The notes below the pieces were generated by a model. It worked only from the letters and a program-made list of their open reading frames with translations, did no database searches and was not told the DNA's origin. Positions 1-64,000 of a stretch of DNA of 64,000 bases are shown piece after piece (position 1 is the first letter of the stretch; each line of letters opens with the position of its first letter). The DNA is from Dendrophyllia cribrosa (lineage: Eukaryota > Cnidaria > Anthozoa > Scleractinia > Dendrophylliidae). The position numbers were made by a program, and so were the translations under genes. Location of the stretch: positions 23,993,770 to 24,057,769 of the forward strand of contig JAJLRJ010000006.1 of NCBI GenBank assembly GCA_024195265.1. Direction: 5' to 3'.

Positions 1-202
1 AAAAAGCTTTTCTTGCTAATTTTAGCATTGTTTTAAGCAGAACGATGCTTAGCTGAACATTTGCTGTCTTTTTCTTGCAATTTCATTAAAATTAAACCAC
101 TATTTTTAATTACCGAATTTTGATGAAATCACCAGAAATCGTTGAGTGAGGTGCAAAAATTCCTTCATACTAAAAAGCTATTTAGTTGCGGACGGTGTAA
201 TC

Positions 203-300
203 TGCAGGTTGCAGGTTCTGCAGGTTGCAGGTGCAGGGTGCAGGGTGCAGGTTGCAGGTGCAGGTTGCAGGTGCAGGTTGCAGGTTGCAGGGTGCAGGTA
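203..300. repeat. GCAGGT/GCAGGGT tandem array in left arm of element A
   Basis: Short degenerate tandem units GCAGGTT, GCAGGT and GCAGGGT lie directly inside the left terminus of element A. The reverse-complement array (CCTGCAA/CCTGCAC units) occupies about 2611-2735 in the right arm. Mirrored arrays at matching places show they belong to the transposon ends and are not an independent microsatellite. A role as repeated transposase-binding sites is inference. Confidence 0.75.
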
Positions 301-1389
301 CGAAGTTAATTATTAAAAGTCAATTCGACTTTAATTGTATGTAGCACGAGTCAAGTTCGAGTCACGAGTCACAAGCTATTTCTCTTTTGTCTTTTTTATG
401 TCGTAAAAAATAAAAATAATAATAAATGAAAGCTATCCTTCACTAAACAACCCTTCCCCTGAAAGAATCTTACCTTGATATGTACACAAATCAAGCAGGG
501 GTGTTGTTTCCAAGTCAAAATCATGGAGAAAAGCTGCGTCGTTTTCGTTCGAGCGCCATCTTTGTTGCAGTGAAATGATGAACGCTGGAACGTCGGAACG
601 TCAGAACGGCGGATCGAACACCGGAAGTGATCGGGGGTGTAAATTGTTATTGTCAAAAAGATGAACAGTGCGATTTGAAATGTTTTATTGTGAAGATCGT
701 GAGAGTTTAAACTGATTAAATTCCTGTTCCATCTGTAGACAACGGCTTTTTTTTTTCAATAAAACCTATTCCTCGTTCGAGCGCCATCTTGTTGTAGCCA
801 TGTAATACATGTACAACAAGGACCACTGGAGCACCGGAACGCCTTTGGTGCTCATGTCATATCGGGGGATGTACTGTAAAGTTTGAGATTGAATCAAAAA
901 ATATATAATAAAGTAGTAATGAAAATTTGAAGTTTATTGAAAATAAAATTAATCAAATTAATTATATGCGGTGCAGTGCGAAGAATAATAAATCTATCGG
1001 TAATAATATCATATATAATAAACTAGTGTATCCAAAAGATAGTAATTGCTGCGGTAAATTTGTTGTAACAATGCTGTTTTATCGTCTCGCTGGTATTACA
1101 GAATTTTCTCTTTCGTTTTTTGAGGGGAAGCAAAGCAAATGTAACCGGGATGAATCGACGAAAATTCCAGCTAATAAGACTAATTTTGTTTTGCAATTCA
1201 CGCATCAAGTTCCTGCAATGTCTGTAGAATATTGTTGAGTAAAGGACGCGTTCACCACGAGGAAGGTGTGAAAATTTAGGTTAATTACTGTGTGTTCGCG
1301 TCTCCCAAGCTCAGCTCAGGTTTCGCGTCCCCAAGCGCTCAGGTCAGTTCAGTCTCATCGACCCCTGTCGGAGTGATTTCAAAATAAAT

Positions 1390-1641
1390 TTGTCTTTTGT
1401 TCCGTATACGTACAATCTTCGAAAATCTTTGCCATTCAACGGTCCTATCACCATGCCTCGCAGTCCCCGCTCAACTCGTAGTAGTCTTCGACACTTCAGT
1501 TCCGATTTCGACTGGGACATGTTGATGGACCAAAATACTGTATTACAAATCTCGCAGCCAACACTGAGCTTGAAGCAGCAAGCGAGGCTATTGTTCGTGG
1601 CGCAGTGCATTCTGGCCCAAAATGTGTTCGTGGCGCAGTGA
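1390..1641 (+). other. Coding-like segment inside element A (possible captured fragment)
   Basis: An 83-codon open frame inside transposon A is richer in GC than its surroundings and encodes a Ser/Arg-rich stretch around residues 24-45 (an internal Met with Pro-Arg-Ser repeats), then an acidic and hydrophobic part. No family is recognised. The 3' end contains a short direct duplication (TTCGTGGCGCAGTG twice, about 1597 and 1628). MULEs elsewhere are known to capture host gene fragments (Pack-MULEs); that reading here is speculation. It could equally be chance. Confidence 0.2.
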
Positions 1642-2756
1642 ATTCTAGTAAAAAGCGATCAAATCGAGATTTTTTCTAGCTTATATTTTTTTCTCATATA
1701 TTTCTCTTAAATCCTGATTATGTTGCTGCTCACTCGCTACGCTCGTTCCGCAGCAAATAGTATTGTAAGAGGAGGCCTCCAATCAGTCATTGCTGCTGGC
1801 ACCCTTATAATTATAAATTAATCCTCTTGTTAATTGTTAATGATAAATAACAAAGTACTTTTCTGGTGAATGCCGTACACCAATCAAAACAAACGCAAAT
1901 GACGTAATTACAAGAACATTTACTGGCGCAAAGGGCTGAAAAACTGTGTAACTCAGGCCACAATTAGTTTTGGCATTGCTCCTAATTTGTTTAAAACAAG
2001 ATTCACATCATGTTTACTTTCATACTTTCCATCGAGTCGAAGCCGCAGCCACGTTCAGGATGGAGCATGTGGTCAGTTAATCATTAAACTGTAACATGAT
2101 ATGTTATGCGAAAAAACGGAAACAAAATAACAGACGTTTAGAGACAACTGTCTATTCATCAGTATAAATGCCGTTACTGTGATTTGTACATATAATCATG
2201 AAACTGTCAGTTTAAGCTCTCGCGATCTTCACAATAAAACATTTCAAATCGCACTGTTCATCTTTTTGACAATAACAATTTACACCCCCGATCACTTCCG
2301 GTGTTCGATCCGCCGTTCCGCCGTTCCAGCGTTCCTGATTTCATTACAACAAAGATGGCGCTCGAACGAAGCCGACGCAGTTTTTTCTCCATGATTTTGA
2401 CTTGGAAACAATACCCCCGCTTGATTTGTGTACTATCAAGGTAAGATTCTTTCAGGGGAAGTGTTGGGTAGTGAAAGATAGCTTTCATTTATTTTTTATT
2501 TTTTACGACATAAAAAAGGCAAAAGAGAAATAGCTTGTGACTCGTGACTCGAACTTGACTCGTGCTACATACGATTTAAGTCGAATTGACTTTAAATTAT
2601 TAACTTCGTACCTGCAACCTGCACCTGCAACCTGCACCCTGCACCTGCACCCTGCACCTGCAACCTGCACCCTGCACCCTGCACTTGCAACCTGCATCCT
2701 GCACCCTGCAACCTGCAGAACCTGCAACCTGCAGATTACACCGTCCGATTTAGTTG

Positions 2757-3788
2757 CCCAAAAATTTTATTATATTTTTCGAAAGCATAAAGATAATTCT
2801 TACTTCTGGTATTAAAACTACGTTGTTAGCTTGTTGCCCATTGGAGATATTAAGATCTAAAATGACCTAATTTTGGCGTCTCGTGAAAATGACCAAATAT
2901 GCCCTTCACTTTCGGTATTAGGAAAGCCGAAAATCAAAGCAACGGATTCCAATAACACATTTTGCTACAAGACTGATCAATATAGAATACGATTTAGTAG
3001 TTTTTATTCCCAGGCTGCTATTTTTGTTGTCTAACCACTCGAATAAATTTAGCTAATTAATATGCATAAATTTGTGCCAAATGGCCATTTTTCCGGCGGG
3101 ACCCTACAACTCAGAGAGAATAAAAAATTTTCACCTTATATTTTGGTACATGTATCTACTCATGACCCTCAACCTTTGTGCCAAGTTTGAGCGAAATCGG
3201 TGATTTGAGTATTATCACCTCCTGCCTGGTCCTGCCTGGTTTTCTGGTGGACACTCTCTTAAGGATTTAACCAGCTTAACTTCCATTATTTAAACCTCCT
3301 TTGCATGTGTACATTGTGTATCTTTGGGTGGGCCAATATACATTCTAGCTCAATAGTCTAAAAATGATCATTTTTTGCACAATTTACATGACTTGTACAG
3401 TATATGGCCAATTGGATTTTTGCAAAAACATCTAGTTACATAATTGGATGCAGAATAGTTTAAGGCTTCCAGTTCTAAAGTTTGACATGAATTCTTCAAA
3501 ATCCAAAGGAGCCACACTCAAAAATCTGAACACACCACTGTGGCAGTTGACATCTCCCAAAATACGGGATATTGGGAGCCAAATATCTCAGCTAAAAATA
3601 CACAGTACAAATGTTATATTTAAAACGGAAGTTGATAATATCTTTGACTGTGAAATGAGCCACTTTCATTGCTAAATTATGACAAAATCAAAATATACAA
3701 AATCTTTTCATTTTTTGGCCTATCAAGTTACTTTAATGACAGCTAAGACAGGAGTATACGTAACACTGATTAACAAACGATGATCATA
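2757..3788. other. No gene recognised
   Basis: AT-rich sequence between transposon A and the HEPN exon. It contains short open frames without family resemblance and a small duplicated CCTGCCTGGT at about 3222-3241. The next exon of the minus-strand HEPN gene would be expected here or beyond the window edge, but no convincing acceptor plus coding frame was found. Confidence 0.5.
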
Positions 3789-3808
3789 TTATCGAATATT
3801 AAACTTAC

Positions 3809-4526
3809 CTCCACATGAGTCACAGTTGGCAGCTGAGGAACTAAGCCTGTCTATCACCTGATGCATCTCTCCAAGCTGATCCTTGATGTCTTCTAAGGAT
3901 TTCTTAACTTCCACATCATTTTCATACCACCTCTCCAGTTCTTGGACATTTCTCTTATCCTTTTCTGTAAGAGGATCCTTCAAGAATTTTTCAGTAGCCA
4001 CCTGCCATTCAGTTGCTTTTTCAGGGCTGATATGTCCTGCAATTCTTATGAGGGTTTCGCTTATATCTTGCCAAAGCAATTGAAATTCACCATGTGTGAT
4101 CTCCATGGCTTGGCGCACATGTCCATAGACTGAGTTACGGAAGAATTTTATTCTCACTAAATCTGCAGTGAGACTTAGCTCTGTTTTTGCTGGTAGAGCA
4201 TCCCATCCGGTAGGAGGAGGTGCAAGGCTGCATATTGTCCTAAGCAACCTGAATAGCAGAGTAAGATCCAAATCATAAACCCCTGGGGAGGGGTTATTAT
4301 AAAGACAATCCCACTGTGGCTTGGTCAGTTTTGCTGCTTTTAGCTGATTTTTGATGACAGGACTGCTCAGTATGGTGGGAAGTTGACTTGGTGGGCAGTA
4401 TTTAATATCAAACATCTCCCTCAGTAAGCTGGTGCCTCCACTAATTAAAAGTCGAGTAACACGCACAAAGTTGTCTTTCTCAGCTGTTGAGTGGAGTACT
4501 TCATCAGGGTCAAGGGCGGCTGCCAT
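3809..4526 (-). CDS. First coding exon of a DZIP3-type HEPN-domain protein (partial)
   Basis: The minus-strand exon starts at the ATG at 4526 and runs 239 codons plus one base to a good splice donor (GTAAGTTT, intron begins at 3808). Residues about 70-165 match the DZIP3-like HEPN domain: an aromatic and Asp-Leu-Thr-Leu-Leu-Phe helix, a Pro-Pro-Thr-Gly-Trp-Asp turn, and the HEPN signature R-N-x3-G-H (RNSVYGH). Known: HEPN R-x4-6-H motifs form RNA-binding or RNase centres, and in cnidarians this version often heads multidomain immune-like proteins with NACHT, Death or TPR parts. The tail of the exon (Glu/Lys-rich, then CDSCGG) looks like a coiled linker. Downstream exons are not visible, so the full architecture is unknown. 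Confidence 0.75.
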
Positions 4527-4712
4527 TCCAAACTTTCACCTATGGGCAAATTAAAGGATATTCAGTATAATAGCCAATAACTGAAGTACAGACTGTAGCA
4601 TGTTAGGGATGGAACTAACCTTTTTATATCACTTCATAGCCACCCTTTGTCAGTGTTCAAAGCTGGTGTCCGCGATTAGTGTCACTATTAGCTCTAATAA
4701 TTGTAAATCATA

Positions 4713-5306
4713 CAGTCGAAGCTCTCGTAAGCGGACACCCTCGGAACGCGTAAAAAGTGTCCGTAGCTGGAGCTGGCCGCTTACGAGAATGGTTCTCGTA
4801 AGCGGCCACTAGAGGTGTAGGGGATACCGGTAGATCATGGCCGCTTACGGGAGCTTGCCCAGCCTTGGCTAAAATCGAAACTTGAGCGCCTTGGCTAGTG
4901 TTGTGCTGACAACGTTGTAATTCCAGTCACAAGGGCATATGAATGTAAGTGGTGTTTCGAAATGTAACCGGACATGGATGACAACAAAACAAACACTGAA
5001 ATATGGTACTGTCATTACTGTAAAATCATTGTGACGAACGGCGATGTGAAGTTGATTGATAAAAACAAGATACAGAGGTTGTTAATAGGATTTTCTTTGA
5101 GGTGTTCTGCACTTACGGGAGCTTAAAAACAAAGAAAAAGTCTAAGAAGTAATCTCTGAAAGTGTCCGCAGCTGCTTACAGGAATGTCCGCTTACGAGAA
5201 TGTAAAAATACAGAGTTTGTATGGGAGTTAAAACTGGGTTTCAAACAAGGCGGCCGTAAGTAAAGCTGTCCACTTACGAGAGTGTCCGTTAAGAGAGCTT
5301 CGACTG
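4713..5306. mobile_element. pogo/Tigger-like MITE with TA duplication
   Basis: Ends are CAGTCGAAGCTCTCGTAAGC on the left and the near reverse complement AAGAGAGCTTCGACTG on the right. Both are flanked by TA (4711-4712 and 5307-5308). Further TIR-like pieces (GCTTACGAGAATG, GTAAGCGGCC) recur inside. Known: CAGT...ACTG ends with TA duplication are typical of the Tc1/mariner-pogo group. At 594 bp and with no transposase it is non-autonomous. It lies just upstream of the HEPN exon, possibly in its 5' region. Confidence 0.8.
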
Positions 5307-5919
5307 TAATTATACATGTACTTCCACCAATTTTTTAAGTACCCTGGTTGGAGAGCTACAGAATAAGAGGGGGTATACAATACATGAGGAATACTGGCAG
5401 AGAGAATTAAGAAGACACTGATTAACTGTACTGCTAATTTCCAAGTTATTGAGGATTTCTAACAACATTTTTTACACACAAATTAATCTCCTGACCACAT
5501 AACTGGCCAAAATAATGTCATTTTTCAGATACATCCAAAAATGCGCCTCTTTTGTGAATAAATGTCATCTGCAATCAAGGCATATTTAAAACTGAATTTA
5601 AATACTTACTCATACATCAGAAGTGGGATATTTTATAAAGGAAATAGTATACTTAATGCTCCTGGGCATTAATTGAGTTAATTATTAAATAAGCACTTGA
5701 GATGCGAGAATAATTTTTGTGTGCTCCTACTGTATAACTCGATCAACAAAATATACTTGTTTGTGTTTACTGTTAGTATAATAATTCCTGATAATTCCTT
5801 TTAGCAAACACAGACAATTTAACCCTGCCCCAAATAAAATTCCTGTCACCCTAATGTCTCATGCTCCTGCACTGACTCCTTAAATCCTCTAGGCAGTATT
5901 ACACTGACTCATTATATAA
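5307..5919. other. No gene recognised
   Basis: AT-rich non-coding sequence between the pogo-like MITE and the 105-bp degenerate repeat. No open frame, RNA gene or inverted repeat stood out. Confidence 0.5.
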
Positions 5920-6345
5920 GGTTACACTCCCCAGCTTTACAATGATATGCTACAGCAGACTGTGGGAGTCAAAATATATTCTTAAATAAGCAGTTCCCCA
6001 CCCAAAACAAGGCTTAACCCTACTTTTACAACAGTACTATATCCTCCCGCTGACCCTGCAAATCAAAATATATCTCTAAACAGCCAGTAGTCCACCCACA
6101 ACAAGGCTTACCCTACTTTTCCAATGACATGTTCATGCATACCCAGTGAGCCAAAATTGATCCCTTACTATGCAGTACTGCACCCACAACAAGGCTAACC
6201 CGACTTTAACAATGACACGTTTCTGCATAACCAGCGAGTCAAAATTGATCCCTTACTAAAATAAATATATAGGCAGCACTGCACCCACAACGGGCCGTAC
6301 CCTACTTTCCAATGACACGTTCCTGCATACCCCATTATGGAGCTG
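5920..6345. repeat. Degenerate tandem repeat of about 105 bp, about four copies
   Basis: The phrases CCACCCACAACAAGGCTTA, CCTACTTTTCCAATGACA and CAAAATTGATCCCTTACTA recur in the same order at roughly 105-bp spacing from about 5920 to 6345. Copies differ by substitutions and small gaps, so it is an old satellite-like block. Short open frames crossing it are not believed to be genes. Confidence 0.6.
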
Positions 6346-6507
6346 CACCCGCTGAAACACATTAATCGAAGATGCAAATTCTGCTGTCTCCACACTTATC
6401 ATTCTATTTATATTATTTACTCTGAGAGTATTCTATGTGCGTGATGCAGTTAATCAGTGTGTTCATTGGCATACTTGTGGTTGGGTGATCCAATCCGTGT
6501 GTCAGCC

Positions 6508-7720
6508 CGGTGTCTGACATTTGCAGACTGCAGACTGCAGACTGCAGACTGCAGACTGCAGACTGCAGACTGCAGACTGCAGACTGCAGACCGCAGACTG
6601 CAGACTGCAGACTGCAGACTGACTGACACTAAAATTTCTAATGACAAAAATGTCATCAACAATTTTTCCCGCGTAAAATTAAGTCAGCCACATTCCCAAG
6701 ATTCTTTGTGGACTTCTTCGTGTGGAACTACGACCCGTTCACCGTATTAAATGGCGTCAGATTCCAGGTACGATTCGTTGTTCTTCTTAGCTAGGTTAAT
6801 GTTAGCTAACTAGTACGTGTCTTGGTTGTCCCTTAATAAAGAAAGTTTTGGTTATACAGTGTGTTATTCAACACTTATCTAAAGGTGTTGTCCAGGCGGT
6901 GTTTATCTTTGAGCGGCGCGAGAATTAATTGAAGCGAGTGTTGGTACATGTATTAAAAACCCATTCTCCTTTGCGCCAAACCTAATTTGCATGTGTAAAA
7001 TGCGGCGCTTCAACAATTAAATTCGACAGAATTTGATAAATGTGACTTCTATTGAATATTCAACTGAAGTTGTAAATTCAACACAAATAAATTCGATGTT
7101 TGTGAATCAAATGTCAACCTTTCCCGGGAACTTTTTAAATTCGAGTTGACCCAAATAGGTATTAGATTTAGCCCATGTAAAATGCGTCGTTTAAACCAGG
7201 GCTTGCCTAAATCGCAGCTAAAATCGCATAAAAAATCCCTTGTGTAAACTGGCCTTTACTTTCTCACTGACGTGTACTTTTAACGTGCTTCAATGTCACA
7301 CACACAACGTTAAAAACTGCATGCTGGAATTTCTGCGGCTTTACACAAGACTTGACACATTCCCTTTTATTTCCGCACGAAAAACGTTTTGCCGAACATA
7401 TTTCCCCCATCCAAAGTGGAAATCTCGATCTAAGTGTTCAGTCTGTGGTAGTCTACCACCGATCTGTTCACAAGTCCACCTACTTCCACAACAAACAAGA
7501 TCAGGGATATTTGAAACCTTTTGAATAATGCAAAGATTTCATAAAACATCTCCGTGATATCACGTAATTATCATAGTCGGGAATATCCCAAATATCAAAC
7601 AACAATAACCTAAGAACAACAACAAATCTTACCTGTAATCGAACGGCATTATGGTTCTTTAGTGTCAGTCAGTCTGCAGTCTGCAGTCTGCAGTCTGCAG
7701 TCTGCAAATGTCAGACACCG
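6508..7720. mobile_element. Non-autonomous MULE-like transposon B with ACTGCAG arrays
   Basis: Outer ends are CGGTGTCTGACATTTGCAGA and its exact reverse complement, flanked by a perfect 9-bp repeat GTGTCAGCC (6499-6507 and 7721-7729). Inside each end is an array of ACTGCAG units: about a dozen on the left (6525-6620) and about five on the right (7671-7705). Both arrays are followed by the shared stretch ACTGACTGACACTAAA. The interior is AT-rich and non-coding. The 9-bp duplication and C-G ends match element A and the autonomous element at 32.65 kb. It is 1213 bp and has no enzyme. Confidence 0.8.
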
Positions 7721-7757
7721 GTGTCAGCCCACAATCGACCATTGCTAACCATGAGTT

Positions 7758-7830
7758 CTGACAGTAGCTCAGTGGTTAGAGCATCCGACTAGTGTACGGA
7801 AGGTCGTGGATTTGAATCTCATCTTGAACT
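7758..7830 (+). pseudogene. tRNA-Thr-like sequence (AGT loop), degenerate
   Basis: The D-arm GCTCAGTGGTTAGAGC is canonical and the anticodon-like loop CTAGTGT would read AGT (Thr). The acceptor arms do not pair well, and the T-arm (GTGGA/CTCAT around TTTGAAT) is broken. I read it as a tRNA pseudogene or the head of an old tRNA-derived SINE, not a working tRNA gene. Confidence 0.45.
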
Positions 7831-7839
7831 CAGAATTTT

Positions 7840-9838
7840 TTTTTCTAAGTTTCGTTCTCTACATACTTATCATTCCATTTATTGCGTTCGACAAAGGAGA
7901 ACGCATACTATTCAAGTCATTTTTCCCACGGGATTTATGATGTCCCACGGGTATCCATCTTAAAGCCATATGATTTCAGGGTTTGGAGGCCATCTTGGAC
8001 TGGCTGGTTGGCTGGCTGGCTGGCTGGCACAGATGGCCTCGATCTCATGTGATAATTTTTCTCGGCCGCCGGGAACTGGTATTTACACGTGGAGTGAAAT
8101 TACTTGAAAAAACACTTGAGACCATGTTTTTCTGTTTTTGTTTGTGCCGTCCTTCGTCCTTTTGTAGATTTATTCGAACTTACACTTGAAAATATGACTG
8201 AAGCTACTTATCAGAATATCAGAAAACTGTGTAGTGGTGTGTTTTCTAGGAAACAGATGCTGCGATTCGCCCCGGCTATGACAGCGAGTTGTGATGTGTC
8301 AATTAAGCTGCTTTTAATTTCTTAGGAGATATAACTTCTCTCTGTGCTCAGACTTGTGAGACTCTGATGAACCAATATAAAACTCCACGAGTCTCATATG
8401 TAGCTCTTAGCAGGAATAAAACACTACCATCATGTGTTATTGAGCCAGTGACCTATGAGCGGTTAACAAGTTTAAAATCATCAAATACTTTGCGGTATCA
8501 ACTGAATGAGGAAGACAGACTAGACCGAATGTCATTAGCACAATAGATTTCATAACACTGAACACCATCAGATTAGTTCTGTTATAATCCAACCAAAGTG
8601 TTAAGACATGGTTTTACAGCTAGGGAAATATATGTGCTTCCCCCGATTAATAGTTATCATAAGACTTGCAATAATATAATTTTTGTCAATTAGGTAAGTA
8701 CATGTAGGACAAACATGCGTTAAAGATAATTTACTCTAAACTTAGTTTAATTGTCACTCACTTCAAGTGCTTTTGCTCTTATCTTGTTCTTTTCTCAGGT
8801 TATCTACCCATGCCTTAGGTAAGGTAACTCCTTGAGTTTTGTGAATTGTTTTTGCCCATGCAAGTGCAAGAGGAAGCTTCTGTGTTTAATGGAAGCCATC
8901 TGATAATTGCTAATTGAGCTGAGGCAGTGACTGGGCAAATGGGTACACAAGATGGAAGACTGTGACTGAGAGATGGACCTCTGTCGACGTCAAATTTTAC
9001 AATAACTGCTTTTGGCAAATCAGGTTATTTATTTTTGCTTTTAAACATATTAAACTAACAGTTATATTTGAATAAATGTTTTCAAAAGAAGATTTTGTGT
9101 CCATTTTTATGTTTGTTCATTAATTTCATAGCTTGAAAAGCGATCGGTAGGTCTTTTCCATGGGTGGCGGGTGGCAGGTGGTGGGTGGTGGGTGACGGGT
9201 GAAAAAAAAATGAAAGCTAAAAGTTTTTGATTGTACATGTAGATATAGAAAGAGACCGATACAACGTAGATTCTTTTTTGGGTTAATACATTTCGGCTAA
9301 TGACCAAACAAACATACCTAGGAGATCAGTCGGACTACTTTGCAATATGAACTTGTCTTATGTAAGAAGTTACTACATGTATGCCCCTGCTTCATATGAG
9401 GCTTTGTGTATGAGCGCGAGCGTGTGTATGATTATGTGTAAAGTTGACTCGCAATAACTCGAACCCTCGCAGCTTGCGCTAACTTGAACCAAGACTTGGA
9501 TTTTATAGTTCTAAACTGAAAATATCCCGAGAATATGACGATATAATAACTGCCACTCCTTGGCCTCCCCCCCCCCCCCCCCCCCCAAACCACTACCGCC
9601 TATTGGTCTGCACCTCCACCTCCCACTTCCTCACTCCCTGCATGGTACCATCACCCCACCCTGTCGAACGGCACTCCCCTAATTTCCAATTACTACTAGT
9701 AAATATAGTATATAATTTTTAAAAATGTAGTTGGCTTTGACTAAGGGTATTATATACATGTAATAATAAACACTAAAGAGATGAGTATCAAATTATTAAA
9801 TGGCGGAAATAAGGTTTAAAACAGTTAGGCCAAGGCAA
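7840..9838. other. No gene recognised; simple repeats
   Basis: Mostly AT-rich sequence. Visible items are a GGCT run (about 8003-8028), a GGTGGCGGGTGG-type stretch (about 9160-9199) and a C homopolymer of about 20 bases (about 9567-9588). Open frames of 60-75 codons here have no recognisable domain or splice context. Confidence 0.5.
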
Positions 9839-9846
9839 AAATACAG

Positions 9847-10137
9847 AACACTCTTAAACAAAATTGCTTAAAACAAATCGACAGGTTAGAACTTTTTATT
9901 TGTTAAATTAAATTTCTTATTTTAAGAAAACTTTCTTCCTTAAAATCAATATCTTAAGACTTTTAAGTCTTAAGATATTTTAAGTCTTACTTTAAAAAGT
10001 AAGAAGCCAATTTTCAGCAAAACTCTTGAATCAACAACAGACAGCTCAAATTAAGAACATCCTTCTTAAAATAAGAAGTTGCTTTTATCTGAACCAAGAA
10101 AAAACTTCTTAATTTAAAACATTAGGTTTAAGAGTGG
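9847..10137. mobile_element. Fold-back MITE with central hairpin
   Basis: Left end AACACTCTTAAAC and right end GTTTAAGAGTGG are inverted, flanked by AATACAG (9840-9846 and 10138-10144). The centre holds a near-perfect palindrome, AATATCTTAAGACTT followed by its complement (about 9946-9977), and the arms are rich in TTAAGA/TCTTAA words that pair with each other. About 290 bp, no coding capacity. The 7-bp flanks do not settle the superfamily. Confidence 0.55.
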
Positions 10138-10144
10138 AATACAG

Positions 10145-11184
10145 GGCCACTTATTTGCATCTCATTGAATGACAAAAGTGCCTATTGTGTTAAATTATAC
10201 TTCGTTCTACAAAGAGTTTCGACACATGCATGCATGTAAATGAGGTGGCCAAAGTGGCCCTGCATTCTCCTAACTTTCTTCGATGAATAAAAAATTACTG
10301 CTTGTCTGTGCAAGTTTAGAGTAGCTAATGTTTTCAATTAAGCTTAAGTTAATTGTTCAATACAAGCAAATAATAATAAAATCGATCTCGTGTTTTTCAT
10401 GGATAAAATTAACTCAGGACACTTCCGGTAAACTTACCGTTTCTGCCGTTTTTATGGAAGACTTTAGCTCGTACCCAACAATCTCATTTTGAAGGAGTCT
10501 CGATTTTAGATGAAAAGATTATCCTGACATTCTGCTACAAAAGAAACACATATCCGTAGGATTCGACCTTCTGCCCAGCTACGTGCTCTTTATGATCATT
10601 CATGCACAAGGAATTTCACAATAAGTCTACAACAAACGAGTAAGGTTTAAACTTAACTGCGATGCTGTCAGGAATCAAAGCTTGCAGAACATGGTAAATG
10701 ATTACATTTACGTGCAGAAAGCACTGCACCAACAAGAACGGACTGCAGGCTTCCCAGGCTTTGCTGCGATTTTGATCACATGATCTAACTATTACCTGAA
10801 GTTGTCAAAATCTTTGACGCGACGACAATGCGTCAAAAATTCACCGTGTACTATTGTCAATTAATCAAAGGGCTCTTCAAGCCATCTCGTTAATGCGTTA
10901 GAAGGTGAGGTTAATAAAAAAATAGGCAGTCTATGACTGCATGTAGCTTACTGCGCCTGTTGTTACTTAGATTATCGTAGGATTTCCTCCCCCCCACCTT
11001 TGCTCCCTGGATTTCCAAGCCGAGAGACCCCCCTCTCCTGCCCGGATTTGCAATAAAGTTTTGGAAGCCCTAAATTTACAGGTAATGAGAAAAAAAATAC
11101 ATGTAATCGCATTCAGAAGACCGTGGTGACGAGTGCTATAAATTGGTGAAACATTTTAAAAATAAATATTGCGTGACGCATCAT
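10145..11184. other. No gene recognised
   Basis: AT-rich non-coding sequence with a pyrimidine-rich patch at about 10988-11040. No open frame or RNA gene is supported. Confidence 0.5.
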
Positions 11185-11375
11185 GAGATTTCAGCCCGGT
11201 CAACCGGGCTGAAATCTCAGCCCGGGCTGAAATTCGCCATGTAATCGGCCCCTGTAATCGGCCCATGTAATCGCCCATGTAATCGCGAATTTCAACCCGG
11301 GCTGAGATTTCAGCCCGGTTGACCGGGCTGAAATCTCAGCCCGGGCTGAAATTCGCCATGTAATCGGCCCCTTCA
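11185..11375. repeat. Complex GC-rich palindrome, two related hairpins
   Basis: Two hairpins share the word GATTTCAGCCCGG: one at 11185-11218 (loop around TCAA) and a longer near-perfect palindrome at 11285-11356 with arms of about 35 bases centred on GGTTGACC. The phrases GCCCGGGCTGAAATTCGCC and CATGTAATCGGCCC are repeated directly after both. The block is far more GC-rich than its flanks. It is probably a fold-back transposon, but no clear target duplication was found. Confidence 0.6.
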
Positions 11376-11379
11376 TCGA

Positions 11380-12337
11380 AGTGAAATTTTTCTAGTTCCT
11401 AATAACTGCTTTGATTTTTTTGCCATACCATGTATTAGTTTGTCCTGGCTTCATAGTTTATTCAAAGTGTTGTCGCAAATACACAATATTTCCTTGAATG
11501 AAAATGTCTTTCCCTTGAATAAAAGAGTTAAACGCTTATCAGAATTCAGTGATTTTCTGCTTCCGGAAGGCTTAGCGATTTGTTTATCCTAATTGCAGCG
11601 CTAGCGTCTGCGAATTATATTATAAACATCACAAAATAATATTTAAATTCAGCAACCTACTTTATTATATCTAGCGTTTTCTAAAATTTCCGACTTTTCA
11701 TGTGTATATAGAATAGCATTCTTATCCAATTTAGTTTAGTCTCAAGAGGAAAACGCGTCAAATTATCGCATCAAGGAAACTGTCGGCCACGCAAATTTGT
11801 TCAGCATCTGGCGAATTTCTCGCTCGACCGATTGTGGTCAAGTTTTCTAAATATTTGTCAAAAGCTACTAATAAGACAAAGAAACAGTCTATGAAATGTT
11901 TCTTACAAAGTAAATGGACATTAAAAAATGTGACTTTCTTTACCGTAGTTTTCCAGGAATGCTTGAAAATTCTTTAATAGTAAAGTCTGCCGCTTTGAGT
12001 ATAAATTCTGAAAGAAGACATGTCCTCACTTGTGACAAATTTCATCGCTTTCAGCTCTCAAACCACCACTACAAGGGCATAAAAATCTTCTAAAGGACTT
12101 TTTCTTTCCATTTCGAAGTCTTAAAAGGCGTGCTTTCATTCCGGTTATGCAAAATGAACGTCTACAAAATGACAGCGTGGAGTTCACGGGCGGCCATATT
12201 TGTTAGAAATCTGATAGTCTTCTGAGGGAACATTCGATTCGGGCCATTCGAAGCTATCCTCGACAAACGTTGAACAACCGACGAGGTTCCAAAACAAAAA
12301 AGGAGTTAAGATCGGGGAATATCGGGTCAAAATCGGC

Positions 12338-12370
<33 letters not shown>
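11380..12370. other. No gene recognised
   Basis: AT-rich sequence upstream of element C. No convincing coding exon, RNA gene or repeat. Confidence 0.45.
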
Positions 12371-12378
<8 letters not shown>

Positions 12379-12379
12379 A

Positions 12380-14017
12380 CTGGTGTCTCGAAAACTCAGA
12401 CCTTGAAACCTCAGACCCCCAAAAAACTCAGACCCCTGGGTGTCTCGAAAACTCAGACCCCCAAAAAACTCAGACCCCTGGGTGTCTCGAAAACTCAGAC
12501 CCCCATAAAACTCAGACCCCTGGGTGTCTCGAAAACTCAGACCCCCAAAAAACTCATAGTACGGGGTAGAGAGGTTCGTTGCGTGTTACTTTCGAAACAA
12601 TGTCACGCTACAGTGACCGGATACTCCTGAAATATACATTTTAAAAAAGTCAAACATTTCGCCATAACAATGTCACGCTACAGTGACGGTATACTCGTAA
12701 AATGCACAATTAACCATCAAACACTGAAGGCAAACAAACAAGAGTAAAAAGGTTGAAAGCCGTTTTTAACGTACGTCGAAAATATTCCCTCGGTGTCAAC
12801 AAGTTTCGAAACAAATACTAATAATATTCATTTATTCAAGGTCACGGTAGTAGGTCCTGTTAATCATTAAATCTGCTACATGACGTGGTTTTTCGCGCCA
12901 ATTTTTTATTTATGGTTCGCTCAAATTGCGATTCCAGACATGGCGGTCCGAGATATTTAGATCATGAGTTTTAAGTTGCCGTGCCTTACATCGAAGGCAA
13001 TCATTTCTAGAATTCGCTGACACAAAAACATTGAATTCAGATGATGTGACAGTACCAAGGAAAAAACAAAAGTATTGCTTAAGGACAATTTTCACAGTTC
13101 TTGTTAAATCTGACACTGAGAAGATCTGAGAAAGTAAACAAAAACTTTCTCAGTGAAGTGTCAGTAGAATCTGTTAAATGCCCGCTTGTAGACTGTTGTG
13201 TTTTTGTTAGGGTGCTTTGAATAGCTACCAATTAGATAACCGAAGTCAAGAAAAAGTATTCGTTACTTAAAACGTTTCATTGTCATTATAAATTATTCTG
13301 TATACCAAGCCTTCAACAAAAATAGTCACAGTTTTGTATGTTCAGTTTCAGTGCAGTTATGTTTTTGAACTTGATACAGTTTGATAAAGGTTTATTAGAG
13401 GAATGTTTCGGTTAGTTATTCAACGAAAGAAAATTTCATTTCGCAATTATTTATAGCTATAACGTTATGTTTTAAACAGTTGAAAGGACCCTTTACACAC
13501 TGTTAGAGGTAGTCCTCTTTTAGTTGAAAAAGATTGATAAATTGGACTTAAAATTATTGAAATAAAAAGTAAAAATAATGTTCAATTTGGTCGAGGTAAG
13601 TCAAGGTATTGAAATGGGAAAACGTAAACACGACCACGCGCCTTTCAGTACATCATAAATAGCCCTCAAACAAAGTCACGACACATTGTCCACGTGAATA
13701 TTTGGTAATATTTATCGGACGGTTAAGGTATTACATACACAAGACAAATAGTCAAAGGGGATGTCCATATGTCTGATTTCCATAGCTTTTTAGTTATGGT
13801 CAAATATATTTGTTTTAGAGAATATGGTGTTTGGCGAAAGTATCACACAACGCACCTCTTTACCCCGTACTCTGGGTTTTTTGGGGGGTCTGAGTTTTTT
13901 GGGGGTCTGAGTTTTCGAGACACCCAGGGGTCTGAGTTTTCGAGACACCCAGGGGTCTGATTTTTTTGGGGGTCTGAGGTCTGAGGTTTCGAGGTCTGAG
14001 TTTTCGAGACACCCCAC
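12380..14017. mobile_element. Inverted-repeat transposon C with CTCAGACCCC arrays
   Basis: Left GGTGTCTCGAAAACTCAGAC (from 12382) and its reverse complement (ending at about 14013) bound the element. Each end carries several units of about 40 bp, GGTGTCTCGAAAACTCAGACCCCCAAAAAACTCAGACCCCT, with units of one array inverted relative to the other. The arms continue inward through a matching GTACGGGGTA / TACCCCGTAC stretch and about 35 more bases. It sits in an ACTCACTC repeat, so the target duplication cannot be placed exactly. The GGTGTCT start is shared with element B. No transposase inside. Open frames across the arrays are repeat artefacts. Confidence 0.7.
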
Positions 14018-14039
14018 ACTCACTCACTCACTCAAACGG

Positions 14040-16290
14040 ATAGCATAGTAGCTTTCGTAGTTTCGTAACTCTCTTGTGGGCTTCGCAGTACACTTGTGGC
14101 AAGTCTAAAATTTAGGAAGGCAGTGAATATGCAATAACCTAAGGTAATATAGAATTGGAAAAAGCGTGTTTTTTGGAAGTGAATTGTTGATACATATTCT
14201 GGGGGGGGGGGGGAGTACTCCCGACAATTAAGGGTAGGTGTGTGCCGCCTGAAGCATCAAAAGCAACCATTATAAACAATTGATAATTTTGTTTTACGAA
14301 ATAATAGATTTCAATATATATTTTCTTGCTTTAAGTCTGCTATATTCTTTGCTAATTGAGCTACGTTGAGCACTCTAAGGCAACTCTCTTGCGTCAGGAT
14401 TTCAATGCGACAAAGCTACGTTGAGCACTCTAAGGTATCTGTCTTATCCGCTTCACGATTTGAATGTGATGAGAATAACACACCGACTGATTGAATTCCT
14501 CTTCTTTTTATAAGCGGAGAACGTTTTCTCTGTCTTGCTTGCCACTAAAATAATACATTGTCTTTTTGTTTGTTTTGTCAATTAGCTCCCATATAGTGCC
14601 AATATTTTTCCTTTAAAAAAAATCAACACGCTGAAATCGCTTATAATGCTTGCGTGATAAACTTTTGTTAACTAAATCAGCAAAATTATTACGTCTTTTG
14701 CATACTATTGCATAATCAAACCGTAATGGCAATGATTCAGTGTTCCAAAATAGAACAAAAGCCAAATCCATACTCTTGCACAATCAAACGGGAACATTTT
14801 TAGTTAGCTGAATACGCAAAATCTCACCTCTCTTGCATACTATTGCACAATAATGACACCTCAACATTTAATAACCATTCAAAATTGAAATTTCTCTTAA
14901 ATAATCAAACCGTAATAGGAATGATTCAGTATTCCAATGACTACTGAAAAGGGACATTAACGTTAATTTTGCAGAAAAGCAAATCCATTGTATAATACAA
15001 TCAAATTAGGCCCCTTCACGAGCGACGCATGAAAATAGAACGCGTGTTTTATTTCCGATTTGACAGCCTTGTCAGATCAAGGACCACAAGTTGCTTCTTA
15101 TTGTCTAAAATTAATTGCCGACTCGCTTAAGCTACCTGCTTTGGTGGCTTAAATTTAACTAGAGTTTAACTCAATTAAGCTGACTCGCTTAACTTTAAGC
15201 AAATTGGAAAACCAACTCTTTTGCTCTTCACGGTTAGTCATCCCGAGTACACAACGTATCGCAGAACATTCCTCACAATTTTTCTTTTCACGAACATTTC
15301 TGGTTGTCACTCGCTAAGCGACTTGACAAATCGCTCTTCAGGGTTAGTCATCCCTTTCCGGTTGGAGTCTATCTTTTTGTCGAGGGTCGAGGTACCATGA
15401 CGAGGGCGAGGGTTCCATGTCGAGGGTCGAGGGTAACAAAATAAATAACAAAAATATAAAAATATATATAAAAAATTTAATTTAACCGTTTTAAAGATGC
15501 GATAAGAATTGCATGTGGACATGCAATCGTTAGCGGGTGAAGGGAGAAGGTGGGGGAAGGTGGGGGGGATATAAAATAGCACATGGACATTCCAATTCGC
15601 TTTTAAGCATTGCATTTAGAACCCAAAGAAGCCCATATCGAAGAAATAACGAAAAAACGAGATCTCAGTCACAACAGCCGTAAGCGGTTTCACAATTTGG
15701 GTTGATCAATTGTCAAGGAAACTCGGGCGAATCGGGCATATTTATTAAATTTGTTTGTCAGGCGACGGAAAAGGTCGACTAGAAAATATGTCATTGCGAT
15801 TTACAATAACTAAACAAAGAGGAATCCATATTCTCGAAACTGACTGAAATCCAACTACCACTATACATGACTGAACTGTTGTGCTTTCAAAATGGAAACG
15901 TACCATGATTTTTTAATGCTATTCAACTAAATTAAAATAAAGCATTTGATCGATTGATCACCGACACCGGAAATCGCGGGTTTTAATGCTGTTTGCCTTT
16001 TTTTCTGCCTATTGTTCTCGATCCGCAAAAATAAATTCCTGCACAATTATCAATGTTCTGCTGCTTGAACAGTAAATCACAACAGAAATGTCAAACGCCC
16101 TGAGAAACAAGAACAACAACACAAACAAAACAAACTAAAAACCGATGGAGGCTCATCGGCGCAGTACATCATGAGGCGTTGATGGCAGCAGTAGGATAAT
16201 AGAACATCATGTTGTGAAACTAATTTTGTACACATCCTCAGCCTGCGTGTAAATCCAAGGGAAATCAGAGGCGTCTGCATGCAGACTACA
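14040..16290. other. No gene recognised; degenerate duplications
   Basis: Contains a partial duplication of GCTACGTTGAGCACTCTAAGG (about 14361 and 14415), several diverged copies of an AATCAAACCGTAATGGCAAT-type phrase between 14700 and 14940, a GTCGAGGGTCGAGG stretch (about 15378-15435) and G runs near 14203 and 15553. No coding feature is supported. Confidence 0.5.
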
Positions 16291-16881
16291 AATTTTCTCA
16301 AATAATAGCCGAGGCGATTATTTCTTTTTTTTGGCACTGAAAGTGGGCGATAATTCGGAGGACGGCGATTAATCGAGTGAGACGATTATTTTAAATTTCA
16401 CTCAACGGGAATCGTTTTATTATTTGCTACATTATCCCATTTCCGCACTATAATGGGCTTTCTAAATGCTCTTGTTTTATGGGATATGCGGAGTGCGGAG
16501 TGTGGAAAATGCGGTAACCCGAATTAAATTGGTTTCTTCTTGGTTTCTAAATTTCAAGAGCTCGAGTAGGATCGGATTCCACTTTAGTCGGCGCGGCAAG
16601 CTGTGCTGAGGTCAGAGAAACACTGAAAGGGAATAGACTGCAAAACAGTCCGTTATTTTTTTTTCTCAAAATCTCGTTTGACGAGTGCTCACATTCCGCA
16701 TTCATGACCAGCGCAAAAATTGGTCGAGGGGGAGGGGGGAGTGGGATGGGAGGAGGGGGGGGGGGGGGGGGGGGAGGGGAATTCGAAGGAGGTGATTATT
16801 TTATATAATTCCACTAAAAAGGGGCGATTATTCGAGGGATGTCATGAATAGAGGGACGGCCATTATTCGAGGAAATACGGT
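16291..16881. mobile_element. MITE-like inverted repeat element
   Basis: The right end reads GGCCATTATTCGAGGAAATA then CGGTA; the left end carries the inverted counterpart TTCTCAAATAATAGCCGAGG. GCGATTATT-type motifs recur near both ends. A long G-rich tract (about 16736-16780) lies inside. The left boundary is uncertain and no clean target duplication was seen. No coding capacity. Confidence 0.45.
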
Positions 16882-17364
16882 ACAAAATCTCGTCATTTTT
16901 GTCACGTTCCAACAGTTCTCGGTGTTACAATTACACAACGATCAAAGTGTTCAGGGAGAGGGGAGGGGAAGCCAAAAAATTAATTTCCAATAAAGATTTG
17001 AGAACAAATTCTACCTTACCATCAGCACACAAAGAAACGTCAATACCACCCGAAAAAAATAAAATCTTGCATAAGCAACGGGAGAAAAACACTCCCTGCA
17101 AACTGAAAATTTCCCAGCCCCACCCCAACACTTTACTAATGGTCCGTCTCTAACCGGATTGACAATAAAATATCAGCTTCTGGGGCTATAGTTAGTTTAA
17201 TATACGGAAATCTTGCCGGGTAAGGGTTTCAAAGTCCCAGCCGCACACCCCCACCCAAAAATATATAGAGTACCCCCCTCCCCACCGGCAAACCGGAAGT
17301 AGAAAACCTACTAGGAGCCTCCTCAATCAAACAAATCATTAGAGGGCATCGCTTTTATCGGATC

Positions 17365-17813
17365 ATGGATTATCCAGTTTTCGCTTGGGTATTCCTTCTG
17401 TCCATATCTTGTATTCGGGCGCAATTTCAACCAGCCCAGCCTTGTGATTCTGAAAAGTGCCTTCCACCAAACTGTCGGTGCAGCGAGGATCGTAAACCGC
17501 CAGGGGGATTGACTCCTGAAGAAACTCCACAAATTATCATGCTGACCTTCGATGATGATCTAGAAAAGCAATACTTGGATCTGTACAACGAGCTTTTTGA
17601 CGGAGTGCTTAATCCCAACAACTGTCCCGCCGTGGGAACCCTGTTTATCTCCCACAACTACACAGATTACTTTCTGGTGGAAAGTGCGTATTCCAGAGGC
17701 TACGAGACGGCACATCATACTGTCACACATCAGGAACCAACAACGTACTGGGAATACGCCGATTACACCGCATGGAAGGATGAAATAGATGGTCAAAGGG
17801 AGATTTTGCATCG
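17365..17813 (+). CDS. Chitin-deacetylase-like protein, first exon
   Basis: The exon starts at ATG 17365 with a signal peptide (hydrophobic FAWVFLLSISCIRA) and encodes 149 codons plus two bases to a GTGAGT donor. After a short Cys/Pro-rich segment, the NodB polysaccharide-deacetylase fold begins: TFDDD is motif 1 with the catalytic and metal Asp pair, and HHTVTH carries the H-[ST]-x-x-H metal site of motif 2. Known: such secreted enzymes remove acetyl groups from chitin using a divalent metal. The exon ends in phase 2. The only recognisable downstream exon (20685-20968) needs a phase-1 partner, so at least one exon between is missing or unseen. Confidence 0.8.
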
Positions 17814-20007
17814 GTGAGTTTAGGTTTATTCTATTGAGATGCTGTATCGCGAGGACTGTACAAATATGGCAATGCAGGGTCATGCAGGGTATGAGCTTCT
17901 CAAACTCATTAATAATTCATGAGAAAATAAAATACAAAGAAAATTAATGTTTAATGAGTGTTTGGAAATCAGATGAAACACTCCTCATTTTTGCATCCTT
18001 AATTTCTCCTTCTAAAATCAGTTTGTTTGAGAAGTAATGTCAAACATTCGACACAGTGTTTCATCAGATTTCCAAACACACCTGCGATCGCAGATTAGTG
18101 GTTGGGTGAAGGTAATACAGCGCGATTGCGTAAACACATCAACGACTGCGTAGCACAGTGCGGTGTAACGTAAACACCCTGGTTTGTGATATGATGTGAT
18201 ATGACTAGAAGTAGCATCAGTAGGTTACAAATTTTAACGTTTTTAAAAACACGTTTCTCGCGGACATCTCGCGAATTCGTTGCTCGATTCGTTTGTCTTC
18301 TCGGGGGCTTCTCGCGCCAAAGAAAATAGTTAAAGAAAGAGAATAAGTGGCAAAGGGCCGCAAAGGACCGCGAGCAAAAATGACTCACAGTCCGGGTTTT
18401 AAGTCAGTTTCTTTTTGAGTTTTCTTTTTGCGGCAGGTACAAAGTTAAAATAAGGAATGGAAAATCAAGGGTTGTGGACGACTTGGGGGCATGGTTGAGG
18501 TGCTTCCTGGGGGAGGGGAGCGATGTGTTGATGAAGAGTATACACTTCAGCATGGACTGAGATTGTGCTTTCATCAGTCCACTCTATTTCTGATCAAGTT
18601 CCTACTTCGACGAATCGGAGATGAGTTATATAAAAGGGAACTTCAAGCAATCTCGTGTAACAAACTTGCCTTGTAGTATCCCCGACTAGCCAGAGCGCCA
18701 ATGAATCCAGGCTTCCCTTAAAAATTTAGTCCCACGGAATGGACTCCAAGAAAGTAACGTTCGAGGAAAATAATCAAACCAAAATTCAACTAAATCACAC
18801 AAGTAGAGCGGTGAGTAGTTTTAACGAACTCAACAAGAATTGCTAACAGCAACGTGAACGGAGCCTTTATTCAAAACAGTTCAATGTTCCAAAAATCCGA
18901 TCGATTGTACAGTTCACGTATTGAAAGTCGAATCTTGAATGTCGGTTCGAACTAGTACGATAGTGAAAAATAGAAGAAAACTTAACTAAGACAGGTACGC
19001 CGAGTGATACAAACATAAATATATCATAGATCAGTCACGAGTTTCTACGAATTGTGATAATAATATTAAATCTACATGATTGGCAGGGACAGACAATATA
19101 AAATAGTGGACCTTCCAAATATAGTGAAGGATAAAAACTACTGGCGCGACGTTGTGAATGGAATCAAGCTCGGTTGCGACCGTTAGATGATGATGATGAT
19201 GATAATATAGAAACACAGCTCAAGACTTCGTATTAATTGCCTATTTAGAAAGCTAAAACCGATGAGGTTATGTAGCTACAAATAATTGATTTGCTTGATG
19301 AAAATGTAGCTTACAAACTACGATAAAACCCAGATTCTAGTTGGAAGTAGGATGACAGCAATCTGTGGCTACAAACAAGTAAACTCAATATAATACTCCT
19401 TATTTAATAGCCGATAAATGTGACAACTAAAGCCAATCAAATAGAGTTGTTTTTAGTTGAGTGTCGAAAGTAATTTGGCAATCATATTTGGTTTTGCATT
19501 GATACGCTTTGTGATTGGCTAAAAAATCCCGCGCCACTTTATCAACCAATCAGAGGTAACATCAAAAGTAATCATGACTTTTTTGCACGATATTCCCCGC
19601 GCTTGGCGCCGCTTTCATGAAATTACGTCGAGTTATAATTGGTTCAACGGATTGTCTGCGTGTGTTGTGATTAGACATTTTTGGACATACAGACGAAAAT
19701 GGTCGCAACAAATCTCTTACCCACTGTTCCTGAGCTTTTCTCATATCACACTAAAATTTGCATGACAAAATTGTAATATTATACTTTTTATCGTTGTAGA
19801 AGAGTTGTTTGCCTCAACTTGATGAATTGCGCATGCATCTAAGAGCTTGAAATACGCTGATATGATCAAAATTTGTCCTCCCCCTTTCTCTTCAGTTTCG
19901 GAAAGAAGAAGTGCTGAATACTTCCCATGCTAAATGATAAGTTCAACTTTCAACGGGAAGGCCAATTATTTCAAACGTCAATTTCAGCTTCGTCTTGCCG
20001 CCATTGC

Positions 20008-20008
<1 letters not shown>

Positions 20009-20043
<35 letters not shown>
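20009..20043. repeat. TAG trinucleotide microsatellite
   Basis: About eleven uninterrupted TAG units inside the chitin-deacetylase intron region. Confidence 0.9.
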
Positions 20044-20376
20044 ATTCTCTATTTAAACACGATCAGTAATTAAAGCAGTTAACATGCTTGAGGGGTCGTG
20101 TACTGGACTATAATAAAACAATAAAAATATAATTATACCTTCTTAACTTTAACTAAGATTAAAAATATAAGATGATTTGAAGAGGTAATAAACACTAAAA
20201 CGTACAAGAATTTGAAAAATTTAAATATAAAATGTAAATATAAAAACTTGAATATAAAATGTAAAATCGGACATCTTCAAATGACCAAAACGATCCATTT
20301 AGCACACAAAAGGCTGCTTCCCAGGGGCTACTTCATTGTGTGGAAAGGATGATCTCGCATAGACAAGGACTTTTTT

Positions 20377-20440
20377 ATTTCAGTGGTTCTAGGGCCTGCT
20401 TTACAGCAAAGATGTTTTTGTACTTGCAACTACATACTCA
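20377..20440 (+). pseudogene. Possible decayed GFRAP-motif exon of the chitin deacetylase
   Basis: A pyrimidine-rich tract and acceptor-like TTTCAG precede GGTTCTAGGGCCTGCT. This resembles the start of the NodB motif-3 exon (Gly-Phe-Arg-Ala-Pro) with a base change or shift. The following ATGTTTTTGTACTTGCAAC could be the decayed helix after it. Very short and uncertain; may be chance. Confidence 0.2.
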
Positions 20441-20684
20441 CACGTAAAACCGCTTTCTAGAATGATTACAGGCTAGAGTTTTGCGAACTGAGTAAATGGC
20501 GGAGGGGGTTTTGACCGTTTTTAGCCAGATATTTCAGTTAGCGTATATCGTTCTAAATTATAATGATTTGTGTAATTTTTAACCCATTGAATAAATTGAA
20601 GTAAAAGCAAGTCGAAAAGAAAAACAAAAATTGTCATTATAGTAGCACTCAGATATATATTAAATGCATTCTTTTCATTCATAG

Positions 20685-20968
20685 GTGATCACATGAACGC
20701 TGCCAGGAAATTTCTCAAGTATGCTGAAGATTTGGGCGATGTCTGGTTTCTGACGGGATCTCAAGTCGTTGCCTGGATGAAAGACCCCCAAGACGTTGAG
20801 CAGGCGAAGAGTTTTCCCCCATGGAAGTGCCCTTCCCGTCCCCCTCCGAGATGCACGGGGTCGACAGTCAACAGCTGTCACTATACCAAGCCCCGAGATT
20901 TCTACATGAGCACCTGTACAGAGTGTCAACCACATTTTCCATCACCCACAAATCCAGATGGGAATTAG
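20685..20968 (+). CDS. Chitin-deacetylase-like protein, last exon
   Basis: Follows a CATTCATAG acceptor and reads in phase 1 to a TAG at 20966-20968, 94 residues. It begins GDHMNAARKFLKYAE, then DVWFLTGSQVVAWMKDPQ, which matches the C-terminal end of chitin-deacetylase NodB domains (the Trp and Thr-x-x-Gln-x-x-x-Trp-Met strand and helix). A short Cys-rich tail (CPSRPPPRC, SCHY, STCTEC) follows. Its phase does not match exon 1 (phase 2), so direct splicing would break the frame. Either middle exons lie unrecognised in the 2.9-kb intron or have been lost. Confidence 0.75.
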
Positions 20969-21956
20969 TCAGAATTAATTCGAACAGAAAGCCGACAGAT
21001 GATCAGTCAATCAGACAAACGGAAACGTTATATCATAGCAAGAGAAAATGATCTAAGAAAACAGTCCTATGCCCCATGATAATTATTTTCAACCTAATGT
21101 TAGCTTGCGCCCATGCTGTGAAGGTTGATTTGCATTCTCGCTCGCATGACCACACGGTCTCTATTCCACAGAGATCAGATACCATATATCGCATAGCTGT
21201 CATCATTGCTGGAGGTATTTTGCTTGTACATCGGAAGGGAAATCGCGTGTTGTGTGAGAGGCTGTGAAAACATTCAAACTGCCCAGTCAGGTGTCGGCCT
21301 TAAAATAACCGCGCTATCCACGCAGTATGACACCGACCTAATAATAGATTAAAAATAACTTTCATTAGAAGAGTGATATGGGGATCTGTTCTCTTAGATT
21401 AGTTTCTCTTGATCATAGATATTTTATCCTGCTTCCATTTCATTAATAACTTAGTTACAATAATAGATGTAAATGGAAAAGGAATCGAACAAAATCACGA
21501 TGTAAAGGGGCATGTCATGGGAATTTTTCTTGTTTTTGTGTCAAAACTGCGCTCATCTTTAAAGTGAGCACCTTTTCTATAGAACATCAAAAGGGCTCGT
21601 TGCAAGAAAGAATAGCTAGTAAGATATTGGTCCAGTTTAATCTGTACGTTAACTGTAAGGTTAACAGCGAGGGTGTTAACAAATAAATACATAAATAAAA
21701 ACGCGGCAGGGATTTGGTTTTAAAGGCAATTTATTATGTCCAGGGACAAAAATTGCACTTAACAATCTGCCAGGGCATAACAACAAGATTCGACATTCAA
21801 CAATATTTTTTATATCTTTTCACATGACTGTGTAATCAATGGAAAAAACGTTGAAGCCTAGTGTATTCTAAAACGTATTCAAATCTCTAATTTATCTTAA
21901 CACGGCAAGCCGGTTTAGGCGTCTGCTATTAGGCTACAAAACAGATTTAACAAGTT

Positions 21957-22618
21957 CTAGAAGATAGATTCAAGAGTGTTGAATCCATATCTCTGTGGTG
22001 CTCGAGTTGTGGCGATATCTTTGCCCTGTAACTTGGAGTTCACAAGATATTCTTTGCCCATTTTCTCCTGACACCACGTCAGCACCTTGTCAATATTCGG
22101 CGTCTCAAGCCCCACAATTTCTGCAATACCCCGGATGACAACCAAGCCATAAGGGACATCCTCCGTCATGTAACGGTGCGTGAAATCTGGCAGGAATTTG
22201 CCGTCATCAGTTTTCTTGACGGGATGTTTGAGCCCTTGGTAAGCAGCATTGGTCTGTATTGCTGTGTAAAGGTTGGTCTTGTCTGAGATGTCTTGTGAAT
22301 AGCATTCCATGAACCACTGATAAATGTGCAAAACCTAAAGCAAGAAAGCTTTGTTTAGAATCGCATCCTGTTTAACTCGTAAAACGGCCACATAAAAAGT
22401 TGTTTGCTCCTAGGCTTATGAGCTCATGACGCATAGACTACTGGAAACTAACCGTGACTTAACTTACGAGTATTTTTAAAGTTATAGCATAAGGGGAAAA
22501 ATATGCAAATTTTCACTCGGTCGTTCAGCTGTAAACATTGAGCCCGCGATAGATAATGGTCACCTGTCTTACCCATGGGGCGGTGTTGGAGGGAGGGCAG
22601 TTGGAAGCAGAGGGGGGT

Positions 22619-22649
<31 letters not shown>

Positions 22650-25307
22650 TCAGTGAAGGAAAACGCCTAGGAGAGGGGTAGGTCCGAAGGTTTTTTCGTA
22701 TTCACGAGTTGGCCCATAGGAGTCTTTGATTTTGCTTCTGGCACCGTAAGAATGTTAGACTCTTCTAAAACCCGAGTTAACGTTCTGACTGTTGGCTGTA
22801 CCATACTTTGTAATTAGCAAGGTGTGACTTCTTTGGTTTGAGTTGTTAGCCTTCTATCATAATTCACTAGGTCACTCTCAAGAAGATATATTTTGTGTTA
22901 GTTTTAGTTCGAGTAATAAATAAACCTGTTCCACTTATAATCATAGAAGACAATTAAAATATCTTGCCTCAGACAACTCCAACAACTTGGCAATGTTGAC
23001 AATCTCCTCTGACATATTGGAAAGAAGGTTAGCAGTTGACTCAGTTGCGCCATTGTAGAACAAAGGTGGCTGGTCAAGAGGAGTCCCGTCCCACCCCTCC
23101 CACTGGCCATACAATATTGATGGGTGCAGGTAGGCATTGACACTCATCAGCTGGACACCCAGTAGATGACCTGACACTATCAATTTAGGAAGGGGTCCCA
23201 GGAGATACTGCAGTGTGGCTACTGGATCATTCTTCGGTTTCACATCTCCTGTCTGAAGAGAAAAGAGGAAAAAGACGAAAATAATATTAATTCGAAGTTG
23301 TAATAACTCTGAGTGAAATTTGTGATCCTCGCAGTGTGCTCTCAACTTAAGCAGTTGAAATATATGATTTTCTGATATTTACATTCATGTAATAACTCTG
23401 TACGCTTATAGTTAATCGTTGTCAGTTGACATTGTACTATTGGGTTAGGTAGGTCAATCCACTGGAACATAATATAACACGAGGTAGAGTGTTTCATCTG
23501 AATTTCCAAACACCGAGAAGTGGGTTGAAAACTTCTTCGAGGTGTTTAGATACCTAATGAAACGTTCTTTCGACTGTTTGATAGAGCTTCTCAAACTGAC
23601 TAGTACTGACGCTTATGATTTTCTTTGTTCAAAGTTTATGAATTATTAATGAATTTGAAAAGTACTATTGCACGATTCAGCTATATAGTTCTTTTCAAGC
23701 GCAATTGTAACATTTCTCCAAAACTCATTCCATGTTAGTTTTCATATATTTTTTACGAACTCTTCATATAAAGCAACAAACGTTGACATTCAAATTTCCT
23801 GGGTCTGCCGCGGTCATGTTTCTGCATTGTAAATAAAGAACGTACATGTTCTTTACAGTGGACGAACAGTCGGCTATTCAGCTACTCTACAGAAATCTAG
23901 CGGAGGTTTACAAGCGTGGCAGAGAAGTTGCACTCGGGTGTACAGTGAAACAGCTTCATCCGGTTGTCAGAGCGGGACTCGGGACCTATCGGATTTCTAG
24001 TCCGGCGCCCTAATTAGGCGCCCTTCCTAATGTGGAACAATTCTTGACCACTCTGGACCACCTAACGATCTGCTTTAGATAAACTAACAGCATATACAGA
24101 AACATTTCGTTGTTCTTTTCAGCACCAACAAAGCAGTTTTTTTTTTGTGTGGCAAAAACTGGTAAATCCGCAAATAACATGCATTATTTTGATAGACTTG
24201 TCTTCAAATGCATTCTGTTTACGAACTGACCGGCTTTTAAGGGAAAGCTGCAAATCGACAATCTATAGTTATTTGAGCCAGAGATTTATTGTGAACTCCC
24301 TGTTAAGGTGTCAAAACTGGCACCCGAGACATCAATTTCCTTCCTGAATAAAGCTATTCAACTATTATTTGGGATATTTCTTTAATGTTTGGAAGATTAA
24401 TTCAAAATCATATAATAAATCAAATAAATAAACAAATAGTAATTTCAGCGAAAATGCACGAAGTGGTCTTCTACTGTTTCCCGATCAAATTGGAACTTGG
24501 AAATGTTGATATTTTTGTTGAAGGAGAAAAACTTTGAGTACCCAGAGAAAAACCCTCGGAGCAAGGACGAGAACCAAAAACAAACTCAGCCGACAAATGG
24601 CGTCGCCTCCAGGATTCGAACCCGGGCCACATTGGTGGGAGCCGAGTGCTCTCGCCACTGCGCCATCCCTGCTCCGCTCCTCCCGAAAATAAACATGTTT
24701 GAAACAGTCCTTTGTATCATTGCTTTCGTCTGAGAAAGAAACTATTGTAATGAAGGGACACTAATGTTACCTTGATAGCCCCCAGTAGGGTTTCCATGGT
24801 ACCAAGGACCTCACAGTTCACTCCAAACTGACTCACTCCAGTGGTACGGCACGCCCAAGGCAATGACTCAAAATTCATGATTGTGCATTGGCGGCCTGTG
24901 TCACCCAGCACGTGATGAACTTGGAATTCAAATCCTGGGTGCCCTGGTAAGCCAACTATAATGGTGCCAGGTTTGATGTGAAGTTTCAAAGCCTCTAAAT
25001 AAACTTGATGACAAGATGCCTGCAGCATAAACACCACCATATCAGCATCTCGCATGGCATCTTCTGGGTTTTTCGTCATCAGAGCAGGTTTGGACACAAT
25101 ACGAGAAGGTTCTTTTCCCTTCTTATGAAATGTAACTTCGAGGTCGACTTCCGTCTGCATTGCGTTACTCCAGCGCTCTGCCTCCTCTTGATAAAAACTA
25201 AGCACTCGGACCTCTGTGCCTTCCAGAGAAGATGCAATACCAGCAAAGACATGCGCTCCATTACCACTTCCACAGATTACCAGCTTTAAGGCGTCTGATC
25301 CCTTTCC
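21957..25307 (-). CDS. Opine dehydrogenase (octopine/strombine/alanopine type), three exons, 5' end missing
   Basis: Exons (minus strand): 25307-24771 (179 codons), 23252-22968 (95) and 22334-21957 (125 plus TAG). All junctions are phase 0. Exon 1 opens with GKGSDALKLVICGSGNGAHV, the NAD(P)-binding Gly-rich loop of the family. Exon 2 holds GHLLGVQLMSVNAYLHP, the N-x-x-x-H-P region with the expected catalytic His. Known: these cytosolic enzymes reductively condense pyruvate with an amino acid, regenerating NAD+ during low oxygen. The 399 residues cover nearly a whole protein (about 400), but the first exon with the start codon was not found upstream of 25307. Intron 2 begins with GC (GAG|GCAAGA). 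Intron 1 contains a SINE, and the second intron a long G tract. Confidence 0.88.
22615..22649. repeat. Long G homopolymer
   Basis: About 33 nearly uninterrupted G residues in the second intron of the opine dehydrogenase gene (on the coding strand it is poly-C). Similar tracts occur near 9567, 16758, 26160, 35450 and 40167. Confidence 0.85.
24505..24672 (-). mobile_element. tRNA-derived SINE
   Basis: Read on the minus strand, the head GCAGGGATGGCGCAGTGGCG, then GAGAGCACTCGGCTC and CCCGGGTTCGAATCC, is a tRNA-like promoter (A box and B box). The body continues through CGACGCCATTTGTCGGCTGA and CTCCGAGGGTTTTTCTC, a form common in anthozoan genomes. It lies in an intron of the opine dehydrogenase, in the same orientation. 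Exact target duplications were not identified. Confidence 0.8.
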
Positions 25308-25309
25308 CT

Positions 25310-26569
25310 ACGAATTAAACGTGGATATCAATAAACAAAAATGAAGAATTAGGTTAAGTTCTTCCACTGCTATATCTAACCCTCTTTCCGTTTTTACTAA
25401 TACAGTTTATCCTGGGCATAAAAATATTGTACATTAAAATTACTGTAAATTATATGTAAATATTCACTCCTACATTACGTAACCGGCCTTTTGAGAAAGT
25501 GGTTCAAAAATGACCCAGACTATAAGATAAAACAAGGTATTTTAATTAAATCTTCTTTATGAAACTTTATTTCGAATTTGTCTTCAGTCGCTAAAAACAT
25601 AAAAACTGAACATTGATTGAATGTGCCAACATGTCTTCCTTCCCTTACGCCATAAAACCGTCCTATCAGTGACAACTAAAGTAAACTACGCTCTTCTCTT
25701 TCGTCTTTCTTACAGAAGCATTTCACTCCTAAAACTTCTGCAGTAAGTTATTTAAATAATGCTAAATATATTTCCCTTAAAATGTTCAATTTAGCTTGCA
25801 CTTGTAGATCAAAACCTCGGTTCAAGTACTGAGTAGTTGTATCTTTGAGTCTGTGAGTACAATCAAACGCAACTTTTTAAGCAGTACTTTCTGATGGTGT
25901 CGTTTATAATGCTGTACAACGTGGCTCTAACGTTTGGAGGATAAAATGCTAAATGTCATGTAAAATCTATTGCGCAGCGATTCGCTGTAAGAAAGTTTGT
26001 CATTCTGTCCATGGTGGCTCCATGTAGCTTTTGAGAATGCCTTGAATGAAATCCTAAGGTCGTCGGCTCTAGCTTTTGAGTATGCCTTGGATGAATAAGG
26101 TCGTCGGATAGTCAATGGAGAAGTTTTTTTCTGTACTGAAAAGTACTTTTTCGACACCCTCCCCCCCCCCCCCCCCAATCTCAAGGAAAGTAAGGACAAT
26201 GGGCACAGAAGATCGCAACATCGTACTCGCGTGCTAAAGACAAGATGCTGGAGAGAAACGTCAGAGAATAAATGAAAGGGCCTTAAACCCAACCGTCACT
26301 GGCCAATTAGTTATAAAAATAGCTCTCTTTCACCGTTATTAAAGTACCGTTTCTTACGCTGTACAAGGTGGTTGTTAGACGGATCGTTTCTTCTTTCAAA
26401 TAAAACTAAGCAGTACTTTTCTGTGATGATCTTAACTGTGCTGTTCAAAAATTAGTTCTTCCTTTCAAATTGACAATTCAAGTAAAAAAAAATATTCAAC
26501 TGCTGTACTGTTTGCTTCTCAATTCTTTTTTCTAAACCTAACGGTATGACATTTGGGAATGCAGCCATT
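25310..26569. other. Intergenic; small 45-bp duplication
   Basis: No coding exon recognised; the missing first exon of opine dehydrogenase should lie in or beyond this region. A segment TAGCTTTTGAG-ATGCCTTG-ATGAA-AAGGTCGTCGG is duplicated in tandem at about 26026-26108. A C run sits near 26158. Confidence 0.5.
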
Positions 26570-26586
26570 TTATTTAGCCATTTATT
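26570..26586 (-). promoter_or_regulatory. Tandem polyadenylation signals after the ISG12 exon
   Basis: On the minus strand, GTGAATAAATGG and CTAAATAAAATGG lie about 10-25 bases past the TAA stop of the ISG12 exon. Two AATAAA hexamers this close to the stop suggest a very short 3' untranslated region. Confidence 0.6.
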
Positions 26587-26596
26587 CACGCAAAGT

Positions 26597-26907
26597 TTAG
26601 TTGGTACGTACAAACAGCTTTAAACCCGCTGCGGTTGCAGCACTTCCCGCCAGTCCAGCAATTCCACCAATGGCAGCAGTCGCCACTGAACCGATTACTC
26701 CGGTGGCGGCTGCACTCTGACAAGCAGCAAAGAAACCTCCGGCAGCCACAGATCCAATTGACGACTGTACCGCTGCTGCAACAGAACCAGCCATAACTCC
26801 AGCGCCGGTGAATCCAGCAGCACCCAAAGCAGCACCAGCAAGCAGAGGAGCGGCTACTACACCTGCAGTACCAGCAGCCACACCTACAGGCAGCCACAAC
26901 ATTTGTC
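26597..26907 (-). CDS. ISG12/IFI27-like (Ifi-6-16) domain, terminal exon
   Basis: The minus-strand exon follows a CTTCACCAG acceptor at 26908-26909 and ends at TAA 26597. It encodes about 102 residues, almost all Gly/Ala/Val: WLPVGVAAGTAGVVAAPLL, GAAGFTGAGVMAGSVAA and AGGFFAACQSAAATGVIGS are textbook ISG12-family segments. Known: ISG12 proteins are small hydrophobic membrane proteins of mitochondria or ER, interferon-inducible in vertebrates and linked to apoptosis. The first Met lies inside the exon, but the reading frame needs one base from an earlier exon, which the Pro-rich exon at 30061-30547 supplies exactly. It could also be translated alone from that Met. Confidence 0.85.
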
Positions 26908-27641
26908 CTGGTGAAGAAATGCTTCAAGTCAATTAACAGATAAACAGTGAAACTATTTAACAATTACAGCATGGGGTTGAGCACGATAGCGAGAAAAGTC
27001 GCTAAAAAGGTGTTATGGAGGCAAGAAAGTAATCGCGTGACCTAAGTACTTATAAACAAATTGTTTCCCTTTCAATATAAATCGGCCGGATTTTTCAATT
27101 GAACATTCGATTTCTATTTGGGATCAAACCAATCTTAGACTGAAATCCGAACAATCTACGCCGGGGTGGGCCGGATATTTGTTCCATTTAGATTGTTTCC
27201 TAATCTATACACCACGTGGTCCATTAGATCGGGTAAACAACAAACATGGTGGATCTGCTGTTTAAAATAAACGCAATTATAGTTCACAAACATTTTTCAG
27301 TCCAGATCGCTTAAATCCATTACAAAAACTAAATGGAACTAACAGTTGTACGCATTATGAACAATCTTTGCAAACTGCAAAACTTCAACGATATTTGACA
27401 ACAACACACAACTAGACAACAAAAATGTACCTTTATACTGCAATAAATTTAACGCAAAAGCCATGTTGCAATTGAAAAACCACAATTCATAAACGAAATA
27501 AACTCTAAAATACTTAGAGATTCTCTTTCAAACTGTTCATTTAAAGGAATACAGTTGAACACCTAATCTTACTCTTTATTGTCTTGAAATATGAAAACAA
27601 CAATCACCAAAAGTGACGAAAGCAAAGTAATATTAACTTAA

Positions 27642-28780
27642 GGACGTTCGCGCGAAAATCTTCTCACGCTAACATTGATTTTTTCTTAAACTTTTACTAC
27701 AGTTAGGTAATGAGTAACTCGTGTCAGAAATGCAAAAAAAAAAAAAAAAAAAAAATTGGGGGGTCACCGAGTTCGTTTCGGAGATAAGATATCTGAAAGG
27801 CCACCTTAATTTGGAAAAATCGGTCTTCCTTACTCGATATGGCCCCGATGTCTGTCAGTCTAAAAATATTACAAATGAATCTCTAGAATAGAACTTTCAA
27901 TGCAAAATTTTATACGAGTAGGTCTATTAAGCAAATTAAATCAACTGGTGACGTCCCTTAAAGTGCCCATAACGATTTTTTTTAATTTTTTTATCTAAAT
28001 CTACACGTCACGTAATGAACATCCGTGAAAAAAAAGTTTGATTTCAGAAAAACGTGAATTTTTTATGATTTTTTAAAGTCTTCGAAATTTGCCGCCATTT
28101 TGGTCCACCATTTGCATTAGTCTCCTTTCGGTCTCTCTCGGTTAACAAAGGATCCGTGACGTAGATTAAGGAACACATAACTCCAAACAAAGGAACCTGT
28201 GACTTCAAACAAAGGAACTGTAACGTACATTCAAGAACATGTGAGCCCGTTGGCCTTCTTAACAGCGGGACGGGTATACCGCAAAAAAAATAGGATTTGG
28301 AAGATTTGAAATATTCATAAAAAAATTCACGTTTTGCTGAAATCAAAAAATTTTGTCGCAGATGTTCATTACGTGACGTGTAGATTTAGATAAGAAAATG
28401 AAAAAATCGTTATGGGCACTTTAAAGTAAATCTTATTTTTAAACGACAGCATTTGCGAACCATGACAGCCGCAAGTTGGCTGGATTCGATGTTTCGTGAG
28501 TAGAAAAATCGGAAATGTTTCAACTTCCAACATTGATTTTTTTGTTCATTTTTTCACAATCTGTCGAGAATTAGAAAAGAAAATTATATAGCCAAAAAAA
28601 GTAGGGGTCACCGACCATCCAAGCGAGTAAAATCTAAGTAAAGTTAACGCAACAGCTACCAGCCCTTTATCTGTTTAGATTTCTCACTTTGCGCGCGCGC
28701 TCGTGCATGACGTAGCATGGCGTTTCGACATGAATTGCGTGCGCAGTAAGGATGCGCATAAACAATTAGCGCGAACGTCC
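27642..28780. mobile_element. TTAA-flanked MITE (outer element of a nest)
   Basis: Ends are GGACGTTCGCGCGAA and GCGCGAACGTCC, each bounded by TTAA (27638-27641 and 28781-28784). TTAA target sites are typical of piggyBac and Kolobok. The phrase GGGGTCACCGA occurs twice inside. A second MITE is inserted in its middle (27962-28420). No coding capacity. Confidence 0.75.
27962..28420. mobile_element. TTAA-flanked MITE nested in the previous one
   Basis: Ends AGTGCCCATAACGA and its complement lie between TTAA copies (27958-27961 and 28421-28424). The inverted arms extend over about 110 bp and include CTACACGTCACGTAATGAAC. It interrupts the outer MITE, so it is the younger insertion. Confidence 0.8.
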
Positions 28781-28784
28781 TTAA

Positions 28785-30060
28785 GAGAAAATAACGCCTA
28801 AAAAGTCAAAATTCTACACGAATGGCAATTCTGATTTCTTGACCGCCTGTCACGAAATCAGATTTGATGAATTGTAATCCACTTCAATCCGTGTAATCCT
28901 GCACTTTACCTCCAAACTACTGCTTCTGTTTTGCTCTATAGAATCATTTTTCCGATTTAGTTGTATATCTGGTGGCATTTGGCGAAACATGGAAATAAGC
29001 TAAGCGAAATTTTGTTATTTTAGTGGAACACTGTCCCTTTAAACTCCCTACAACAGTCACCTCTCCATAATGGCAAAGGCCAGCAAATTGCACCCACAAC
29101 CCCAAAAATAACCTCTCCATAATGGCCTCACAATCCAACAATTGAAGAACTGTGTAAAATACTTTTTGCTGAGTACAAAGTCATGCCGAGACTTGATAAA
29201 CATGTCTGCAAATGTTCAAGGAAATGTTTAGGCAAAGAATTGCTATTCATGGAACATTCAAGAAAATATATTTAAAAATTGACAACCAGTACTCAGTAGA
29301 GCCCACCATCATGCTTCTCTGCTAACAACAAAATTCTGAAAAAAGGGAAAAAGTTCTTAAACCCACCGTCCCTGTCCCCGTTTATATACTTGACATGTCC
29401 GCGGCCAATTTGTCACTCGATCAGAAGAAGTTAAGTAGCCTGCGAGCAAGCTCTCGGGCTCGAGCCCGAGAGCTTACTTGCAGGCTAAAAGTTAAGCGGT
29501 GACTATCGATCTTACGATCTCAATTTGTAAAGTACCTAAAATAACAAAATCGGCATTGGCATGCAAAAGTAATGTTAGTTGGCATAAAGCGAACAGTGGA
29601 TTCAACAACAATTATCGCGTAGGTTCGTTTATAACAATGCAACCTCGTCCCTGCGGCTTTTTTGCGTTCAAAATGGCGGCATGAAGAATGATCCGAATAC
29701 TCTATTTTTTACCAAAGGCCGGCGAAATCTCGCTTGGAGTTTCTCTCGACCTCTCCCTGAAGTTTCCTCTAAGATTTGTTAACTGACTATATATCATTGT
29801 GTGTTTGCCAACAGCCTGTCAGTGTCCACTTCTTCTACTCTTTCTGGCGTGCGAGAAACTGAACATAACAATACTGAATACAACTAATCACAACATGGAA
29901 GTCCTTTGTCGCGAATGTGCCAAAATACAGACTACTACACAGTCGGTGACCCTTTCGAAAGGCAGAGGATGCTTTTGCAACGCACGTTTGATGTGAAGTT
30001 AAAATAACAACTTGACAATAAACCTAACAGTTCTGTGTTCTTTTTGGCTCGGACTCTTAC
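28785..30060. other. Intron or intergenic sequence
   Basis: No exon recognised apart from the short palindrome listed separately. If the Pro-rich and ISG12 exons belong together, this is part of their shared intron. An open frame at 29799-29996 has no family resemblance. Confidence 0.5.
29437..29486. repeat. 50-bp near-perfect palindrome
   Basis: AGCCTGCGAGCAAGCTCTCG is followed by GGCTCGAGCC and the inverted partner CGAGAGCTTACTTGCAGGCT. Only a base or two mismatch in the arms. It would form a long stem with a tiny loop. Confidence 0.8.
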
Positions 30061-30547
30061 CACTGGTGGTCCATGGTGGGGCATCTCCAACATTAACACG
30101 TTGGTGAGCTGGTTCCTCTGCTTCCTGTGGTTTGTCTGGTTCCCCTGCTTCCTGTGGTTTGTTTGGTTTTCCCGATTCCTGCGGTTTGACTGGTTCCCCT
30201 GGTTTGTCTGGTTTGTCTGTTTTCCCTAGGTCCTGTGGTTTGTCTGGTTCCTCGCTGAGTTTGTCTGATTCCCGTGGTTTGTCTGATTCCCGTGGTTTGT
30301 CTGGTTCCCCTGGTTTGTCTGGTTTGTCTGGTTCCCCTGGTTCCTGTGGTTTGTCTGGTTTCCCTGGTTCCTGTGGTTTGTCTGGTTCCCCCGGTTCCCC
30401 CGGTTCCCCTGGTTTGTCCGGTTCCCCTGGTTCCTGTGGTTTATCTGGTTTCTCTGGTTCCTGTGGTTTGTCTGGTTCTCCTGGTCCCTGTGGTTTGCTT
30501 GGTTCCTCTAGTTTGTCTGGTTTGTCTGGTTTCTCCCATTTGTCGTC
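30061..30547 (-). CDS. Pro/Glu/Lys-rich repeat exon (PDKPQEPGEP type), internal
   Basis: Open on the minus strand for 162 codons plus one base, from a strong acceptor (TTTTTTGTTGCACAG) to a donor (GTAAGAG). The product is almost wholly degenerate repeats of P-[DEG]-K-P-[QG]-E-P-G-E, starting DDKWEKPDKPDK and ending VNVGDAPPWTTSG. Low-complexity, charged, probably extended and disordered. It enters in phase 0 and exits in phase 1, which matches the acceptor phase of the ISG12 exon at 26907. It also matches the phase-0 end of the exon at 45568. There is no Met near the start, so it is internal. Plus-strand open frames here are shadows. Confidence 0.75.
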
Positions 30548-30549
30548 CT

Positions 30550-32641
30550 GTGCAACAAAAAACCTAGAATATGTAACTGAATATCACTCTAACTAAAACT
30601 AGACATTTAGAAACAAACCCCTGGTTTGATAATTCAGCCCAAGAAATTCAATAATTTTGGAAAGCAGCAACAGAAGCTTAAAGGTAGTTTTCATAATTTG
30701 TTTTCACTTATACTCCTATTCAAGATCCTGGTAAATTTTTTAAATGTGATTGGCTAAAAAAACGTATTTTAGGCCAATTTGAAATACCTTCATGTACAAA
30801 TTACAGTATTGAAATAGCCTTGTCCTGTTTTTGAAACAATGGTGGAACGATTTCTCGAATTTGATTACAATGAAAGGCAACGACTAAAAACACGAAAAAA
30901 CGTACGAAGACGGTTGAAATGAACTGAAAGCAAGGAATGCAGTGCAACTATTTCGATCTATGACGCAAGACAAATTGACGAGAAACTGGAGACGTTCTTC
31001 ACCAAAGTTATAAAAAATGGACGGAAGGACAGCTCTGACTACGTGCCAGACAGTTCATTATAATTAATGCTCGCGTCCTTCGACGTCATTTAAAATTGAA
31101 GACAGACGTCACAGAATTAAAAATAAAATGGAAATTAAATATTTCATGGGAAAGCTTGCTTACTCCGTGGGCAAGGTTACGGCAAGCGGCCTCACGCGTA
31201 AGCGAATGATACACAGTTCATCGTGAACAATGTTGCAACTTGTTGATTGACTGAGGTCGTTCAACAATGGTGAAAATGGTGGTGGTGGTGAAAACTCTTG
31301 TACCCTTTCTGTACCCTTTCTGTACCCTGTACTATCATTTGTCTGCGAATGATCACAACAGTAAACACGGTTATCTAGTTACGTTTTTATATGTGAACAA
31401 GGATTTGCAAAAACAGCCTCGAATAATAAATTTCTTGGATGTTAAACATGGCGTTATAGAAATATACCAGTTCCCGAAATCTTAACAATCCCCGTCCGAG
31501 TTCTAAAGTTTATTACTGCGGAGGAAGTAATTGGTCAGTTAAATTAAGACATTATTCAAACGATAAAACAAAGTGAATTTACTTACACGGAGACGAACCA
31601 AACGTAAAATCGTTTTCAGAGGAAACCTTTGCTTCCGAAAAAAGCTAACAAAGCTTTAGGACTGCCATACGGCCTTATGGTGAATTCGCGCTTCGTCCGT
31701 AAAGCTATTTCATTCTAACATTTTGTTCTTGATTTCCTTATCCATTAGGACTTCAACACGGTCAAAGTGTGTAATTCATTATTTATTCCACACATGCGCA
31801 GTTTAGACCTAATACTACCGCAGGAGACCTGGAACTAACTAGTATCTTAGCAACCAAATGCAGACATTCCTCCTGACTCATCCAGTTTCTTTCCGTCGAT
31901 CAAAACCTGTTTTGAATCAGCGAAAACGAAACATGCGAACGAGAATGGCTTTCGAAAACTTTGAACCTGACTGTAAAGCAGAAGCGTTAGCGATCGATGA
32001 TTATGGAGTTTGGTGTGTCTGCGCCGTTGTTCCTTCAACCTGAGAGGCAGTGATGGTTTCATTTAATGGCTGGAGTTCCGAGTGAAATCGAAGGATCGAA
32101 GATGAGCGCGAGATTCGCAAAGAAACGATCGCAGTAAAAGATGGCGTCAAAAGAAAACGCTCAACCTTTCGAGCAAAAATATTGAATGAAGCTTGTTTAT
32201 AGTTCCTGCTCCAGTGATAAATAAATTATATCTCTTGAGTAAACGCCATGGTTTATAAAATGCTACAATGCAACTTCAGCCTTCCAGAAATTTATTCAAA
32301 TAATAAACACAGAAACATGACAATACGCATCACTGATCACTTGATCGACCATGGCCGGGCCCGGCTCAGGATACCAAAACGAAATAAAACCAGTCGATTT
32401 ACACCACTCGCATGGAATTGTCTTAATGTTAAAGTCTTTCCGAATATATTTCGCTTTGAAATGGTAAACTTTTGTGCAAGGACGGCTCGCTTTCTACTTG
32501 TAAACAAAGAGCTCAAATTACGGCAAGAGCTTAAAATTTGCATAACATCCTACACGAACGAGATGTGATCAGATCTCTCTGAATTGTGAAGATTACAACA
32601 TCCATCTTTTGACCTCTGAATGAAAAGAATCGTACTTGTAT
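30550..32641. other. No gene recognised
   Basis: AT-rich sequence up to the MULE target site. It would be intronic if the GT4 and ISG12 exons form one gene. A 30-bp segment (ACTTCAACACGGTCAAAGTG..., 31750-31779) has an inverted partner at 42490-42519 beyond the MULE. Confidence 0.45.
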
Positions 32642-32650
32642 TAAAAATAT

Positions 32651-32860
32651 CGCATTGGCTATTCGTACGGCACCGGTATGGGGACTTCGATTTGCTATTC
32701 GTACGGGAGTATTCTTTGACGCGAAACGAGTAACGCAGTAACGAGTAACGAGTAACGGAGTAACGGGAAAACGAGTAACGGCAAAAATATTCGAGGGGTA
32801 AATAAAATAAAACGAGTAACGGGAAAAAAAAAAAAAGGTATAAAATAATAAGAATAAAAT
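32651..32860 (+). repeat. Left inverted repeat of the MULE with GAGTAACG array
   Basis: Holds a doubled GCTATTCGTACGG word (about 32659 and 32694), then seven or so AACGAGTAACG-type units, then AAATATTCGAGGGGTAAATA and another unit, ending in an A-rich tract. All of it recurs inverted in the right arm. The array is a likely set of transposase-binding sites (inference). The transposase start codon lies about 140 bases further in. Confidence 0.8.
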
Positions 32861-32999
32861 AATAATAAGAATAATAATAAAAATATTATTTTAATACGAT
32901 CGTTTGAAAAATGTTTAGTAAATTTAAAAAATGCGAAAGAAAAAAGGCTTGGCGAGGAGGAATCGCGCCAAAATGTCACGTGTCAGGTCAATTTACAAC

Positions 33000-35900
33000 A
33001 TGGCGGCAAAAGAACGAAAGAAAGGTGAGTACGACACTTTTCTCCTTTGTGTCAGTCTTTTCTCGGAGAAAACAGTAGTTTTGTTTGATCAGGGACTAGA
33101 ATTGTGAAAGCGACAAACGATGGTTCGATCCGTTCGGTTAAATAGCGAGAAAACAAAGCAATCAAAGCACTTGTTACGAACAGCGAAACACTGCAATGTT
33201 GCTATTGTCCGAGTATTGAAGGATGAGTTGAGATTTCTTTTTGATGTTAGCATTATTCTTCCTTAAAAAACAGGGCCTGGCGTAGAAGTGATCATATTAG
33301 ACAGCTCCAGTTCTGAAGATGAAGGTAATGAAGGCGTTAATGTTTGTGAAAGTCGAGGAACATGACCCTGCATGGATCGAAAATCAGATGGATTTGCTAA
33401 ATATTATCAATGTTTCCCGTCCAGGTTCAAATCCAGGAAAGTCTTCCTCTGCCTCTAGATGGATTTGTGTTCGATGGCCCCGAATTCAACTCCTCTACTC
33501 TTTGTAAATAGCCAACTAGTCTTCCTCCTGTCAGTTGCGATTTTTAACAAGTTTCTGTTGATTTGCAATATTTGTTTCCCTTCAGTATTTACAGTGTCCC
33601 TTTTATAATAGCAGCAGTGCTAAATACAAACAGTGATTTATTTATTTATTCCAGTATTGTTTTAGTCTTGATTCATTCTTGAGAGACACATATTTTATTA
33701 TCTGATTTACTTTAAGTAAGTTTAAGGCTCTCCATTACTACAAGTAAAAAAAAAAACAAAACATTTGTATGTCTATGACGAGCAACCTTGAAATCGCGAT
33801 GCCATCGTTTGCGTGACATTCCAGCGTGTTGGAATGGCGGGCAGAATATTATTTACCCCTTCAATGGTCTGCTAGATATTTTATGCTGCTTTGTAACATT
33901 TTTTCTTTCTTATTGCCAAAATAGAATTTTTATTGCATTTAATTTGTGCTACATGCAAATTTTTGGTTCTGACAAGCACTTGCAAGGCATTGAAATGCTT
34001 GCAGCCATTTTATGTTTAAATGGTCAGACTCTTATAACCGCCCGGGCATCTATTTCTTTTTAGGGTGGATGAACAAAATGTTTCTTTTATCCCAGTTATC
34101 AATATATATATATTTTTAATTTGTTAGGGCTGAACCAAAATATAATGAAATGAAATTGGCACACAAGAAGTGCAGTACATTTTTTTAATTTTCATTCTGT
34201 CCACCCATCTTTTTTAGTCTTTCGAGAATTTTGCCGTATGCCTAAATTATTTACCCATACAAATCATTACATTGGAGGCATATTATTTCTTTTCAGAGCA
34301 ACATTTTCGACAAAGTATTGACAAGCTAGCAGAGGATCTAAGTCAATTAGAGAGCCCCAAAAAGAAGAAAAAACTGAGCACACTGTAAGTTATTTTTGAC
34401 ATCTTATATATGGAGCCACGGTGGTCTACTGGTTAGTGCGTCGGACTTTCAACCTGAAGGTCGGTGGTTCGAGCCTGGTCTCTGCCGTCGTGTCGTTTCC
34501 TTAGACAAGAAACTTTACTCCACACTGTCTCTCTCCACCCAGGTGTATAAATGGGTACCGGCGACGAAATGCTGGGGGTAACCCTGCGATGGACTAGCAT
34601 CCCATCCAGGGGGGAGTAGCAATATTCCTAGTCGCTTCATGCTACTGAAACCGGGTTTAAGCTCCGGCCGTTGTGAGCCTTCTGGCTCGTGTGCGCGACT
34701 TTACTTTACTTATATAAAAACAAATAAAAGAAAAATGTGATTCCATTTTATTGTTTTGCTGTATTAAGAAGAAAATGACTATTATTTAATTTTAAATATT
34801 TTAAATCTCCAGTCCTTTGATTAGAATATCACTTTTGTGCTTTTGTTATTTGGAACCTAATGGACCAGAACAATACTGTGGTATTCACACCCCAAGCCCC
34901 ACACCCACCCAACAAAATTTGCATTTTGCCATTAATGTGGAACATTAGGTTAGACCAAAATGTCTAGACTTCTTCAATTTCCTAACCAGCATCCCATCCA
35001 ATTTCACATGGAATTCAAATTCCCTCTATGATTTGATTGCTTTCCCAACCTTTATCAAATTTTAGTGACTCAAACTTTTTTTCTAATCATCAGGAGTAAG
35101 AAGGAGGATGATAGTGAGAAGGAGGATGATAAGTATAAAGACATAAGGTTAGTTATCCGTGGAGGTGGTAACAGCTGGGCTCATGATCAACCTAGTTCCC
35201 AGGACTTTTCTCTTTACGTCCTTGGAATGAGGTTGGGCTTGTGATTTTCTATAACAAATTAGTTAGCTAGGGAAGAGATGATGTATTGTTTGAGCAGAAC
35301 TTTTGTATACTTCTAAAGTGTTTGAAGAAATACATCTATAGCAATTCATGAAAATGTTTTGTAAAGACTTAATGATTTTTTTCAGACATCTTTCCCACGA
35401 CCCATTAGTTGGGGTTAGGTTGGGGTGTGTTTGGGTGGTGGTGGTGGTGGTGGGGGGGGGGGGGGGGGTTGGGTCTGGGGGCAGGTTAGTTATCCCTGAA
35501 ATTCAAGGCGGGAATTTATCCCTTATCTCTTAAAAAACAACGATTATTATTTTTCATCCCTTAAACTCTCTGTATCTATTCTCTATCCCTGTAATGTTTA
35601 TCCCCTTCAAATTGAAAGCTCAGACTTTGAATAACAGTAAACACAACAATTCATTCTCACATATTACGTCAGATTTAGCAAAACTGGAAGAAGAAAGGCG
35701 AGCGAAGCACTATTACATCCAAACTCCGAGATTAATTCCAAGAGGAAAGAAATACCACAATGCGAAAGAAATTCCGGGAAAAATTACATAAACATTTCTT
35801 AACACACACACGAGCGCGCCCTAAGCTAGGATTGGCTGTTCACTAAAGTTCACTTGTTCACTTGCAAATGGTCTCTGTGGAGGGGGATTCAGTTTCAACA

Positions 35901-38900
35901 AAAACAAAATGCGAGCAATAAGACTGCAAAAACCTAAATCTATTTTGCCAGTTATCCCTAAAACAGGATATCTTCCTCTCCGCCTCCGCCCCAACACGGT
36001 CAAACATTCACACAACTCTTGTTTTAATATCTTACAGTAGCAGTGACGACGAAAGTGAAATAGCGAGGTAGGTTTCAATATATAAGCAGTTATTTTTTGT
36101 GCATCAGGACATAATGTTTCAGCAGTGACAAGTGTTGAATATAGGATGTTTGTGAATCAAGCCAAAACAACCGGATTTTGAACCAATTTTTCTCTTGCAT
36201 TTTAGGAAAGATACTCCGAAATTGATGTTTGGTGAATGCCCAGTGTTCGTGAGAGGGAAAACCGAAAAGTACTCGTTTGATGACGTAATGAAAATTTTGC
36301 TAGACGAGCACCATCAAGACTTATTATGTCAGAAGCAACCCATGCGATGTCAGAAGGATATGACGTTCCTCATCGACATATCTAAAGTCAAATTACAGGA
36401 CCTTCCTTGCGATGACAATGGCAGCTATTTTGGAAGTGGCTCACACACGTGGACGTACAAAGCAGTGGAAGATCCCAGAGGTGTGGAATTCGAGAGCCGA
36501 AAACGAGAAAAAGCTGAAGGCAACACAAAGCGAATCTATCTGCGAAGAATCTACCGAACATGCAAAATTCATCAACGGCATTCCTCCCAACCAACAAAAG
36601 TACAAAGGAAGAAATCAAAGAAGAAGCCAGGAAGTCCAAACCCAAAAAGGTAATTTTGAAGTTATCGAAAGAGAAAGATCTACTCAATGCAAGTAGTTCA
36701 GCTGAAACACCACGGGATAACAAACAAGTTTACAACTTTAAGCACAGCGAACGTTTGAAGGGTACCGATGTTCAAAGCAGAAAAGATGAGATTTATGCAA
36801 TTATGCTTCAGGCAGCAGGGGAAGAAGAGGAGGGAGAGGAGCCATTTGTACACAGCATCGCATCGTGGCCAGAACCCATGTGTATTCTTGGCTTCCAGTC
36901 GCAATTTCATGATATTGCACGGTTCTGTACTGACCCCAGTATTCATGGTCTTTTGACGATAGACACCACCTTTAATCTTGGAAGCTTTTATGTAACTCCG
37001 ACAAGTTACAGAAACCTCCATTTGGAAAGTACCAGGGCTGGCAATACTCCGCTATTCATTGGACCAACCCTAGTGCACATGACACGCTCATATGCAGCGT
37101 ATTCTCATTTGCTTGCCAAGCTGAAAGAGTTGGAGCCAGATATTGATGACGTTCAGGCAACAATGAATGACGGGGAGCCCGGCTCTAATGAAGGCATTGG
37201 ATACATTCTTAAGGAACAGCACTAAACTGCGGTGTCTGGGACACTTTCGCAAGAACGTAAAGGATGAACTCTCTGCACTTGGCATTCGAGGCGACCAACA
37301 AAAGTACTTCCTGGATAAGGTGTTTGGCTTTGTGTGTGGAGATGTTAGAGTTGAAGGCCTTCTTGACGCTAGAGATGAGGAAGAATTTGACTCTCTTCTT
37401 TTGGCGTGCAAACGTGAGATGACGGAGACAGAATATCAAATATGCCCTCATGCAGAACCATCTTTTCACAACTGGCTTCAGAAACATGGACATATCATGA
37501 AGAAATCAATGATCCTGGGCGTGCGAATTGAAGCAGGGCTAGACAGAAATGACAGCTGCACTTCCAACGATGCCGAGAGCAATAACCATGTCCTTAAAAG
37601 TGCTGCCGATCACGAGGAGATGTCTGCCGTTGAATTCATTAGTTTAGCTAAGTCAGTAGCCCTTAACCAGCGCCAGGAAGTTACCAGAGCTATCCTGAAG
37701 AAGGGGGGATTACCGATTTAAGAGCGAATATTCCAGTTTGGAAATGGAAGAGAGCAAGTGGTTCATGATGTCAAAAGAACAGCGAACGAGGCATCTACAA
37801 AAAGTTCTTCAGACACCAGTCAAGACGAAGCAGTCAAAGGAATCTGGACCTTCGTTGTCTGTCTCTTCCTTGTCAGCAAAATTGGAAAAACCGCAAACAT
37901 TGCTTCATTGCATTTGGGCAAAGGCACACCAACTTCTTACCACAAGTGGAAGCATTTCGCAGTTACCATCTGATGCCCAATCTGATGAGCAGTCCACTCT
38001 TACACCGAAGCGCTTCACTGTACACAGCGAATCCAAGCCAGATTCTCCAAATGTTGTGAAGCTATTTGCAGATGGGTCGATGGAGTGCCCTTGCATCATG
38101 TTCAAGTCAAGCTCAAAGATTTGCTCCCATTCGGTTGCTGTCGCTGAAAAGGAAAATGTCCTTGCCATTTATCTTGACTGGGTGCGCACATCAGAAAGTA
38201 ATTGCAGCATCTATAACTTGTCCACTAAAAATATCAATGTCCGAGCTGCAGGCCAAAAAGGAGGCAAAGAGAGGAGAAAGAAATCTGGCACAAAGAACAC
38301 TCCAACATACACGATTACAAATCGGGAGCAGCTGGCATTTGGTACAGGGCCGTCATCGCAGTTTCAGCCAAATGTTTCAAGGCTATCAGCAGGATCAAAC
38401 TCGGCCACATCACAATTTCAGCCAAGAGAGTTTGGGCGGCCGTCACCAATGACTATGGGCTCGTCAGTTTTTCAGGGAAGTAGTCTAGCCACACAGTCAG
38501 TATCCATTTCCTGTGGTCCATCCTTTGCCACCGTCACACCACAACCACAGTTCAATCATCTGTATGCCACACCACAACCGCCTGTACAGCCAGTAAATGT
38601 GCGTCAGTCATGCCAATCGAGTCCATTCTACCAGTACAGACCACCACCATGGCAAAACTCCAAATTGTTCACTGTGATGAACATAAACGGGCGAATAAAA
38701 AAGTGTGTTGGATGCCGAAGGGAGTTTGCAGACCCCATGGGACCAGTTTTCACGGGTCTCGTTATTCAACATTTGGAACGTGATTTCTACCCGGATAAAG
38801 ATGGCGCCCGCCGTATCAGCAGCGAACAAGCCCGCTACTACCATCCACAATTAAGTTGCATCCAGGCGAGGCATCCCGATTTTCACCCAAGATTGTTAAA

Positions 38901-38991
38901 ACTTCATGCTGATCTTTTGATCGACAGTCTGCAAGCACAGCACCTGCTTCACCATCTGGGTATCCAGGTTGGCCCTTCAAATGGAAATTGA
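33000..38991 (+). CDS. MULE transposase, six exons, three single-base frame breaks
   Basis: Exons by GT-AG sites: 33000-33024 (MAAKERKK), 33274-33324, 34297-34384, 35094-35147, 36038-36067 and 36206-38991; phases agree throughout. Exons 2-5 encode an acidic Ser/Asp/Glu and Lys-rich leader. Exon 6 carries an N-terminal domain (KDTPKLMFGECPVFVRGK, HTWTYKAVEDPRG), then the DDE core: Asp in TIDTTFNLGSFY, Asp in MNDGEP, CLGHFRKN, and Glu in SNDAESNNHVLK. After it comes a SWIM zinc finger (CPC...CSH) and a Ser/Pro/Gln-rich tail with C-x2-C. The frame shifts at A5 (36644-36648), near CCC (37178-37180) and G6 (37703-37708), each by one base, with no stop codon otherwise. So it is either a very young pseudogene or an intact gene with sequence errors. 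Confidence 0.85.
34411..34708 (+). mobile_element. tRNA-derived SINE inside intron 3 of the MULE gene
   Basis: The head GGTGGTCTACTGGTTAGTGC, loop CTTTCAA and box B GGTTCGAGCC are tRNA-like (closest to Glu, loop TTC). The body contains GGTGTATAAATGGGTACC and GATGGACTAGCATCCCATCC and ends TTTACTTTA. It is flanked by CTTATATA (34403-34410 and 34709-34716), an 8-bp duplication. Being inside the MULE, it is the younger insertion. Confidence 0.85.
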
Positions 38992-38999
38992 CTAACATG

Positions 39000-40140
39000 A
39001 GGAACTTAATGTCTGATGACATTAGTATGAAGGTTTTTGAAACTTGTTTTTACCTAGTAAATGGATTTTGCGTCACCGTTGTTGATCTAGAGCTATTTAT
39101 AATAATGTCTGCATTTAAATTTTTGTCAATATCCCGTCAGAGAAAAAAAGGGGGGATGCATGCAAAAATTAATTGTTAATGGCAGCCAAAAAGAGCTCAC
39201 AAGGGTATTAGTGAGAATAAGAAATAATGACCGCAAAACATGGATTTGGGAAACAGGAAATTTGAGTTTATACTGAGTGACTGTACTTTATCTTCCTGTA
39301 CATTGCTCAATCAAACAACTACGTTAACACAACTTTAAAAGAATCGTTGCATGCGCTACGCACATTTAGGAAACTTGTTATTGTCAGTTTTATAAGCAGC
39401 TAGCATTCACCTAGTTCAGTTGGACAGGGGGACAAGAATAGCCTCATTTTGTTATGTGACTGATTTTTTCACAATCGAGAAAACCCCACCACAACTGTAT
39501 TTAAAAGAATTGAATGGGTCACATCACCAAGTTACAAAGGGGTGTTCTTTCGTTTATATTTAAATTTGCAAGCTTATTTATTGTTACGTTTTAAGATGTT
39601 TTCCTTTTACTATACTTGAATCGAAGCAACTCGCCAAATTTCGATTCTCCTGCATCTTGGTCCAATATGACTCAGGGAATTGAAAAAAAGAGATTTTGTT
39701 GCCTTGGAACCAAAGTAGTCTTTTGAAATCAGTGTGGAATGAGGAATGACGTATTCAAATAGATTAACTATCAACCTCAGCCAATAGTATTTCAGTGGAC
39801 TAAGATACCGTGCTTTAGGATTTTCAGTATTCATATTCATTATGTTGGCAGTGTTAATAATTTCAAGTATTCATATTCTTTGTTGTTAAGTTTTGAATAT
39901 TTTAGCCAGCAAACAGAAGCTTCAGTTCCTAGCTTTATAAGCAGACACTTATATTCCAGCAAAATCCAAAACATGGGGTGCACTGGGCTTGTCCATTTCA
40001 ATTGTCCAAGATTATAGCGGCTAAATCATTTAAACTGGACAAGTTATTCACAGTTCCTTTCTAAAAATGTTATTTTGAGTTAGAAATGAGGAAAATACCA
40101 ATTTTTTTTTTGGTTTAACGAAATCACATAAAGTACTAGT
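39000..40140. other. MULE interior, no gene recognised
   Basis: AT-rich sequence following the transposase stop. It probably holds the 3' untranslated region, but I cannot assign a single polyadenylation site. No recognisable domain on either strand. Confidence 0.45.
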
Positions 40141-40435
40141 TAGGGGCTGACAATTTAACTTTTGAGGGGGGGGGGGGGGGGGGGGGTGTGGATGTGGATG
40201 ATTTTTGGTGAGCAAGTTATTTTTTTCTGGCAACCTGGTGGGCAGGATACTTTTTTCCTCCGAAATGCACTACAGAATATTTTTTCCTTTGCAGCATTAA
40301 TTTTTCTTGTATGCAGCAGTGCAAGAATTTTGTTCTACCTTTTTCCTGCTGCATTCAATTTTTTCCCACAACAAGCCCTTGCAGGAATTTGTTTTTCAAA
40401 ATCCCCCCCTCAAAAGTTAAATGGTTGGCCCCTTA
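40141..40435. mobile_element. MITE nested in the MULE
   Basis: Inverted ends TAGGGGCTGACAATTTAAC and GTTAAATGGTTGGCCCCTTA both continue into TTTTGAGGGG / CCCCTCAAAA. The left one runs into a G tract of about 20. The interior is TTTTT-rich and non-coding. Target duplication is short (TA or TTA) and not certain. Confidence 0.6.
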
Positions 40436-40881
40436 CGTAAAACAATTTGGGTAAACAAATAGTTCAATGATTTTACCGCAAGGCAAAGGTGTTGCCTTCA
40501 GGTTTATGTTCCTCGCGTTGTGTTGTTGAGTGTTATTGCTTGTTTATGAGTAAAGGGGAAAACCCAGTATAACTGCCAACCTTAAGGCCTTATTAGCTGT
40601 CGCAACTCTAGAAGTGTTCACAGAGCAGCTATAATAACTTTTATGTCTTCCCTCTTCTTTTTAAAAACAAGTCATAAAGCCGAGCGCTGCATTCCCGCGC
40701 TCTGTTTGCTGGGCAAAATAGGGTAACAACACAAACAATGAAATGGTGTAAATGGCTATGAGCAAAAGGCCCATAGCCGATTTAATTTTTGTTAAGAATT
40801 TCAAGTATTTGTGGCTATGGGGAAGGCCAATAGCCACTTAATTACAAACACTGAAATAACTTAATCCTTAATTCACAAATA

Positions 40882-41301
40882 ATGATTTGGCCCAGTAAAG
40901 GTGAGGGCAACAAAAACGAAGCTAAGATAAAACAGATTAAAACAAGCGGCAGGGCCACGGGGAGGCGGTGGGAAATTCAAAGGGCAGAGGTCTTAATTCA
41001 AGCGAATGATAAATTCCGAGCACGCGTGCCGTGGCATACACAGCGTCAGTACAGGGTGGTCAATGATTTAATTGCACAGACCCTGGCCCGTGACCCCAAC
41101 GACGTGACATACTATGTCACGCAACAGTCTTATCAGATTGAAGACATAAAAATCCTATTTGAATTGCTTCAAATATTCCCTGTTTTTTGCTTTAATTTTG
41201 CAAGTAAGCCACACGATGTTTCTTTTTTATATATAAACTGGGTAATTTTCCCTTATCTAATGAAATTAATTTACTGCCTTTACTGGAAAAGTTTGTTTTG
41301 A
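40882..41301 (+). CDS. Hypothetical second open frame of the MULE
   Basis: A 139-codon open frame starts at ATG 40882. The first 90 residues have a protein-like, basic composition (KTSGRATGRRWEIQRAEVLI, RVPWHTQRQYRVVNDLIAQT), then turn hydrophobic, as if reading into an intron. No family recognised. It lies inside the MULE, on the same strand as the transposase and about 1.9 kb after it. It could be an accessory protein, a captured host exon or chance. Confidence 0.3.
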   Translation: MIWPSKGEGNKNEAKIKQIKTSGRATGRRWEIQRAEVLIQANDKFRARVPWHTQRQYRVVNDLIAQTLARDPNDVTYYVTQQSYQIEDIKILFELLQIFPVFCFNFASKPHDVSFLYINWVIFPYLMKLIYCLYWKSLF

Positions 41302-41949
41302 CTGCTAAGGTACCACCATACTTGAAAACAGGCCCTAAATATCATAAGTAGCTCATACGTTGTGGTTTTTATTAACCGAGAAGTGACTGTGTAACACCAG
41401 GCCTAATTTCTGTAATTTGTTTGATTTATGCACAGGTGGCGTTCTGTTTCATGTTTAGGCTAGCCTTTATTATTGTTAATGTTCGATAATGTTGACGATT
41501 ATGCACGGTTTAATTTAACTATCCCGTTTACATAATCATAAGGACAAGAATAAATTTCGGTTACTCACTGTTGTGTCTCAGAAAATGTGGTTTTGTGGTC
41601 TCTGCATGCCAACGGCTCTTGTCATACGGGACTCCCCGGAGATACATTTACAATCATAACCTGCACCTACCTCCATGATCGTAGATGTATATATATGTAT
41701 ATAGTTCTGGAGATTAAAGCCGTGCGATGTTCCTAATAAGTTCGTAAGACCATAGACAATGGTCCGGACAAAGGTAAAATTACAGAATTACGACTTGTGA
41801 GCCCGAGGTTTAATGAGTCAGCAGTACAACAAATAGAGAAAAACACTTTGTGCAAACTGTCACATGCCGTCTTCGAAAAGCTCAAGCAAAATGCGCTATA
41901 AAACGGTAATGTCAATTTACTGCCCCTTTACTTAAATTTCTTAAATTTA

Positions 41950-42329
41950 ACATTCTTATTATTTTATACCTTTTATTTTTTTTCTCGTTACTCGTTTTAT
42001 TTTATTTACCCCTCGAATATTTTTGCCGTTACTCGTTTTCCCGTTACTCCGTTACTCGTTACTGCGTTACTCGTTTTAGTAACACCCGACGCGAAATATT
42101 TCTAAGTGTCACGATGAGTCGCTCGCGTGAGTATACAGAGACTCAGCAAATTTATAGTCTGAGCCAATTCAACATCGCTTACCAGAATCGCTTCGTAAAG
42201 CTAAACGAACTTTAATATTGTGGACCAACAAAAGTGAAGAATAACATCGAAAATTGTCGAAAGTTTTGGACTCCCGTACGAATAGCAAATCGAAGTCCGC
42301 GTACGGGTGCCGTACGAATAGCCACTTCG
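41950..42329 (-). repeat. Right inverted repeat of the MULE with CGTTACTC array
   Basis: Mirror image of the left arm: TATACCTTTTATTTT, CGTTACTCGTTTTATTTTAT, the CGTTACTC array to about 42078, then about 170 unmatched bases, then CTCCCGTACGAATAGCAAAT and the terminal GGTGCCGTACGAATAGCCA. Confidence 0.8.
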
Positions 42330-42797
42330 TAAAAATATATGTCAGCTTCAGATTATCGAAACCTCAAGAAACCGGTTTTCCTTTACGGCCAGCATTTGAG
42401 ACCCTCAATTGGATGTGACGTAAAAAACGTCAACCGTTACTAGGAAACAAGGCTCATAAATATGTACGAACCCCACTCAAGTGGGGTTCGCATAATTACA
42501 CACTTTGACCGTGTGGAAGTCGTCATGATTTGTGTAGTATATGGATTTGAGTTGTTCTAAAAAAACAGCTTTTGTTGACATAATGATTTGATGAAACTTT
42601 AATGCGTTTTGTAATTATTGAATTTAACTTGAGTGAGTTTATTGTTTAAGTAACGCATGTAATTGGTTGCTTTGTTTATTTTTCCGAGGTGCTAATTTTT
42701 CATGCAAATTTAGTTCAGCGTTCGTCTTTGGCACAATAATAAGATACCACAACAAAAATGTATTGTGTTATTAAGTCTAACGGTCACTTAATATATA

Positions 42798-42913
42798 CCT
42801 CCGCACTTTAATGAGAATCCTCCGCTTTCTCCGCCCGCATCCTCCGCACTTTAACGAGAATCCTCCGCTTTCTCCGGCCGCATCCTCCGCACTTTAACGA
42901 GAATCCTCCGCAA
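42798..42913. repeat. 43-bp minisatellite, 2.6 copies
   Basis: The unit CCTCCGCACTTTAACGAGAA-TCCTCCGCTTTCTCCGCCCGCAT repeats with one or two substitutions per copy. It starts about 470 bp outside the right end of the MULE. Confidence 0.8.
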
Positions 42914-43309
42914 AAAAGTGGAAGCTGCTGTGCCTATCCTACTACTCATGCGCGTACGACGTGCTTGGTTTTCGTCTTATCGTTGCAATAACACACATTT
43001 AAAATATGTGCTCATTTCGAATTCATAAACAAAACTCTGAAAACTGCTTGTCAGCTTCGCCTGAGCTCAGATGCGGAGCAGCTTATAATAACAACAATTA
43101 TTTCTCCAATTGAAAGTCCTTCTAAGCAAAGAACAATCGATGCAACAGTATTGCATTATCTTGAAATTCATGTGGAAGGAGTTTAACATCAAACTGCTGG
43201 ATAATTTTCGAAAAATGATGGAAAACGCAGCATTGGAGATTTGAGCAGGTTTTGGAGCATTTTACAAAACTTACAGAACTAGTGAATACTTTTTAACGGT
43301 TCGATGATT

Positions 43310-43640
43310 TGCAATCGGCTTATAATTGAAATTTAGCAAGCATTGGGAAGGCTTCTCCCAGAAATTTGGATTCGTGGATTGTTTTGTCAAAGAGCATCAA
43401 GTATTTAAAATTTTAAGAGAATTTTAGGGCTAACTTTTGATGGCCTTAATACTTCCGCACTTCTGTTCTAACGATTTTGCTGAAACTTGGTAAGGGTATG
43501 TATAAAGTTAATGTAAGCCGATTCCAGAAATTTAACACAAATATAACAGCAAAATTTTTCACAGGGTGCGATTTTGTTCAAAACGTGGGGTTCATTTAAG
43601 CCCGATTATCACTTAAAATATTTTTCCCAGTAAAATCGAA
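43310..43640 (+). repeat. Dispersed repeat family, copy 1
   Basis: Includes TTGGGAAGGCTTCTCCCAGA, an ATTCGTGG-TTGTTTTGT-AAAGAGCATC stretch and CGATTTTGCTGAAACTTGG. The same series of words, inverted, occurs at about 49800-50110. Copies are roughly 70-80 per cent alike by eye. Class unknown. Confidence 0.55.
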
Positions 43641-44933
43641 TTTTATCCCATTGCTAAATAATAGCTGTAAGTATTCGCAAAGTTTTAGAAGCATCGCTTT
43701 AGAGCCGGAAAAGTTATGACCCAAAGTTTGTCATAGACGAGTGCGCCCGAAATAACAACGGAGCCACCTGAAGCGATGAAATCTTGCTTCGAGGAACTTC
43801 ATACATTTTTATCTTTTTATCAATACGGGGCGATATTTCTTCTTCGGAAGTCAGAACAGAAGAAGCGGAGTTTTAAAGAATTTTCAAGCAGCCGAGGGAG
43901 TTAACGGTAAAAGAAATTATATTTTCCTATGGTAATTTATGTTGATATCATTTTGTGATTGACTTTTTCTTTGTGTTCTCGTTAGTTTAGGAAAAATGTT
44001 TATAAAACGTGCTCATATTCAGTCGGATTGACATCTTGAATTTCGCCATGTGCTCAGCCGGTAGCTCCTCGATGCGCTAATGGTACGCTTTTTGCTTTTA
44101 AACATAAACTAACGGATATTTTCATGTGTTTGTTCATTCATTACATAGGTTGAAAAGCGATTTTATGTAAATAAAATAAGACTTGGACTTTATAGTTCTA
44201 ACTTTACTCGCGTCGCCTTGCGTAAAGATATCTGTGTATTTTTTGCAATTTTGATTTTCAAATCAGTTTCTCGGGCAATTTTGATACGCAACTGGTGTAT
44301 TTTATTCGGAAATTAGTCATGCTAGTTATTCTAGACCAAGAAAAAGTTGTTTTTGTGAGCTTTTGTGCGCTTTTGTGCAGTCTAAATGTACTGTGCAGAC
44401 GGTCGAGTAATACTGTTTTTGAGAATTGCTAAAATTGAAATAGCCCAGTCGTCAATCTTAATTCCAATTGTTCTTGTGCTTCCGACCTTTCACCTAAGTT
44501 AAGCTTATCTTCATCGTTTCTGCTCTGTTTGTAAGGCTGACTGCCTTGACTTCGTTGCTCTGTTTCTTCTTATTTTTCCTATTCTTAGGTCGCCAAATAC
44601 CATTCGTAAGCCGTTGAACCACTGGATCCCAGATATATGGACATTATTTACAAAAAAAAATGAGGACCACTTCACCGTAACCATTTTGCGTTTATTTAGT
44701 GAACATAAAATACCCCATAAAGGATTTACTTTCTCAGCAAAGCCAAACTAAAAGAACAGCATCCTTTTCTATTTCTTATTATAGTCTAACCTTTCTGATC
44801 AACCACCGGTTGTGAAGGACCACTTGTCCATGATACCAACATTTTTCGCCTCAGTCAAATCATTTTATTTGTTGAGATCTGTCGTAATTTGGTGGAATGG
44901 ATGCATACAAGATAATTCACTGTATTTAATTTC
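43641..44933. other. No gene recognised
   Basis: AT-rich sequence, intronic if the GT4 gene continues to lower coordinates past 45568. No exon stood out. Confidence 0.45.
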
Positions 44934-44937
44934 TTAA

Positions 44938-45326
44938 AGGGGCGCGCTATGTCACCATTTTTATTTTAGTTTTACTTAAAAAAAACCCAAGACATATCTA
45001 TATCAGTGGAACCTAATAAAAATTGTCCAGTTTTGTTTACAATTACTCTACCAGAGCTCTGAGAGTAAAAAAAGTATCGTTGGCTGCAGATGACCAGGAT
45101 TAAAATGGGTTGCAAGTTCAAAAAAATGGCCAATTTTTTCAAGTTTTGTAACCTTGTGCTGGGGAAAGCTTGCTAAAACACTGATTATGGTTGACTCTCT
45201 CTTCGAAATTTCACATCATATTTTCCTCTTAGTGTTCTATAAACATTCCCTGTATCACAAAGGTACTTTGTTTTAGTTTGGAGCAGTTTTGACCCTAAAA
45301 CATCAAATCCCCAAGACATAGCTCCT
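44938..45326. mobile_element. TTAA-flanked MITE
   Basis: AGGGGCGCGCTATGTCA at the left and GACATAGCTCCT at the right are inverted and bounded by TTAA (44934-44937 and 45327-45330). No coding. A fragment resembling its left end (AAAGGGGCTTTGTCACCAAA) appears at 45850. Confidence 0.65.
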
Positions 45327-45567
45327 TTAATTATAATGTTCTACTGACTCATAGCTCGGTAAACTTTTAATTTGAGGTGGTTTTCTGTTAGATTCAAGGT
45401 GACAAAAAATGCAGAAGGCAACTTCAACGAAACAGTGGTTTCTGACAATTTTAAAAGTGCTCAGCACCACTTGAGTTGTTACATTATTTAGGTGTACTTT
45501 TTGATTCCGTCCTTGTCATCGGTTGCCCATGGTGATGAACGATAAACAAAAGAGAAAGAAGCCCTAC

Positions 45568-48500
45568 CTTTAGAAAAACTGAATCCACTCCCTGAACTGG
45601 CTCGATGTGTTCAGATGGAAACCCTGTACTGCTCACTTCCCCTGTGTCAGTCCCCAATACATCTTCTGTCTGTCTTGACTCGGGTTGTTTAGATGGAAAG
45701 CCAGTGATACATGCTGCCCCTAGTTACACATATGTTACAGCTTAAACAAATATAAACAAGTTGTGTCTTTACAATAACAAAAGCTGCTACGAGAAAGCAA
45801 AGTCACATATTAAGTACATTTTCATGAAACTATTTTGCCATTTATGATTAAAGGGGCTTTGTCACCAAATGTCACACAAGCTAATCACGCCATCGAAGTA
45901 GCCTCCAACGCAGACGTCCTTAGTGCTCAACACGCAATCCAAAGAAGCGCGTGACGAAAATCAAGACAATGTCACTAATAAAAACATATACATTGTTCTG
46001 TATTTCTAAGCCTCTTATATATCATTAAAGATAAAAGCTGTTTTCTCGTTATGTACCGAACACAATTGTGTGTGGATTATAGCAGGTGACCTTTCCAATT
46101 CAACAATGTTACTGTTCTGAGGTTCTACAAACTGCATCATATGTGTCTCTGCAACAGCTGCGCTTCAGAAAAGGGCCAACTTTCGGTAAGTTGTCATTTT
46201 CATCGGCTAATTAGATACATTCCTGTCGTATTTGATAGTCATATGATTACTTTTGAGACGTTTGAGGACTAAACGAAGATAGATTTTAAGCTCGACTACA
46301 TGAAAGAGGGACAAGGGGCCCGAGACCACAGGCTTACTATCCTCTGTTTGTACGGTGGGCTGTGCATTTGTGATCAGCGTTTGGTTATCAAACTAGCCTT
46401 ATTAAGGTGGCCCGCGCGTATTTATTTTGACGACGGGTCGGATTTTAAATCGCGTTTTATTTCATCAAAGTCTTGTCCGATTTCCGAGATATTCGGAACA
46501 CTGAAGCCCTAAACCTTGCACTGTACAACTGTGATAACAAATTCACGAATATGGCAATACTTCAGGACAGTTTTTGGAATGCTTAAAACTCTATTTTGAA
46601 GAAAAATGCATCTCAATCAAAATTGCCTCGATGAATTTTCATTATTTTACCGTGAGTATGTGCACAAGTGCTGAAGATTATCATGACAAAGTTTCAAATG
46701 AATCGGCACCTTAGATTTTGCTGCACAAATGCGCGATGAATTTTGGTCACAAATTTTTACTCCATGGCAAACTTCGGACAGAATGAATTTCGACAAATAC
46801 CAAACTACAAGGAAAACCTTACCTGGTACTCGAAAGGCCAGAGTCACTTGTATATTTCGTGAAAAATGTAGAAACATCGGATACAAACAGCTAACATTAT
46901 CTTTAATGTGAATGGGGGACAATTTTCATTTCTGTGATGCAAAAGTTCTAAAATTATAATATTTCATTTTGCACAAATTTTCTCGATTTGTTTTTCCCAC
47001 TTTTAGAATATGATGTAGAGTAATATATTGACAACTAACCTACCAAGTTTCATCAGGTTTGCTTTCCTCGCACACGAGAAACTAGCGTTGCAAAATTAGC
47101 TACTGCCGTCGGTCTGCGTTCACTGTGTTTGGTAAACCCCGCATGGTTTGTTAATTTATTCAAGCCTGGTTAGTCGCATGAGAATTTCGCACATTCCGCT
47201 CTGTTCAAATTCTGATGAAATAAAACGCGATTTAAAATCCGACCTGTCGTCAAAATTTCACAAAGCTCTAACATGACAGATGAAAATGTGAATTAGTTTC
47301 TGTAAAAATAACCTGAATGAAAAAGTTGTGATCGATGTACAAACTAAGACTTCAAACATTTCAATGGACATACCAATCAATAGACAAAATTACAAGTATC
47401 AAGATTGAATGACTATGTACCATGCATTTTAACCGCATTTAACATGGTTTAACACTCTAGGCCGAAGACGATGGGTTGGCATAATGATGCCACAACTTGG
47501 CTGTTCGATCTGCCGTATTTTGAAAGAAAATCCTGATTATCGCAAATTACACTGCCTACATATATAAAATACTCTTCTTTAAATTGAAAGCTATTTTCAT
47601 CTGGTTTTAGAAAAGAGAAAATGAAACAAAATTATTTTTCATAGTAAAACTCATACCATGAATCATTTCCCTCATCCTCGCCACAAGAGTTTCACATTGC
47701 TCCTTCCAACTGTACTTCTTTTCATAGGATACTCTCAGTTCTTTAATCTCTTCAAGCCGCAATTCATGTCTGGCACGAACAGCTTCAATCGCTTCTGCCC
47801 ACTTTGCAGGTTCATCCGAATCAACTATGCATGATTTGCCAAAAGGCACATTGTTTAATGCGCTAGCAAATCCTGATTTTCTACCCACGAGAATGGGTAA
47901 GCATGCAGACAAGGCTTCAAGGGCAACAAGACCAAAACCCTCTGATTTTGATGGCATGATGGCAAGATCAGCTTCACAAAATAAGTCTTTCATTCTGTCT
48001 CTGCTTTGTATAAACTTTCTGACAGTCAGCTGCTCTTCGGCAATACCACATTGGAGAAGCTTTTGTCTTACCTCTTCTTGCTTTCCATCAGGAGCACCCA
48101 CAAAGATAAGATGATAAGGTTTCTCTTTCAACCGGTGATCAGTAAATGCTTCAGCAGCAATGTTGTAACCCTTAAGCTCAAAGTCCTCGTCATCGCCACG
48201 ACCAAATATCAACACTTTGAAATCAGTATTATCCTGGTGAGCTTGTGTTAAGGCCCCAAATTCCCTATCGAAAAGTCCTGGAGTGACTGAAATAATATCC
48301 TGATCGTTCTTGCACCGTCGTAAATATGAAGAGTAAAACTGTTCAAGTCTAGGTCCAACAGGTACAACAAGATCAGCCAGTTTACAGAGGTCAACTTCAT
48401 CTTGATGTTTCTTTTCCCCTTTTGAAATGGAATCAGCATAGCTTTTGTACTTGCTGAGGTCTTCTGGAGCTGTATGTATCATTTGAACCCACTTACAATT

Positions 48501-51256
48501 ATTAGATTTACTAATGACTTGTCCTTGTCGGCCAAGTTTCACACCATGGCCAACAACAACATCAATGCTGAGGTCTTGAGGTGGGAAGGTCAACCAATCA
48601 AGACGGCTATAACCTGGAAGTTCCTTTGCCTCAGCAATAGTAATGCCATAACTCTGGGCTGCTCTTTTTTCCTCATCTTTACAAGCCCCCTCTGGGACTA
48701 GTAAAGTCACTTGCACGTTAGGACGTTTTGAAAGGTGAATTGCAAGCTCCCTGTTCAACGTTGACAAACCACCAGCAGATGAATTCCACTCATCACCAAG
48801 AAGAGTAACTTTCAGGGTTGCCATGAAAGTCAGGTCTTGTTGTGTCTGAGATGACCTAGTCTGCGTTGTTCGCTTTTAAAATTTGTTTACGTCACCCTTC
48901 AGTTACGTCATTCCTTAGAGGTGCACCCCCTCCTAAGAAAAATCCTGGATCCGCCCCTGAAGTATCGATTTTCCAATTTCATTCCACAAAAAAAAAATAT
49001 AAAAATACAAGACAATGCTGCTCAGTAACTTTCATTTGAATGGTAGACATACATGTAAAAATGCCTTTATTTCTGCATTTACACAAGCTTACAATTTTCA
49101 TCCCAGATAAAATAAAATAATAATGATTGTTCATGGGGCTTGCATAAGTGATGAATAATAAGCTGAAATTTTAATATTTGTTTAGCAAAAACAGTTAGAG
49201 TGAATCCAGTCCACAATTGTAGGGCATGGCTTTGAACAACATTATGTTTAGGATGGCTGTCAAACCTGACGAATTTAAGTTGGAGTTATAATTGCTGTTC
49301 TCCAGGAAATACATGACACTTGATTTATTTCATAAATCTTTGTTTAAAATGTGAAAAAATAATAAATAATCGTATTTCTTGACATTGCGGCATGGCAATG
49401 TTATTCGCAATTCCCCTTTGGGAATTCGAACTAGTAATATTGTTCGTTTCCACGAGGTTCACTCATTGACGCCACCAGTTACAAGCTCACTTCCCTCTCG
49501 CCTCCCGCTTGCTACTATTAAATCAATCATTCAATTAATATTTTTATCTAGCTCTTCCTTAACCTCAAGAGAAGTTATTGGACTAACACGCACTTGGGTT
49601 GGAGAACATGTTACCGAGCATCGTCCGGTTTTTAGTGTAGTATTGATTTCAATTGGTTATTTTATTTACTAGTTTTTATCTTACACAGTGTTTATGAAAC
49701 TTATTGTAAAATGAAAAAATTGTTTTGATTTGCATGAAATCAAATAAAGCTTGTACGGCCGGTCAGGCACTCCTTACACAGTTGTATGTAATATTTAGCA
49801 TGTCATGGACATATTTGGCTGAACGTACGTGTAGTGAAAGAGAAAAGAATAATGTAAAAAATGTAAAAAGTGATAGTGATTTATATCACAAACGTTTTAG
49901 GCATTTAGAATCAGTCTATATTGACTTAATAAATACCCTAACCAAGTTTAAGCAAAATCGGTGGAGCAGAACTGTGGATACATTGAGGCCACCTAAATTC
50001 AGCTCTGAAATTCTCTTGAAATGTTCTATACATGATGCTCTTTAACAAAACAAGCCACGAACACAAATTTCTGGGAGAAGCCTTCCCAATTCTTGTTAAA
50101 TCTGAGTGCCAAGCCGATTGGCAATCATGTGAAGGCCGCATTAGAATTCACACCCTTGTTAGGAGCGTTAATGATATGCACGCCAGCGACCCCAGGAAGG
50201 GAGGGAAGATGGGTTACATGAATGTGACTATATCCGTTGAATTTTCATCTGAATTCCCAGCATTTTCTTTCTCCTCCTGGGGTAGCCGGCGCCATATTGC
50301 TGAGGCCGGACACATCTAAATATAAGCTTCAAATCAATTTTTGCTGTTTATGCGTCAAACCTTATATATGGCTTTGCAAACAAAAACAACTTATTCCTAA
50401 ACTTAGTGGATTTCTGAAACACTTAAAGTATATTAAGGAAATTGAAGACGTATAGAAATACAATCTCAAACAAGGAAGCCTTGAGTGGGAGCCTTTATTG
50501 CTAACCCCAGAACAGTGAGATTTTGTTGAAGAACTGTGAGCTAAGTCAAGTCAGTAATTAAATATTTCACTCTGAGGAATCCTGAAACTATGCAGTCTAC
50601 AATAGAGCAAAATGGAGCTACCGAAGAACTTCCAAACCAGAACTGGCAACTGGAATTGGAACGTGTAAAATATATTTGTCCCAAAATCCAGCACCAACAA
50701 GGTTTGGTACAAGATGGCGGCACCGATTGCAACCACAACACCTGATGCTAGTTCCTTAGTAAAACCGACTTTAAAAAATTCTTTTAAACTGCATTGCGCT
50801 CAGCTGGGCATGCAGTCAGGGTGTTGTTGGCTTGATTATTGCGCTTTCCATGACAAAATCTTTTAGCTTAAGTGATGGCTTTCTGGTGGCTGTTTCTCAT
50901 TCTTGCTGACGTACAATTTGTATGTTATACTTTTATTAAAACAAGTAATTATTCCTGGGGAATTTAGAAATTTATTCACGAAGCTAACCAGTGTGCCACA
51001 GAGCACATGGTGAGATAAAAATAAAAGTTTGTTATTTAGACGAGAATAGCTAAATTGTATCTTGATTTACAGGTCATTACATTTTCATTTGATTTCGTTT
51101 TATTTTCCTTATGAATGGTTAATTCATTTTAATTCATTTTGACTAAGAAAAATAAGAATTTTCAATTAACAGTGATATAGATTGTACCTTTTGAGGAGCA
51201 GGGCTGGTACTGGTGTTGTTCACAGGCTCATGTTGTGGACAAGACGAGGAGGCCAT
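45568..51256 (-). CDS. GT4-family glycosyltransferase protein, three exons, possibly continuing downstream
   Basis: Exons (minus strand): 51256-51188 (MASSSCPQHEPVNNTSTSPA, ending phase 0), 48845-47657 and 45719-45568. The second opens in frame with TQQDLTF just before another Met (48824) and ends in phase 1; the third is phase compatible and ends in phase 0. Exon 2 is a full two-lobed GT4 domain: DEWNSSAGGLSTLNRELA at the acceptor side, VLIFGRGDDEDFELKGY at the start of the second lobe, and EGFGLVALEALSA with the E-x7-E nucleotide-sugar motif. Known: GT4 domains of this type occur in cnidarian immune-like proteins, some with NACHT. Exon 3 encodes a linker with a repeated TGFPS-[KE] word. No stop follows, so further exons are expected. 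The donor substrate is unknown. Confidence 0.8.
46402..47256. mobile_element. Imperfect MITE in GT4 intron
   Basis: TTAAGGTGGCCCGCGCG at the left, then GACGGGTCGGATTTTAAATC and GCGTTTTATTTCATCA, is mirrored by GATGAAATAAAACGCGATTT and AAAATCCGACCTGTCGTC (47214-47252). The right outer end does not carry the GCGGGCCACC terminus, so it is truncated or rearranged. Confidence 0.55.
49800..50110 (-). repeat. Dispersed repeat family, copy 2 (inverted)
   Basis: Carries the inverted counterpart of 43310-43640, with AAATTTCTGGGAGAAGCCTT and CCAAGTTTAAGCAAAATCGG. It sits in the first intron of the GT4 gene. Confidence 0.55.
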
Positions 51257-51259
51257 GGC

Positions 51260-53870
51260 TGATGAACCTTGGAATGAGAATGATAAAAACAAGGCAATAA
51301 AGATTATATGATGGCAATAATATCCACCCATTTACTTGTGGAAAAGGTTGTAAGTGAGATGTTTTCCTGCGATTACTCGAGCCATTCGTGATCAATTATC
51401 AAGATCAGGGTTATTACAATTGAGTTATATTTTTGCGTTCGTCTGCGAACGCGATCCTAATTTCGTGTTGAATGTCCTGTATCATGTGTTGGGTGTCCTG
51501 TGCAATTTCCTAGCGGAAAAATTCGAGATTTTTTCTCATGCTTGGACATCCGATTAGCCCCCCCGAAGATTCTTTTGCGTTTTTCAGGGGCAAATTCACG
51601 GGTGGGAACTAGTATCTACTTTGGCCTCGCTGTCATAAAGCTTGCTGCCGATCGGAGAAGGACGCTTTCATATTCGCACCTTTACCCTTTTCAACGGCCG
51701 GAAAAAGTTGAGAATTGACCGATTTTTATCACATAGCAAGTGAAATGAAGCCTGGCAGAGGTTTGACGGCAAAATCAACCACGAACATTTCAGGGTCTGT
51801 TTACGATCGCTGTCGATCCGTGTCGATCTCTACACAATTCATCGGTCTCTGTCATACGGCAAGTGAAATAATGGTTGGCTGCGATTTTTTTTCTGTTTGG
51901 ATCCAACAATTCTTCCCCGTAACTTATGCCCGCATGTTTTTGCTCGCTGTTGTTGCTGTTTTATTGAGAAAATTACTAATATGCAAAAAACATGACGTCA
52001 TCAGATCGTTGTTATGGTAACACCGATGTCAATCAAATCTAGTTTTTTGGAAAGTTCATTTCATGTCTAGTATATGTGTGAAGCAGCTTGCCTGACCGAG
52101 CTCGTATAGTGAAGTATCAGCCGTTCAAAGTTGGGATGTTGTGTCGCCAAAAAACCCAGTCGAGCCACCTTAACGTTCTTTGCACTCTCAAGTGGCGGTG
52201 AACAAAACATTTAGCATGGTGTGAATCGACATCTATACTGCTTCTTTCAATTCAGCTTTTAACGAACATGTCGAATGCACTCTTAATCTCTGATTATTAC
52301 TAGTTTATTTAATAGATTTATGTACCCGAACATCTTATCTATGATCCCAAAGTCATGGTAAATGTTGCTTTCTGATCCCACAAAAAAATAGTGCAGTGGA
52401 GTAAAGTACAATGTAGAGCATACATGTAGCTGTCAGACTGGCTATGAAAAGGCTCAGGGAAAAGGGGGACAATCCTTGGTTTGTCAGAGTATTCCACACT
52501 TCTACACACCTCTAGAAGTGTGGTGTGAAACTAAGTAAAGAATGGCAAGGCCCTGTTCATGGATAGAGAAAAAGGTGACATATTCCTTGGTTTGTCATAT
52601 TATTTCACACCTCTGGAAGCATTAAGAACTAGAATGCAGGGGGTTGGGGGGTTGGGGGTTGGAGGTTGGCGGCGTGATGGTGTGACGCTTTCTTGACGTT
52701 GTTTTGGTGGCGTTACTGTTTACGTCATTCCTGAAAACCGGAAGTCAAATATGTACTGTGTTGACCGAGGGAAAAGCGGAAGCCTGGGAATAATGAGGCT
52801 AAAATATGCGCGCATAAATTTGCATGCAAAATCGTGACACAAAAAAAAGAAAAACGAAGGGCATTTTATAAGTCATTGCGTTTTGCGCATGAGTAATAAT
52901 TATAAATACTAAACTGTAGAAAAAACATACAATGATGTTAGCAACTAATTTGAAGCAGTTGAAAAGAAACCAGATAGAACATTAGGCTTCAATAGGAACC
53001 ATGAGTTGGTGACATTGATGGGCGGCTCATAAGGCAGATTTTACAGACTTTATAGCTAATGTACCTAGAAGTAATCAGAAGTTTGTTGATTCCGATCCCA
53101 GGGCTTGTGATCCCAGCGTTTACCCCTTTAACCCCTAAACTATTACCGTATTAATGTAATTAACCTCTATACATTACCAAGACTTCAGAAAACTGTACAA
53201 AGAACGGGTCAATTCATGACTCTTAGCATATTTGTCTCAAACGAGACATTACATAATACAAGTTTACGACTGAGGGACATCTAGTGACAAATGTGCATAT
53301 CTGTATCCGTATACTACATCTCTTTAAACACGCTTCGCATTAATTCACAAGATAAAAACTCAGCAACACTACAATTAATTGAGCAAATGAAAATAAGCAA
53401 TATGTCAAAATCATGAACAGCCACTCTAGTCGGGTTTGCTCCATATTCATTGCCGTTTGCAAGGCTCGATCCATCCAAGAAATTAAAATTTGAGACTTGG
53501 CAGATGTGGCCAAGAGTGACAAATTCCAGTCAGAATACTTCGCAAAGTGCCTCAAGTTAGGTAAACTACAACCATTAAATACAAGCCTTCACATAGGGTG
53601 CAAAAAAACAAGGAAAATTATTCGGCATTTTTAGAGCAGATTGTGCGGCAAAAGAAAGCCATTATGCGGTAGATTATACGATTTTTCTACATTAATATTA
53701 ACTAATAGTTTCCATTGGAAAGTAAAGTGCTGCGAGTAAAGCTTATGCAGAAGATGAGTTGTTTTGGGCCATCTCGTTAATTGCATGTACTTTAGATAGT
53801 GAACAGATGAGTGACTTGATCTATTTTGCCATTGGATGAACTTGGCTAATATATATGCCGTTTGAATGGC
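51260..53870. other. No gene recognised; fragment of a TTAAGGTGGCTCGA-type MITE
   Basis: The inverted motif GTCGAGCCACCTTAA at about 52152-52166 looks like one end of a coral MITE whose other end is not obvious. A 71-codon open frame at 53340-53555 (minus) is hydrophobic at its C-terminus, with no family match. The upstream 5' region of the GT4 gene should lie at the start of this interval. Confidence 0.4.
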
Positions 53871-53878
53871 AAAACGCA

Positions 53879-54616
53879 CGGCTACTGAACGGATGAAAAA
53901 CGGGTGGCCGAGCCGTTTAAAACGGTTACCATGAACGGCTGAAGAAACAATTTGAACGGATAAAGCTGAACGGCAGAAGAAAAATTTCGAACGGCTGACT
54001 GTGAACGCCTGAACGGCAAAATTGTTATTTCGAACAGCTGGCTGTGAACGGAGCCTAAACGGCTGAACGGCTAAATAATTATTTGGAGCGGCTCGCGGTT
54101 TGTAACGGCAGAAAAAAAATTCGAAAGGCTGGCTGTGAACGCAGCTAAATTAAGTAAATTGCACGCTAATTGTTTACCTTTACCGAGTACTTTATTACAT
54201 TGTAAGGACGATGAAACCATCTGTTTGTCGCTTTGACTTGAAGGCCAGAGAATGATGAACATGGTTTCTTTATTTAATGTAAACAAGCGGCCCCGAGTCC
54301 CAAGTGCATTTGTCACGCAAAATTCATGTGTAAAATTCTTTCTGAACTTTATGTTTACTAATTGTTAAAAAAAATCTTGAATGAAACTAAATAGAATAAT
54401 CGAAGTTAAAGACAGCAGGAAAAGTTATGTAGCAGAAAAACAAATTTTACATAGTTAATTGTCGGTAAAAAGTGCACCAAATTTGCATATGTTAAAAGGG
54501 TAATTAGAAACCTGGATACAGCACTTCCAAAGATTCTCTGTTATGCTAGTTTCGCTCGCCAAATTACGGCTGATAAACGGCAAGCGAACGGCTTGAACGG
54601 CTCGACCGGATAGCCG
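53879..54616. mobile_element. Inverted-repeat element E with GAACGGCT arrays
   Basis: CGGCTACTGAACGG at the left and CCGGATAGCCG at the right bound the block. Many GAACGGCTGAACGG-type words fill 53890-54130, and a shorter run (AACGGCAAGCGAACGGCTTG) lies at 54570-54600. C-G ends plus an array resemble elements A, B and the MULE. No matching 9-bp flanks were found, so the borders are tentative. Confidence 0.45.
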
Positions 54617-54961
54617 TTAGTATCATCAGTTCGTGTGAGGTCACATATGATACATGTACACAGGCTGGTCTAACTGCGGAGCTCGTATTAAGGTCGCGGG
54701 GGATACCTGGTCATGAATAAATTCATAAGACAAAGTTTTAGCAGGGGTGTCATTTTGAAAAACGTTATATCGTTAACGTTTGAAAGCCGATTTCGCTAAA
54801 ATTTAACAGAGATATTGGCAAATAATGGAAGTGCATAAGGATTGTTTTTTGTTGAAGGGATCGCGCTTTGCGGCAATGCTGTAAGCCACTAAAGTTATTT
54901 GTTTTAAAAACGTGGTTTTGTGTCCAAGTTTGCTTCTTGAGAAGAACACAAAGCAAGTTTG

Positions 54962-54968
<7 letters not shown>

Positions 54969-55011
<43 letters not shown>
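54969..55011. repeat. TA microsatellite at the left edge of the Penelope-like pair
   Basis: About 21 TA units. A matching TA tract (58237-58275) flanks the right end of the inverted retroelement pair. Confidence 0.9.
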
Positions 55012-55013
<2 letters not shown>

Positions 55014-55079
55014 CTACCAGTGGTAAAACTGAAGACTTCATCTGCTATGAAAGTGCTCGATGGTAGAACCAGAGCTGTG

Positions 55080-56981
55080 AATAAAGATGAATTGCTGGAG
55101 TCGGACTAGTTCAAAAACATTTAATCGCTACTCGGAGTTTCATGCTTCTAATGAAGCAATCATCAGGCAACTGACAACAATAACGGTTACATGTAAAGAT
55201 ATACAAATTTGAAAATGGGGGCAATGTTTACTAGCGTGACATGCCAAGATGTAATTGGACGGCAAAAGCGCTAAACGATCAGGTAAATCTATATTAGGTA
55301 AACGCGGTATTTAACAGGAATTTCTTAGAATGTCTACAGATCGATGTCAGTTCGTTTCTATGATTAAGTGTCGACATTTCCGGCTTACAAATTATAAAAT
55401 ATTTCTCCCAAAGGCAAAGATTACATTTTTTGTTGACATTTGAATACGACCTAGCATGCTTTACTTTTCTCCACTTAATTTGATAATTGATTTTCCGTTC
55501 CTTTAGACTCCATATGTACTTGCTAAGCTCGGTTACATTTTTGTACCGTTCGTTCCTGAAAGAACATGTGTGGTTATTGTAGCGTTCCTTAAATGTCGTG
55601 TCTCACAGTCCGATGTATGTTTGTTTTGTCTGTGGAGTCGCGACCTCTGCTTGATAGACAATGTTCCGGTCATTACAATTTCCTTCAAGTGGGCAAGAAT
55701 TTTTGTTTCGGCAATTACAGTTGTTATCAATTTCTTCTGATTGATTTGATGGTTTGCTAATCTGGGCTTTGTTGTGACTGGAGATAATGGTTTTAATGTT
55801 GCTCATACAGCTGTAGCTCAGCTTAAGCGTGTTCCGGTTAAAGATTTTGTGCAGCAAGTTGGATTTAGGGAAATGTTGATCAATTAGTTGGAGGAAGCAT
55901 TTACCGACTTTCGTTTCTACATTTTGGCTGTATGGCGGGTTGAACCACGTGATGTTTCTTTGACGGTTTTTGCTCTTTCGTGATGCATCAGGGGTTGGCG
56001 CTTTGTATGACAGGTTGTACTTGTAGCCACTTTTATTAAGTGCATCTTGGTACGCACCTTTGGCCTCGTCAAAGCATTCCTTGTCAGATGAAATTTCCGA
56101 AAGACGCTTGTTGATGGATTCGGGAATGTTCCTTAGAATAGAAGGTGGGTGGTTAGATTGCTTGTGTACGTACAGTGGTGTGTTTCCTTCTTTTGTGTAT
56201 GGGAAGTGCTTTCCGCTTTTTAGGTCGAGTGTGACATCTAAAAAATCGACTTTGGTTAGGTTGGCCTCTACTGTGATCTTTAGATCATTATCACGGAAAA
56301 TTTTGCAGATACCTTTCTTAATTCTTTCGATCTCTTGTGGCGTTTTATTGAATGCTGACAGCCCGTCATCGCGATAAAGACCGATGCTATTTCCGTACTT
56401 TTCGGTGAGGCGTGATAAGATGTAGCAACCAACCAGCTCACATGTTTCTGCGCCATCAAACGACCCCATGGTGACATCGAATCGGTCGTTGGAGGTCTTC
56501 TTCTCCCATGGGACGTTTTCGCTGAACAGCAGTGACCTTTTAGCGTGGATAATTATGTCTCGTTCATGTGCGCTGATGGGTCGGTAACTATTGGCGAAAT
56601 CCAGCGCTTTGCAGAGTAGCTTCTCGGTTATTGACGGGTAAAAATCGCACACGTCAAAACATATAAAAGATAGCGATTCTTTGTGTTGCAAGCCGTTAAA
56701 CCATTTGAGAACACTGGATGTGTTTTTCCATTGATTGATCTTCGTTTTATTGATGATGGTCGTGTTGATGTCATCAAGGATGTGTTTACTTATCACGCCG
56801 ATTTCAGATTTGGATGGATTGATTAAGCGGCAGGTCGGGTGGTCATGGAATGCAGGTTTGTGATCTTTTTTTTTTTTTTTCTTTCGGCTAGTTTTTCAAT
56901 GCGGTCGTCTAGTTTGAGATGTTCAGCTATTCTTGCAGACTGTGCATTCAACTTTTCTACAACTTTGCCACTTGATTTTTG
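55080..56981 (-). mobile_element. Penelope-like retroelement, longer copy
   Basis: The minus-strand copy reads from about 56981 down to 55080. It forms one arm of an inverted pair with 56982-58242; the shared part is 55080-56342. It contains a reverse-transcriptase frame followed by a GIY-YIG-like region. RT plus GIY-YIG is the hallmark of Penelope-like elements. A run of about 17 A (56867-56883 on the minus strand) breaks the frame upstream of the RT core. The 5' part of the element is missing. Confidence 0.7.
55294..56796 (-). pseudogene. Reverse transcriptase / GIY-YIG polyprotein, 5' truncated, in-frame TGA
   Basis: An open frame of 397 codons (56796-55603) has RT motifs: [19 protein letters not shown] (motif A with catalytic Asp), [19 protein letters not shown], and GLYRDDGLS (motif C, with two Asp). 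The frame is open upstream of the Met to the poly-A run ([14 protein letters not shown]). After the RT come Cys-rich residues ([15 protein letters not shown]), then TYIGL, a TGA, and in the same frame [15 protein letters not shown] to a TAA at 55294. The TGA thus cuts the GIY-YIG nuclease. The duplicate copy has the same TGA. Confidence 0.7.
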
Positions 56982-58235
56982 CCACAAGAGATCGAACGAA
57001 TTAAGAAAGGTATCTGCAAAATTTTCCGTGATAATGATCTAAAGATCACAGTAGAGGCCAACCTAACCAAAGTCGATTTTTTAGATGTCACACTCGACCT
57101 AAAAAGCGGAAAGCACTTCCCATACACAAAAGAAGGAAACACACCACTGTACGTACACAAGCAATCTAACCACCCACCTTCTATTCTAAGGAACATTCCC
57201 GAATCCATCAACAAGCGTCTTTCGGAAATTTCATCTGACAAGGAATGCTTTGACGAGGCCAAAGGTGCGTACCAAGATGCACTTAATAAAAGTGGCTACA
57301 AGTACAACCTGTCATACAAAGCGCCAACCCCTGATGCATCACGAAAGAGCAAAAACCGTCAAAGAAACATCACGTGGTTCAACCCGCCATACAGCCAAAA
57401 TGTAGAAACGAAAGTCGGTAAATGCTTCCTCCAACTAATTGATCAACATTTCCCTAAATCCAACTTGCTGCACAAAATCTTTAACCGGAACACGCTTAAG
57501 CTGAGCTACAGCTGTATGAGCAACATTAAAACCATTATCTCCAGTCACAACAAAGCCCAGATTAGCAAACCATCAAATCAATCAGAAGAAATTGATAACA
57601 ACTGTAATTGCCGAAACAAAAATTCTTGCCCACTTGAAGGAAATTGTAATGACCGGAACATTGTCTATCAAGCAGAGGTCGCGACTCCACAGACAAAACA
57701 AACATACATCGGACTGTGAGACACGACATTTAAGGAACGCTACAATAACCACACATGTTCTTTCAGGAACGAACGGTACAAAAATGTAACCGAGCTTAGC
57801 AAGTACATATGGAGTCTAAAGGAACGGAAAATCAATTATCAAATTAAGTGGAGAAAAGTAAAGCATGCTAGGTCGTATTCAAATGTCAACAAAAAATGTA
57901 ATCTTTGCCTTTGGGAGAAATATTTTATAATTTGTAAGCCGGAAATGTCGACACTTAATCATAGAAACGAACTGACATCGATCTGTAGACATTCTAAGAA
58001 ATTCCTGTTAAATACCGCGTTTACCTAATATAGATTTACCTGATCGTTTAGCGCTTTTGCCGTCCAATTACATCTTGGCATGTCACGCTAGTAAGCATTG
58101 CCCCCATTTTCAAATTTGTATATCTTTACATGTAACCGTAATTGTTGTCAGTTGCCTGATGATTGCTTCATTAGAAGCATGAAACTCCGAGTAGCGATTA
58201 AATGTTTTTGAACTAGTCCGACTCCAGCAATTCAT

Positions 58236-58242
<7 letters not shown>
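56982..58242 (+). mobile_element. Penelope-like retroelement, shorter inverted copy
   Basis: Begins in the RT coding region just after motif C and runs through the GIY-YIG part to the 3' end, which enters a TA repeat. Its sequence matches the minus-strand copy at near identity; the encoded residues agree throughout the shared 240 codons. The coding part ends at TAA 58026-58028, after the same internal TGA (57717-57719). It is 5' truncated, as is usual for target-primed reverse transcription. Confidence 0.75.
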
Positions 58243-58277
<35 letters not shown>

Positions 58278-58313
58278 AGGAGAATCTTTGTATTGTGTCG
58301 AGAGGGCTCGATA

Positions 58314-58350
<37 letters not shown>

Positions 58351-58437
58351 CTTAGCACAAGCATGTAAAAAAGTTCCACGATTGGAAATTTCTCGGTAAA
58401 TTATACTCTAACACAAGAGAAAACACTTTTTTCTTAA

Positions 58438-58495
<58 letters not shown>

Positions 58496-58770
58496 CTATA
58501 AAGCGCCCAGGTTTTCTCTGACTGGACCGGTAAGTATGGGAAAAAAACATTTATTCATTCATTTTTTCAAAACAAAACACCTGGTATCGATTAGATCATT
58601 GAAATGCCATTCCGGACAGGAGATTTGTTCGATGAAGTCAGAAATGATCAGAATATCACAGCCACTAAATACTGCATGGGCACTTTGGTAGCGAGGCACT
58701 TTGATAAATATTCGCATTATTACTGTTATTATTATTATTACTGTTATTATTATTATTATTATTATTATTA
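58237..58770. repeat. TA and ATT microsatellite cluster
   Basis: TA tracts at 58237-58275, 58317-58349 and 58440-58492, and an ATT/TTA run at about 58720-58770, separated by short unique segments. The first touches the 3' end of the Penelope-like copy. Confidence 0.9.
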
Positions 58771-59427
58771 GAATTACCCCTAGATCACTAGAATAATTGT
58801 GAGCCAAAGTATAAGCAGTCATGGACAGCTGTTTCAGCCTGCTGTTAGGCCTCATCAGCAAAGCTAGTAATTTATACATGGGCTCACTATTTATTCCAGT
58901 AGATATAGGGGTAATGCCCAGCAACTACAGCCATCATGGGCACAATGCACTATTCCTTTTAGTTCTTACATGAGGTTTAATACACTTTTAATTTATTCTA
59001 TTCTATTCAATATCATTCTATTTACAGGGCTTCTGATGTTATGTGATCGCATCCAATCACATAATTTACTAATCAGCACATATTTCTTCATTGCACAAAA
59101 TTAACTTTGTATTTAAAATACTAGAGATTAAATACACCTGTTGCTTATCAAAAGTTGTCCGAGAAACTGATTTGCACAGGAAAAGTTGAAAATTTACATG
59201 CACATGTAAAAATAAATTTACAACATGTAAATATGGATTTACATACTTTGTAAACTGCGATTTACATGTTAGGGTTTTGTAAATAAAATTTACATGAAAT
59301 TTACAGGTTTGAGCACACATGTAAATCTACTGTAAATAGTTATTTACATGGTTCTTGTTACAGTGAGAAAAAAAAGGGTCATGCAAATAACATGGAAATT
59401 ATTTCACACACATTTACAGTATCTAGA

Positions 59428-59985
59428 CCCTGTAAATAACATGTAAATCGTAAAACGGAGCTTGCAAGGAACCCTGTAAATAACATGTAAATCGAAAAAG
59501 GAGGGCTATCCTGTAAATAACATGTAAATCGAAAAAGGGAGGCTAACCTGTAAATAACATGTAAATCGAAAAAGGGAGGCTAACCTGTAAATAACATGTA
59601 AATAAAAAAGGGAGCCTGTAAGGAACCCTGTAAATAACATGTAAATAAAAAAGAGGCTATCCTGTAAATAACATGTAAATCGAAAAAGGAAGACTATCCT
59701 GTAAATAACATGTATATCGAAAAAGGGAGGCTATCCTGTAAATAACATGTAAATCGAAAAAGGGAGGCTAACCTGTAAATAACATGTAAATCGAAAAAGG
59801 GAGGCTAACCTGTAAATAGCATTTAAATAAAAAAGGGAGCCTGTAAGGAAACCTGTAAATAACATGTAAATAAAAGAGGCTATCCTGTAAATAACATGTA
59901 AATACAAAAAGGGAGGCTAACCTGTAAATAGCATGTAAATCGAAAAAGGGAGTCTGTAAGGAACATTGTAAAGAACATGTAAATC
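59428..59985. repeat. 37-bp minisatellite with ATTTACATGTAAAT-like core
   Basis: About fourteen units of CCTGTAAATAACATGTAAAT plus CGAAAAAGGGAGGCTAA, with variable spacers (GGAACC insertions, missing CG). The preceding 59185-59345 segment has the same words in both orientations (ATTTACATG, CATGTAAAT), so the array may have grown from a fold-back element. Units abut without unique spacers, so it is not a CRISPR. Confidence 0.85.
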
Positions 59986-60623
59986 GAATGAAAGGCTCAT
60001 TTGAGCCAACCCGTGAAAATACGATACGATATGTGTGACATTTAAGGTTTACTTACGCAGTTCAGTAGAAAAACTCAAGGATATAAAAGCGCTTGAGAGC
60101 AGATCGATTGACGGGACACATAGGGACACCACCTTGAATAACTTTCGTCGAATGTTTTGTTCGCAATTTTAGAAATAAAGATAAAGGTTGCCAATTTCCA
60201 TTTATAAATTGGGCGCAAAACTACACACGTTTCGCCCATTTCATATATGCAAGCTTCTATTTTCAGCGCCGGAAGTTAAAACACAGTATAATTATAAACA
60301 AGACTGATAAAAAGGGTAAATTTAGACTGGCCGAGACAAAACTGGACTTTATTTATACAAAATAATGAAACTCAAGAGAAAATGAAGTAAGAGAACAGAA
60401 CCCCGTACCCCATGATATTTATTTGAAATAGGTTATTAGTTAGCGGCCGTGCTGTAAAGGTTATTTTTATTTTCGTTTTCATGACCGCGCAGTTTGATCT
60501 GACCAATCAGATATCGTCTTTAAAATAGCGACGAACTAATAATGGAAGAGGCCTATGTATGGAGGATTTTTTTGTGGACTGGCAACATTTACCGTACTGT
60601 AATCAACATTTACAAATAACAAG
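59986..60623. other. No gene recognised
   Basis: AT-rich sequence between the minisatellite and the hAT-like MITE. Nothing coding is supported. Confidence 0.5.
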
Positions 60624-60631
60624 GAATCAGA

Positions 60632-61228
60632 CAGGGGCACCCAACGAATCTGTTCCTTAATTTATCTGTTCCCCAGCGGAATTCTTGCTGGCTGGCAAAA
60701 CATTCTGTACATATTTTTTTAATTGCCAGTTTTGCGCTGGTTGACTTGAGAAAGGAGTCGCAAGAACAAACTGTGCTGGCTAACTTGAGCAGATCGAAAA
60801 GAGACTGGATCGAAGAAAATCGGAGGACACTTTGCGGCTTAAAAGGGTTCAGCTTCGTAGTAACAAATTTAAGCAGTACTTAGAGATACCCGAACAGGTT
60901 AAGTTCGAGACGGCAGTAAATGTACAAAACAATAAACAAAAGGCTTCAAATAGTTTTCCATTAACGTTTCATTAGTTCGCAAGCCCCTTTTGGTAACTTA
61001 TTATTATTGTTTTTTTGATTTCTTCATTTTTTTAATTGCTGGCTGGGAAACAGACATTTTTTATCCAGCTGGCTGGGAATTTCTCTATGTGTTATGCTGG
61101 GAAAAAGGAACAGATATATTTTTCCCAGCAACGTAGAAAGACACCTGGAAATGCTTTTATATCATATATTTTAATTTATTTGAGTAAAATAATACATTTT
61201 GCCAAAGGTTGTTCGTTGGGTGCCCCTG
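60632..61228. mobile_element. hAT-like MITE
   Basis: Ends CAGGGGCACCCAACGAA and TTCGTTGGGTGCCCCTG are inverted. AATCAGA flanks both (60625-60631 and 61229-61235), extendable to 8 bp as GAATCAGA if the terminal G is shared. CAGGG ends and 8-bp duplications are typical of hAT elements. The interior has words like CTGGCTGGGAA repeated and inverted (CCAGC), with no transposase. Confidence 0.75.
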
Positions 61229-61239
61229 AATCAGAGAAT

Positions 61240-61422
61240 TAACTCTGTGTGTAAAATATAGTACTAAGGTCAACCCATAAATTTCCCTGCACTGAGCGTT
61301 AGCCTCAGTAAGGAAATGAGGGACCACACGAGGAAAAGAAAAAATCTTTGACCTCGGTGGGATTCGAACCCACGACCTCCGAATCAGATCTTCCGTCGCT
61401 CTACCGCTTGAACCACGAGGCC
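61240..61422 (-). mobile_element. tRNA-derived SINE with an almost complete tRNA head
   Basis: The first 73 bases on the minus strand (61422-61350) fold like a tRNA: acceptor GGCCTCG pairs with CGAGGTC, D-arm GTTC/GAGC, T-arm GTGGG-TTCGAAT-CCCAC. The anticodon stem (CGGAA/TTCGG) has a mismatch and the loop GATCTGA lacks the U33 that tRNAs need. The sequence continues without a terminator into AAAGATTTTTTCTTTTCCTC and about 110 more bases, so it is read as a SINE and not a working tRNA gene. Confidence 0.6.
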
Positions 61423-61429
61423 GTAAGGG

Positions 61430-64000
61430 AGCAGATCGTGGGTAATAAGGTGGTAATTCGTGGCAATGAGAATGTGAAGGGTACAAGTAAATGTTGAGCC
61501 ACGTAGCATAACATTTATAATTACCGTTCTGTAGCATTTTCCTATTAAAGTCTTGAAATATCAATTTGAATTGGAATTTGTGGTTGTCCCCTTCCCCTTT
61601 TTGCTTTAAAAATTAATGTCTTAAAGGCCGAAATGTTTTACAGTCTCAAACATTTTCCCTCCGGGCTCACTCTCACCCCACTCCCCTCAATTCCGCAGAT
61701 CGGTTTTCGTTTTCTACAGCTTGTGCTTTCAGAGGATTCCAAACTGCGGTCCACTGGTCAGCGGAATTAACCATAAAAGTTTACATCCAATCGACCGATC
61801 GAGCGACCGAGTAACAGACAGTCGGTTTCTCTCACTAACATTCTCTAACGTTCGAGGGAGGAGCACGAAAAGCTGAAACACGCGTGCGAGCATCGGCGCT
61901 TCGCGCCTCCCCTCCTCGAGGGCTAGAGGGTCACAGTATCGAACTTCTCGATAGCTAGAACTAAAGGTAGTTTTCCCCTGCTTCACTCTATTACAATTAT
62001 TCGTTACCCCCAATAACTTGAAATTCTATTAACTCGAACTGTTTTAAGTTTCCTCTGACGGCTCGAGTTAATTCTCCAAAATGTTTCCGGTAATTAATCC
62101 ATGCAACTCAGGGCGTATGAAAGGGTACAATCTATGTCCCTATACATGACGCATCCACAGTTGAATAATGAAGGCCACTGACCTGAAGGTGGCGAAGGCG
62201 GGATATTTTCAACGGTCGAATGGCGGTCGAGTTCGACTCCTTGCGAGGCTTCGAGTCTTAAAACGGTTTTATTCAGTGGAAATCTCAATACAAAATGCCC
62301 TAAAAGAATGAATTAGAACCCACGCATCTTTGCAGGTATGTTTTTACCGCTGGGTAGCGTTTCGATTTAATTTGTACTGTCAACCATGCGTGCATTTCTG
62401 GCATGAATCTACATGTACATGTAACAAATATCAAATTCAATTGATTTCCGAAATGCTTAATACTCAAATCAGTTTAGTTTTACAAAAATGGTGGGATATA
62501 TTTCACTTTAAACTGCCACGACTTGATAGAAAATGAATCGAAAAAGATCAGTTTTGAGAAATGTACACTAGGGTATATTTTACAGAGTTACAATAACACA
62601 GGTCAATGCATGAACACACGTTATTACATATACATGTAAGTTTATACCTGCAAAGCTTTACAATACATGAAGGGGCAGAATACCCGGCCCATTTTCAGCT
62701 ACATAAATCAAGACTGCGACTGTGGTCCGGCAGTCACCAAATCATAATTTACATAATAAACCCACAATCTCTTTTTGGAGCTGCTACTGCGGTCTGCAGT
62801 CCCACAATCAACATTATTTTCATAACAACTGTAACTGACCTCCACAACGAAACAAAAGCATTGTGTGTATTTCTCGTTCTTTAAGCGTGCCAAGCGAAAA
62901 ATAATGTAAAACGGTGAGAGCGAAAAATATAAAACGGCAAGGATACTTGCCTAAAATCACAGTCAACCACTTCGTGACCACAGCAGCAGTTGATTTTAGT
63001 ACTTGGCTAAACTCACAGTCAACTCAGTCTTTAAAACAACAACATTAACTATAAATTAAGCTTAAATATGCAGATTGTATTGTGACTGGTCAGTATAAAT
63101 AGAGGTTATTCAGCGAAAAGTTGTGTAATACGGCTTTGTATTTTTACAAATCAGGTGAGAAAAAATAAAAACTGCATGATGAGTAAAAATGCCTGGCTCC
63201 ATTACACAATGTTCCGCTGATTAAATTGTTTGTTATACATGTATATGTTATTTTTTATATAATTTACCTATTATTACTATTATACATGTACAACAATCAT
63301 CTATTCCCAAATATAAGTTTTTGAAAAAAATTTAATGTCTCTAGCCTATAGTCAAGACAAGTGCAATAACATGGCATATTTGACTGGTTTTGTTGCTTAT
63401 TTGTGCCCTCAAATGCTACATGTATGTTGTGTAATAAATAAAAGTCATTATAATATGACCGTATGGCCCCACTGACGCAATCCTACAGAAAATAGAATCA
63501 CAAGGTGACGTGAGCGGGGCCTGACCGGTTGACGTGAGCCGGTCCGGAAAAAGCCATCCGGCCCCGCTCAAGTTCAAGTGGCCTCGCACTGCACAACTTT
63601 TCTTGTACTTTCTAGTCATATTATATAATACTTATTGACTGAGTTAGGTCGGGCCCAACGGGAAAATATTTGGCTCTCGGTCATTGGGTGCATAGAAATT
63701 TTCTTTACACTGTATTTTTATCTGTATTGTTGTTCATAGTATTTTAGAGTGTGAATATGCACCAAGATCGACAAAAACAAAATTTTAATATACATGTATA
63801 AGAGCTGTAAATTGTTCTGTCTTGAAACTGAAAGGAGGATATTACCGTCTGTCCAGCATGCTTTGGTTAAAATTCAGGTGAATGACTTCTGATTAGAGTT
63901 TTATGTTGGTCACAGGAAAATATACAGTAAGATGAAAACTGAATGATTAATGCTTGTATCATACAAAATTCAGAAAATTGCGAGAAAAGCAAAGATTGAC
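61430..64000. other. No gene recognised
   Basis: AT-rich, with short open frames that show no domain, signal or splice context. Words ACATGTA and TACATGTA are frequent. A 20-base GGCCTGACCGGTTGACGTGA-type segment near 63522 has a partial duplicate (TGACGTGAGCCGGTCC). Confidence 0.5.

Follow-up and report, generated by a model that had tools for sequence, protein, structure and literature searches.

An incomplete Mutator-like element from a young family lies nested in an older repeat

The window, by which we mean the whole 64,000-nucleotide stretch of DNA analysed, carries a six-exon transposase gene between two sets of inverted repeats. The initial annotation read positions 32651-42329 as one complete Mutator-like element (MULE) with exact 9-bp target duplications. 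The stretch is not one complete transposon, and a smaller, incomplete MULE is nested here in an older repeat of 1.4 kb. The features of the two are listed below.

31743-32726, plus strand: left part of the host repeat, split from the right part by the MULE, with a 34-bp inverted end at 31743-31776; recurs at 9 of the 9 10-kb loci compared
42088-42527, plus strand: right part of the host repeat, with a 34-bp inverted end
32642-32650, plus strand: TAAAAATAT, first copy, host-repeat sequence rather than a MULE duplication
42330-42338, plus strand: TAAAAATAT, second copy, host-repeat sequence
32651-32717, plus strand: left half of the palindromic part (about 305 bp) of the host repeat
42097-42329, plus strand: right half of the palindromic part
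32718-32726, plus strand: GACGCGAAA, left copy of the 9-bp MULE target duplication, its AAA common to the clipped MULE end
42088-42096, plus strand: GACGCGAAA, right copy of the MULE target duplication
32724-42087, plus strand: MULE copy of 9364 bp, lacking its left tip
32724-32855, plus strand: left terminal repeat of the MULE, containing tandem units of the GAGTAACG type; its length is 143 bp in those sisters whose tips are whole
41952-42087, minus strand: right terminal repeat of the MULE, with the whole tip GGGTGTTACTA
34411-34708, minus strand: dispersed repeat in intron 3, with a 96% match in locus L034; the region is found in all four long sister copies

At the nine 10-kb loci the left and right flanks of the host repeat (31743-32726 and 42088-42527) occur together, and the left boundary is shared at 31743 (31742 in one locus). 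The ends of the host repeat match in inverted orientation at 31 of 34 positions, and the repeat is not bordered by any clear target duplication. Twenty-nine of 34 distinct related loci run uninterrupted through the MULE insertion site when two mismatches are allowed, and 26 match it exactly; in the other five the unbroken site was not found. The TAAAAATAT pair that had been taken for the target duplication does exist at 32642-32650 and 42330-42338. At the 34 related loci, with a few mismatches allowed, it is present on the left in 30, on the right in 29 and on both sides in 27, so the pair belongs to the host repeat and was not made by the MULE. One of the left matches, in L054, looks spurious. 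TAAAAATAT and the outer inverted arms give neither the bounds nor the age of the MULE. The idea that the outer palindrome is an independently moving miniature element was set aside: among 20 further loci, none showed a palindrome whose flanks were plainly independent. Fifteen of these were readable (three were not oriented and two lacked the tip), with the right TAAAAATAT present in 13 and a variant of it in two. The right-hand flanks of L026 and L063 differ from those at the other palindrome loci.

Genome matches to window positions 32650-33250 form two classes, with their junction at query positions 75-77 (window 32724-32726); 40 of 547 candidates were scored and the class counts are lower bounds. 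The outer class covers query 1-77 only and occurs in at least 20 places, 19 of which have the reverse arm within about 310 bp, leaving no room for a MULE. The inner class starts at query 75 (window 32724) and has at least nine other copies, eight reaching query 601 at 95-97% and one reaching query 277. The search for further copies by their terminal ends, proposed in the initial annotation, had a divided outcome: none of the at least 20 other places matched by the outer ends has a MULE tip, and the inner ends lead to nine sister copies. Both pairs of inverted arms are real, one at 32651-32710/42270-42329 (60 nt, 92%) and one at 32744-32855/41952-42063 (112 nt, 98%), of which the outer pair is host repeat. 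The GAGTAACG arrays are present as described.

The true MULE tip, GGGTGTTACTAAAACNAGTAACG, lies inside 32651-42329, and the copy itself runs from 32724 to 42087; the outer ends occur elsewhere without a MULE. An exact scan of the 627-Mb genome (22 contigs) placed GGGTGTTACTAAAACNAGTAACG at 18 positions, nine on each strand, all of them at the ends of the window copy and its nine sisters, and the reversed control gave 0 places in the same scan. The two ends without an exact GGGTGTTACTAAAACNAGTAACG are the left end of the window copy, from which the outermost bases are missing, and the right end of L013, which contains an indel. The left tip probably disappeared through deletion of 14 bases lying between a pair of AAA triplets. 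The terminal repeats of the window copy align over 125 positions at 96.8% identity.

The nine sister copies (L009-L017) begin with GGGTGTTACTA followed by AAACGAGTAACG, except that L011 has AAACCAGTAACG in place of AAACGAGTAACG. Their terminal repeats match each other at 95-99% over an alignment of 143-144 positions. Exact 9-bp target duplications flank six of the nine (L009, L010, L013, L014, L015 and L016), an exact 10-bp duplication flanks L012, L011 matches at 8 of 9 positions, and L017 has no target duplication at its ends. The ten copies are spread over seven contigs with different flanks. Nine of the ten differ by 1-15 substitutions per 1,647-1,680 columns, the comparison excluding L017, which is without most of the compared stretch. 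One internal deletion (33565/37842) recurs in L012, L013, L014 and L015, whose exact target duplications all differ. A 1637-bp insert, 99.6% alike between the two copies, is further common to L014 and L015. A signal-peptide-like frame in this insert raised the possibility of a Pack-MULE, that is, of host-gene capture, which was rejected when the insert proved to be itself a dispersed repeat. A peptide search with the frame found nothing, and no other capture of a non-transposon gene fragment was shown in the family.

The transposase gene and the motifs it encodes are arranged as follows, all on the plus strand.

33000-33024, plus strand: exon 1
33274-33324, plus strand: exon 2
34297-34384, plus strand: exon 3
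35094-35147, plus strand: exon 4
36038-36067, plus strand: exon 5
36206-38991, plus strand: exon 6, broken, read in four pieces
36959-36973, plus strand: IDTTF, with the first predicted catalytic D, invariant in eight relatives
37166-37180, plus strand: NDGEP, with the second predicted catalytic D
37566-37586, plus strand: NDAESNN, with the predicted catalytic E
38086-38130, plus strand: SWIM-type CxC...CxH, weak in the window (E 0.12) and above the cut-off in relatives P0003 and P0004
38698-38877, plus strand: C-terminal CxxC / YYHxxxxCIxxRH domain, predicted to bind metal

The six-exon design with phase-consistent introns was called correctly in the initial annotation: the five upstream exons and the start of exon 6 read in a single frame, and the introns between them have GT..AG borders and phases 1, 1, 2, 2 and 2. 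The exon borders are kept as GT..AG in three of the four long sisters; L016 is without a recognisable exon 4 and one acceptor and could not be spliced. The claim that the element is complete fails on the gene as well as on the left tip. Relative to all four long sisters, exon 6 of the window copy has a 139-nt deletion at 36566/36567, and its frame changes within 37167-37225 and again within 37699-37721. These two small frame changes could be assembly errors. The spliced frame of the window copy ends after 231 residues, and with the left tip missing as well, this copy does not combine both tips with an open spliced frame. The frames of three long sisters run to 717, 1056 and 240 residues, and the 1056-residue frame, in one of the four long sisters, is open through all six exons.

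A protein search found eight relatives at E 0.001 among 6855 candidates. Residues D316, D385, C406, H409 and E521 (P0004 numbering) are invariant in the eight, and the same residues occur in the window. The D, D and E are presumed to be the catalytic residues. The window transposase and its relatives have the D-D-E order, in which C..H follows the second D and precedes the E, and the DDE core with a SWIM finger had been recognised correctly. The Pfam MULE domain (PF10551) matches seven of the eight relatives at E 4.9e-6 to 0.13, all under the curated cut-off (best 27.3 against 27.6 bits), and the precomputed database domains of P0004 include PF10551. The Pfam matches of P0001 are to SWIM and the prokaryotic Mutator family only. 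No Pfam MULE match was found in the family's own protein, either in the window piece or in the open sister, and SWIM was also unmatched in the Pfam search of the open sister's protein; SWIM is above the cut-off in P0003, P0004, L070 and L073.

Searched against the same genome, P0001 matches at least 93 stretches (69 of 217 candidates scored), including at least 14 loci with open frames of 951-952 residues. One of these 14, the transposase locus L076, covers positions 1-97 of the 99 in the MULE profile (E 1.3e-4). The C-terminal domain is common to the window protein, P0002 (49%) and L076 (27%). It occurs in 55 genome stretches, eight of them in the ten family copies and many others at or near transposases matched by P0001. 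The domain of the window copy matched no Pfam family at E 1, solved structures gave no convincing relative (best E 0.7), and a protein search with it returned the query itself as the sole match among 15 candidates.

Identification of the family as a Mutator-like element is borne out by the tips, duplications and terminal repeats together with the D-D-E residues of the relatives and their MULE matches below the cut-off. MULEs are characterised by target duplications of 8-11 bp, usually 9, as seen around the sisters and as GACGCGAAA around the window copy; by long terminal inverted repeats, here of 143-144 positions in the nine sisters and 125 in the window copy; and, in many but not all MULEs, by a SWIM finger after the catalytic core, represented in the window by CxC...CxH. 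It is very improbable that the transposase comes from a different DDE superfamily whose likeness to MULEs is confined to the ends and the 9-bp stagger. Such a placement would suit the Pfam MULE scores, which lie under the curated cut-off in every protein tested, and the N- and C-terminal parts, which match no Pfam family. It has to be set against the MULE match in seven of eight relatives, which accompanies matches to the prokaryotic Mutator family and SWIM, and against the nearly whole MULE profile covered by L076. Muta1, in the available description, likewise has long terminal repeats of tandem units and 8-9 bp duplications (PMC5225508).

That 32651-42329 is after all one complete MULE, whose own target duplication would be TAAAAATAT and whose subterminal repeats would be the GAGTAACG arrays, appears next to impossible. 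The stretch is indeed flanked by a 9-bp pair and inverted arms, but many loci have the outer ends, together with these flanks and TAAAAATAT, and no MULE, the nine sisters start and stop at the inner tip with duplications of their own, and the transposase frame is broken; the unbroken sites and the sister ends refute it. The window copy does belong to a young MULE family, but it is broken and sits within an older repeat. In full, we consider it very probable that a MULE at 32724-42087, flanked by its 9-bp pair, sits inside the 1.4-kb repeat at 31743-42527 and has lost its left tip and its reading frame, so that movement by its own enzyme has probably been lost. Counted against this explanation were the family's own protein falling short of the Pfam MULE model and its relatives falling just short of the curated cut-off, the absent duplication of L017 and imperfect one of L011, the possibility that the two small frame changes are assembly errors, and the site not being seen in five of 34 loci. 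A nested insertion can thus be mistaken for a complete element: here the duplication and termini that stand out most are those of the older host repeat.

The spliced protein would act as a DDE transposase that binds the 143-bp terminal repeats, rich in tandem repeats, excises the element and reinserts it with a 9-bp stagger. Versions with internal deletions were likely mobilised in trans by the enzyme of a full copy, because four loci share one deletion but differ in their duplications. The near-identical copies and the recurrence of this deletion at four sites indicate that the family likely moved recently. Recent mobility had been argued from the perfect TAAAAATAT pair; that argument fails, and the likelihood of recent movement comes instead from near-identical sisters with their own duplications. 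The family could also be long dead, its copies kept alike by gene conversion or recent segmental duplication. This is improbable, since the copies are spread over seven contigs and differ in their flanks, and seven of the nine sisters have exact duplications of their own, even though frames are broken in four of the five long copies (the window copy, L009, L011 and L016). More tentatively, and with some doubt, the family may be a still-mobile MULE in a likely anthozoan: ten copies, an open six-exon transposase of 1056 residues and deletion derivatives moved in trans, within a large MULE clade of this genome bearing a zinc-like C-terminal CxxC / YYHxxxxCIxxRH domain absent from Pfam. Mobility would lend itself to direct testing, given copies that are nearly identical, one frame that is open and an unbroken site that is precise.

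Among the eight relatives, the only protein with a named organism is P0002 (ACROYT_G029718), a hypothetical protein of the stony coral Oculina patagonica, with 44% identity over 77% of the query, and it lends the anthozoan assignment indirect support. It shares with the window protein the catalytic positions, the SWIM-type finger and the C-terminal CxxC / YYHxxxxC domain but is longer (1214 aa). Among sister transposases of the same genome (for example L070, L073 and L076), one group is 52-53% identical to P0001 and others are at about 30-36%, and L076 has the C-terminal domain of the window protein.

The MULEs described here form a young family in an animal genome, and their superfamily is called rare in animals, with a median of 0 in a survey of 100 animal genomes, which, in the portion available, reports no Pack-MULE in reference genomes and one Pack-MULE family in fly populations (PMC8277862). 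Pack-MULEs are also treated in PMC6431247, and a MULE-flanked insertion in Nematostella is described, in the accessible text, as suggestive of a Pack-MULE (PMC9842752). The term MULE-MuDR appears once in the available text of the genome paper on the coral Porites harrisoni (PMC13040556). No publication on the present family was found by title or abstract opening, a scope that leaves room for an entry in Repbase. MULEs of cnidarians are already known: the groups of Dupeyron et al. 2019 include the Ghost sub-group Cnidaria (TIR 177 bp) and MuDR-6_HM, and the likeness to them, by description only in the part consulted, is that of cnidarian MULEs (PMC6446971). A more detailed likeness, again by description, is to Muta1 and Muta5 of Aedes aegypti, which according to the available text have terminal repeats of 145-151 bp built of a short tip and tandem units, like the ends of about 145 bp here, and show 8-9 bp duplications and many deletion derivatives, as in this family (PMC5225508). 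Excision of Muta1 has been assayed in laboratory yeast. The two mosquito elements measure 3.2-3.5 kb, whereas the present family reaches 9.5 kb with six exons; Muta5 is itself predicted to have three, and introns are not, as had been implied, unusual in animal MULEs (PMC5225508, in the same text).

The 540-bp segment at 40641-41180 of the MULE copy in the window is also present in the sister copies L009, L010 and L016 and is missing in L011-L015. Sisters L014 and L015 have in common a 1637-bp insert. This sharp-ended insert is a dispersed repeat in its own right and contains a signal-peptide-like frame. A further sister, L017, has an interior of 2444 bp that does not derive from the MULE, and no target duplication was found at the ends of that copy. 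By eye, the minus strand of this interior appears reverse transcriptase-like.

Intron 3 of the transposase gene holds a dispersed repeat (34411-34708), which has a 96% match at the locus L034. The intron-3 repeat was found in all four long sisters (L009, L010, L011 and L016). Rfam gave no match at these positions; from its look we take the repeat to be a putative tRNA-derived SINE. The product of exon 2 (33274-33324) is VEVIILDSSSSEDE, possibly a SUMO-interacting motif, judging by its appearance.

The older host repeat split by the MULE (31743-42527) has inverted ends of 34 bp, and no clear target duplication was seen around the copies shown. Other features of the window, one of them adjoining the host repeat, are as follows.

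7763-7824, plus strand, tRNA-like match (Rfam, 33.1 bits)
30057-30562, tandem array with spacing of 9 and 27 bases
42798-42926, tandem 43-bp unit in three copies, adjoining the host repeat
55603-56895, minus strand, open frame
56976-57719, plus strand, open frame
61349-61422, minus strand, tRNA-Arg, anticodon TCT (both Rfam and ARAGORN)

ARAGORN made no tRNA call at the tRNA-like match. A minus-strand frame (29999-30583) runs over the tandem array and encodes PDKPQEPGK-like repeats. The two open frames encode one stretch of about 247 residues twice, and form an inverted duplication. Inspected by eye, this stretch seems reverse transcriptase-like with a GIY-YIG-like end, and may be Penelope-like.

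Elsewhere in the genome, a related transposase family (for example at L076) has open frames of 951-952 residues at 14 or more loci, a lower bound, as 69 of 217 candidates were scored in the search of the genome with the relative P0001. Thirteen of these 14 loci have no stop within the match. This is possibly a MULE family younger or more active than that of the window.
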